From: a virus
IMG/VR virus record: IMGVR_UViG_3300024999_000418
Location: 1 to 22,887 of that record
Strand: one strand, 5' to 3'
Length of the DNA: 22,887 nt
Of this stretch, positions 1 through 22,887 are shown one piece after another (positions within the stretch are counted from its first letter, which is position 1; each line of letters opens with the position of its first letter). A model generated the notes under the pieces. It ran no database searches. It saw nothing but the letters and a program-made list of their open reading frames with translations, and was not told the DNA's origin. A program made the translations under genes and the position numbers.

Positions 1-58
1 TTCTCTTACGCGGTTGCTCGCTTTTAACACTCTCTATTTTATTTGCCTGCTCTGTCAT
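1..58 (-). CDS. 5' end of an unidentified phage gene (partial)
   Basis: Only the first 19 codons are in the window. The start ATG is at 58-56 on the minus strand, reads MTEQANKIES..., and has a GAGG Shine-Dalgarno-like stretch shortly upstream, just after the stop of the scaffold-like gene. The gene continues the same-strand head operon, so a major capsid protein would be a natural expectation. The residues seen are polar and not diagnostic, so no function is assigned from sequence. Confidence 0.55.
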   Translation of the reverse strand, partial: MTEQANKIESVKSEQPRKR

Positions 59-73
59 AACATAATCCTCTTA

Positions 74-1021
74 TTATTCTTGCATACTTGCAATATCTTT
101 AATGTATTGTTCTTCGGTCATAATGCCCCCGCGAACAAATTGATTCATTATACTAACTTGATCAGGAGTCAGATCAGCTTTGCTGAAAGAATTCGTAGCA
201 CCTTTATTGTTTGATCCTTTATCAACAGGAGAAACAGGTCCAATGGGCTTCTTTACAACAGTAGTGCTTGTATCAGATTTAGTTGGCGAGAACTTTTCTG
301 GAAAAACTTCCTGAACTTTCTGCCGTACTAATGCATAAATCCGCGGAAGAGGGGCTCCAACATAATTCTGCGCTACACTATCTGCGAACTGTGCCATCTC
401 ATTATCTTCCAAGTACCATTGGTTATCCTGAATCCATTCATCATATACAGGATTTTCAACAGCACCAGACTTGCTACTATCATTCATTTTTGGTGCAGCA
501 AGATCATTTTTCTTTGCCTCGATCTGGGCATCCAACTCTTCGACCTTATCAACATCAGCAAGTTCAATTGCAGACTTGCGTTCCTTCTTAAGGGTTTCTA
601 TTTCAGCCGTTAGTTTTTTAACTTCAGTCTGATAGACTTTCTCATTGTGTTCCTTCAATGCATTTACAGATGACTGAACAGCACTAAGATTTTCCTTTAA
701 GTCCTTATTGTGCTTACTCATTGCCTTCTGAATGTCTTTTGACCTCAGAATGTATGTGACTGCATCAACTGCATCTTCACCTACATGATCAGCACGCCAG
801 CCAAGTTGTGAAGCAAGTTCTTCTACAGAAGGAGCAATCTTGGTTTGATCAGAATCAGCATTACCATTAGGGGTTTTAATTTGATTGGAAGATTGATCAT
901 CACCAGAATTGATAGCCACAACAGCAGACTTAATAACTTTGTCAATAACTGCTGTTGCTTCTGTAGAAGAACCATTCGTTTCTGCACTTGCAATAATGTC
1001 TTGCACAAATTCTTCTGCCAT
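74..1021 (-). CDS. Putative capsid scaffolding protein
   Basis: This is an acidic, polar protein of 315 aa with the look of a phage head scaffold. An Asp/Ser-rich N-terminus is followed by a long charged helical/coiled-coil stretch (about residues 100-175, with repeated K/E/L and a VEELDAQIEAKK segment). A conserved-looking patch follows (DEWIQDNQWYLEDNEMAQF, about 193-211), then a low-complexity Ser/Thr/Pro/Lys linker and a short helical C-terminus. It lies downstream of portal and the GroES-like gene and just before the next head gene, the usual place for a scaffold that guides procapsid assembly and then leaves. The start has AGGTG upstream. The assignment rests on position and composition; no catalytic motif is expected. 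It could instead be another head-maturation protein. Confidence 0.6.
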   Translation of the reverse strand: MAEEFVQDIIASAETNGSSTEATAVIDKVIKSAVVAINSGDDQSSNQIKTPNGNADSDQTKIAPSVEELASQLGWRADHVGEDAVDAVTYILRSKDIQKAMSKHNKDLKENLSAVQSSVNALKEHNEKVYQTEVKKLTAEIETLKKERKSAIELADVDKVEELDAQIEAKKNDLAAPKMNDSSKSGAVENPVYDEWIQDNQWYLEDNEMAQFADSVAQNYVGAPLPRIYALVRQKVQEVFPEKFSPTKSDTSTTVVKKPIGPVSPVDKGSNNKGATNSFSKADLTPDQVSIMNQFVRGGIMTEEQYIKDIASMQE

Positions 1022-1033
1022 AATAACACCTAT

Positions 1034-1369
1034 TTAAAAGAGTAATCGAGCCAAAACATCATTGTCATTAATCAATACATAAGATTCGTCATCCTTCCCG
1101 CTCATAGATACACCAGCATAACGGGAGTAACTAATCTTATCGCCGACCTCTGCCCAGGCAACTCCGTCATCAAGGTCTTTCCAGGCAGTTGGGCCGATCG
1201 CAATCAAAGTTCCGACTGTGGCTGCTTGCTGTTCCTTTTCCAGAGTTGTTTGTGGCAGATAGATTCCGCCCTTAGTCTTTTCTTCAACCTTCTCAGGAAG
1301 TACCAACAAGTGCCCGCCAGTCGGTAAGATACCGGATTGATTAATATCATTAATGTGTTCGTCACTCAT
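1034..1369 (-). CDS. GroES-like co-chaperonin (Cpn10 fold)
   Basis: This 111-aa protein matches the GroES/Cpn10 pattern. An N-terminal GGHLLVLPEKVEEKTKGGIY stretch resembles the family's 'RVLV...EEKTAGGIVLP' strand and mobile loop. A GTLIAIGPTAW strand, a VGDKISYSRYAG segment and a C-terminal 'SYVLINDNDVLARL' strand follow. Cpn10 proteins cap a chaperonin ring during folding; phage versions (as known for T4 gp31) help fold the capsid protein using the host GroEL. The gene sits 12 bp before the scaffold-like gene in the head operon, which fits a capsid-folding role. Length is close to the usual 95-110 aa. The extra 15 or so N-terminal residues are polar. The use of host GroEL is inferred. Confidence 0.85.
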   Translation of the reverse strand: MSDEHINDINQSGILPTGGHLLVLPEKVEEKTKGGIYLPQTTLEKEQQAATVGTLIAIGPTAWKDLDDGVAWAEVGDKISYSRYAGVSMSGKDDESYVLINDNDVLARLLF

Positions 1370-1399
1370 AATTATTACCCTTTTAAATAATTGTTATTC

Positions 1400-1654
1400 T
1401 CAATAACCACTTATTTCGTCAACTTCATTCTCTACAGAATCACCTTCAAAAGAAATATTCAATATTTGATCAAGCCCTTCAATATTTCCAACTACTCTGT
1501 TTGTCATGCCGTGAGTATCATAAGCATTTTGACCAATAGTATTTCCATTAATTAACTTACTTTCCATAACCTTACGAACTTTTCTAAGTTCTGTAAGAAT
1601 CTCTCTTGTGACTGCATTAGTTTTCCACTCTTGGAATTGTTCACTGGTTAGCAT
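1400..1654 (-). CDS. Small head-operon protein of unknown function
   Basis: 84 aa, not recognised as a named family. The N-terminal half (MLTSEQFQEWKTNAVTREIL, then a Lys/Arg-rich helix) is predicted helical. The second half is polar and ends acidic (VENEVDEISGY). AAGGA lies upstream of the ATG. Small helical proteins of this kind are common between portal and scaffold genes in podophage-like head clusters, but no role can be read from this sequence. It is separated from the GroES-like gene by 30 bp and transcribed with it. Confidence 0.75.
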   Translation of the reverse strand: MLTSEQFQEWKTNAVTREILTELRKVRKVMESKLINGNTIGQNAYDTHGMTNRVVGNIEGLDQILNISFEGDSVENEVDEISGY

Positions 1655-1664
1655 CTTGATATCC

Positions 1665-1832
1665 TTAATCTTGATTAACTTTCTCCAATTCTTTCTTTCG
1701 CTTATTTGCAGCAGTTGTTACATTCCCAGCATAAAAAACATTCTTGTCTGAAGCATCATCCTTGTTTTTACCAAGGCCAAGTGCACGTAAAAAAGAAAAC
1801 GTGCTCTTCTTTTTCTTTCCTAATTCATCCAT
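1665..1832 (-). CDS. Small basic protein, translationally coupled
   Basis: A 55-aa reading frame starting MDELGKKKKSTFSFLRALGL and ending KRKKELEKVNQD. It is strongly basic at both ends. Its ATG lies inside the end of the upstream Cys-rich gene (8-nt overlap, ATGGATGA), and GGAG about 9 nt upstream gives a good ribosome site, pointing to coupled translation. It fills a gap in an otherwise gapless minus-strand operon, ending 10 bp before the next start. No family is recognised. A nucleic-acid or head-assembly role is possible from charge alone. Confidence 0.7.
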   Translation of the reverse strand: MDELGKKKKSTFSFLRALGLGKNKDDASDKNVFYAGNVTTAANKRKKELEKVNQD

Positions 1833-2040
1833 CAGCTTTCTCCATCAGTTTATTACTACAAGTCAGTGTTATTGTGCCTGCACCCAAATGACCTATTCCG
1901 AAAGGCATTGCATGAATAGCACAAACAGTACCATAAAGAACATGCCGATCTGTACAAGTATCTTTTTTGATACAATCTCCCTGACCTTCAGGTGTTGCTG
2001 ACGGATAATTACAACATGGTGTTACGAGTGAATATGACAT
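1825..2040 (-). CDS. Small cysteine-rich protein
   Basis: 71 aa with six cysteines, at about positions 9, 10, 23, 29, 40 and 61, and a Gly-rich C-terminal strand region (FGIGHLGAGTITLTC). There is no signal peptide. The start is 1 nt past the portal stop, with AGGAG in the end of the portal gene, so translation is likely coupled. The cysteines are not spaced as CxxC pairs, so a classic zinc ribbon is not obvious. Function is unknown. It belongs to the head operon by position. Confidence 0.7.
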   Translation of the reverse strand: MSYSLVTPCCNYPSATPEGQGDCIKKDTCTDRHVLYGTVCAIHAMPFGIGHLGAGTITLTCSNKLMEKADG

Positions 2041-2041
2041 A

Positions 2042-4267
2042 TTATTCTCCTTTGTCTAATCCATACTCTTTTTTCATAGTATTTTCCTTTAATCCACCAG
2101 GTGCCTTACCTAAACTTTGCTGAGATCTTCCAAGCTCAAGTTGTCCAGAAATTTGCTTATCTTTAAGAGCTAAATCTATAGCATCATTGTCCATGTCTGC
2201 AATTGTCTTTTCTTGCTCAAGTTGTTTACCTGGAATCTCTGTCATAATCTGCTGAGTTTCTGCATTCAACTTAGCGACCTTCGCACTCAGCTCTGCAATC
2301 TCAGCCTGGAGTTTTTGCATCGCTAGTTGTTCAGCAGGATCAGATTGGTCTTCAGCAGGAAAGAATCGCTCAACATCTTCAATATCCAACGCAAGTAAGT
2401 ATTGTCGCAAGATTTCCTGATCATTTAATCCTTGCCCTCGCAGCTCTAGCATAGCTTTTGCCTTGAGCAATCTCTGCATCATTGTGGTGCTGTTCGGATC
2501 ACTAACAGGCACGACATCGAAGTCTGCACTAGAGAAGTCAGCTTGAACAATTGCCTGCTGATCATCCAGGACAACACTATATGTCATTTGGTCTAGATAA
2601 AGAGCATTAAGCCGTCTTAACTTTATGAACTCTTTATATTGGCTACGATAAAGTCTCTTATGAATTGCACTATAGACTTGCAGCCCTTGTTCAATTAATG
2701 CAAGTACAGACTCAGCCGGAACATTCGCGCCTGGTGAATTACCAGCCAGAATCTCTGTCATGCCGGCAAGTTCTTTACCACTCTCGATTAAAAGTCCGAG
2801 CAATTGGAAAAGAACATTACTTGGCTCACGCACTGGCATGGGGAAGATGTTCTTACGAAGATCGTCACCAGTTGCATCGACAGGCTTCCATTCTCCAGAC
2901 TTGACCTGAATTGATTTGCCTCTGCCGAGCTTAAGACCTCTTCCCAGGAATCCGCTTTGACGATTTGATAATGTTCCGGCATCGAGAAGCTGATTAATAA
3001 CTGTATTTATGGCTGAGTTGCTGCTCATCAACAGTGAGCCAAACCCCATGCCATAAAAGCCTCCATCAATCGCAGGCATGAAAATAAAGCGAGTAAAATA
3101 CTGTTCAGGGATGATCTTAACAATCGGTCCGTCTGGATCAGTTACTCCGCTCTCATCAGACTTGCGAATAATTCCATCCGTGGCAAACCGAGGAGAGATT
3201 CTTACTAACTTCTGTGATTGCTCGTGAACAGTTACTACATATGGCTCTTGATAGCCATCACCATCTAGGTCATACCAACGATGTTGTTCAAGGAACAAAT
3301 GTGGAGTATCTTCATCTACATCTGCGGTCTTATCGCTGGTAGCCTGTCCAAGAGTGGCTACATCAAACTTTATAAAGATCCCAGAGTTGATGCGTTCAAC
3401 AATTTCATTGTGGTACAAATAGATTCGATGTGTAACTCGTGGAGCCCGTTCCAGTGCTTCGGCAAAGTAATTTACAACCAGATCATCAGCGAAGACTATC
3501 TGAGATACAGACTTCCGTTCAATCGAATCAAAGTAACTCTTTTTGAATACACAACCGATTGCAGGCAAAGTAAAAAGTAACTGATCAACTCCTTCTTCCC
3601 AATCTTCCATTAGTGAAAGAAGTTGAAAAGACATAAACTGAGAAATTCGTTGAGCTTTATCAAACTTAACATTGTCAGGATCAGATCCAACTACCTTACC
3701 TTTGACAACCTCATTTCCTTTGATAAGCTCTGGATATGCTCTGGCAGCAAACTGGATACAAGCATTAATTATTAATGGGTACTTAACATTCGCAACAACT
3801 TCGCCTGCATAGACTTTCTTCTTTACGAGCAGCTTAGCCAGATCGATGATTTGCACATTGAGTGCTTCCCATTCTGTGCGGCTAGCAAGATCGAGCTTAT
3901 AACCCTCAAGTACTTTGGTTGTAATATCTGCTAAGGTTTCCTTATTTTGTTTATCTGCCAAGTTGGTGATAAGTACAACTGCTTCAGCACGAAGAGCTTC
4001 CTTTTCTACAAGTGCAGTAGTCAGTGGGTCTGTCTGAACGGGAGCTATAATATCTTCGATGGGTTCTTCAGTTGCCCAAAATGGAACTTGGCCCATGAGA
4101 CTTGCTTGTTCAGTGTCTGGAAGATTAGTACCGGTATTTAAAGTGGAGTTGGTTCGTGTAGGCAGCTTCGCTGCTTGACCAGCTATAATTGCATTCGCCA
4201 TAGGCGTAGATGGATTGCCTGGATCAACAAGTTCCTCTACAGGAAATTCAAAACCATTATTAGCCAT
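2042..4267 (-). CDS. Portal protein (P22-like, ~740 aa)
   Basis: At 741 aa its size fits large podophage-type portals (P22 gp1 is 725 aa). Portal-type features in order are: a Val/Lys-rich N-terminal third; the RISQFMSFQLLSLMEDWEEG helix (about residues 208-227); a clip/wing segment with the acidic-aromatic run YDLDGDGYQEPYVVTV, typical of this portal group; a glycine-rich GGFYGMGFGSLLMSSNSAIN stretch; and a long stem/crown helix around LAGMTEILAGNSPGANVPAE. The last 110 residues are a charged coiled coil rich in Q, E and K (LAMQKLQAEIAELSAKVAKL), as expected for a barrel extension. The portal forms a dodecameric DNA channel at one capsid vertex and docks the terminase. TerL lies upstream with a 139-bp gap. 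The subfamily call is from memory of motifs. Confidence 0.88.
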   Translation of the reverse strand: MANNGFEFPVEELVDPGNPSTPMANAIIAGQAAKLPTRTNSTLNTGTNLPDTEQASLMGQVPFWATEEPIEDIIAPVQTDPLTTALVEKEALRAEAVVLITNLADKQNKETLADITTKVLEGYKLDLASRTEWEALNVQIIDLAKLLVKKKVYAGEVVANVKYPLIINACIQFAARAYPELIKGNEVVKGKVVGSDPDNVKFDKAQRISQFMSFQLLSLMEDWEEGVDQLLFTLPAIGCVFKKSYFDSIERKSVSQIVFADDLVVNYFAEALERAPRVTHRIYLYHNEIVERINSGIFIKFDVATLGQATSDKTADVDEDTPHLFLEQHRWYDLDGDGYQEPYVVTVHEQSQKLVRISPRFATDGIIRKSDESGVTDPDGPIVKIIPEQYFTRFIFMPAIDGGFYGMGFGSLLMSSNSAINTVINQLLDAGTLSNRQSGFLGRGLKLGRGKSIQVKSGEWKPVDATGDDLRKNIFPMPVREPSNVLFQLLGLLIESGKELAGMTEILAGNSPGANVPAESVLALIEQGLQVYSAIHKRLYRSQYKEFIKLRRLNALYLDQMTYSVVLDDQQAIVQADFSSADFDVVPVSDPNSTTMMQRLLKAKAMLELRGQGLNDQEILRQYLLALDIEDVERFFPAEDQSDPAEQLAMQKLQAEIAELSAKVAKLNAETQQIMTEIPGKQLEQEKTIADMDNDAIDLALKDKQISGQLELGRSQQSLGKAPGGLKENTMKKEYGLDKGE

Positions 4268-4372
4268 TATTAATTTCCTGTAAGTTAATCTGCATCCGTA
4301 GGTTTGAGTCTAAAGAGAGCAAGTAAAAAGTATCAAGTAAAAGAATATCAATTAAAAGAGTGTAACGTGTAG

Positions 4373-4385
4373 GCGACTTCGTCGC
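4373..4385. repeat. Covarying micro-hairpin in the TerL-portal gap
   Basis: The 139-bp gap 4268-4406 contains a perfect stem-loop GCGAC-TTC-GTCGC, preceded by GTAGG and followed by TTG. A closely matching copy (GCAGC-TTC-GCTGC, 4162-4174) lies 211 bp away in the portal gene, and another at 11284-11296 (GCAAC/GTTGC). In minus-strand RNA the hairpin falls just after the TerL stop and before portal, but no U-tract follows, so it is not a simple terminator. It could pace transcription or protect an mRNA end. Confidence 0.6.
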
Positions 4386-4406
4386 TTGCAATACCTACTT
4401 AAGTTA

Positions 4407-5876
4407 TTAATATCCTGTAACCAGACTTGCTTCTTGGTGATTGTAAAGTTCACTTTCTTCCCACGCCTGAAACTCCCAATATGGCTTTGCAACTGCTCGC
4501 TTCAAGCCAGACATAATCAGATATCTAGTACAGTCCATAAGATGATCACGATCTTTAACTATCTGCCCATTCTCATCCCGTCGGTAAATGCGAAACTCAC
4601 TAAACCAATTAACCAGCGAACCAAATACTTTTAGTCTGTTGGTACTAAGCATTTGCCACACAGCATACAGACCGGCTTCGACTGATTTGTTAGCATTCTC
4701 AAGGTCAAGTCCTAACCCAAAGTATTGTTCAAAAAGTTGCTTTCCGTCATCCTGGGAGCGTCCATGCGCAGCTGAATCAACCACGCCTGGAATCCAATTT
4801 CCACGAGCCTTGATTGCATCCGCATGGATTAGTGGCAACTGTTGGCCCTGATAATATTCGGAATACAAGTAAGTTATGTTGCTGGTCGGATCTGTAGCTG
4901 CCCAAACAGTTGCAGTCTTCTTCCAGCCAACATCCAACGCATAACAGCGGAGCCAATGATCGGGAATAGGGAAGTCAGCGACAGTGATATTACTTTCGAG
5001 GATTGGATAAATTGCACCAGCACCTAACTGCGGTACGCCCTTCGATCTGGCATCTCGTTGGTGAGGAGGTAAGGCTGCCCAGAGTTTATCTTTCTGTTCT
5101 TTGGTAAGGTGTGGAGCATCATCCCATGTAGCTTGTATAAGGAACTTGCTACCTTCTTGATTATCTTCAATCTTTCCGTTTGGCATGAACTGAAGAACAG
5201 TATCAGTTAGGCCTTCTAACGGAGTGAATGTAAGCATGATTAGACCATTCGTCGTCATGGTCCGAGTAATACATTCAGTATAGATGGGCAATGGACATTC
5301 TTCGTCCAGCCATATTAAGTCCTGCTCAGTTCCTTCAAAAGACTTGCGACCTTCAGCGTAAGACTTGATCTTAATTCGAGATATGCCACCAGAGATATGC
5401 TTAACTAAGATCATGTCTATGGCATTGGCAACTCCGCCGGCCTTTGGAGATGTCTTTATGATGTACTTTTCTGGGATAAGTCCAGTACCGTATTCCTCAG
5501 GATTGCCAATGAGCTTATACTGAACGATATCTCTGGCAGTTGTACTGGTCGTTCCACAGGCCCAAATAGAAACTGGTTTGGTGAAACGCTTGCCAGTCCA
5601 CCAACTTGGATAGCGCCCGGTTGCATGTAGGGTTGTTTCGTATGCACCAATCCCCTCGGACTTTCCGATGCGGTTTGCAGCCATGATACAACGTTCAGAA
5701 AAATCTGCGCCGGCTGCAAAGAACTGCATGTGCTTAGGATAGTTATCTCGACTTAGCGGACCGTCATCTGGATAGTATTGGGTAATCTTATTTTGCTTGA
5801 TTCGGATGTTCTTGGCTTGCAATAGTTTGAGGTATTGCTCTTTGCGGTCTCTATCAAGGTGGGAAAGATCCATCAT
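4407..5876 (-). CDS. terL: Terminase large subunit (packaging ATPase/nuclease)
   Basis: 489 aa, the usual length. The ATPase half has a Walker A-type motif AANRIGKS (66-73), Walker B LIWLDEE (187-193, Asp191 and catalytic Glu192) and coupling motif LTFTPLEG (215-222). The nuclease half has candidate RNase H-fold acidic residues in YALDVGW (Asp315), VVDSAAHG (Asp367) and DHLMDCTRY (Asp445/Asp448). The enzyme pumps DNA through the portal and cuts concatemers. The start ATG overlaps the TerS stop by one base (TAATG) with AAAAGG upstream; a second ATG follows directly. Gene order TerS-TerL-portal is canonical. The AANRIGKS form of the A motif, rather than GKT, is common in P22/podophage-like large terminases. 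Confidence 0.93.
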   Translation of the reverse strand: MMDLSHLDRDRKEQYLKLLQAKNIRIKQNKITQYYPDDGPLSRDNYPKHMQFFAAGADFSERCIMAANRIGKSEGIGAYETTLHATGRYPSWWTGKRFTKPVSIWACGTTSTTARDIVQYKLIGNPEEYGTGLIPEKYIIKTSPKAGGVANAIDMILVKHISGGISRIKIKSYAEGRKSFEGTEQDLIWLDEECPLPIYTECITRTMTTNGLIMLTFTPLEGLTDTVLQFMPNGKIEDNQEGSKFLIQATWDDAPHLTKEQKDKLWAALPPHQRDARSKGVPQLGAGAIYPILESNITVADFPIPDHWLRCYALDVGWKKTATVWAATDPTSNITYLYSEYYQGQQLPLIHADAIKARGNWIPGVVDSAAHGRSQDDGKQLFEQYFGLGLDLENANKSVEAGLYAVWQMLSTNRLKVFGSLVNWFSEFRIYRRDENGQIVKDRDHLMDCTRYLIMSGLKRAVAKPYWEFQAWEESELYNHQEASLVTGY

Positions 5877-6562
5877 TATGACCTTTTAATATTGTGAAAG
5901 GGGTCAAATGATAGGTCTTCTAAAATTGAGGTGTCTTCCATCAGAAGAGGTTCTTCAAAAGATTCGTCAGGAATAAATAGGCCTTCTTGTTCTTCAGCAC
6001 AGAACAAATCTTCCAGAGATAAATCATCCTCGTTAGCAGGCGTCGTGACAACAGCATGATCTGAAGCAAGAGGAATGGTCGTAAAGGAGAGGTTTTGTCG
6101 TAAGGACTTTTTAATCTCTGGAAGATTTTTACCACCTGTGCGATTAATAGCTTCTTCTATGGCTGCTATCTCAGCATCAAGTTCTTCATCAGTTTTGGTT
6201 TGCAGAGTCATGTCGATGTTCAATCGATCGGGAGCCTTATAACCATTGCGATCGAGAACATCTTTGGCTGCATTAAACTGGACGGAGGCTGGAACAGATT
6301 TGCGTGAACCAGAATTGAGAAGGTGCTCGAAGGTTGCGAGTGCTTCTTTGTTAAGGCTGACTAACTTTTTACGAACATCTAAAGTTGCTTCGTGTGCTCT
6401 GTCTTGAAGGCCATTTAAGTAGGCTTGCCCAAGAGGTGAGCGAAGAATGGTCGATACGGATGATTGTGCCATGCCAAGACGCTCAGCGATTTCCTGATTC
6501 TTATATCCATTAAAGGCCATCTGGATAATGTTGCGGTGCTGAGATTTTAACTCTTTCAACAT
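5876..6562 (-). CDS. terS: Terminase small subunit
   Basis: 228 aa. Residues about 8-40 form a helix-turn-helix (AFNGYKNQEIAERLGMAQSS) that would recognise the packaging site. A central helical region (about 50-125) carries SVQFNAAKDVLDRNGYK, a signature often seen in small terminases. The C-terminal third is acidic and low-complexity (EEDLSLEDLFCAEEQEG-like), typical of the tail that contacts TerL. It is the first gene of the minus-strand late operon, with its stop overlapping the TerL start. The Shine-Dalgarno before ATG 6562 is weak, so the precise start is less certain, but an N-terminal start fits the HTH position. Confidence 0.87.
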   Translation of the reverse strand: MLKELKSQHRNIIQMAFNGYKNQEIAERLGMAQSSVSTILRSPLGQAYLNGLQDRAHEATLDVRKKLVSLNKEALATFEHLLNSGSRKSVPASVQFNAAKDVLDRNGYKAPDRLNIDMTLQTKTDEELDAEIAAIEEAINRTGGKNLPEIKKSLRQNLSFTTIPLASDHAVVTTPANEDDLSLEDLFCAEEQEGLFIPDESFEEPLLMEDTSILEDLSFDPFHNIKRS

Positions 6563-6600
6563 GGTTGGCAGCTTTACAGGTGAAATAGGTTAAATGGCTG

Positions 6601-6629
6601 TTGTGAACCTTTTGGAATTGTCCTATAAT
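6601..6629 (+). promoter_or_regulatory. Sigma-70-type promoter, TTGTGA-N17-TATAAT
   Basis: TTGTGA at 6601-6606 and a perfect TATAAT at 6624-6629 are separated by 17 bp. It points right, into the 730-bp leader before the first early gene. Confidence 0.55.
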
Positions 6630-6726
6630 AATGTGACATATTATGGTGGAAAGTGCAACATTAAAATGCATAAGGACTTAATTTTCCTGCTTTTTCCATA
6701 ATGCCGGCAATCATATTGAGCCTCCT

Positions 6727-6755
6727 ATAATATATAATGCCTGTCTGTTAGTTAA
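6727..6755 (-). promoter_or_regulatory. Possible minus-strand promoter for the packaging operon
   Basis: On the minus strand TTAACT (6755-6750) and TATTAT (6732-6727) are 17 bp apart, about 165 bp upstream of the TerS start. The surroundings are very AT-rich, so a chance match is possible. Confidence 0.35.
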
Positions 6756-6821
6756 TGCTCATAGTTCTGCTAATAGTGACAAGTTGAATGCTTGTATAAT
6801 TAAAATTGTTCCCTGACTGGC

Positions 6822-6837
6822 TGTTCATAAATGAACA
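6822..6837. promoter_or_regulatory. Dyad TGTTCAT-AA-ATGAACA (operator candidate, copy 1)
   Basis: A perfect 7-2-7 palindrome containing GTTCA-N4-TGAAC. The same 5-4-5 core recurs at 12295-12308 and 22825-22838, each time in a non-coding control position, so it is a candidate binding site for one shared regulator. Confidence 0.55.
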
Positions 6838-6971
6838 TAGCTATTGAGGTGGGCAAGGTTGGTGAATGTCCGGATTGACGGCAATGTGAAGTTGATTATT
6901 TCTGCAACTCTATATAGAAAGCCTAATCCACTACAGAGGGATCGAGGCATCCACACATGGGCAGGTCACAC

Positions 6972-7003
6972 ACAATAATAATTGTTCCCGCGACATACGT
7001 CGC
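6972..7003. promoter_or_regulatory. Two adjacent 5-N4-5 dyads
   Basis: ACAAT-AATA-ATTGT (6972-6985) and GCGAC-ATAC-GTCGC (6990-7003) are perfect dyads with the same spacing geometry as the GTTCA dyad at 6823 but different sequence. They may be operators or small hairpins in a long leader transcript. Confidence 0.45.
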
Positions 7004-7185
7004 AATCATAAACAAGATGTACCAGGCAAGCAGGTGATCAATATAAAATTGTGGGCCTGGCAGACTGGAGAATAATTCAACATGATAGTCCTGACAACCT
7101 TGGCAACAATCAAACAAGTTGCACTAGGCTATATTGACAATGACCAGACAAGTTGTACCAGGCAGAATGGGTAACAGAATAACTC

Positions 7186-7214
7186 TTGACAACCTAAACA
7201 TGGTGGGCTATTGT
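7186..7214 (+). promoter_or_regulatory. Early promoter, TTGACA-N17-TATTGT
   Basis: A consensus -35 (7186-7191) and a -10 matching 4 of 6 (7209-7214) at the ideal 17-bp spacing, about 145 bp upstream of the first early start codon. Confidence 0.65.
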
Positions 7215-7264
7215 AATTAGGAAAGGCAATACAAGTAGAAAATGAATCAAGGTGGAAAATAATT

Positions 7265-7293
7265 CTTGACATACCTTTCCACAGGTGATAAAC
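7265..7293 (+). promoter_or_regulatory. Possible second early promoter, TTGACA-N17-TAAACA
   Basis: A consensus -35 (7265-7270) with a poor -10 (7288-7293), 66 bp before the first early gene. Another TTGACA at 7298 lacks a -10. The weak -10 suggests activator dependence or a non-functional site. Confidence 0.4.
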
Positions 7294-7358
7294 AGTAGTT
7301 GACAGGCTGGAAATGGTTCTAGCCACAAGTAGTCTAACCATCATAAAGGAGTTTTATC

Positions 7359-7766
7359 ATGGCACAGTCAATATTCGTAACACTGGACACTCTCAAGACG
7401 GAAACCTCAGTCCCGGTAGTTGGAAGCATGGTACAGCACACTTTGCCACGGAGTATCTTTCCGACTAGTGAACAGTTTGCAGATGAACAGAAATTGGTAG
7501 CTTGGGCAAAGGAAAGCGGCTGCCTGCATGCCTGTTTGCAGAAAGGTGTCCAGGCCAAACTTATTGATGCAAGAGCAACTTTTAAGGCAACCAAGAAAGG
7601 GGCAGAATGGTCGCCTGAGCTTGGTCAAAGCAATGTCGATGGTATGAAGTGGGAAGCTGCGGAAAGACCTGCATCGGCAAAAAGTGATGAGCAGAAAGCA
7701 ATTGAAGCTATGTCCAAACTGACGCCGGAACAACTTGCGGCAATTATCGCAGGTATGGGTAAATAA
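7359..7766 (+). CDS. First early protein, unknown function, with LTPEQ C-terminal helix
   Basis: 135 aa. The start is set by AAAGGAG eight bases upstream. A strand-rich N-terminus (IFVTLDTLKTETSVPVVG) is followed by a mixed Lys-rich region. A Trp-containing linker (MKWEAAERPASAK) precedes a C-terminal helix pair, EQKAIEAMSKLTPEQLAAII. The linker and C-terminus resemble those of the protein at 17974-18336 (DWKP..., then EEKALEALGNLPPEIRDAVL), suggesting distant paralogues, each sitting directly behind a strong promoter. It is not a recognised enzyme. Its place as first gene after the early promoters suggests an abundant early protein, possibly DNA- or RNA-binding or host-directed. This is inference. 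Confidence 0.8.
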   Translation: MAQSIFVTLDTLKTETSVPVVGSMVQHTLPRSIFPTSEQFADEQKLVAWAKESGCLHACLQKGVQAKLIDARATFKATKKGAEWSPELGQSNVDGMKWEAAERPASAKSDEQKAIEAMSKLTPEQLAAIIAGMGK

Positions 7767-7833
7767 CAATTATCAAACAATCAATATCGGGCATGATCAT
7801 AACGATTGTGCCCGAACAAACCTTGAGGATAAC

Positions 7834-8049
7834 ATGAAAATTTCCAAACTCTCAAAAGACGTAAGCTACGGAATTACGTTTGCTAAGGCGATTAAGTTAA
7901 CTTCTGATCGTGAGGAAATGAAAGTAGTGCGATGTATATTATGTCAGGATTGTCATAATGTTGGCAGAGTCTTGCAATATCTTGGCCTCATGCCTGAACG
8001 CTATAACAAGGCCATTCAAACTGGCATCTGCATTGAGCTGACTAGATAA
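7834..8049 (+). CDS. Small protein with a CxxC pair
   Basis: 71 aa if started at the ATG with GAGGA upstream (MKISKLSKDVSYG...). An in-frame upstream ATG at 7735 overlaps the preceding gene and has no ribosome site, so it was not used. RCILCQDCHN contains two CxxC-like pairs (C-x2-C-x2-C-H), a possible metal knuckle. The rest is helical. No family is recognised. It is in the early operon, 67 bp after the first gene. Confidence 0.65.
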   Translation: MKISKLSKDVSYGITFAKAIKLTSDREEMKVVRCILCQDCHNVGRVLQYLGLMPERYNKAIQTGICIELTR

Positions 8050-8066
8050 CCTAAAAGGACAATATC

Positions 8067-8306
8067 ATGATTAACTCTTACGGACATGGCTGCAATGAAT
8101 TGCCTGACTGGATGAACAAAGAATTATCCAAACTTGAAAAGGAATATCCTGATTGTATTAATCGAGATGATGTAAAATGTCTAGAATGGTCGGACATAGA
8201 AATATTTGTACTTTTAGTCCATTATGATTTTTCAGACTTTATCATGACGTTTCGAGTTAATACCAATTATGATGACCTGCCTAGAGTAGTTAGATGTGAT
8301 ATGTAA
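8067..8306 (+). CDS. Small acidic protein, unknown
   Basis: 79 aa starting MINSYGHGCNELPDW with AAAGGA upstream. It is acidic, with a hydrophobic strand (IEIFVLLVHYDFSDFIMTF) flanked by charged residues, so it is more likely a small alpha/beta fold than a membrane protein. It is the last gene before the terminator at 8332 and the large non-coding repeat region. No function can be assigned. Confidence 0.7.
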   Translation: MINSYGHGCNELPDWMNKELSKLEKEYPDCINRDDVKCLEWSDIEIFVLLVHYDFSDFIMTFRVNTNYDDLPRVVRCDM

Positions 8307-8439
8307 CTAATTACTAATTAGCAAAACTTATAAAGGCCATTCAGATTTGTTCTGTTTGGCTTTTTGCGTTTAGTCCTCTTGCTAATGCCTAACAAACTGA
8401 ATAATGCCTAACAGACTGGATTGCATGATTAGTAATTAG
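8307..8439. repeat. Inverted repeat enclosing a 19-bp tandem repeat
   Basis: CTAATTACTAAT (8307-8318) recurs as its exact reverse complement at 8428-8439, bracketing the terminator. Inside it, TAATGCCTAACA is repeated with a 19-bp period (8383 and 8402), followed by AACTG and GACTG variants. This is the left border of the repeat-rich region. Confidence 0.55.
8332..8365 (+). terminator. Intrinsic terminator of the first early operon
   Basis: An imperfect stem starts 25 bp past the last early gene. AAAG(G)CCA (8332-8339) pairs with TGGCTTT (8357-8363), and CAGA (8342-8345) pairs with TCTG (8351-8354) across a T-T internal loop. The 3' arm runs into TTTTT. This is a typical hairpin plus U-tract. 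Confidence 0.65.
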
Positions 8440-8473
8440 ATGATGGTTGTATGGACGTTCGATGGTGAACAGG

Positions 8474-9256
8474 GTTTACAGTGTTTGCATGGTTTACATA
8501 GTTTGCCCAGAGCCAGGGATAAATAGTACCACATAGTAGGATATCCATAAAAAGCCCTACAATGCCCGGAAAAGCATCCTTCTCGATATGGCTACCCACA
8601 TAGCCCCACCGCTATAAAAGCCCTCTATAGCCCTTCTAGGACCATTCCTGGCAATATCTATCACAAGATAGCCAACAATAAGAAATTGCCTGTGTACAAG
8701 GTAAACAGGTGGGCATAATGCAAACAAGAAGTAAACACAGGAAAACACTATTAAACACAAGTAAACAAGTAGGCAGGTAAACAAGATAAATCTAGTAATA
8801 ACAGGTAGTTAGCTTGTTTGCAGGTTTGCAAAGAGTAGACAAGGGGCAAACTTGTAAACCGTAATAATATCAGGTAGTTACGCCTGTTTACCCAGGCTTA
8901 CAAGTAAACCCTACCCCCGTCACAGGAGAGGGAGAGGGGTACCTATTTTAGTATTTAATTTTTTTATTAAATAGATGTACTTAAAGGGGTTTGCAGAGAG
9001 GGGGGGTAGGTTTACTTGCATACCCTAGTAAACGCGATAATCTTCAACAATATCACCTGTTTATCCTGTCTACCCCTTGTTTACCTTTCGCAAACAATGC
9101 CCACATGCAAACCATAATTCCCCAACAATATCAGCCACTTACCTGGCTTCGCCAGTCATTTGTTTACCTTGTAAACACAAAGAAAACCCTTGCAAACCCT
9201 TAGCAAACCTTGTATACTACCTGCTAATACCCGGTAAACCATGCAAACCGGTAAAC
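8474..9256. repeat. Iteron-like array of GTTTRC/GYAAAC; candidate replication origin or centromere-like site
   Basis: 28 exact copies of GTTTAC, GTTTGC, GTAAAC or GCAAAC occur in about 780 bp, where equal base use predicts fewer than one. The first four (8474, 8483, 8492, 8501) alternate TAC/TGC at exactly 9-bp steps. A second set (8731, 8741, 8751, 8761) is in 10-bp phase, with variants GAAAAC and TTAAAC in the middle. Later copies are on both strands, often 8-11 bp apart (8816/8824, 8846/8854, 9079/9090, 9192/9203, 9243/9251). An imperfect 66-69 bp duplication is visible (AGGTAGTTA near 8803 and 8872). The array contains an AT-rich palindrome and G-rich tracts, and no gene. It resembles iteron origins or RHH-bound partition sites; three RHH genes lie downstream. 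Confidence 0.75.
8948..8975. other. AT-rich palindrome (possible DNA-unwinding element)
   Basis: TATTTAAT (8952-8959) and ATTAAATA (8966-8973) form a perfect inverted repeat around a T6 spacer. It is flanked by G/A-rich runs on both sides (8921-8938, and 8986-9010 with seven consecutive G). An AT-rich block inside an iteron-like array is the usual layout of an origin melting site. Confidence 0.5.
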
Positions 9257-9317
9257 CCTACACCGCAGCACTTGACAACCTCGGCTACGCCGAACAACCT
9301 CAACAGGAGCAATCACC

Positions 9318-9521
9318 ATGACAAACAAAAAACTTACTACAACAAAAGAAATTGTCGGCATTGAAATCTCTCACAATTCTAACGGAGTAAACATTTTTCT
9401 AACCTTTATTCCGCACGAATACCAGCACATTCACATAGACAGAGACAATAGTGTCGAACTTTGGTTAAATGAACAAGATCTATGGGAAATGGTTAAAAAT
9501 AAGACAACGTCAGTTCTTTAA
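9318..9521 (+). CDS. Small protein, unknown
   Basis: 67 aa from MTNKKLTTTKEIVGIE, with AGGAG 9 nt upstream. It is predicted mostly beta (IVGIEISHNSNGVNIFLTFI), with an acidic Trp-containing C-terminal helix (VELWLNEQDLWEMVKN). This is the first gene after the repeat array, with no strong promoter visible between them, so it may be transcribed from within the array. No family is recognised. Confidence 0.7.
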   Translation: MTNKKLTTTKEIVGIEISHNSNGVNIFLTFIPHEYQHIHIDRDNSVELWLNEQDLWEMVKNKTTSVL

Positions 9522-9598
9522 TCATCCAATAGCTCACAAAGACCTTGCTATGTCTATAAACTAGCAATCTTCTAATAAACTTAAAAGGAGCATCCATC

Positions 9599-10126
9599 AT
9601 GTCAAACCCTACCGTAAGTTTTCGTATCTCCGATTATCACCTTGCCAGAGGATTAAGAGCTATCCGAACTATTGAGCCGAACTGGAAATTAACCACACCA
9701 GCCGAACTGATCAGAACAATCTTTAATGATTACATAGCAAAATCAGAATTTAGCAACAATAGTCCATTAAGCGTAACTCCAGAACTTCTTGAAGAGATTG
9801 CCCTGGCAAGAATGGGAATGATCAAACAGCCAGGACAAAATAACAATCTTGCACCACTCCCACAACTTGGACAAGCAAACAAGCCAGCCTGGCAAATAAA
9901 AAAAGAACTTGAAGAAGAAAAGATATTCATGGCCATCAAGCAAGAACATGCACAAAAGAAAGAACTGTCAGAAAAAGAACTAGCCGAACAAATCAGTTTA
10001 GCTTTTCAAACAGGTCAAAGACTCCCCAAACCGTCAGAATTTCATGATCCAAACAACACCGAGTCAGAAATATCCACCGTAACTGACTTCAGCCCTCCGA
10101 AAGATTGGATTGATAGCGAGGAATAG
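9599..10126 (+). CDS. Ribbon-helix-helix DNA-binding protein (RHH paralogue 1)
   Basis: 175 aa with AAAAGGAG upstream. Residues about 4-50 match an RHH (MetJ/Arc/CopG-type) domain: a beta strand TVSFRIS, then helices HLARGLRAIRTIEP and TPAELIRTIFNDYIAK. Two shorter proteins (12991 and 13263) share this pattern. The rest is a polar tail rich in Glu, Gln and Lys with short helices (ELEEEKIFMAIKQEHAQKK), perhaps an interaction arm. RHH dimers bind short repeated operators and form plasmid partition complexes. This gene lies 340 bp after an array of hexamer repeats, so autoregulation or origin binding is plausible but unproven. Confidence 0.75.
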   Translation: MSNPTVSFRISDYHLARGLRAIRTIEPNWKLTTPAELIRTIFNDYIAKSEFSNNSPLSVTPELLEEIALARMGMIKQPGQNNNLAPLPQLGQANKPAWQIKKELEEEKIFMAIKQEHAQKKELSEKELAEQISLAFQTGQRLPKPSEFHDPNNTESEISTVTDFSPPKDWIDSEE

Positions 10127-10138
10127 ACACAACTAATG

Positions 10139-10187
10139 AACGGGCATAACGTGACGGAATTACACAGTTTTTTCCGTTATGCCCGTT
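10139..10187. other. Long inverted repeat after the RHH gene
   Basis: AACGGGCATAACG (10139-10151) pairs perfectly with CGTTATGCCCGTT (10175-10187). An alternative inner pairing, ACGGAA with TTCCGT, competes with the inner end. It starts 12 bp past the RHH stop. No T-tract follows the 3' arm on the plus strand, though the loop carries six T. It could be a rho-assisted stop, an mRNA 3' end or a protein site. Confidence 0.55.
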
Positions 10188-10189
10188 GC

Positions 10190-10380
10190 AACGTCCACAA
10201 CACGCTACACGCTACGTTTCTCGCCGGCCATGCAACCGTACCAACCCGGACGCCACGGCCCGCCACGGCGATCCTACGCCCTTCCTGGCCCTATCCAGCC
10301 CGACCACCATACTATATACACGCCACCGACCAACTACCACAACGTAGCACACGCAACAAACGTTTACGGTACACGTGTTT
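10190..10380 (+). terminator. C-rich, G-poor stretch (possible rut / Rho-dependent termination zone)
   Basis: The plus strand turns C-rich and G-poor for about 150-190 bp; for example 10291-10350 has about 26 C and 6 G by hand count. This is unlike its neighbours. It contains tandem ACGCTAC and duplicated CGCCACGG. It lies between a gene end and a new promoter, where a Rho loading site would make sense. Open frames across it have proline/threonine-rich nonsense-like translations, no ribosome site and no family resemblance. Confidence 0.4.
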
Positions 10381-10385
10381 TCCTG

Positions 10386-10414
10386 TTGACAAACCCTATT
10401 GTATACGGTACAAT
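10386..10414 (+). promoter_or_regulatory. Near-consensus promoter, TTGACA-N17-TACAAT
   Basis: A perfect -35 (10386-10391), 17-bp spacer and 5/6 -10 (10409-10414). ACGGTACA occurs just upstream (about 10365) and again overlapping the -10 (about 10405), and the palindrome ACACGTGT follows the first copy, so an operator pair is likely. It drives the gene at 10497 and probably the following cluster. Confidence 0.75.
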
Positions 10415-10496
10415 AACACAAGATACAGCCATACCCTTTCACCAGGCAAATACGCTGCAAACTACAAAGCACTCAACAGTCAAAGGAACAAAAACT

Positions 10497-10664
10497 ATGA
10501 AAGCAACAAACAAGGTAGAAATTGTAGTAGACGATAACGGCACCTTAAAAACTATTACCTTTCATGGAAGTCTTGAAGCCCTTATAGCCTGTTTCTACAA
10601 AGATGGCTTCATCACAAAAACAGAGTTCGAACAGTTCAAGGAAAGGTCTGAAAAGGATAAATAA
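10497..10664 (+). CDS. Small protein, first gene after the 10386 promoter
   Basis: 55 aa (MKATNKVEIVVDDNGTLKTI...). AAAGGA lies 9 nt upstream. Longer in-frame starts back to 10179 cross the promoter and the C-rich zone and were rejected. It begins with a beta hairpin (KVEIVVDDNGTLKTITF) followed by a helix (SLEALIACFYKDGFI) and a charged tail, a compact alpha/beta fold. No family is recognised. Direct placement behind a strong, possibly operator-controlled promoter suggests an early regulatory or host-directed role, which is inference only. Confidence 0.65.
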   Translation: MKATNKVEIVVDDNGTLKTITFHGSLEALIACFYKDGFITKTEFEQFKERSEKDK

Positions 10665-10705
10665 TAACTATGCCTGAATTACACTAGCTTAGTTTAATAT
10701 GTGTA

Positions 10706-10789
10706 ATGCAAGCATACCAGGACAAACTTGACTATCTAAAACGACTGCCTAATCATAACGTCTGGGTAATAGCCAAAGAAGATTATTAA
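10706..10789 (+). CDS. Possible 27-aa micro-protein
   Basis: The frame MQAYQDKLDYLKRLPNHNVW... fills the 150-bp gap before the next gene and has protein-like composition (amphipathic helix). No convincing ribosome site precedes its ATG, so it may be a remnant or untranslated. Confidence 0.25.
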   Translation: MQAYQDKLDYLKRLPNHNVWVIAKEDY

Positions 10790-10815
10790 TCACCTTCAAG
10801 ATAGGAGAGCATCAA

Positions 10816-10983
10816 ATGAAACCATTTCCATGTAATTTCTGCCATCAGCCAACCTTGCGTATCTGTCGAGACACCAGACTTAAAAATGATTTAGTTAATT
10901 GTTGCAAAGACTGCCAGGCAGAGCAAAACGAAAAGAAAGAACACATAACAATTAGTAGTGTCTGCAAAGAAGATAAGGACTAA
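10816..10983 (+). CDS. Zinc-ribbon-like mini-protein
   Basis: 55 aa, MKPFPCNFCHQPTLRICR then NCCKDCQAEQNEKKE. Cys6-x2-Cys9 and Cys29-Cys30-x2-Cys33 are spaced as two zinc knuckles of a treble-clef or ribbon fold. The C-terminus is polar and charged. AGGAGA precedes the ATG. It stops 3 bp before the next gene. Such mini-proteins often bind nucleic acid or protein partners; no specific target can be inferred. Confidence 0.65.
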   Translation: MKPFPCNFCHQPTLRICRDTRLKNDLVNCCKDCQAEQNEKKEHITISSVCKEDKD

Positions 10984-10986
10984 CTT

Positions 10987-11274
10987 ATGAACACAACCTT
11001 CTATTATGGCCTTATCCCAAGTGAGCTATTTCACCTGCAAGAGCAATGCACAATTTGGTTGCCTGAAACCCAGCCACTTGAACAAGCAATTTGGAATCCT
11101 AGCCAGATCATTGCAACCTGCGATCTGAGCTACCTATTCCAAATCTCTGAAATGATCCAAATCGGAACCATCACACCTAGTGAAATCATTTGGATTGAAG
11201 TAAAGAACCAAACAGCAACAGGTTACATATTTGGAAACGACGGCAAGATTGCAAACTTTTTCAGAATTAGCTAA
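10987..11274 (+). CDS. Unknown early protein
   Basis: 95 aa from MNTTFYYGLIPSELFHL, with TAAGGA upstream overlapping the preceding gene's end. It contains two Trp-containing strand segments (CTIWLPE, EIIWIEVKN) and a central helix (DLSYLFQISEMIQIG). It appears soluble. No recognised family. It is in a tight plus-strand cluster with 3-bp spacing to its neighbour. Confidence 0.7.
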   Translation: MNTTFYYGLIPSELFHLQEQCTIWLPETQPLEQAIWNPSQIIATCDLSYLFQISEMIQIGTITPSEIIWIEVKNQTATGYIFGNDGKIANFFRIS

Positions 11275-11332
11275 CCAAACCAAGCAACGAAGTTGCCCGC
11301 TTGTAAACATCATCCATAAGGAGTTAACGTTC

Positions 11333-11545
11333 ATGCCATACACCACTCACAACTATCGAACCAAGAAAGAAATTAAACTTGCCCTAGCAGCCGGCCAGAA
11401 AATAACTTGCTTTCAGCCAGGACCATTTGGACCTACCGTACCTGCCAATGGTACCATCTATTTAGAAGGCCCTCACTATCCGGAGCCCCACAAATGGTAC
11501 GGCCAGGGCCAGATGAAGGACGGCCAGCTGGTAAGTATTAAATAA
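11333..11545 (+). CDS. Conserved-looking small phage protein (EGPHYPEPHKWY motif)
   Basis: 70 aa. The start was chosen at 11333 because AAGGAG lies 8 nt upstream. The longer frame from 11231 overlaps the previous gene and has no ribosome site. The second half, TIYLEGPHYPEPHKWYGQGQ followed by MKDGQLVSIK, resembles a short conserved motif I associate with uncharacterised phage proteins. The fold is probably a small beta barrel. Function is unknown. Confidence 0.75.
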   Translation: MPYTTHNYRTKKEIKLALAAGQKITCFQPGPFGPTVPANGTIYLEGPHYPEPHKWYGQGQMKDGQLVSIK

Positions 11546-11574
11546 CTTTCAAACCAATCAAAAAGGAGAACATC

Positions 11575-11730
11575 ATGAATAAGCAAAGCTACGAAATTCA
11601 ATCCGATTATTTATGCAAATGTGGAAAACCAATTAAAATGAACCTCTTTAGTAAGAAAAATAGCAAATCTCTTCTCTGCTACAAGTGTCACAGAATTTCA
11701 ATCGGAAAGCCACCTTATCATGTACCGTGA
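11575..11730 (+). CDS. Zinc-ribbon-like mini-protein
   Basis: 51 aa, MNKQSYEIQSDYLCKCGKPI then SLLCYKCHRISIGKPPYHVP. CxC-G and CxxC-H at opposite ends of a 20-residue loop form a likely zinc ribbon. AAAAAGGAG lies upstream. It is one of several Cys-pair mini-proteins in this cluster. No specific function is assigned. Confidence 0.65.
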   Translation: MNKQSYEIQSDYLCKCGKPIKMNLFSKKNSKSLLCYKCHRISIGKPPYHVP

Positions 11731-11784
11731 AGAAAAAGGCTTGATGCAGGACTGCCAGTACATAACTAGATTGATTGCCTAATC

Positions 11785-11825
11785 ACCAGGTCAAAGCCAT
11801 TAAATTATAAAGGTTTTGACCTGGT
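11785..11825. other. 14-bp stem-loop between small genes
   Basis: ACCAGGTCAAAGCC (11785-11798) pairs with GGTTTTGACCTGGT (11812-11825) with a single G-U pair and a 13-nt AT-rich loop. No T-tract follows. It lies between the 11575 and 11868 genes in a 137-bp gap, so it is a candidate mRNA-processing or stability element, or a weak terminator. Confidence 0.6.
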
Positions 11826-11867
11826 TATGAGTTAGTCAATTTAACAACCTCAACAATGGAGATTATA

Positions 11868-12026
11868 ATGAAAAAGATTAAAGCAAAGCCAATTACAAAA
11901 TATTATCAAAATGAAAAATACATTTTTATTAATGGCTTAGCAAATGTTCCAAATATGCGTGATAAAAATGGTAAAAATTATACAATAACCCTTACAGAAT
12001 TTAATGCCTTAAGCAAAATAAAATGA
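11868..12026 (+). CDS. Small basic protein, unknown
   Basis: 52 aa, MKKIKAKPITKYYQNEKYIF then INGLANVPNMRDKNGKNYTI. Lys-rich, with alternating beta-like segments ending in a short helix (TEFNALSKIK). GGAG lies 7 nt upstream. It is more AT-rich than its neighbours. No recognised family. Confidence 0.65.
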   Translation: MKKIKAKPITKYYQNEKYIFINGLANVPNMRDKNGKNYTITLTEFNALSKIK

Positions 12027-12058
12027 AATTATAAACAATTTTAATCAAGGAGACAAAC

Positions 12059-12259
12059 ATGAAAACTAACCCAAGCAACAATAAGAATCATTTCACACCT
12101 CTTGAGTCCATGCATACTGAGTCAATTTGCCTTGGAATTCTTTGGACACTTGGTGCAATAGCCATAGTTAGCCTGCTTATATTCTTTGGAATTAACGAAG
12201 TAAAGGAAGTATTTCAACCAATTGTTGAGGCTCTACAAGTGAATACACACAGCAAGTAA
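12059..12259 (+). CDS. Small single-pass membrane protein
   Basis: 66 aa with AAGGAG upstream. A polar N-terminus of about 20 residues precedes one clear membrane segment (ICLGILWTLGAIAIVSLLIF, about 23-42) and a charged C-terminal helix (NEVKEVFQPIVEALQ). It probably sits in the inner membrane. Phage mini-membrane proteins can alter host transport or exclude other phages, but nothing specific is visible. Confidence 0.7.
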   Translation: MKTNPSNNKNHFTPLESMHTESICLGILWTLGAIAIVSLLIFFGINEVKEVFQPIVEALQVNTHSK

Positions 12260-12294
12260 AAAGTAATCTATATTGCCAAATGTTTAGTTTAGCT

Positions 12295-12308
12295 GTTCAC
12301 TTATGAAC
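12295..12308. promoter_or_regulatory. Dyad GTTCA-CTTA-TGAAC (operator candidate, copy 2)
   Basis: This perfect 5-N4-5 palindrome matches the cores at 6823 and 22825. It contains the ATG at 12303 of the longest frame of the next gene, arguing that translation actually starts downstream at 12351 and that this is a DNA or RNA control site. Confidence 0.5.
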
Positions 12309-12350
12309 GCCCATTACAAAAATTCGCACCTTGGAGGACATGCTACAATT

Positions 12351-12539
12351 ATGAAAGGCAAAACAATTCGTTTCTACAACAGATTTGGAACCCATATGGG
12401 CTGGAAATATCTTGCTAATGTAACATACTTTGAATTGATTAACTGGCTCAAAGCTGGCAATACAATAAGATTTCAAAAACAAACACTGACTAAGGAATCT
12501 CACAGCAATGAAATCTTTGCAATCTTACGGAGATCATAA
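12351..12539 (+). CDS. Small basic protein, unknown
   Basis: 62 aa if started at ATG 12351 (MKGKTIRFYNRFGTHMGW...). GGAGG lies 13 nt upstream, a little far. The alternative ATG at 12303 (78 aa) has no ribosome site and sits within the GTTCA dyad. The protein is basic and aromatic, with KGKTIRFYNRFG and NTIRFQKQTL as possible duplicated strands, suggesting a small beta-rich nucleic-acid-binding fold. It stops 2 bp before the next gene. No family is recognised. Confidence 0.6.
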   Translation: MKGKTIRFYNRFGTHMGWKYLANVTYFELINWLKAGNTIRFQKQTLTKESHSNEIFAILRRS

Positions 12540-12541
12540 CC

Positions 12542-12988
12542 ATGAAAAAACTCTGTCCAGTTTGCAACACCATCAATGAAGCAATAGGCTTCAATCTAAG
12601 CGAAAAAGAAATTCATAACATTAGTAAGATTGGATTGTCAGAACAGCTTTGCAAGACCTGCTACCAGAAAGAACTTGCAACCAGGTTAGCCTCCACCAAA
12701 GCTGAACTCATCCCACTGAATAAGGAAAAAGAAATTACACAAACTGCTTACCATAAAGCCTATGAAGCCTGGAAAGACATCGCCAGCATTTATCAAGCTA
12801 TCGACTATAATCTCAACATGAATAAACATGCAATTAAAATGAAAGAATCAACCAAGATAAAAATACCAAAAACTAGCGAACCAGTCAACATTGAGCTTCT
12901 TTGCCAGCAGATTCTTGCCACCCTAAGTAAAGAACAACAACAGGTGATAATTCAAACCTTTAAAGCAACTCAAACTATTGGGAACTAA
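12542..12988 (+). CDS. Protein with N-terminal zinc-binding module and helical body
   Basis: 148 aa. The N-terminus has two CxxC pairs (CPVCNT at about 5-8 and CKTCYQ at about 37-40) forming a probable zinc ribbon. A long charged helical region follows (about 41-90, ELATRLASTKAELIPLNKEK, coiled-coil-like), then a Lys-rich linker and a C-terminal helix bundle with a Gln-rich segment (LSKEQQQVIIQTF). Start spacing is 2 bp after the previous gene. The layout, zinc module plus helical arm, suggests a protein- or DNA-binding adaptor. It comes immediately before two RHH genes. Confidence 0.7.
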   Translation: MKKLCPVCNTINEAIGFNLSEKEIHNISKIGLSEQLCKTCYQKELATRLASTKAELIPLNKEKEITQTAYHKAYEAWKDIASIYQAIDYNLNMNKHAIKMKESTKIKIPKTSEPVNIELLCQQILATLSKEQQQVIIQTFKATQTIGN

Positions 12989-12990
12989 CA

Positions 12991-13266
12991 ATGTCAAGTC
13001 CAATCATAACATTTCGTCTCACTCCCCATCAACTTGCTCACGGCCTTCAGATTGTCCGCAGCCTGGGGCCAAACTTCCAGCTTACAAGTCTTAGCCAACT
13101 AGCCAAGATCATCTACACAGATTACCTGGCAAAAATGACCCTCAGCCAAACAGATGAAGTTTCTCCAGACATTATGCAAGAAATCCAAGTTTTTATCCTC
13201 AATCCCAGAAAGAAAGAAATCAACTTGGCATCTTTAGCCGATGAAGAAAAAGGAGTTCAACTATGA
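12991..13266 (+). CDS. Ribbon-helix-helix protein (RHH paralogue 2)
   Basis: 91 aa with the same N-terminal pattern as the 9599 gene: strand PIITFRLT, helix HQLAHGLQIVRSLGP, then SLSQLAKIIYTDYLAK. Identical or similar positions include the FR at the strand, the xLAxGLxxxR helix and the IxxDYxAK end. A short polar tail follows (VSPDIMQEIQVFILNPRKK). It starts 2 bp after the preceding stop. Its stop overlaps the next RHH start by 4 nt (ATGA), so the pair is co-translated and could form heterodimers. It is a candidate repressor or repeat-binding protein. Confidence 0.75.
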   Translation: MSSPIITFRLTPHQLAHGLQIVRSLGPNFQLTSLSQLAKIIYTDYLAKMTLSQTDEVSPDIMQEIQVFILNPRKKEINLASLADEEKGVQL

Positions 13267-13523
13267 GTAAATCCCGTGTAGTTTCAACTCGCATGACCAT
13301 TAATGACCTTGCCAAAGCACGTGACGGCCTACTGGCTAAGGGCATCGATCCATCTGACTTAACAACAACTAGTCAGCTTATCAAACTTACTTTCTACTAC
13401 GGAATCATTTATCTTTGCCAAGATCCAAAATCTCCACCAAGTCAGGAATCTACAGATTTTATACGGCAGAAATTCAGCAAGACAAGAGTAACCAGAGGAC
13501 TTAATTTGAATGATCTGGAATAA
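13263..13523 (+). CDS. Ribbon-helix-helix protein (RHH paralogue 3)
   Basis: 86 aa, strand RVVSTRMTI then helices NDLAKARDGLLAKGI and TTSQLIKLTFYYGIIYL. It is more diverged than the other two RHH proteins but has the same size and order of elements. AAAGGAG lies at the end of the previous gene and there is an ATGA overlap. The tail is basic (RQKFSKTRVTRGLNLNDLE). It is likely a DNA-binding dimer, and co-translation with RHH-2 suggests a shared operator. No direct target is visible. Confidence 0.7.
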   Translation: MSKSRVVSTRMTINDLAKARDGLLAKGIDPSDLTTTSQLIKLTFYYGIIYLCQDPKSPPSQESTDFIRQKFSKTRVTRGLNLNDLE

Positions 13524-13533
13524 AGGAGATATC

Positions 13534-13677
13534 ATGTTTAACTTACCCATTTATGCATCAATTGGTAATTGGATATATAAAATCATTAACTTTCTTATAA
13601 AAATCGGACTTATATCTTTATGCGGGTTTTGCATCTATCTAGGATATAAATTCATTAAATTTTTAATTAATGTTTAA
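13534..13677 (+). CDS. Small membrane protein
   Basis: 47 aa, MFNLPIYASIGNWIYKIINF followed by LIKIGLISLCGFCIYLGYKF and a basic-hydrophobic end. A single long hydrophobic span (about 14-38) is flanked by Lys. AAAGGAG lies 8 nt upstream. It is AT-rich and 10 bp after the RHH pair. It is probably an inner-membrane peptide, unidentified. Confidence 0.65.
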   Translation: MFNLPIYASIGNWIYKIINFLIKIGLISLCGFCIYLGYKFIKFLINV

Positions 13678-13699
13678 CATACTTATTAGGAGAATAACT

Positions 13700-13996
13700 A
13701 TGTTTGAAGAAAAAAAGATTAAATACTTTAATGGTTATACTGTCTTTGATGCAATTGTAATTTCTTGTGTAAAAGATGTCGGCATCAGCATTGTACAAGA
13801 AAGTAATCAGGAAAAATTTCTTCTTTGTCAAAATATGAAAAATTCTCCAAAATTCTTTCCAGGAAGAGGAGAAATAACTCAGACAAGAAAAACATTTACA
13901 AAGATTCGGCAAATGATAATAAATGGTTATGTAGATGGGACTGTTTTAAATGGATCAAAAGATCCAGGCGCAACTAAATGTCCATTTGGAAATTAA
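13700..13996 (+). CDS. Unknown protein, 98 aa
   Basis: The start at 13700 (MFEEKKIKYFNGYTVFDAIV) is preceded by TTAGGAG. A longer frame from 13670 overlaps the upstream membrane-peptide gene. It is mixed alpha/beta with a Lys/Thr-rich middle (ITQTRKTFTKIRQMIINGY) and two Cys. AT-rich codon use is similar to the neighbouring membrane peptide and unlike the helicase gene, so these genes may be of different origin. No family is recognised. Confidence 0.7.
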   Translation: MFEEKKIKYFNGYTVFDAIVISCVKDVGISIVQESNQEKFLLCQNMKNSPKFFPGRGEITQTRKTFTKIRQMIINGYVDGTVLNGSKDPGATKCPFGN

Positions 13997-14000
13997 TATT

Positions 14001-14240
14001 ATGAAAAACCTCCCTCACTATAAAACCCCAACTAACTTTCTTTGTCCAGCCTGCCATCAGCCCTGTAGCATAATTGCCTTAGACGATTCATTTAGCTATT
14101 CTGGCACTCATTGTACAGCTGGTCAAGCTGGCATACACTATCCATCCGACTATGGATCGCCTGTAACTGATTGCTGCGAGGCTGACGTGCCAGATGCTGA
14201 AATGGATGCACCAGATTATTATGATTACGGAGAGGATTAA
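14001..14240 (+). CDS. Zinc-ribbon-like protein with acidic tail
   Basis: 79 aa from ATG 14001 (MKNLPHYKTPTNFLCPACHQ). The 13950 start of the longer frame lies inside the preceding gene and was not used, though the ribosome site at 14001 is weak (TGGAAA). CPACHQPC and a later TDCCEADV form two metal-binding knuckles, with His/Cys between them. The C-terminus is very acidic and Tyr-rich (DAEMDAPDYYDYGED), reminiscent of DNA-mimic or SSB-type tails. The binding partner is unknown. Confidence 0.65.
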   Translation: MKNLPHYKTPTNFLCPACHQPCSIIALDDSFSYSGTHCTAGQAGIHYPSDYGSPVTDCCEADVPDAEMDAPDYYDYGED

Positions 14241-14243
14241 ATC

Positions 14244-14471
14244 ATGGTAAGAAAACAACGTGAAGATTTTGGTAATGAATATGCATATGAAATGTACTTA
14301 GATAAAATTATCAAAGATCTTGTTGAAGCTTTAAAACCCTTTGCAGAAAAGCCATCAATTAGCCATGATCGTTTTCATTGTCATTTTGACATTACTACAA
14401 AAGAAAAATGTGGTAGATGTTCCAGGGCATTTGCAGCTTATTATGCAATTAAACAAGTTAATGAGGACTAG
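14244..14471 (+). CDS. Small protein with a CxxC site
   Basis: 75 aa, MVRKQREDFGNEYAYEMYLD with an N-terminal amphipathic helix (IIKDLVEALKPFAEK), then RFHCHFDITTKEKCGRCSRA. A His/Cys pair plus CGRC could coordinate a metal. GGAGAGGA upstream. It lies 3 bp after the previous gene and 3 bp before the helicase. Unrecognised. Confidence 0.7.
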   Translation: MVRKQREDFGNEYAYEMYLDKIIKDLVEALKPFAEKPSISHDRFHCHFDITTKEKCGRCSRAFAAYYAIKQVNED

Positions 14472-14474
14472 CTC

Positions 14475-15716
14475 ATGGTAATGAAATACAAAGGTAAAAC
14501 TCTTACCACTGAACAAGAAGCTCATGTTAACACCATTCTTGACGGAAACAATTATGCGATCCAGGCACCTCCTGGAAGTGGCAAAACCTTCTTGTTGCTT
14601 GCAATGGCGCGTAAAATGTCAGGATACGGCTTGTCAATCTCATTTAACAAACTTCTCGCTCAAGAGGCATCCACCAAGTTTTCCAGCAACATAATGTGCA
14701 AGACTGGCCATGCGTTAGCCTACGGAGCATTCGGCTACAAATACAAGAAGAAGCTCAGCAAATTGACAGGCAAACAACTGGCTGATAATTTCGATATCGG
14801 CGAGTGGCAACTATACAATAGTCCAGCCAACAAAGGATACTTGATTCTCAATACGATTCGCAAATACTGCTACTCTAGTGACGAAGTTATTCAGTACAAA
14901 CATTTGCCAAGATTAACAATTCTTCAGGATGCTGACCTGGATATTATGCGTGAAAACATTGCCCATATGGCAAATACCATAATCACTGGTTACTATCCAT
15001 ATCAGTTTGAGTACGTACCATTTCATGGCAACGACGATGTTACCTCATCTATTCATTATGAGCCCTTACCAGCTGTAGATGCAATCCTATGCCGGACAAA
15101 CAAAGGCATTATTGCAGAAACCATAGAAGCGCTTGGCAAAAATCTATCAGTCCACATCCTTGGTGGAACACAACAACTTACATATCTTATCAATTCTATA
15201 ATTCAGCTAAAATTGCAGGGATACTCAAATCATCCAGACTTATTCCTTTTTAAGAACTTTATCGATCTTGTTGAATATTCCAATTCTCCAATGGGAGGAG
15301 ATATTAAACCCATCCTAAAGTTAATCGAACTCTATGGCCGAGAAAGATTGCTAAGTATACTTGAATCAACTGTAGAAGATCCAAACGAAGCTGACGTGAC
15401 CATAACTACTGCACATAAAGCAAAGGGTCTGGAATGGTCTAGAGTGAGGCTGGCCAATGATTTTAAAGTTCCGTCCGATCAAGGGAATCCCACAACTGAA
15501 GAAACCAACATATTGTATGTAGCAGCCAGTCGAGCACTTCACCAACTCGATGTAAGCAAATGTGAAGCTTGCTGGCCTTACACTTTTGACAAAGCTCGAA
15601 AGGTTGCCTATGAACAATGGCAAGTAGATCAAATGACTGAACGAGACACTAATACTATGTTTAAAGAAGTTGTTAGTAAACATATCAATGAACTTGAAAA
15701 TGATGTTAAATTTTAA
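14475..15716 (+). CDS. UvrD/FBH1-like SF1 helicase lacking visible motif II
   Basis: 413 aa. Seen: a Q-motif-like TTEQEAHV (11-18), Walker A APPGSGKT (31-38), motif V-type TITTAHKAKGLEW (309-321) and motif VI-type NILYVAASRAL (345-355), all strongly SF1A (UvrD/Rep/FBH1). Not seen: a Walker B DExQD, or the following GDxxQxIYxFRGA and FR motifs. Where they should be, residues about 150-200 pass from the LPRLTILQDADL region directly to RENIAHMANTIITG and AILCRTNKG, as if about 100 residues were missing in frame. GAGGA upstream supports the start. It would be a replication/recombination helicase; without motif II its ATPase may be impaired or need a partner. Confidence 0.8.
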   Translation: MVMKYKGKTLTTEQEAHVNTILDGNNYAIQAPPGSGKTFLLLAMARKMSGYGLSISFNKLLAQEASTKFSSNIMCKTGHALAYGAFGYKYKKKLSKLTGKQLADNFDIGEWQLYNSPANKGYLILNTIRKYCYSSDEVIQYKHLPRLTILQDADLDIMRENIAHMANTIITGYYPYQFEYVPFHGNDDVTSSIHYEPLPAVDAILCRTNKGIIAETIEALGKNLSVHILGGTQQLTYLINSIIQLKLQGYSNHPDLFLFKNFIDLVEYSNSPMGGDIKPILKLIELYGRERLLSILESTVEDPNEADVTITTAHKAKGLEWSRVRLANDFKVPSDQGNPTTEETNILYVAASRALHQLDVSKCEACWPYTFDKARKVAYEQWQVDQMTERDTNTMFKEVVSKHINELENDVKF

Positions 15717-15727
15717 AGAGGTTTCAT

Positions 15728-15991
15728 ATGTTAATTAATTTTAATTTAAACGACTATGTTTTTATTAAACTAACTAAAATTGGAAAAGAAGAGCATAAAC
15801 GTCAACATGATGAGCTAAATAAATCTTTGAAAAAACCACGTTCATATAATCCACCAAAAGAAGATGTTGATGGCTGGAGTAAATGGCAATTACATACTTT
15901 ATTTAATTATTTTGGTCATATGATTTATTTAGGATGTGATCCACCTTTTGAAACTACCATAAAACTTGAATTTAATGAGGTTAAATTATGA
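15728..15991 (+). CDS. Conserved-looking phage protein (GWSKWQL motif)
   Basis: 87 aa from MLINFNLNDYVFIKLTKIGK, AGAGG upstream. The pattern DYVFIKLT..GKEEHKRQHDEL, then DGWSKWQLHTLFNYFGHMIY and PPFETTIKLEF, resembles an uncharacterised protein common in phages of proteobacteria. Tryptophans and a helix-strand layout suggest a compact fold. The role is unknown. It overlaps the next gene by ATGA. Confidence 0.75.
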   Translation: MLINFNLNDYVFIKLTKIGKEEHKRQHDELNKSLKKPRSYNPPKEDVDGWSKWQLHTLFNYFGHMIYLGCDPPFETTIKLEFNEVKL

Positions 15992-16155
15992 ACAAACGTC
16001 AACTCAAGAAAATAATCACCCTATATCGAGAAGGCTTATCTTGTGAAATCTGCATAGCTGTTATTGCGGATCTAATGCGAGGGAAAACGCCATTAGAAAT
16101 TGGAAATGCAATTCATACTTTCTACGAATTGATATTTGATCTTAAGGAGAAATAA
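15988..16155 (+). CDS. Small helical protein, unknown
   Basis: 55 aa, MNKRQLKKIITLYREGLSCE then ICIAVIADLMRGKTPLEIGN. Basic N-terminus with a possible HTH-like helix pair. GAGG sits upstream and the start overlaps the previous stop (ATGA), so translation is coupled. Its last codons carry the AAGGAG of the next gene. No family is recognised. Confidence 0.65.
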   Translation: MNKRQLKKIITLYREGLSCEICIAVIADLMRGKTPLEIGNAIHTFYELIFDLKEK

Positions 16156-16156
16156 C

Positions 16157-16396
16157 ATGCCAGTATTAACTAAAAAAATTCATAAAGAAATGCTGATTGA
16201 ATTAACTAATCGTTATGAAAACCTTAAAGAAAAATTCAGCTCAAGGGCATTAATTTCTGCTAGAGAAGGCGTAAAAGGGCATGGTTCTTGGATAGCTCCA
16301 GATAATCATTGTGCAACTCTTGGATCTTCTCTAGAGCTCTCAATAGCTGTGGAGGATTTTAAGACAATCTTAGCTGAGATTAAGAAACTTAAGTAA
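16157..16396 (+). CDS. Small protein, unknown
   Basis: 79 aa from MPVLTKKIHKEMLIELTNRY, AAGGAG 9 nt upstream. The N-terminal helix is rich in Lys/Glu. A Gly/Ser loop (GVKGHGSWIAPDNHCATLGS) and a second helix (SIAVEDFKTILAEIKKL) follow. A longer frame from 16136 overlaps the upstream gene and is not needed. It may be a small helical hairpin; function is unknown. Confidence 0.7.
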   Translation: MPVLTKKIHKEMLIELTNRYENLKEKFSSRALISAREGVKGHGSWIAPDNHCATLGSSLELSIAVEDFKTILAEIKKLK

Positions 16397-16578
16397 TGGA
16401 GCCAATTGTGATCAAACGCAAATTCTTGCCAGAACTCCTCGGAATGAACCTTTACCAGACTGGTCGCAACGAATCTTTTTATGCCTGGAATCATAAACAT
16501 GCCATCAACAAGAGGCCAAAAGAATTGATTTATTTTGTTACAGATGTTGGGAGAAGAATATTAATTATTAACAAATAA
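16396..16578 (+). CDS. Small basic protein, start uncertain
   Basis: 60 aa if started at ATG 16396, which overlaps the previous stop (TAATG). An in-frame GTG at 16408 has GGAG just 6 nt upstream, a better ribosome site, and would give 56 aa. The protein is basic and aromatic (KRKFLPELLGMNLYQTGRNE, ending VTDVGRRILIINK). It resembles a small beta-rich domain. No family is recognised. Confidence 0.6.
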   Translation: MEPIVIKRKFLPELLGMNLYQTGRNESFYAWNHKHAINKRPKELIYFVTDVGRRILIINK

Positions 16579-16594
16579 CCTAGAGAAATAAACT

Positions 16595-16852
16595 ATGGAT
16601 AAAATAATAGCATTTATTGTTGGTATAACTCTTGGAACTGGTGGAATGTTCTTTGCTGTTAAAAGTGATTTAACAGATAGTGATAAAATAATAGCTAACC
16701 TGGAGAAGAAAGCAAACCTCGTGCCTGTCGTAACTGTTGACGCTCTAGGCATTTGTAAAGTAACCCAAGGAGGCAAAACATACATGTTAATTGATGTTAC
16801 TAATGAAACGAAAGCACTAGATGGAGTTAAACAAAAAGTTGAGAAGGAATAA
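16595..16852 (+). CDS. Membrane-anchored small protein
   Basis: 85 aa. Residues 4-22 (IIAFIVGITLGTGGMFFAV) form an N-terminal membrane anchor or uncleaved signal. A charged linker (DLTDSDKIIANLEKKANLVP) and a beta-rich C-terminal part (VVTVDALGICKVTQGGKTYM) follow. The body is probably periplasmic, from the N-in anchor pattern. Phage Rz-like spanins also start this way, but there is no coiled coil, lipoprotein partner or lysis context here. The ribosome site is weak. Confidence 0.65.
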   Translation: MDKIIAFIVGITLGTGGMFFAVKSDLTDSDKIIANLEKKANLVPVVTVDALGICKVTQGGKTYMLIDVTNETKALDGVKQKVEKE

Positions 16853-16864
16853 AAGGAGAATGTT

Positions 16865-17071
16865 ATGAGAGATATAATATTTTACGAATACAAATGGGAT
16901 ACTATGAAAAGATGTAATGTAAAAGTTGAGGTAGGTAAAGCAAAATTTCATCAGTTTGGAGTGAATTATGAAGAATTTGAAAATGGTCCTGGGAATTTCT
17001 CAACTGCAATAATTGAAAAGGAAGACGGGAGTGTTGATAATATTCCTGTAGAATTGATTAAGTTTATTTAG
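16865..17071 (+). CDS. Small protein, unknown
   Basis: 68 aa, MRDIIFYEYKWDTMKRCNVK, beta-rich and acidic at the C-terminus (IIEKEDGSVDNIPVELIKFI). AAAAGGAG upstream. The strand-turn-strand pattern with GDGSVDN suggests a small beta sheet. Unrecognised. Confidence 0.7.
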   Translation: MRDIIFYEYKWDTMKRCNVKVEVGKAKFHQFGVNYEEFENGPGNFSTAIIEKEDGSVDNIPVELIKFI

Positions 17072-17099
17072 ATCATTTAATAAATCAAGAGGAGAAATA

Positions 17100-17210
17100 A
17101 TGTGCAAAAGATTACTCGAATATTTAATGCTTTTCTTACTCGCTTGTGTAACATTCAGTCTTTTTTTACGCGAAAAAGTAAAAGCTCTTATGATCAGGAT
17201 AGAAAAATAA
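17100..17210 (+). CDS. 36-aa membrane micro-protein
   Basis: MCKRLLEYLMLFLLACVTFS then LFLREKVKALMIRIEK: one hydrophobic span with a basic C-terminus, and AGAGGAG directly upstream. It fits the gap between two genes. It could be a small membrane effector; function is unknown. Confidence 0.55.
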   Translation: MCKRLLEYLMLFLLACVTFSLFLREKVKALMIRIEK

Positions 17211-17244
17211 TGCGAATAGCTAGACTACATATTCGGAGGGTAAA

Positions 17245-17403
17245 ATGAAGACACTAAAAAATGCTTTGTTATTCTTAGCCTCTTTTACAGCTATCGGCTT
17301 ATTTGTCCTTCTCATTGATAAATTATATCCCACACCTCCGATTGATCAAGCAGCTTTGCAACCTTTTACAAGTAAAAACCTTATCTCAGAAATAAGCAAA
17401 TAA
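17245..17403 (+). CDS. 52-aa membrane mini-protein
   Basis: MKTLKNALLFLASFTAIGLF then VLLIDKLYPTPPIDQAALQP. Basic start, one membrane span (about 7-24), then a polar Pro-rich outside segment, consistent with an N-in anchor or signal peptide. GGAGGG upstream. It is the second of two adjacent membrane mini-proteins. Unrecognised. Confidence 0.6.
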   Translation: MKTLKNALLFLASFTAIGLFVLLIDKLYPTPPIDQAALQPFTSKNLISEISK

Positions 17404-17405
17404 CT

Positions 17406-17594
17406 ATGAATATACCTATCGAAGCTATACGCGCAGCCAGAGATGCTCTTGAACTACAGTATATAATAGCTTCAAGTAAAGAAAGTCTAAAAAGTTGGGG
17501 ATTACCCTATAGAAAGATACAAGAAAAGATTAATAAGACAAACAAGCGATATATTACTGAACTGGACAATTGGCTAAAGGAGGTGGAGAAATGA
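17406..17594 (+). CDS. Small helical protein, unknown
   Basis: 62 aa, MNIPIEAIRAARDALELQYI, all-helical and charged (KIQEKINKTNKRYITELDNW). It starts 2 bp after the previous stop without its own ribosome site, so probably coupled. Its stop overlaps the next start (ATGA). Function is unknown. Confidence 0.65.
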   Translation: MNIPIEAIRAARDALELQYIIASSKESLKSWGLPYRKIQEKINKTNKRYITELDNWLKEVEK

Positions 17595-17806
17595 ATGTCT
17601 ATTTACTTTATCGTCTTGAATCTGTTGGTTATGATGAATATGAAGCCAAAGTAATTGTTGCCAGGACTGATTATGAGGCTCGATCATTGGCGAATGTTAA
17701 AACTGCTGATGAAGGACCAATCTGGAACGATCCTACCAAAGTTGCTTGTGCAAACTTGGATTTGCATGTTGCTCGAGTTGTACTTGAAGCATTTAAGGCA
17801 GGATGA
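17591..17806 (+). CDS. Conserved-looking small phage protein (YDEY motif)
   Basis: 71 aa from MNVYLLYRLESVGYDEYEAK, with the strong AAAGGAGGTGG just upstream inside the previous gene. The pattern 'VYLL.R...VGYDEYEA.VIVA...EARSLA' with a C-terminal 'VVLEAFKAG' resembles an uncharacterised phage protein family that I recall but cannot name. Probably a small alpha/beta fold. It is the last gene before the 17835 promoter. Confidence 0.75.
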   Translation: MNVYLLYRLESVGYDEYEAKVIVARTDYEARSLANVKTADEGPIWNDPTKVACANLDLHVARVVLEAFKAG

Positions 17807-17834
17807 AAAAGGCACAAAAAGGTGAATTTTTTTG

Positions 17835-17863
17835 TTGACAGGACGCCGATCTTCGGTTAAAGT
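17835..17863 (+). promoter_or_regulatory. Near-consensus promoter, TTGACA-N17-TAAAGT, with overlapping dyad
   Basis: TTGACA (17835-17840) and TAAAGT (17858-17863) at 17-bp spacing, preceded by a T7 run. CGGTT (17854-17858) and AACCG (17865-17869) form an inverted repeat around the -10, a possible operator. The leader to 17973 contains further short stems (CGGGA/TCCCG and TGGGC/GCCCA). Confidence 0.75.
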
Positions 17864-17973
17864 GAACCGTAACAATTCGGGATTTTCCCGGACAAACCGG
17901 AGGCGGAATTTCCGGGTACTACTCGCTGGGCATATCGCCCATTCTACAAACCCCCTAATTAGGAGATTCAAAA

Positions 17974-18336
17974 ATGAGCATGATCAAAGTAGTTAGCAAC
18001 CAGGCATCTCGTGAAATCACCGTAACTGAGCCGGCAGTCCTTAACCTCGGAACGATTGAGGAAATGGTACAGGCTCTCGGTGAGGATCTTACCGTGAACA
18101 TGATTAAGAACCAGCTGAAGGTCAGTTTCCGCGCAGTTATTCGTCGTAAGCTGGAAGAGAAAGACGACAATAACGAGTTCAGCAATACTGACGAAGCTAT
18201 CACAGCTGAGGACTTCAGCGACTGGAAACCGACTCTTCGCATTACCAAGACTCCTGAGGAGAAAGCTCTGGAAGCTCTTGGCAATCTGCCTCCGGAAATC
18301 AGGGATGCAGTCTTGGCCCAGTTCAACAATCGGTAA
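17974..18336 (+). CDS. Protein with C-terminus like the first early protein; unknown function
   Basis: 120 aa. ATG 17974 has AGGAG 8 nt upstream. An N-terminal strand region (IKVVSNQASREITVTEPAVL) is followed by a helical Lys/Arg-rich middle (MIKNQLKVSFRAVIRRKLEE), an acidic loop, DFSDWKPTLRI, and a C-terminal helix EEKALEALGNLPPEIRDAVL. The Trp linker plus 'EKALEAL..L.PE' helix parallels the 7359 protein (EQKAIEAMSKLTPEQ), so the two may be diverged paralogues. It has its own strong promoter and leader, better codon quality and higher GC than neighbours, suggesting high expression. Possibly DNA-binding; not identified. Confidence 0.78.
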   Translation: MSMIKVVSNQASREITVTEPAVLNLGTIEEMVQALGEDLTVNMIKNQLKVSFRAVIRRKLEEKDDNNEFSNTDEAITAEDFSDWKPTLRITKTPEEKALEALGNLPPEIRDAVLAQFNNR

Positions 18337-18380
18337 ATTAATTACATTATATCCTGCCCTGGAGTTTAATGTAATTAATT
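18336..18380. other. 14-bp AT-rich inverted repeat after the 17974 gene
   Basis: AATTAATTACATTA (18336-18349) pairs perfectly with TAATGTAATTAATT (18367-18380) around a 17-nt loop. It begins at the stop codon and ends just before the tRNA-like element. It may terminate or process the mRNA, separating it from the RNA downstream. There is no long T-tract. Confidence 0.6.
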
Positions 18381-18381
18381 A

Positions 18382-18472
18382 TTTGGTGAGTGACGGAATA
18401 GGTAGACGTTAGAGAAATCTGACCTAGATACAACCCTCGCCGTTGTAAGGTGCAAATCCTTACATCACCAAA
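18382..18472 (+). tRNA. tRNA-Leu-like element, possibly a pseudo-tRNA
   Basis: Acceptor-like stem TTTGGTGA (18382-18389) with TCACCAAA (18465-18472). Leu-type D arm ACG...GGTAGA...CGT (18393-18409). Long variable stem ACAAC/GTTGT with a 7-nt loop (18430-18446). T arm TAAGG/CCTTA with loop TGCAAAT, close to the usual TTCRANY except for G in place of the second T. The stretch between the D and variable arms (18411-18429) does not form a 5-bp stem with a 7-nt loop, so no anticodon can be assigned, and the acceptor base is mismatched near the core. No CCA is encoded. It is either a degenerate tRNA or a tRNA-shaped RNA with another role. Confidence 0.5.
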
Positions 18473-18488
18473 GTATTTAACTCTTACT

Positions 18489-18574
18489 GCCGGAAACGCA
18501 TTGGATAGCAAGTCCATGCGCACCATTCGACCTGAATTGACAGGTATCGCCAGCATGACGATGTTGGAATCGGC
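18489..18574 (+). ncRNA. Candidate structured RNA, four-way junction
   Basis: No credible frame crosses this segment. Closing stem GCCGG (18489-18493) with TCGGC (18570-18574) encloses three hairpins: CGCA-T-TGGA/TCCATGCG with a 7-nt loop (18497-18520), ACCTG/CAGGT with a 6-nt loop (18530-18545), and CCAGCAT/ATGTTGG with loop GACG (18550-18567). The overall shape is cloverleaf-like and tRNA-sized (86 nt), lying 16 nt after the tRNA-like element. It is co-transcribed from the 17835 promoter unless processed. Folding is by eye. Confidence 0.45.
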
Positions 18575-18605
18575 TTCTTAGTATTAGTTTTATAGAGAGA
18601 TACTT

Positions 18606-18767
18606 ATGCAAATAGGAAAAACTGAAAAGATTAATGTTTTACGAGCAGAATCAAATTTTGACAAAGCGTGTAATTCAGCATACTGGATGGAAATAAATAG
18701 ATTTAGAATTAATGAAGATGATCATCTTTACACATTTTATGCAAAGGCTTTAAAGACCATCGAATAA
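18606..18767 (+). CDS. Small protein, unknown
   Basis: 53 aa, MQIGKTEKINVLRAESNFDK then ACNSAYWMEINRFRINEDDH. Amphipathic, with a C-terminal helix (LYTFYAKALKTIE). The ribosome site AGAGAGA is modest. It is the first gene after the structured-RNA region. Unrecognised. Confidence 0.6.
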   Translation: MQIGKTEKINVLRAESNFDKACNSAYWMEINRFRINEDDHLYTFYAKALKTIE

Positions 18768-18802
18768 AGAATTCAATTAAATTCAACGAGAGGATTTCTC
18801 AA

Positions 18803-18997
18803 ATGAATAAGCTAAAAGAAATTGGTGGTTTATGCCCCACACTTTTTAATTTAATAGAAATATGGAAAAGTAATTCTACAAGAGCTAGTGGAAGATTTAA
18901 TTTTATTTTCTTTTGGATGTATCCAATTATAGCAATAGTTTTATTACCAGTTACTTTAATGGCTTTAATTGAATGGATTTTCTCTAAAGATTGTTAA
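18803..18997 (+). CDS. Small membrane protein
   Basis: 64 aa with GAGAGGA upstream. A polar N-terminus of about 30 residues is followed by a long hydrophobic span (FNFIFFWMYPIIAIVLLPVT, continuing to about residue 58) and a short charged end. One long or two short membrane passes are possible. Very AT-rich. It overlaps nothing. Role unknown. Confidence 0.65.
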   Translation: MNKLKEIGGLCPTLFNLIEIWKSNSTRASGRFNFIFFWMYPIIAIVLLPVTLMALIEWIFSKDC

Positions 18998-19028
18998 AAG
19001 AGTTTTAACTTATCTTAAAGGTGTTCAA

Positions 19029-19214
19029 ATGAATGAAAAACTAAAAGAACTAATAATTTTTATAGCTAAAAATTCAGAGCAAGAATCATTATTTTTAAAT
19101 CCTACTCCTACTTGGAACATTAATTCTCATTTATTGTTAGGAGAGCTTCAGAGATTATATAATTTAGATGTAGATGAAATTGATTCTATATTGATAGAAA
19201 ATCAATCTGAATAA
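19029..19214 (+). CDS. Small acidic helical protein
   Basis: 61 aa from ATG 19029 (MNEKLKELIIFIAKNSEQES), AAAGGTG upstream. The longer frame from 18969 overlaps the membrane-protein gene. A helix-loop-helix outline ends LDVDEIDSILIENQSE. Probably a small soluble adaptor; no family is recognised. Confidence 0.65.
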   Translation: MNEKLKELIIFIAKNSEQESLFLNPTPTWNINSHLLLGELQRLYNLDVDEIDSILIENQSE

Positions 19215-19247
19215 ATTTTAAATCTCTTAAAAGTAGGGCGGTGTTCA

Positions 19248-20219
19248 ATGAATTTTTACGAAAAAATAGACTACAGTGCATTATCTACATATCTTACGTG
19301 TCCACGTAGGTTCCTTTTCCAATATGTAATGAACCTCAAACCTGCCGGACAATCCATCCACCTTGTATTTGGCTCATGTTGGCATTATGGCCTTGAAGCC
19401 ACGTATAACATTCTAATTAAGGATTCTTCACCATCTGTACTTGATGCAACTGAAACCTCCATCAAAGCATTCCATAAGCTCTGGAAACTTGATGGCGAAC
19501 CATTTTGGAAGAACGAAGATGCAATCTTTCCCAAATCTCCCGGACATGCAGCCAATATGTACAAAGGCTATTGGGATCGCTTTCTTGTAAGTGATGTAAA
19601 AAATCGTTCAATCTTGGCTGTTGAAGCACCATTTTCTATCGACTTATCTACTAACGGATCGAAGCTGCCAAATTATATTGGTCGCATTGACCTAATCTTT
19701 TCCAGCGGTGAAAACGGAATTGATATTCTCGACCACAAAACAGCTAAAGCTATCTACTCTACAACACCCCAAACTTTTGAAATGTCATTCCAGTCAGACG
19801 GTTATCTAACCGCTGGCAGAATTTTTTATGATAAAATCCCAACCATTACTTATCGAGTCGCTCTTTGTCAGAAAAGTAAGATTGACTTCATCCCAATTAC
19901 GATCAACAAACGATCCGCTGCAATTGAACACTTCTTGTCTGATCTTTGTCATTATGCCAATGAGATTCAGCACAACTTAAACCTACTTGAAGAAGATAAA
20001 GTTAACTGCCGGGAACGCTCGGATGTATTGCAATCATTCCACAGGAATCCAGGCTACGCATGTACGACCTTTAGCTCAGTTTGTCCTTATTATGATCTTT
20101 GCAGACTCCGTAATAATCCGTTGCACTGGATGGAAAAAGCACCTCAAGGTTTTATTCATTCTGAATGGGACCCGGAACTGCATGAGGCAAAGACTAAGCA
20201 GAGGTTGAGTGAGGTATAA
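19248..20219 (+). CDS. RecB/Cas4-like PD-(D/E)XK nuclease with probable Fe-S cluster
   Basis: 323 aa. YLTCPRRFLFQY (15-26), FGSCWHYGLE (41-50, His46), GRIDLIF (Asp148) and IDILDHKTAK (Asp162, Lys164) with FQSDGY (Gln182, Tyr186) match the RecB-type PD-(D/E)XK nuclease of Cas4, AddB and phage exonucleases. Cys18 with C-terminal Cys272, Cys279 and Cys285 has the four-Cys spacing of the Cas4/AddB iron-sulfur cluster. Such enzymes degrade or process DNA ends. The nearby Sak4-like ATPase and ssDNA-binding protein make a recombination role most likely. It need not be a CRISPR gene: no cas1/cas2 or array is present. Confidence 0.88.
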   Translation: MNFYEKIDYSALSTYLTCPRRFLFQYVMNLKPAGQSIHLVFGSCWHYGLEATYNILIKDSSPSVLDATETSIKAFHKLWKLDGEPFWKNEDAIFPKSPGHAANMYKGYWDRFLVSDVKNRSILAVEAPFSIDLSTNGSKLPNYIGRIDLIFSSGENGIDILDHKTAKAIYSTTPQTFEMSFQSDGYLTAGRIFYDKIPTITYRVALCQKSKIDFIPITINKRSAAIEHFLSDLCHYANEIQHNLNLLEEDKVNCRERSDVLQSFHRNPGYACTTFSSVCPYYDLCRLRNNPLHWMEKAPQGFIHSEWDPELHEAKTKQRLSEV

Positions 20220-20221
20220 TC

Positions 20222-20500
20222 ATGAGCTATTATTCAGATGATCCTGCAATGGTAAGAGTTGATTTCTGGAAACCTTCAGGTAAGTGGTACACTACTGAAT
20301 CAGTAAAATGGACTGGAAAGTATCGAAAGAAAAATAATGATGATGGATGGGACATTCATGAACAACTTGCAAAATCCCTTAGAGATCATTTTAAAGATAC
20401 TCCAGATAGATTATCTGATATGGATGCAACTTGTCTGGAGCCATATCACGAATATTCACATCCCATTCAACTTAAGGCTGGTAGTTGGAATAAAGAGTAG
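20222..20500 (+). CDS. Conserved-looking phage protein (FWKPSGKWYTTE motif)
   Basis: 92 aa. The segment MVRVDFWKPSGKWYTTESVK and a C-terminal TCLEPYHEYSHPIQLK resemble an uncharacterised phage protein often encoded near recombination genes, as I recall. Trp/Tyr-rich with likely beta structure. GAGG upstream; it starts 2 bp after the nuclease stop. No activity can be inferred. Confidence 0.75.
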   Translation: MSYYSDDPAMVRVDFWKPSGKWYTTESVKWTGKYRKKNNDDGWDIHEQLAKSLRDHFKDTPDRLSDMDATCLEPYHEYSHPIQLKAGSWNKE

Positions 20501-20531
20501 TTAAGATTACTATCATTTAAAGGAGTTTTAA

Positions 20532-21083
20532 ATGCAAACATTCACCTTAGCTTACAGAATTGAGCCTGGAGATTCTTGGAGAGACAAGAACAGTATCAAT
20601 ATCAAAAGCAATCTTGCAGAGGATAAAATGCTTGAATGTAAGCTCTCTGAAAGTCTTGTAGAATATCTTAAGAAAGAAGCTGTTGTTCTTGAACCAGATA
20701 AGTTAATTCTTACAATCGCTGAGGCACAGAAACGAGAAATCCAAACTGTACTTGAAAGCATGGACGATATGGCTATTCAGGCAAAAGTTCATGCTGACAA
20801 AGCACATGAAATCTTGTCAACAATTGCTGAAGAATCAGAGAAGAAGTATGAAGAGATTGAAAAGAAATTCTCAGCTACAGAAAAACGTTTTAAAGATAAG
20901 ATGATTTCAACTTCTGAGAGTATTAAAACTCATATAGAGAAACTTTCTGCAATTGAGGAAAAGCTGACAAAGATTGACAATTGGAAGTTGGAAAAATTAA
21001 CTGCATCTCTTAAGCAGATAACTGAACTTGTAGAGGCTGATCCTGAACTTGTTAAGCTGGTTTTGGATTACAAGAAAGCATAA
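20532..21083 (+). CDS. Coiled-coil protein of the recombination cluster
   Basis: 183 aa. A short beta-rich N-terminus (MQTFTLAYRIEPGDSW) is followed by an almost continuous charged helix from about residue 55 to 175 (IAEESEKKYEEIEKKFSATE and similar heptad-like repeats). AAAGGAG in a TTTAAAGGAGTTTTAAATG leader sets the start. The same leader precedes the ATPase gene. Possibly a structural or regulatory partner of the ATPase/nuclease; no catalytic motif is seen. Confidence 0.72.
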   Translation: MQTFTLAYRIEPGDSWRDKNSINIKSNLAEDKMLECKLSESLVEYLKKEAVVLEPDKLILTIAEAQKREIQTVLESMDDMAIQAKVHADKAHEILSTIAEESEKKYEEIEKKFSATEKRFKDKMISTSESIKTHIEKLSAIEEKLTKIDNWKLEKLTASLKQITELVEADPELVKLVLDYKKA

Positions 21084-21107
21084 TTATTTCATTTAAAGGA
21101 GTTTTAA

Positions 21108-21914
21108 ATGAATCCACAAGTAGCTACAGCGCCAAATTTTAACAAAACAAAGCTAGTTGAGAAGAAACGATATTTTAACCTCAAATTTTTACTGACCGGA
21201 AACTCAGGTTCTGGCAAAACTCACTTTACAGCAACCTATACCAAGGGGCCACTTCACTACTATATGTTCGACAAGGGAGGCGAAAAGACAATAGAGAAAA
21301 TAGCATCCAAAAGGAACGATATTACAATCGATAATTTCTCCACAGACTCTTTACTCTTTTCCGATTTTTGGCGTACATTCCAGGAGGATGAAAAAAATGG
21401 TTTGTTCCAATGGCTGAAGGAACAGTCAGGCATGTTAGTACTCGACTCTCTGACTAATGCTAACAAGAAGGCAATTCACGAAATTGAAAAAAAGTCTGAT
21501 ATTATTCCAAGCGGCATAGGTAAAAAGATTGACATGAAGAAGGGCATGGCACCTGCTCATTGGGGCCAACTCTTGAACTGGATGAGCACTTTAGTAAGCT
21601 CACTCCAGGAATTGCCTTGTGCAGTTGCAGTTACTGTCCATTTGCATACACTCATGAATAGTGACCAGGAAGTAGTAGCAAGGTATCCTGCAGTCAATGG
21701 TCAGTTCAGGCAGTTGCTTGCAGCAGATTTTGATGAAGCCTATCTGTTGACGACGCAAGGAACGAAGCGACAAATCTTCTTTACAGAGAAACTAGCATTC
21801 GAAGCAAAATCTCGTGTGTTTGATATGCCAAAAGTTGAAGGAATATCAATGGACCAGCTTGCAGCAGCATATCTGGCGGGTAAAACAGTTATTCCACAAT
21901 CCATCTCAGCTTAA
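21108..21914 (+). CDS. Sak4-like RecA-fold ATPase (single-strand annealing/recombination)
   Basis: 268 aa. Walker A GNSGSGKT (31-38) directly after a short N-terminal strand, Walker B MLVLDS (109-114, Asp113) and a core strand CAVAVTVHLHT (171-181) match the AAA_24/Sak4 group of phage RecA-core ATPases. Unlike RecA there is no long DNA-binding N-terminal domain, and length is typical for Sak4. Known Sak4 proteins anneal ssDNA with the help of an SSB. A DUF669-like ssDNA-binding gene follows within 340 bp and a PD-(D/E)XK nuclease precedes it, so the three may form one recombination set. The AAAGGAGTTTTAA leader sets the start. Confidence 0.82.
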   Translation: MNPQVATAPNFNKTKLVEKKRYFNLKFLLTGNSGSGKTHFTATYTKGPLHYYMFDKGGEKTIEKIASKRNDITIDNFSTDSLLFSDFWRTFQEDEKNGLFQWLKEQSGMLVLDSLTNANKKAIHEIEKKSDIIPSGIGKKIDMKKGMAPAHWGQLLNWMSTLVSSLQELPCAVAVTVHLHTLMNSDQEVVARYPAVNGQFRQLLAADFDEAYLLTTQGTKRQIFFTEKLAFEAKSRVFDMPKVEGISMDQLAAAYLAGKTVIPQSISA

Positions 21915-21931
21915 TTAAAGGAGTTTTAATT

Positions 21932-22132
21932 ATGAAAATTGGATTCAAACCAAAAAGTTATAACGACGTTATATGCTTTGAAATTCCTGATAAAGAAGAT
22001 GAACAATTTATAGATGATATTTTTAATTCTATTTCAGTAAGCTCAGAAGGAGAACTTGACTTTGTAGTAACGGTTACAGGCAAAAAGTCTAATACAGATG
22101 AATACGTTAACCCAAAAGATGAAAATAAATAA
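21932..22132 (+). CDS. Small acidic protein, unknown
   Basis: 66 aa from MKIGFKPKSYNDVICFEIPD, AAAGGAG in a TTAAAGGAGTTTTAATTATG leader. Acidic, with alternating strands (GELDFVVTVTGKK) and a polar C-terminus. It may be a small accessory partner of the recombination proteins. No family is recognised. Confidence 0.65.
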   Translation: MKIGFKPKSYNDVICFEIPDKEDEQFIDDIFNSISVSSEGELDFVVTVTGKKSNTDEYVNPKDENK

Positions 22133-22190
22133 AAAGGAGAAAACAAGACATTTAAAACAAAAACTAACAATTAACTAAAAGCAACCAATC

Positions 22191-22219
22191 TTTGATCGAA
22201 GAATCGTTCTTTGGTCAAG
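22191..22219. other. 13-bp stem-loop in the leader of the ssDNA-binding gene
   Basis: 22191-22203 pairs with 22207-22219 (outer T-G, then T-A, T-A, G-C, A-T..., three wobbles in all) around a TCG triloop. It lies 35 bp upstream of the 22254 start, in a 121-bp leader. A translational control hairpin, perhaps bound by the protein itself, is possible; a T-tract for termination is absent on the plus strand. Confidence 0.5.
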
Positions 22220-22253
22220 CAGCAAAAAAAACCTATTTAAAGGAGTATTAACT

Positions 22254-22676
22254 ATGTCTATGATTCCTAATCTGTCCGAAATTCCTGACAAAGCTCCCGT
22301 TGAAGCTGGCGAATATGACTTGACTATCTCTAAGGTCAAAGAGACCAAGTCTCAGCGTACTGGCAGATATGGTTGTCAGCTGATTATTAACGTCGACGGA
22401 GAAGATAATGCATCAACTATTTTTCACACTCTCTGGTATGGTAATTACAAAGATTATCAGGGCGATGATGAGGAAAAGAACAACCTCATGTGGAGAATGG
22501 TTAAAGATTTCCTTCGCGCCCTGGGGCTTGATCCCGACCAGGAAACTGACGAATCAGATTTGGTCGGCCTCAATTTTACGGCTGAACTCAGTTTTAACGA
22601 TGGTATGTCGACAGACGATGATGGTAATCCGATTAAAGTTGGCCAACCCAGGAATGAAATTGCAAGAGTAGTTTAA
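22254..22676 (+). CDS. DUF669-like single-stranded-DNA-binding protein
   Basis: 140 aa. The pattern 'I..IPDKAPVEAGEYDLTISK', a Gly-rich strand (RYGCQLIINVDGEDNA), a Trp-containing strand (HTLWYGNYKD), a helix (WRMVKDFLRALGLDP) and a C-terminal beta hairpin resemble the DUF669 (PF05037) fold, an OB-like domain found beside phage recombination genes and thought to bind ssDNA. AAAGGAG precedes the ATG. It lies after the Sak4-like ATPase, the usual partnership. An acidic region (DPDQETDESDL) sits mid-chain rather than at the very end. Confidence 0.75.
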   Translation: MSMIPNLSEIPDKAPVEAGEYDLTISKVKETKSQRTGRYGCQLIINVDGEDNASTIFHTLWYGNYKDYQGDDEEKNNLMWRMVKDFLRALGLDPDQETDESDLVGLNFTAELSFNDGMSTDDDGNPIKVGQPRNEIARVV

Positions 22677-22688
22677 TAACGGAGCTTT

Positions 22689-22757
22689 ATGATCAAGTTT
22701 AATTCGATATTAGAGTCTAGTTACCACTTTCAGTTAGCTAGGTCTGGCATTGCCTGA
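22689..22757 (+). CDS. Possible 22-aa leader peptide
   Basis: MIKFNSILESSYHFQLARSG... with GGAG 4-7 nt upstream. The peptide overlaps a strongly structured candidate RNA, so it may be a leader peptide coupled to it or chance. Confidence 0.2.
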   Translation: MIKFNSILESSYHFQLARSGIA

Positions 22758-22809
22758 ACAATGTCATTCTGAACGAGGCGTTGATGTGACGCCTACAAGA
22801 TATCGGAAT
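22702..22809 (+). ncRNA. Candidate structured RNA, second four-way junction
   Basis: Closing stem ATTCGATAT (22702-22710) with ATATCGGAAT (22800-22809, one bulged G) encloses three hairpins: CTAGTTA/TAGCTAG (22717-22741), GGCATTG/CAATGTC (22746-22765) and AGGCGT/ACGCCT (22776-22794). The topology matches the 18489 candidate though the sequence differs. No convincing gene is present. Folding was done by eye. Confidence 0.45.
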
Positions 22810-22819
22810 AAATAATAAC

Positions 22820-22877
22820 TTGTCGTTCAAATATGAACGTAACTTTTTAATTAGTTTCGCAAGTATTTGAACGACAA
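22820..22877. terminator. Inverted repeat with T-rich tail, containing a GTTCA dyad
   Basis: TTGTCGTTCAAATA (22820-22833) pairs perfectly with TATTTGAACGACAA (22864-22877), followed by CTTTTTATTT at the window end. The left arm carries CGTTCA-AATA-TGAACG (22824-22839), the third GTTCA-N4-TGAAC dyad. It could be an operon terminator and regulator site together. The window ends here, so the far context is unseen. Confidence 0.5.
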
Positions 22878-22887
22878 CTTTTTATTT

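Follow-up and report, generated by a model that had tools for sequence, protein, structure and literature searches.

What does a dense, gene-free block of short repeats do in a phage: does it start replication, act as a centromere, or control transcription? We asked this of a podovirus-like phage for which the analyzed stretch (the window) is the whole 22.9-kb virus record, with portal, TerL, and TerS encoded on the minus strand and the early genes on the plus strand. A preliminary description had reported 28 exact GTTTAC/GTTTGC hexamers in ∼780 bp where fewer than one was expected. Our recount likewise gave 28, on either strand, and the chance expectation for positions 8474 to 9256 was ∼0.8 (0.76 assuming equal base use, 0.84 at the GC content of the region). 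The two most frequent hexamers of the region were GTAAAC (16) and GCAAAC (12). Across the whole window, GTTTRC occurred 48 times versus 23.2 ± 4.7 in dinucleotide shuffles, and the rest of the window was at background; the excess is therefore confined to the 8474-9256 block. The four hexamers alternating between TAC and TGC at exact 9-bp steps were found as described (starts at 8474, 8483, 8492, and 8501), as were the G-runs and the AT-rich palindrome, which is a near-palindrome at 8944 to 8973, and the block is free of conserved genes. The 10-bp phase claimed for another run stood only in part: the best period was 10.0, and its score of 0.311 exceeded the 95% jitter value (0.257) but stayed below the jitter maximum (0.429), a weak signal. 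Palindromic motifs obtained with two-strand EM were an artifact of symmetrizing and were left unused, and Rfam gave nothing near threshold for an RNA element. A 67-aa ORF (9318 to 9521) in the interval between the array and the gene of the proposed array-binding protein, RHH1, had no match in the fetched relatives and a sub-threshold match to DUF4160.

Table 1. Positions of the features of the repeat locus and of the related RHH genes in the window
Feature	Position	Strand	Remarks
Iteron array, 28 GTTTRC	8474..9256	both orientations	Recounted; enriched in homologous regions of relatives
Outermost left block, four hexamers at 9-bp steps	8474..8506	+	Starts where the swapped segment starts
Left iterons, mostly GTAAAC on the + strand	8701..8782	-	
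IHF-like site TATCAGGTAGTTA	8868..8880	+	1 mismatch to WATCAANNNNTTR
Left arm of core dyad, iteron GTAAAC and C-run	8901..8918	+	
AT-rich core TATTTTAGTATTTAATTTTTTTATTAAATA, candidate unwinding element	8944..8973		Retained across types A and B despite replaced flanking iterons
Right arm of core dyad, G-run and iteron GTTTAC	9001..9018	+	
IHF-like site TATCACCTGTTTA	9051..9063	+	1 mismatch to WATCAANNNNTTR
IHF-like site TATCAGCCACTTA within island CCCCAACAATATCARCCACTTAC	9129..9141	+	1 mismatch to WATCAANNNNTTR
Early promoter TTGCAA-N17-TATACT	9190..9218	+	Sigma-70-like; iterons cover the -35 hexamer and also lie within the spacer
Swapped segment, array and putative DNA-binding half of RHH1	8474..9970		Right border ∼9871 to ∼9998, depending on the relative
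RHH1, proposed array-binding protein	9599..10126	+	Residues 1-50 RHH-like; residues 97-138 a long helix; C-terminal tail acidic and conserved, ESEISTVTDFSPPKDWIDSEE
RHH2, RHH-like paralogue	12991..13266	+	
RHH3, RHH-like paralogue	13263..13523	+	

Is the array conserved in related phages? IMG/VR was scanned with TerL and with RHH1, which yielded ∼30 contigs covering the locus. In ∼20 related podovirus contigs, the locus carried either GTTTRC, as in the window (type A), or GGTGMC/GTGTMC (type B). Type A comprised the window, L083, L084, L035, L085, L087, L088, and L143, with up to 43 GTTTRC in 1150 bp; L006, L034, L044, and L086 were partial or sparse members. The lack of enrichment in homologous regions that the preliminary description had named as a refuting result did not occur: GTTTRC numbered 24 to 43 in six close relatives of type A whose region was complete, versus ∼2 in shuffles. 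Type-B phages (L089 to L097, L010, L013, L018, L022, L025, L141, L144, L145, and L148) had no GTTTRC array, and GGTGMC and GTGTMC occupied the same place, with 21 to 27 type-B hexamers versus ∼3 in shuffles and hardly any overlap between the types. The loci obtained first served to define the type-B motif, and L141, L144, L145, and L148 were fetched afterwards; in these four the A and B counts were 0 to 1 versus 11 to 29, and in the later-fetched type-A locus L143 they were 29 and 0. The distance between neighboring iterons was 8 to 10 bp for type A and either 10 or 20 to 21 bp for type B, and helical phasing in type B (10.5 to 10.8 bp) exceeded every jittered control at the six loci tested. 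Each genome checked had at most one array, with the remainder at background. Beyond this group, the distant single-RHH phages L146, L147, L151, L154, and L156 had no clear array, and neither did EBPR podovirus 1 have a GTTTRC array, a distant relative whose terminase is the closest annotated one to that of the window (53%). RHH1 and RHH2 had no matches in annotated phages.

Comparison of the two types revealed where one replaces the other. In half of the six close type-B phages (L090, L091, and L096), DNA homology with the window stopped at 8473, the base adjoining the first iteron; the end was at 8472 in L095 and at 8470 in L089. Homology restarted only inside RHH1, between ∼9871 and ∼9998; type-A phages aligned to the window almost throughout. 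Against the six close type-B phages, identity was 97 to 98% for TerL, 82 to 91% for RHH2, and 80 to 88% for RHH3, versus 38 to 41% for RHH1. Array type tracked the N-terminal half of RHH1: with the right breakpoint inside the gene, the predicted DNA-binding half moves with the array and the tail stays, and the tail sequence TESEISTVTDFSPPKDW is nearly invariant between types. In one phage (L098/G006), whose array was of the GTG type, a full-length B-type RHH1 came after a truncated A-type copy. The TerS tree forced at least three A/B switches, and the motif followed in 3/3 independent pairs, a number too small for significance. These comparisons show the array and the putative DNA-binding half of RHH1 to be one exchangeable cassette, swapped more than once between near-identical phages. 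Part of the joint exchange could reflect linkage, the two being adjacent. The proposal that RHH1 reads the array by binding it is well supported by genome comparison. Among the three RHH proteins that had been put forward as binders, the one encoded at 9599 (RHH1) thus covaries with the array, and those at 12991 and 13263 do not; RHH2 and RHH3, 80 to 91% identical in type-B phages, were rejected as array readers. RHH2 and RHH3 lie close together in most relatives, and in G003 and L030 an RHH1-like C-terminal tail sits on an RHH2-like protein.

What kind of protein is RHH1? It had no significant matches in Pfam, PHROGs, NCBIfam, or PDB sequences, neither the full-length protein nor its N-terminal domain had a significant Foldseek match among PDB folds, and the RHH_1 profile found nothing in these genomes. 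The AlphaFold2 model (pLDDT 82) has residues 1 to 11 extended, helices at 12 to 25 and 34 to 49/54, followed by the long helix and, last, an acidic tail that is disordered; no strand was assigned, the model being that of a monomer. We infer that RHH1 is a ribbon-helix-helix protein, with which the model fits. In hhalign comparisons with P22 Arc, Mnt, and Cro, only the Mnt strand aligned, over 10 columns with a probability of 1.5%: the Mnt motif PHFNFRM resembles PHMSFRL in type B and PTVSFRI in type A. If this weak register is correct, RHH1 would face the DNA with positions 5, 7, and 9, as Mnt does with its DNA-contact residues 6, 8, and 10. Type A has T, S, and R at these positions, and type B has H, S, and R, so that strand position 5 differs between the types (T versus H).

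The promoter ahead of RHH1 has a type-B counterpart, TTGACA-N18-TATACT, with GGCACC or GTCACC in the spacer, so that the spacer holds the type's own iteron in both A and B. Promoter-like matches per se were not more frequent than in shuffles, and the call of an early promoter is supported because it is conserved between relatives rather than by the match itself. Binding of RHH1 to both the array and its own promoter is strongly implied.

Inside the swapped stretch, only the AT-rich core with its C-run/G-run inverted arms and one IHF-like island were retained between types. The inverted pair around the core (iteron and C-run, then G-run and iteron) was present in nearly all inspected relatives, with the arms 67 to 115 bases apart and an AT-rich tract in between. 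The arms covary (CCTCC/GGAGG, CCACC/GGTGG, GTAAAC/GTTTAC, and GTACAC/GTGTAC), and the plus strand of the dyad region, as single-stranded DNA, folded better than shuffles (z −2.9). The exact IHF consensus occurred in the array region of 9/10 relatives checked; the window has three 1-mismatch sites instead. G003/L029 and L030, which are without RHH1, had only 4 to 9 GTTTRC around the same core; a large array is therefore not required by all relatives. Since the core persists in G003 and L030 with so few sites, and with the RHH1-like tail on an RHH2-like protein, the core may be what is indispensable, and the large array may only enhance it.

Can the locus be a replication origin? The relatives encode a replisome of their own: G002 has a family A polymerase with UDG, a DUF3987 primase-helicase, and NAD ligase, and G004, taken as complete because of its 127-bp end repeat, has a DUF3987 protein and a RepB-type primase. 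The preliminary description had recognized no matching initiator, and we likewise found no DNA-binding initiator among the proteins scanned; RHH1 had no match in Pfam or PHROGs to the RepA_N or Rep helicase initiators of the PLE and SaPI types. GC skew did not mark the array as an origin, and an AT-skew switch near the array was discarded as an origin sign, being confounded by gene orientation. A literature search on RHH proteins and iterons at phage origins found nothing relevant, and we know of no RHH-based replication initiator. We infer a replication origin as the best functional reading of the locus because it combines iterons, an AT-rich core, and IHF-like sites at a single place in phages with their own replisome and no recognized initiator. 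On balance, RHH1 is probably the cognate binder of the array, the autoregulator of its promoter, and the origin protein at this iteron/AT-rich/IHF-like locus.

How might such an origin work? RHH1 dimers would bind the hexamers via the N-terminal beta strand (residues 4 to 10) and line up side by side at 8- to 11-bp steps, flanking the AT-rich core on both sides, with DNA bending at the IHF-like sites assisting their assembly. Through the iteron in the spacer, RHH1 would also repress its own promoter. The assembled complex would open the AT-rich core, and the conserved tail would recruit the phage RepB-type primase, DUF3987 primase-helicase, and family A polymerase. The locus would then serve as an iteron-type origin, and its initiator or origin-organizing protein, which carries no annotation, would come in at least two specificity alleles. 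We put forward more tentatively, and with appreciable doubt, that an RHH-type protein on a 25- to 40-site array around an AT-rich dyad starts virulent-phage replication and that cassette swapping, which leaves the recruiting tail and the unwinding core unchanged, produces origin compatibility types.

The strongest competing explanation is an operator with a purely transcriptional role, in which RHH1 would repress or silence the early promoter, the array would be a cooperative operator, and the types would mark immunity or exclusion, with no role in replication. RHH proteins are typically repressors, and phage repressors with divergent specificities mark immunity types; the array also lies in a gene-free gap ahead of the early genes, and the allele-specific iteron is within the RHH1 promoter spacer. 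We nevertheless consider this reading less likely, given that 28 to 43 sites in 780 bp are far beyond the need of one promoter, that they occur in one place per genome versus the dispersed stoperators of cluster A mycobacteriophages (PMC9283540), and that the iteron swap spared three elements ahead of the promoter, namely the AT-rich core, its dyad, and the IHF-like site. Moreover, no Phage_integrase was found in six relatives of 59 to 68 kb, one of them complete (G004); lysogeny or immunity via an integrase was rejected on this ground. A different possibility is that another factor owns the array (a host protein, a terminase at a pac site, or RHH2/RHH3) and that RHH1 is swapped by linkage only. 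The array does adjoin RHH1 and both are exchanged in one segment, and the TerS gene is ∼2 kb from the array. However, TerS, TerL, RHH2, and RHH3 are 80 to 98% identical despite the other motif, and the right breakpoint splits the predicted DNA-binding half of RHH1 from its tail, making this explanation improbable; a terminase pac site was rejected, as TerS is conserved across both array types.

Still less probable is a ParR/parC-like centromere, with RHH1 as the adaptor and a motor protein moving the DNA. In parC of plasmid R1, two iteron blocks flank a promoter and the adaptor is an RHH protein; our locus is laid out alike, with an RHH-like protein as the candidate adaptor, two repeat blocks, and a putatively autoregulated promoter, and the conserved RHH1 tail could touch a motor. 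In contrast to R1, the array is larger, the gene set is that of a virulent-looking phage without integrase, and no motor protein was found: the six 59- to 68-kb relatives, one complete, had no ParA-type ATPase (AAA_31), the six had no tubulin-type GTPase, and StbA/ParM was not found in a search that lacked a positive control. A partition system was rejected, no motor gene having been found. The initial alternative of an iteron origin or an RHH-bound centromere is thereby narrowed, with the iteron-like array and a probable RHH-like binder standing and the centromere disfavored, as no ParA, tubulin, or integrase was found in the six relatives. Short repeats can also expand through slippage, but a chance or low-complexity expansion without function is scarcely credible for an array whose position and density are conserved in relatives with clearly diverged DNA and which comes in two motif types, with preferred spacings and a helical phase.

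How does the locus compare with known systems? P22 Mnt and Arc have few operator sites, versus the 28 to 43 here. The cluster A mycobacteriophage stoperators (PMC9283540, PMC6550527) are likewise many short sites with diverging immunity specificities, but they are dispersed over the genome, whereas here all sites are in a single block. The PLE satellite of Vibrio cholerae replicates from an iteron origin with RepA (PMC8263062, PMC7145576); replication occurs only when the cognate origin and repA allele are together, and the module is exchanged between relatives (PMC8263062). The likeness lies in a modular initiator and iteron origin, both putative in our phages, swapped between relatives; the PLE origin, however, has three ∼30-bp semi-palindromic iterons and a RepA_N-protein RepA, whereas the tailed phages here have 28 to 43 hexamers and an RHH-like protein that carries no annotation. 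SaPI of Staphylococcus aureus, with a Rep helicase and an iteron ori (PMC7581432), has multiple short iterons at an origin adjoining the gene of a binder that recognizes its cognate origin, as RHH1 is predicted to do at the putative origin here; SaPI Rep is itself the helicase, whereas the small RHH1 has no ATPase and a different protein, with DUF3987, is the helicase. Lambda-type origins, with O protein and iterons (PMC7466680), share the iterons, the AT-rich region, and a small phage-encoded binder (here a proposed one), but lambda has few iterons, located inside the initiator gene, O is not an RHH protein, and no O homologue was found here. The phage locus differs from the PLE and lambda systems in protein family, site number, and host element and is not a member of these families.

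Near-identical phages with either repeat type and the matching half-protein amount to a natural swap experiment, and the DNA-reading code (e.g., T5 versus H5) is therefore directly testable. A phage group without a recognized origin or initiator gains probable ones. Our comparison suggests that virulent-phage origins diversify in the way that PLE replicons or the incompatibility groups of plasmids do. As part of the reading in which RHH1 is the initiator, and equally tentatively, competition among phages or satellites that infect the same cell may shape the compatibility types; types would have reason to diversify because PLE alleles act as a module and because ectopic lambda origins block lambda (PMC4488673).

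Several other features were observed in these phages and contigs. The UvrD-like helicase of the window (14475 to 15716) has 413 aa versus 516 aa in G002 and is otherwise ∼95% identical; ∼100 residues are gone in frame around position 165, and these are the site of the UvrD N-terminal motif match in G002. In L038 (8702 to 11254), the TerL gene is interrupted in frame at the Walker A motif (ANRIGK/SEGIG) by ∼360 residues that look intein-like and end in HN at the C terminus, with no intron at that site in Rfam. The TerL match is also late-starting or split in L033 to L037 and L042; the TerL of the window is without the insert of L038. Directly downstream of RHH1, the type-B phage G002 encodes a 669-aa protein with a full-length match to phrog_1735 (L101, 12338 to 14347), and the window has only short ORFs at this place. 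G002 also encodes an N6/N4 DNA methyltransferase fused to a ParB-like N-terminal domain (L100, 12384 to 13814), a fusion that does not speak for partition. An RHH1 relative with a GTG-type array was found in L160 (DYOB01000193.1), which is labelled as a Borreliella garinii MAG from sample SulCav and is probably a mis-binned phage contig.

Follow-up and report, generated by a model that had tools for sequence, protein, structure and literature searches.

A repeat array exchanged together with the DNA-binding core of its putative reading protein among related tailed phages: a candidate iteron-type replication origin

Background

Ribbon-helix-helix (RHH) repressors such as MetJ, CopG, Arc and omega are built as strand-helix-helix and bind short tandem sites at 7-11 bp, and we know of no protein of the RHH type in the role of a replication initiator. 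In phage lambda the interaction between the O protein and its partner P is known. Lambda O, as described in parts of PMC5043065 and PMC7466680, binds replicon-specific repeats as dimers beside an AT-rich tract that opens, the four 19-bp iterons lying inside gene O (six iterons in Stx phages). The Vibrio cholerae satellite PLE has a RepA_N-type initiator and three ~30-bp iterons; its origin repeats and the DNA-binding domain of the initiator are reported in sections of PMC8263062 to covary and to have been swapped as a module more than once, with the C-terminal part conserved. For ParR/parC, passages of PMC5016525 describe an N-terminal RHH, a conserved unstructured C-terminal tail and ~10-bp repeats upstream of the operon, and a parC array that is sometimes split by a central stretch.

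We analysed a stretch of 22,887 nucleotides, the IMG/VR virus record IMGVR_UViG_3300024999_000418 (hereafter the window), in which a repeat array precedes gene A. The locus resembles the PLE modules in its covarying repeats and core, its repeated swapping and its conserved C-terminal part, but it belongs to tailed phages, its core is RHH-like, its sites measure 6-8 bp and number in the tens, and the array has an AT-rich island at its centre. It shares with the lambda origin the replicon-specific repeats next to an AT-rich tract; here, however, the array is upstream of the gene, the sites are short and phased, and no homology was found. The type II partition system ParR/parC has the same arrangement of ~10-bp repeats upstream of an array-linked protein with an RHH-like core and a conserved C-terminal tail, whereas here a motor gene was not found, an easily melted island is conserved, and core and array are exchanged with the tail kept. 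The strand-helix-helix pattern and the short tandem sites are those of MetJ, CopG, Arc and omega, but the sites are far more numerous, A has a long linker and a tail, and Pfam RHH_1 is unmatched.

The three proteins

A preliminary description of the window had named three paralogous RHH proteins near the array, with positions and lengths that we found to be correct.

Gene A, 9599..10126, + strand: 175 aa, with an RHH-like core (residues 1-48), a variable linker and a conserved tail; proposed array-binding initiator.
A1-type DNA-binding core of A (MSNPTVSFRISDYHLARGL...), 9599..9748, + strand: within the part exchanged along with the array.
Conserved C-terminal tail of A (LPKPSEFHDPNNTESEISTVTDFSPPKDWIDSEE), 10022..10123, + strand: common to A1 and A2, and found partly in tailed B proteins.
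Gene B, 12991..13266, + strand: 91 aa, a tail-less paralogue of A that does not change with array type; proposed regulator of transcription.
Gene C, 13263..13523, + strand: 86 aa, remote paralogue at best.

A and B are beyond doubt paralogues by sequence (37% identity over 67 aa with E 3e-18 in a single comparison; E 3.8e-13 in a search of the window). C appears to be at best a remote paralogue of these two: A against C gave E 0.010 in a single comparison, the pairwise comparison of B with C gave no alignment, and the A/B profile against the C profile gave E 5e-5 with a probability of 67.6. The kinship claimed for all three is thus clear for A and B only, and the same applies to the claimed common pattern xFRxxxxxLAxGL...DYxAK, which A and B have, while C has STRMTINDLAKARDGL and no DYxAK. 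The ATGA overlap of the B stop and the C start (13263-13266) is there as described, but among the phages compared it is found in the window only, B and C being ~10 to 700 bases apart in the relatives.

The related phages, which are uncultured, have two core types of A, here termed A1 and A2, with a nearly identical C-terminal tail, of which there is one per record in 19/20 records. Core residue 5, in the strand, is T in A1 and H in A2. AlphaFold2 monomer models place helices behind an extended N-terminus at residues 12-25 and 34-48 of A (block pLDDT 86-88 up to residue 40 and 68 beyond) and at residues 13-25 and 36-46 of C. The profile search and structure prediction proposed earlier gave two helices where expected in A and C but no library match to RHH. 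Across 12 records Pfam RHH_1 (PF01402) matched none of A, B and C, and its sole match (E 0.024) lies inside an unrelated 1820-aa frame of G026; family searches with E limits of 1 or 10 brought up no RHH family; and Pfam, PHROG, PDB sequences, Foldseek (PDB, viral) and VIA-align returned nothing usable in favour of the fold. The RHH fold is quite likely because of the sequence pattern, and binding of DNA by A is highly probable.

The repeat array

The features of the array region and the promoter beyond gene A are as follows.

GTTTRC/GYAAAC array, 8474..9256, both orientations: 28 sites (motif kGTWWACm); proposed iterons bound by A.
Inverted repeat, 8886..9033, no strand: arms 8886-8921 and 8998-9033, each pairing a site with a C/G run; frames the AT-rich island.
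AT-rich island TATTTTAGTATTTAATTTTTTTATTAAAT, 8940..8974, no strand: conserved in A1, A2 and B-tail phages in a by-eye comparison; proposed DNA unwinding element.
Promoter-like TTGCAA-17-TATACT, 9190..9218, + strand: at the right end of the array and overlapping array sites, 9/12 matches; possible autoregulated promoter of A.
Sigma-70-like promoter TTGACA-17-TACAAT, 10386..10414, + strand: GTATAC at 10401-10406 in the spacer; conserved in near-group A1, A2 and B-tail phages.

The array reported earlier is real: it has 28 GTTTRC copies, whereas 500 first-order Markov simulations averaged 1.9 and never exceeded 7. Within its clusters neighbouring sites are mostly 8-11 bp apart. Over the A1 arrays 93 of the 225 gaps measure 8-10 bp, where ~23 are expected, and there is a second peak at 20-22 bp; the sites of A2 arrays are spaced by ~10 bp. 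Phages of the A2 type have the same inverted-repeat layout as the window, with GTACACCACCCCC / GGGGGGAGGTGTAC. Elsewhere in the window and in the near-complete relative G011, array sites are at or below chance and have no close pairs, and a regulon of such sites was therefore rejected for both.

In the window no 32-bp stretch is less stable than the AT-rich island (0/22,856 windows of 32 bp are lower). It also ranks first in L004 and L036 and is the second to sixth distinct minimum in eight of nine other sequences, i.e. it is within the six least stable distinct stretches in 11/12 sequences. The exception is G014, where 2,149/59,463 windows are less stable, which counts against an origin of replication at this place. 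The island's exact 20-mer occurs in 30 IMG/VR stretches; of eight among these that were examined more closely, L123 and L129 belong to this phage group and six seem to be AT-rich sequences matching by chance. Promoter-like sites in the array region are no commoner than in shuffled sequence, and Rfam gave no match. A small ORF at 9318-9521 was rejected as a part of the module; it is also missing from the A1 relative L004.

Covariation and exchange of array and core

We counted sites upstream of gene A over 39 rows, the window and 38 of 42 loci, many of which are near copies from a few sampling sites, so that the rows are not independent. Left out were L076 (a copy of the L074 type that ends at a contig edge) and L107, L108 and L030 (which matched B). 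All nine tailed A1 genes have an upstream excess of GTWWAC-type sites (9-44 sites, each count above the maximum of 200 simulations), with 24-44 sites per 1.25 kb at the eight complete A1 loci. The 22 tailed A2 genes have 0-3 such sites and no excess, and at 18 of them TGKNNMCA sites exceed the simulated maximum; the other four (L082, L083, L098 and L103) do not and count against the origin reading. A variant, TGTGNNYG, picked post hoc, has 22 sites in L018 (null 3.1, maximum 9) and 12 in L098 (null 2.1, maximum 9). De novo motifs agree across separate lineages, both for A1 (window family, L005, L007+L008) and for A2 (window family, L104). On the single arrays of L006 and L018, which are short or of low complexity, symmetric EM drifted to low-complexity patterns, as did asymmetric EM on several single arrays, and neither was used there.

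Because the array type tracks the core type of A across phages, A very probably reads the GTTTRC repeats. The suggestion that an RHH-like protein does so thereby gains good support for A alone, with the 8-10 bp spacing predicted for RHH dimers, and none for B and C.

Sister phages, ~85% identical in the flanking DNA, diverge between the first repeat and a point within gene A. Between the window and three A2 phages the identity falls from 0.85-0.90 to 0.35-0.53 at 8461-8520, the site of the first repeat, and has recovered to 0.87-0.90 by 10021, a position within gene A. In contrast, L004, an A1 phage, keeps its similarity to the window across the array. Since the divergence runs from the first repeat into the gene, the sequences show array and DNA-binding core moving as one module, with the tail retained. 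In a TerS (terminase small subunit) tree of 25 rows the core types need six changes, at least three of them forced by well-supported branches, and the TerS proteins of the window and of an A2 phage share 98% identity; such swaps recur. Among near-identical phages, reading domains and their DNA arrays thus form natural pairs that are swapped as modules, and a small core change (e.g. T versus H at residue 5) accompanies a change of site.

A possible replication origin and its alternatives

Our analysis leans towards 8474-10126 being an iteron-type replication origin with A as its initiator, because the array is clustered at a single locus, core and sites covary, the island melts easily and the tail is conserved. 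These features, with the spacing and the module boundaries, are read directly from the sequences, and they include what iteron origins have: multiple replicon-specific sites, as seen in clustering and covariation, and an easily melted A+T-rich element beside them. We also count in favour of an origin the replication genes of G011 (PolA, DUF3987 primase/helicase, ligase and exonuclease); the window itself encodes SSB-like and Sak4-like proteins. Further points count against it. A has no match in Pfam, PHROG or phage records and so no homology to any described initiator, the fold-library searches left RHH unconfirmed, the GC skew of three relatives has no array-tied turning point separable from gene direction, and ParR/parC, too, combines an array, an RHH protein and a conserved tail. 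Among named phages A was unmatched and B was matched at E 3 or worse only, and 24 pattern matches in a scan of cellular genome contigs included no relative.

As initiator, A would act as an RHH-like dimer. Bound at phased neighbouring GTWWAC sites, which are short and pseudo-palindromic, it would assemble a nucleoprotein complex about the AT-rich island, and the island would then melt. The conserved tail may bring in a replication partner, either a phage-coded helicase/primase or a host protein, and would be kept when core and array are swapped, as it has to fit an unchanged replisome. A probably limits its own synthesis, given the overlap between the promoter-like sequence and the array's right end.

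A could instead be a repressor or switch on a large operator that controls its own operon and the neighbouring early promoters, the island being a promoter or spacer. The overlap of 9190-9218 with the array, the GTATAC inside the promoter at 10386 and the position of the array between leftward structural and rightward early genes speak for this, but the sites at the complete A1 loci far exceed the needs of an operator, array sites are not in excess elsewhere in the window or in G011, no integrase was found and hence no sign of lysogeny, and the exchanged core with its conserved tail and the conserved easily melted island are left unexplained; we regard a repressor as unlikely. Somewhat more doubtful is a role like that of ParR, in organising DNA or as a segregation adaptor, with the core on a parC-like array and the tail on a filament or other partner. 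It would account for the anatomy of array, RHH-like protein and conserved tail, which is that of ParR/parC in the parts of PMC5016525 cited above, but ParA was found in 0/20 records and MreB-type and tubulin-type motors in 0/13 each. The scanned early-region ORFs of G011 of at least 200 aa matched non-motor families (the exonuclease via its window homologue), a 227-aa ORF giving a weak Thy1 match only; the StbA/ParM (StbA_N) search was uninformative, its controls being silent. Nor was there an integrase or anything else pointing to a maintained prophage. With these absences, and with G011 having its own replication genes, the segregation or copy-control circuit proposed in the preliminary description finds no backing. 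A replication origin is suggested instead by the conserved island within the array, the stretch that melts most easily.

That the array, marked by A, serves packaging or recombination close to the terminase genes is very improbable. The TerS gene is ~2 kb from the array, but phages whose arrays differ can have TerS proteins up to 98% identical, so that TerS does not follow the array, and A is not terminase-like in Pfam and PHROG searches.

If the origin reading is true, an RHH-type initiator would be added to phage replication, swapping of origin and initiator would extend from PLE satellites to free-living tailed phages, and the driver of origin diversity would become testable. In the A2-type loci L018 and L099 a tail-less A1 core gene lies immediately before the tailed A2 gene. 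We speculate, quite tentatively, that origin specificity of an RHH-type initiator has diversified by core and iteron swaps under attack on origins, and that the tail-less A1 core might sit on the origins of A1-type competitors without recruiting a replisome and so exclude them, as a nuclease-free counterpart of the origin-directed nuclease Odn.

B, C and the GTTCA dyads

Even where window-family phages differ in their arrays, their B and C proteins are 80-91% identical (B 82-91%), and the idea of A, B and C as one trio jointly reading the array was rejected, as B and C do not change when the array does. They probably regulate transcription, as relatives of A that would not read the array. The GTTCA dyads, also noted earlier, do exist: GTTCA-N4-TGAAC occurs at 6823, 12295 and 22825, every time with a spacer of 4, against 0.05 copies expected. 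They are a dispersed element separate from the array and are present with either array type.

Array and core type of protein A

Within 8474-9256 of the window there are 28 GTTTRC sites where 1.9 are expected. This array lies upstream of the first of three genes that a preliminary description had taken for ribbon-helix-helix (RHH) paralogues and candidate readers of these repeats. Their positions are confirmed:

9599-10126, +, protein A (175 aa)
12991-13266, +, protein B (91 aa)
13263-13523, +, protein C (86 aa)

Judging from sequence comparison, the array belongs to A. Relatives of A have two types of DNA-binding core, A1 (MSNPTVSFRISDYHLARGL, the type in the window) and A2 (MSSPHMSFRLNHYQLAKAL), with a C-terminal tail common to both. 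Core and array types were compared in 39 rows, which include many near copies from a few sampling sites. Each of the nine tailed A1 genes is preceded by 9-44 GTWWAC-type sites, more than in any simulation (locus L078 with its 9 sites in 334 bases only, at a contig end), and all 22 tailed A2 genes have just 0-3. TGKNNMCA sites are above the simulated maximum in 18 of these 22; L083 (10 sites) and L103 (7) are at that maximum, L082 (10) falls slightly short of it and L098 (3) far short. The other eight rows are two tail-less A1 cores, one divergent A1-like gene (L100, 13 GTWWAC-type sites), one A1 core truncated at a contig end (L101, 30 such sites) and four B-type genes with no array directly upstream. 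A de novo motif search gave one A1 motif in three lineages and one A2 motif shared by the window family and the distant L104. Hence the suggestion that the RHH-like proteins read the array is well supported for A, whose core type the array tracks, but not for B, which is independent of the array type.

Alignments indicate that core and array are exchanged together. The flanking DNA of the window and the A2 phages is ~85% identical. In five A2 phages the alignment to the window ends at 8466-8473, short islands excepted, the first repeat starting at 8474, and restarts at 9871-9998, within gene A. In 60-base bins, compared for four relatives only, identity to L056, L020 and L016 falls at 8461 and is again 0.87-0.90 from 10021, and that to the A1 phage L004 is high throughout the array and gene A. 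The A types need 6 changes on the TerS tree (25 rows) and 8 on that of a neighbouring 135-aa protein (29 rows), at least three being forced on each, on the former by well-supported branches; their scatter equals that of shuffled labels. L008 (A1) and L018 (A2), from a distant lineage, are a second such swapped pair.

Array layout and possible function

Of 225 gaps between neighbouring A1 sites, 93 measure 8-10 bp (~23 expected), and distances of 20-22 bp form a second maximum; the distances between A2 sites have their peaks at 10 and 20-21 bp, disregarding sites that the loose A2 pattern counts twice at distance 1. The arrays contain an AT-rich island (8940-8974 in the window) flanked by a site and a C run on the left, lost at the contig end in L006, and by a G run and a site on the right. 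None of the 22,856 stretches of 32 bp in the window is less stable than its island; the island also ranks first in L004 and L036, takes one of places two to six among the distinct minima of eight others, and is not outstanding in the record G014. Beyond the array its sites are at or below chance in the window and G011, with no close pairs.

The array, phased sites, conserved melting island, covarying reader and conserved tail together match an iteron-type origin, and we lean slightly towards A being an initiator of replication at the array. Such origins are described for lambda and plasmids (PMC5043065, PMC7466680). In the modular PLE replicons of PMC8263062, the origin and the RepA DNA-binding domain are swapped and the RepA C-terminus is kept, much as the core of A is swapped with the array and its tail kept. 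Additional origin copies can block a phage in the case of lambda (PMC4488673). Among the papers listed in literature searches, where subscription papers are mostly absent, no RHH-type phage replication initiator or origin appeared. A ParR/parC-like system, whose protein layout equals that of A (PMC5016525), is unlikely, no motor having been found: searches detected ParA in none of 20 records, and MreB-type and tubulin-type proteins in none of 13 records each.

The putative initiator's tail occurs once per record in 19 of 20 records. The twentieth, G004, has a tailed A1 (L006) and a tailed A2 (L070) facing each other on one 17.8-kb contig, with GTTTRC sites at the former and TGKNNMCA sites at the latter; the contig holds two systems or is a chimaera. 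In the loci L054, L055 and L109 of G018, G019 and G026 the tail is on a B-type core and A was not seen, which suggests that the tail remains with the function as cores are replaced. G018 and G019 each have 7 GTWWAC sites around the island, where they normally lie (null 1.2 and 1.8, the count reached by 0 and 2 of 500); the inspected pieces of G026 have no island. Tail-less intact A1 cores stand directly before tailed A2 genes in L018 (10001-10868; core gene of 100 aa) and L099 (5953-6881; core gene of 77 aa). The former row (= L094) has 0 GTWWAC-type and 5 TGKNNMCA sites, and the latter 6 and 9, its GTAAAC (A1) sites by eye adjoining the island and the A2-type sites lying farther out. The two cores differ mostly by silent changes (pS 0.65, pN 0.106), and this constraint may be older than the tail loss.

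Proteins B and C, and further DNA sites

The proposed paralogy stands for A and B (E 3e-18, single comparison), and C is a probable remote paralogue: A and C align weakly (E 0.010, single comparison), B and C gave no pairwise alignment, and the A/B profile matches that of C with E 5e-5 and probability 67.6. AlphaFold2 places two helices where an RHH fold would have them in A (mean pLDDT 68, blocks 79-88 across residues 1-40) and C (mean 74), but no library searched confirmed the fold, including a direct Pfam RHH_1 search of 12 records (controls detected in 14 of 14 genomes). The RHH assignment is therefore based on the pattern in the sequence, on these helices and on the DNA evidence.

Two further DNA features are:

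10386-10414, +, strong sigma-70-like promoter past A, GTATAC in its spacer
6823, 12295 and 22825, GTTCA-N4-TGAAC dyads, spacer 4 in all

The spacer GTATAC is found in the window-family phages inspected, of either A type, and in both phages with the tail on B; L010 has GTCTAC. It is missing in L005-L008 and L018, and as far as seen (L006, L008) B then has R at position 5, which would fit B binding GTATAC, a lead only. The dyads occur in 18 of 18 phage sequences, 1-6 each against 0-0.2 expected, with a spacer nearly always of 4 in relatives; that at 12295 precedes the genes leading to B and C. A NADAR-domain protein (L055, 9310-9759) lies between the B-tail gene and the C gene.

The window and its relatives

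The virus record has 22,887 bases, with these genes:

leftward, structural: terminase large and small subunits, portal, GroES-like
rightward, early: UvrD-like helicase, exonuclease, Sak4-like, SSB-like proteins

Among named terminases, the closest comes from EBPR podovirus 1 (53% identity). IMG/VR relatives reach 68 kb; every record used is classed as linear, without a completeness value, and a search of 20 of them found no integrase. G011 codes for PolA, a DUF3987 primase/helicase and a ligase; none of the proteins scanned was recognisable as a known initiator. Its DNA polymerase A (L058, 9987-12506) has an N-terminal uracil-DNA-glycosylase-superfamily domain. Its terminase large subunit (L057, 5637-8186; 850 aa) has internal matches to Hint-like and LAGLIDADG homing-endonuclease domains and so probably contains an intein; that of the window has 489 aa without this insert. 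The UvrD-like helicase of the window (14475-15716; 413 aa) is shorter than that of G011 (517 aa) and lacks a stretch that includes the DEYQDS motif; it is inactive, built differently or an assembly error. The 68-kb G011 contig has similar, non-identical MAEEFVQ... genes at each end (414-1367 and 67262-68215; L057/L060); these are two related genes, or else two strains overlap at the ends of the assembly.
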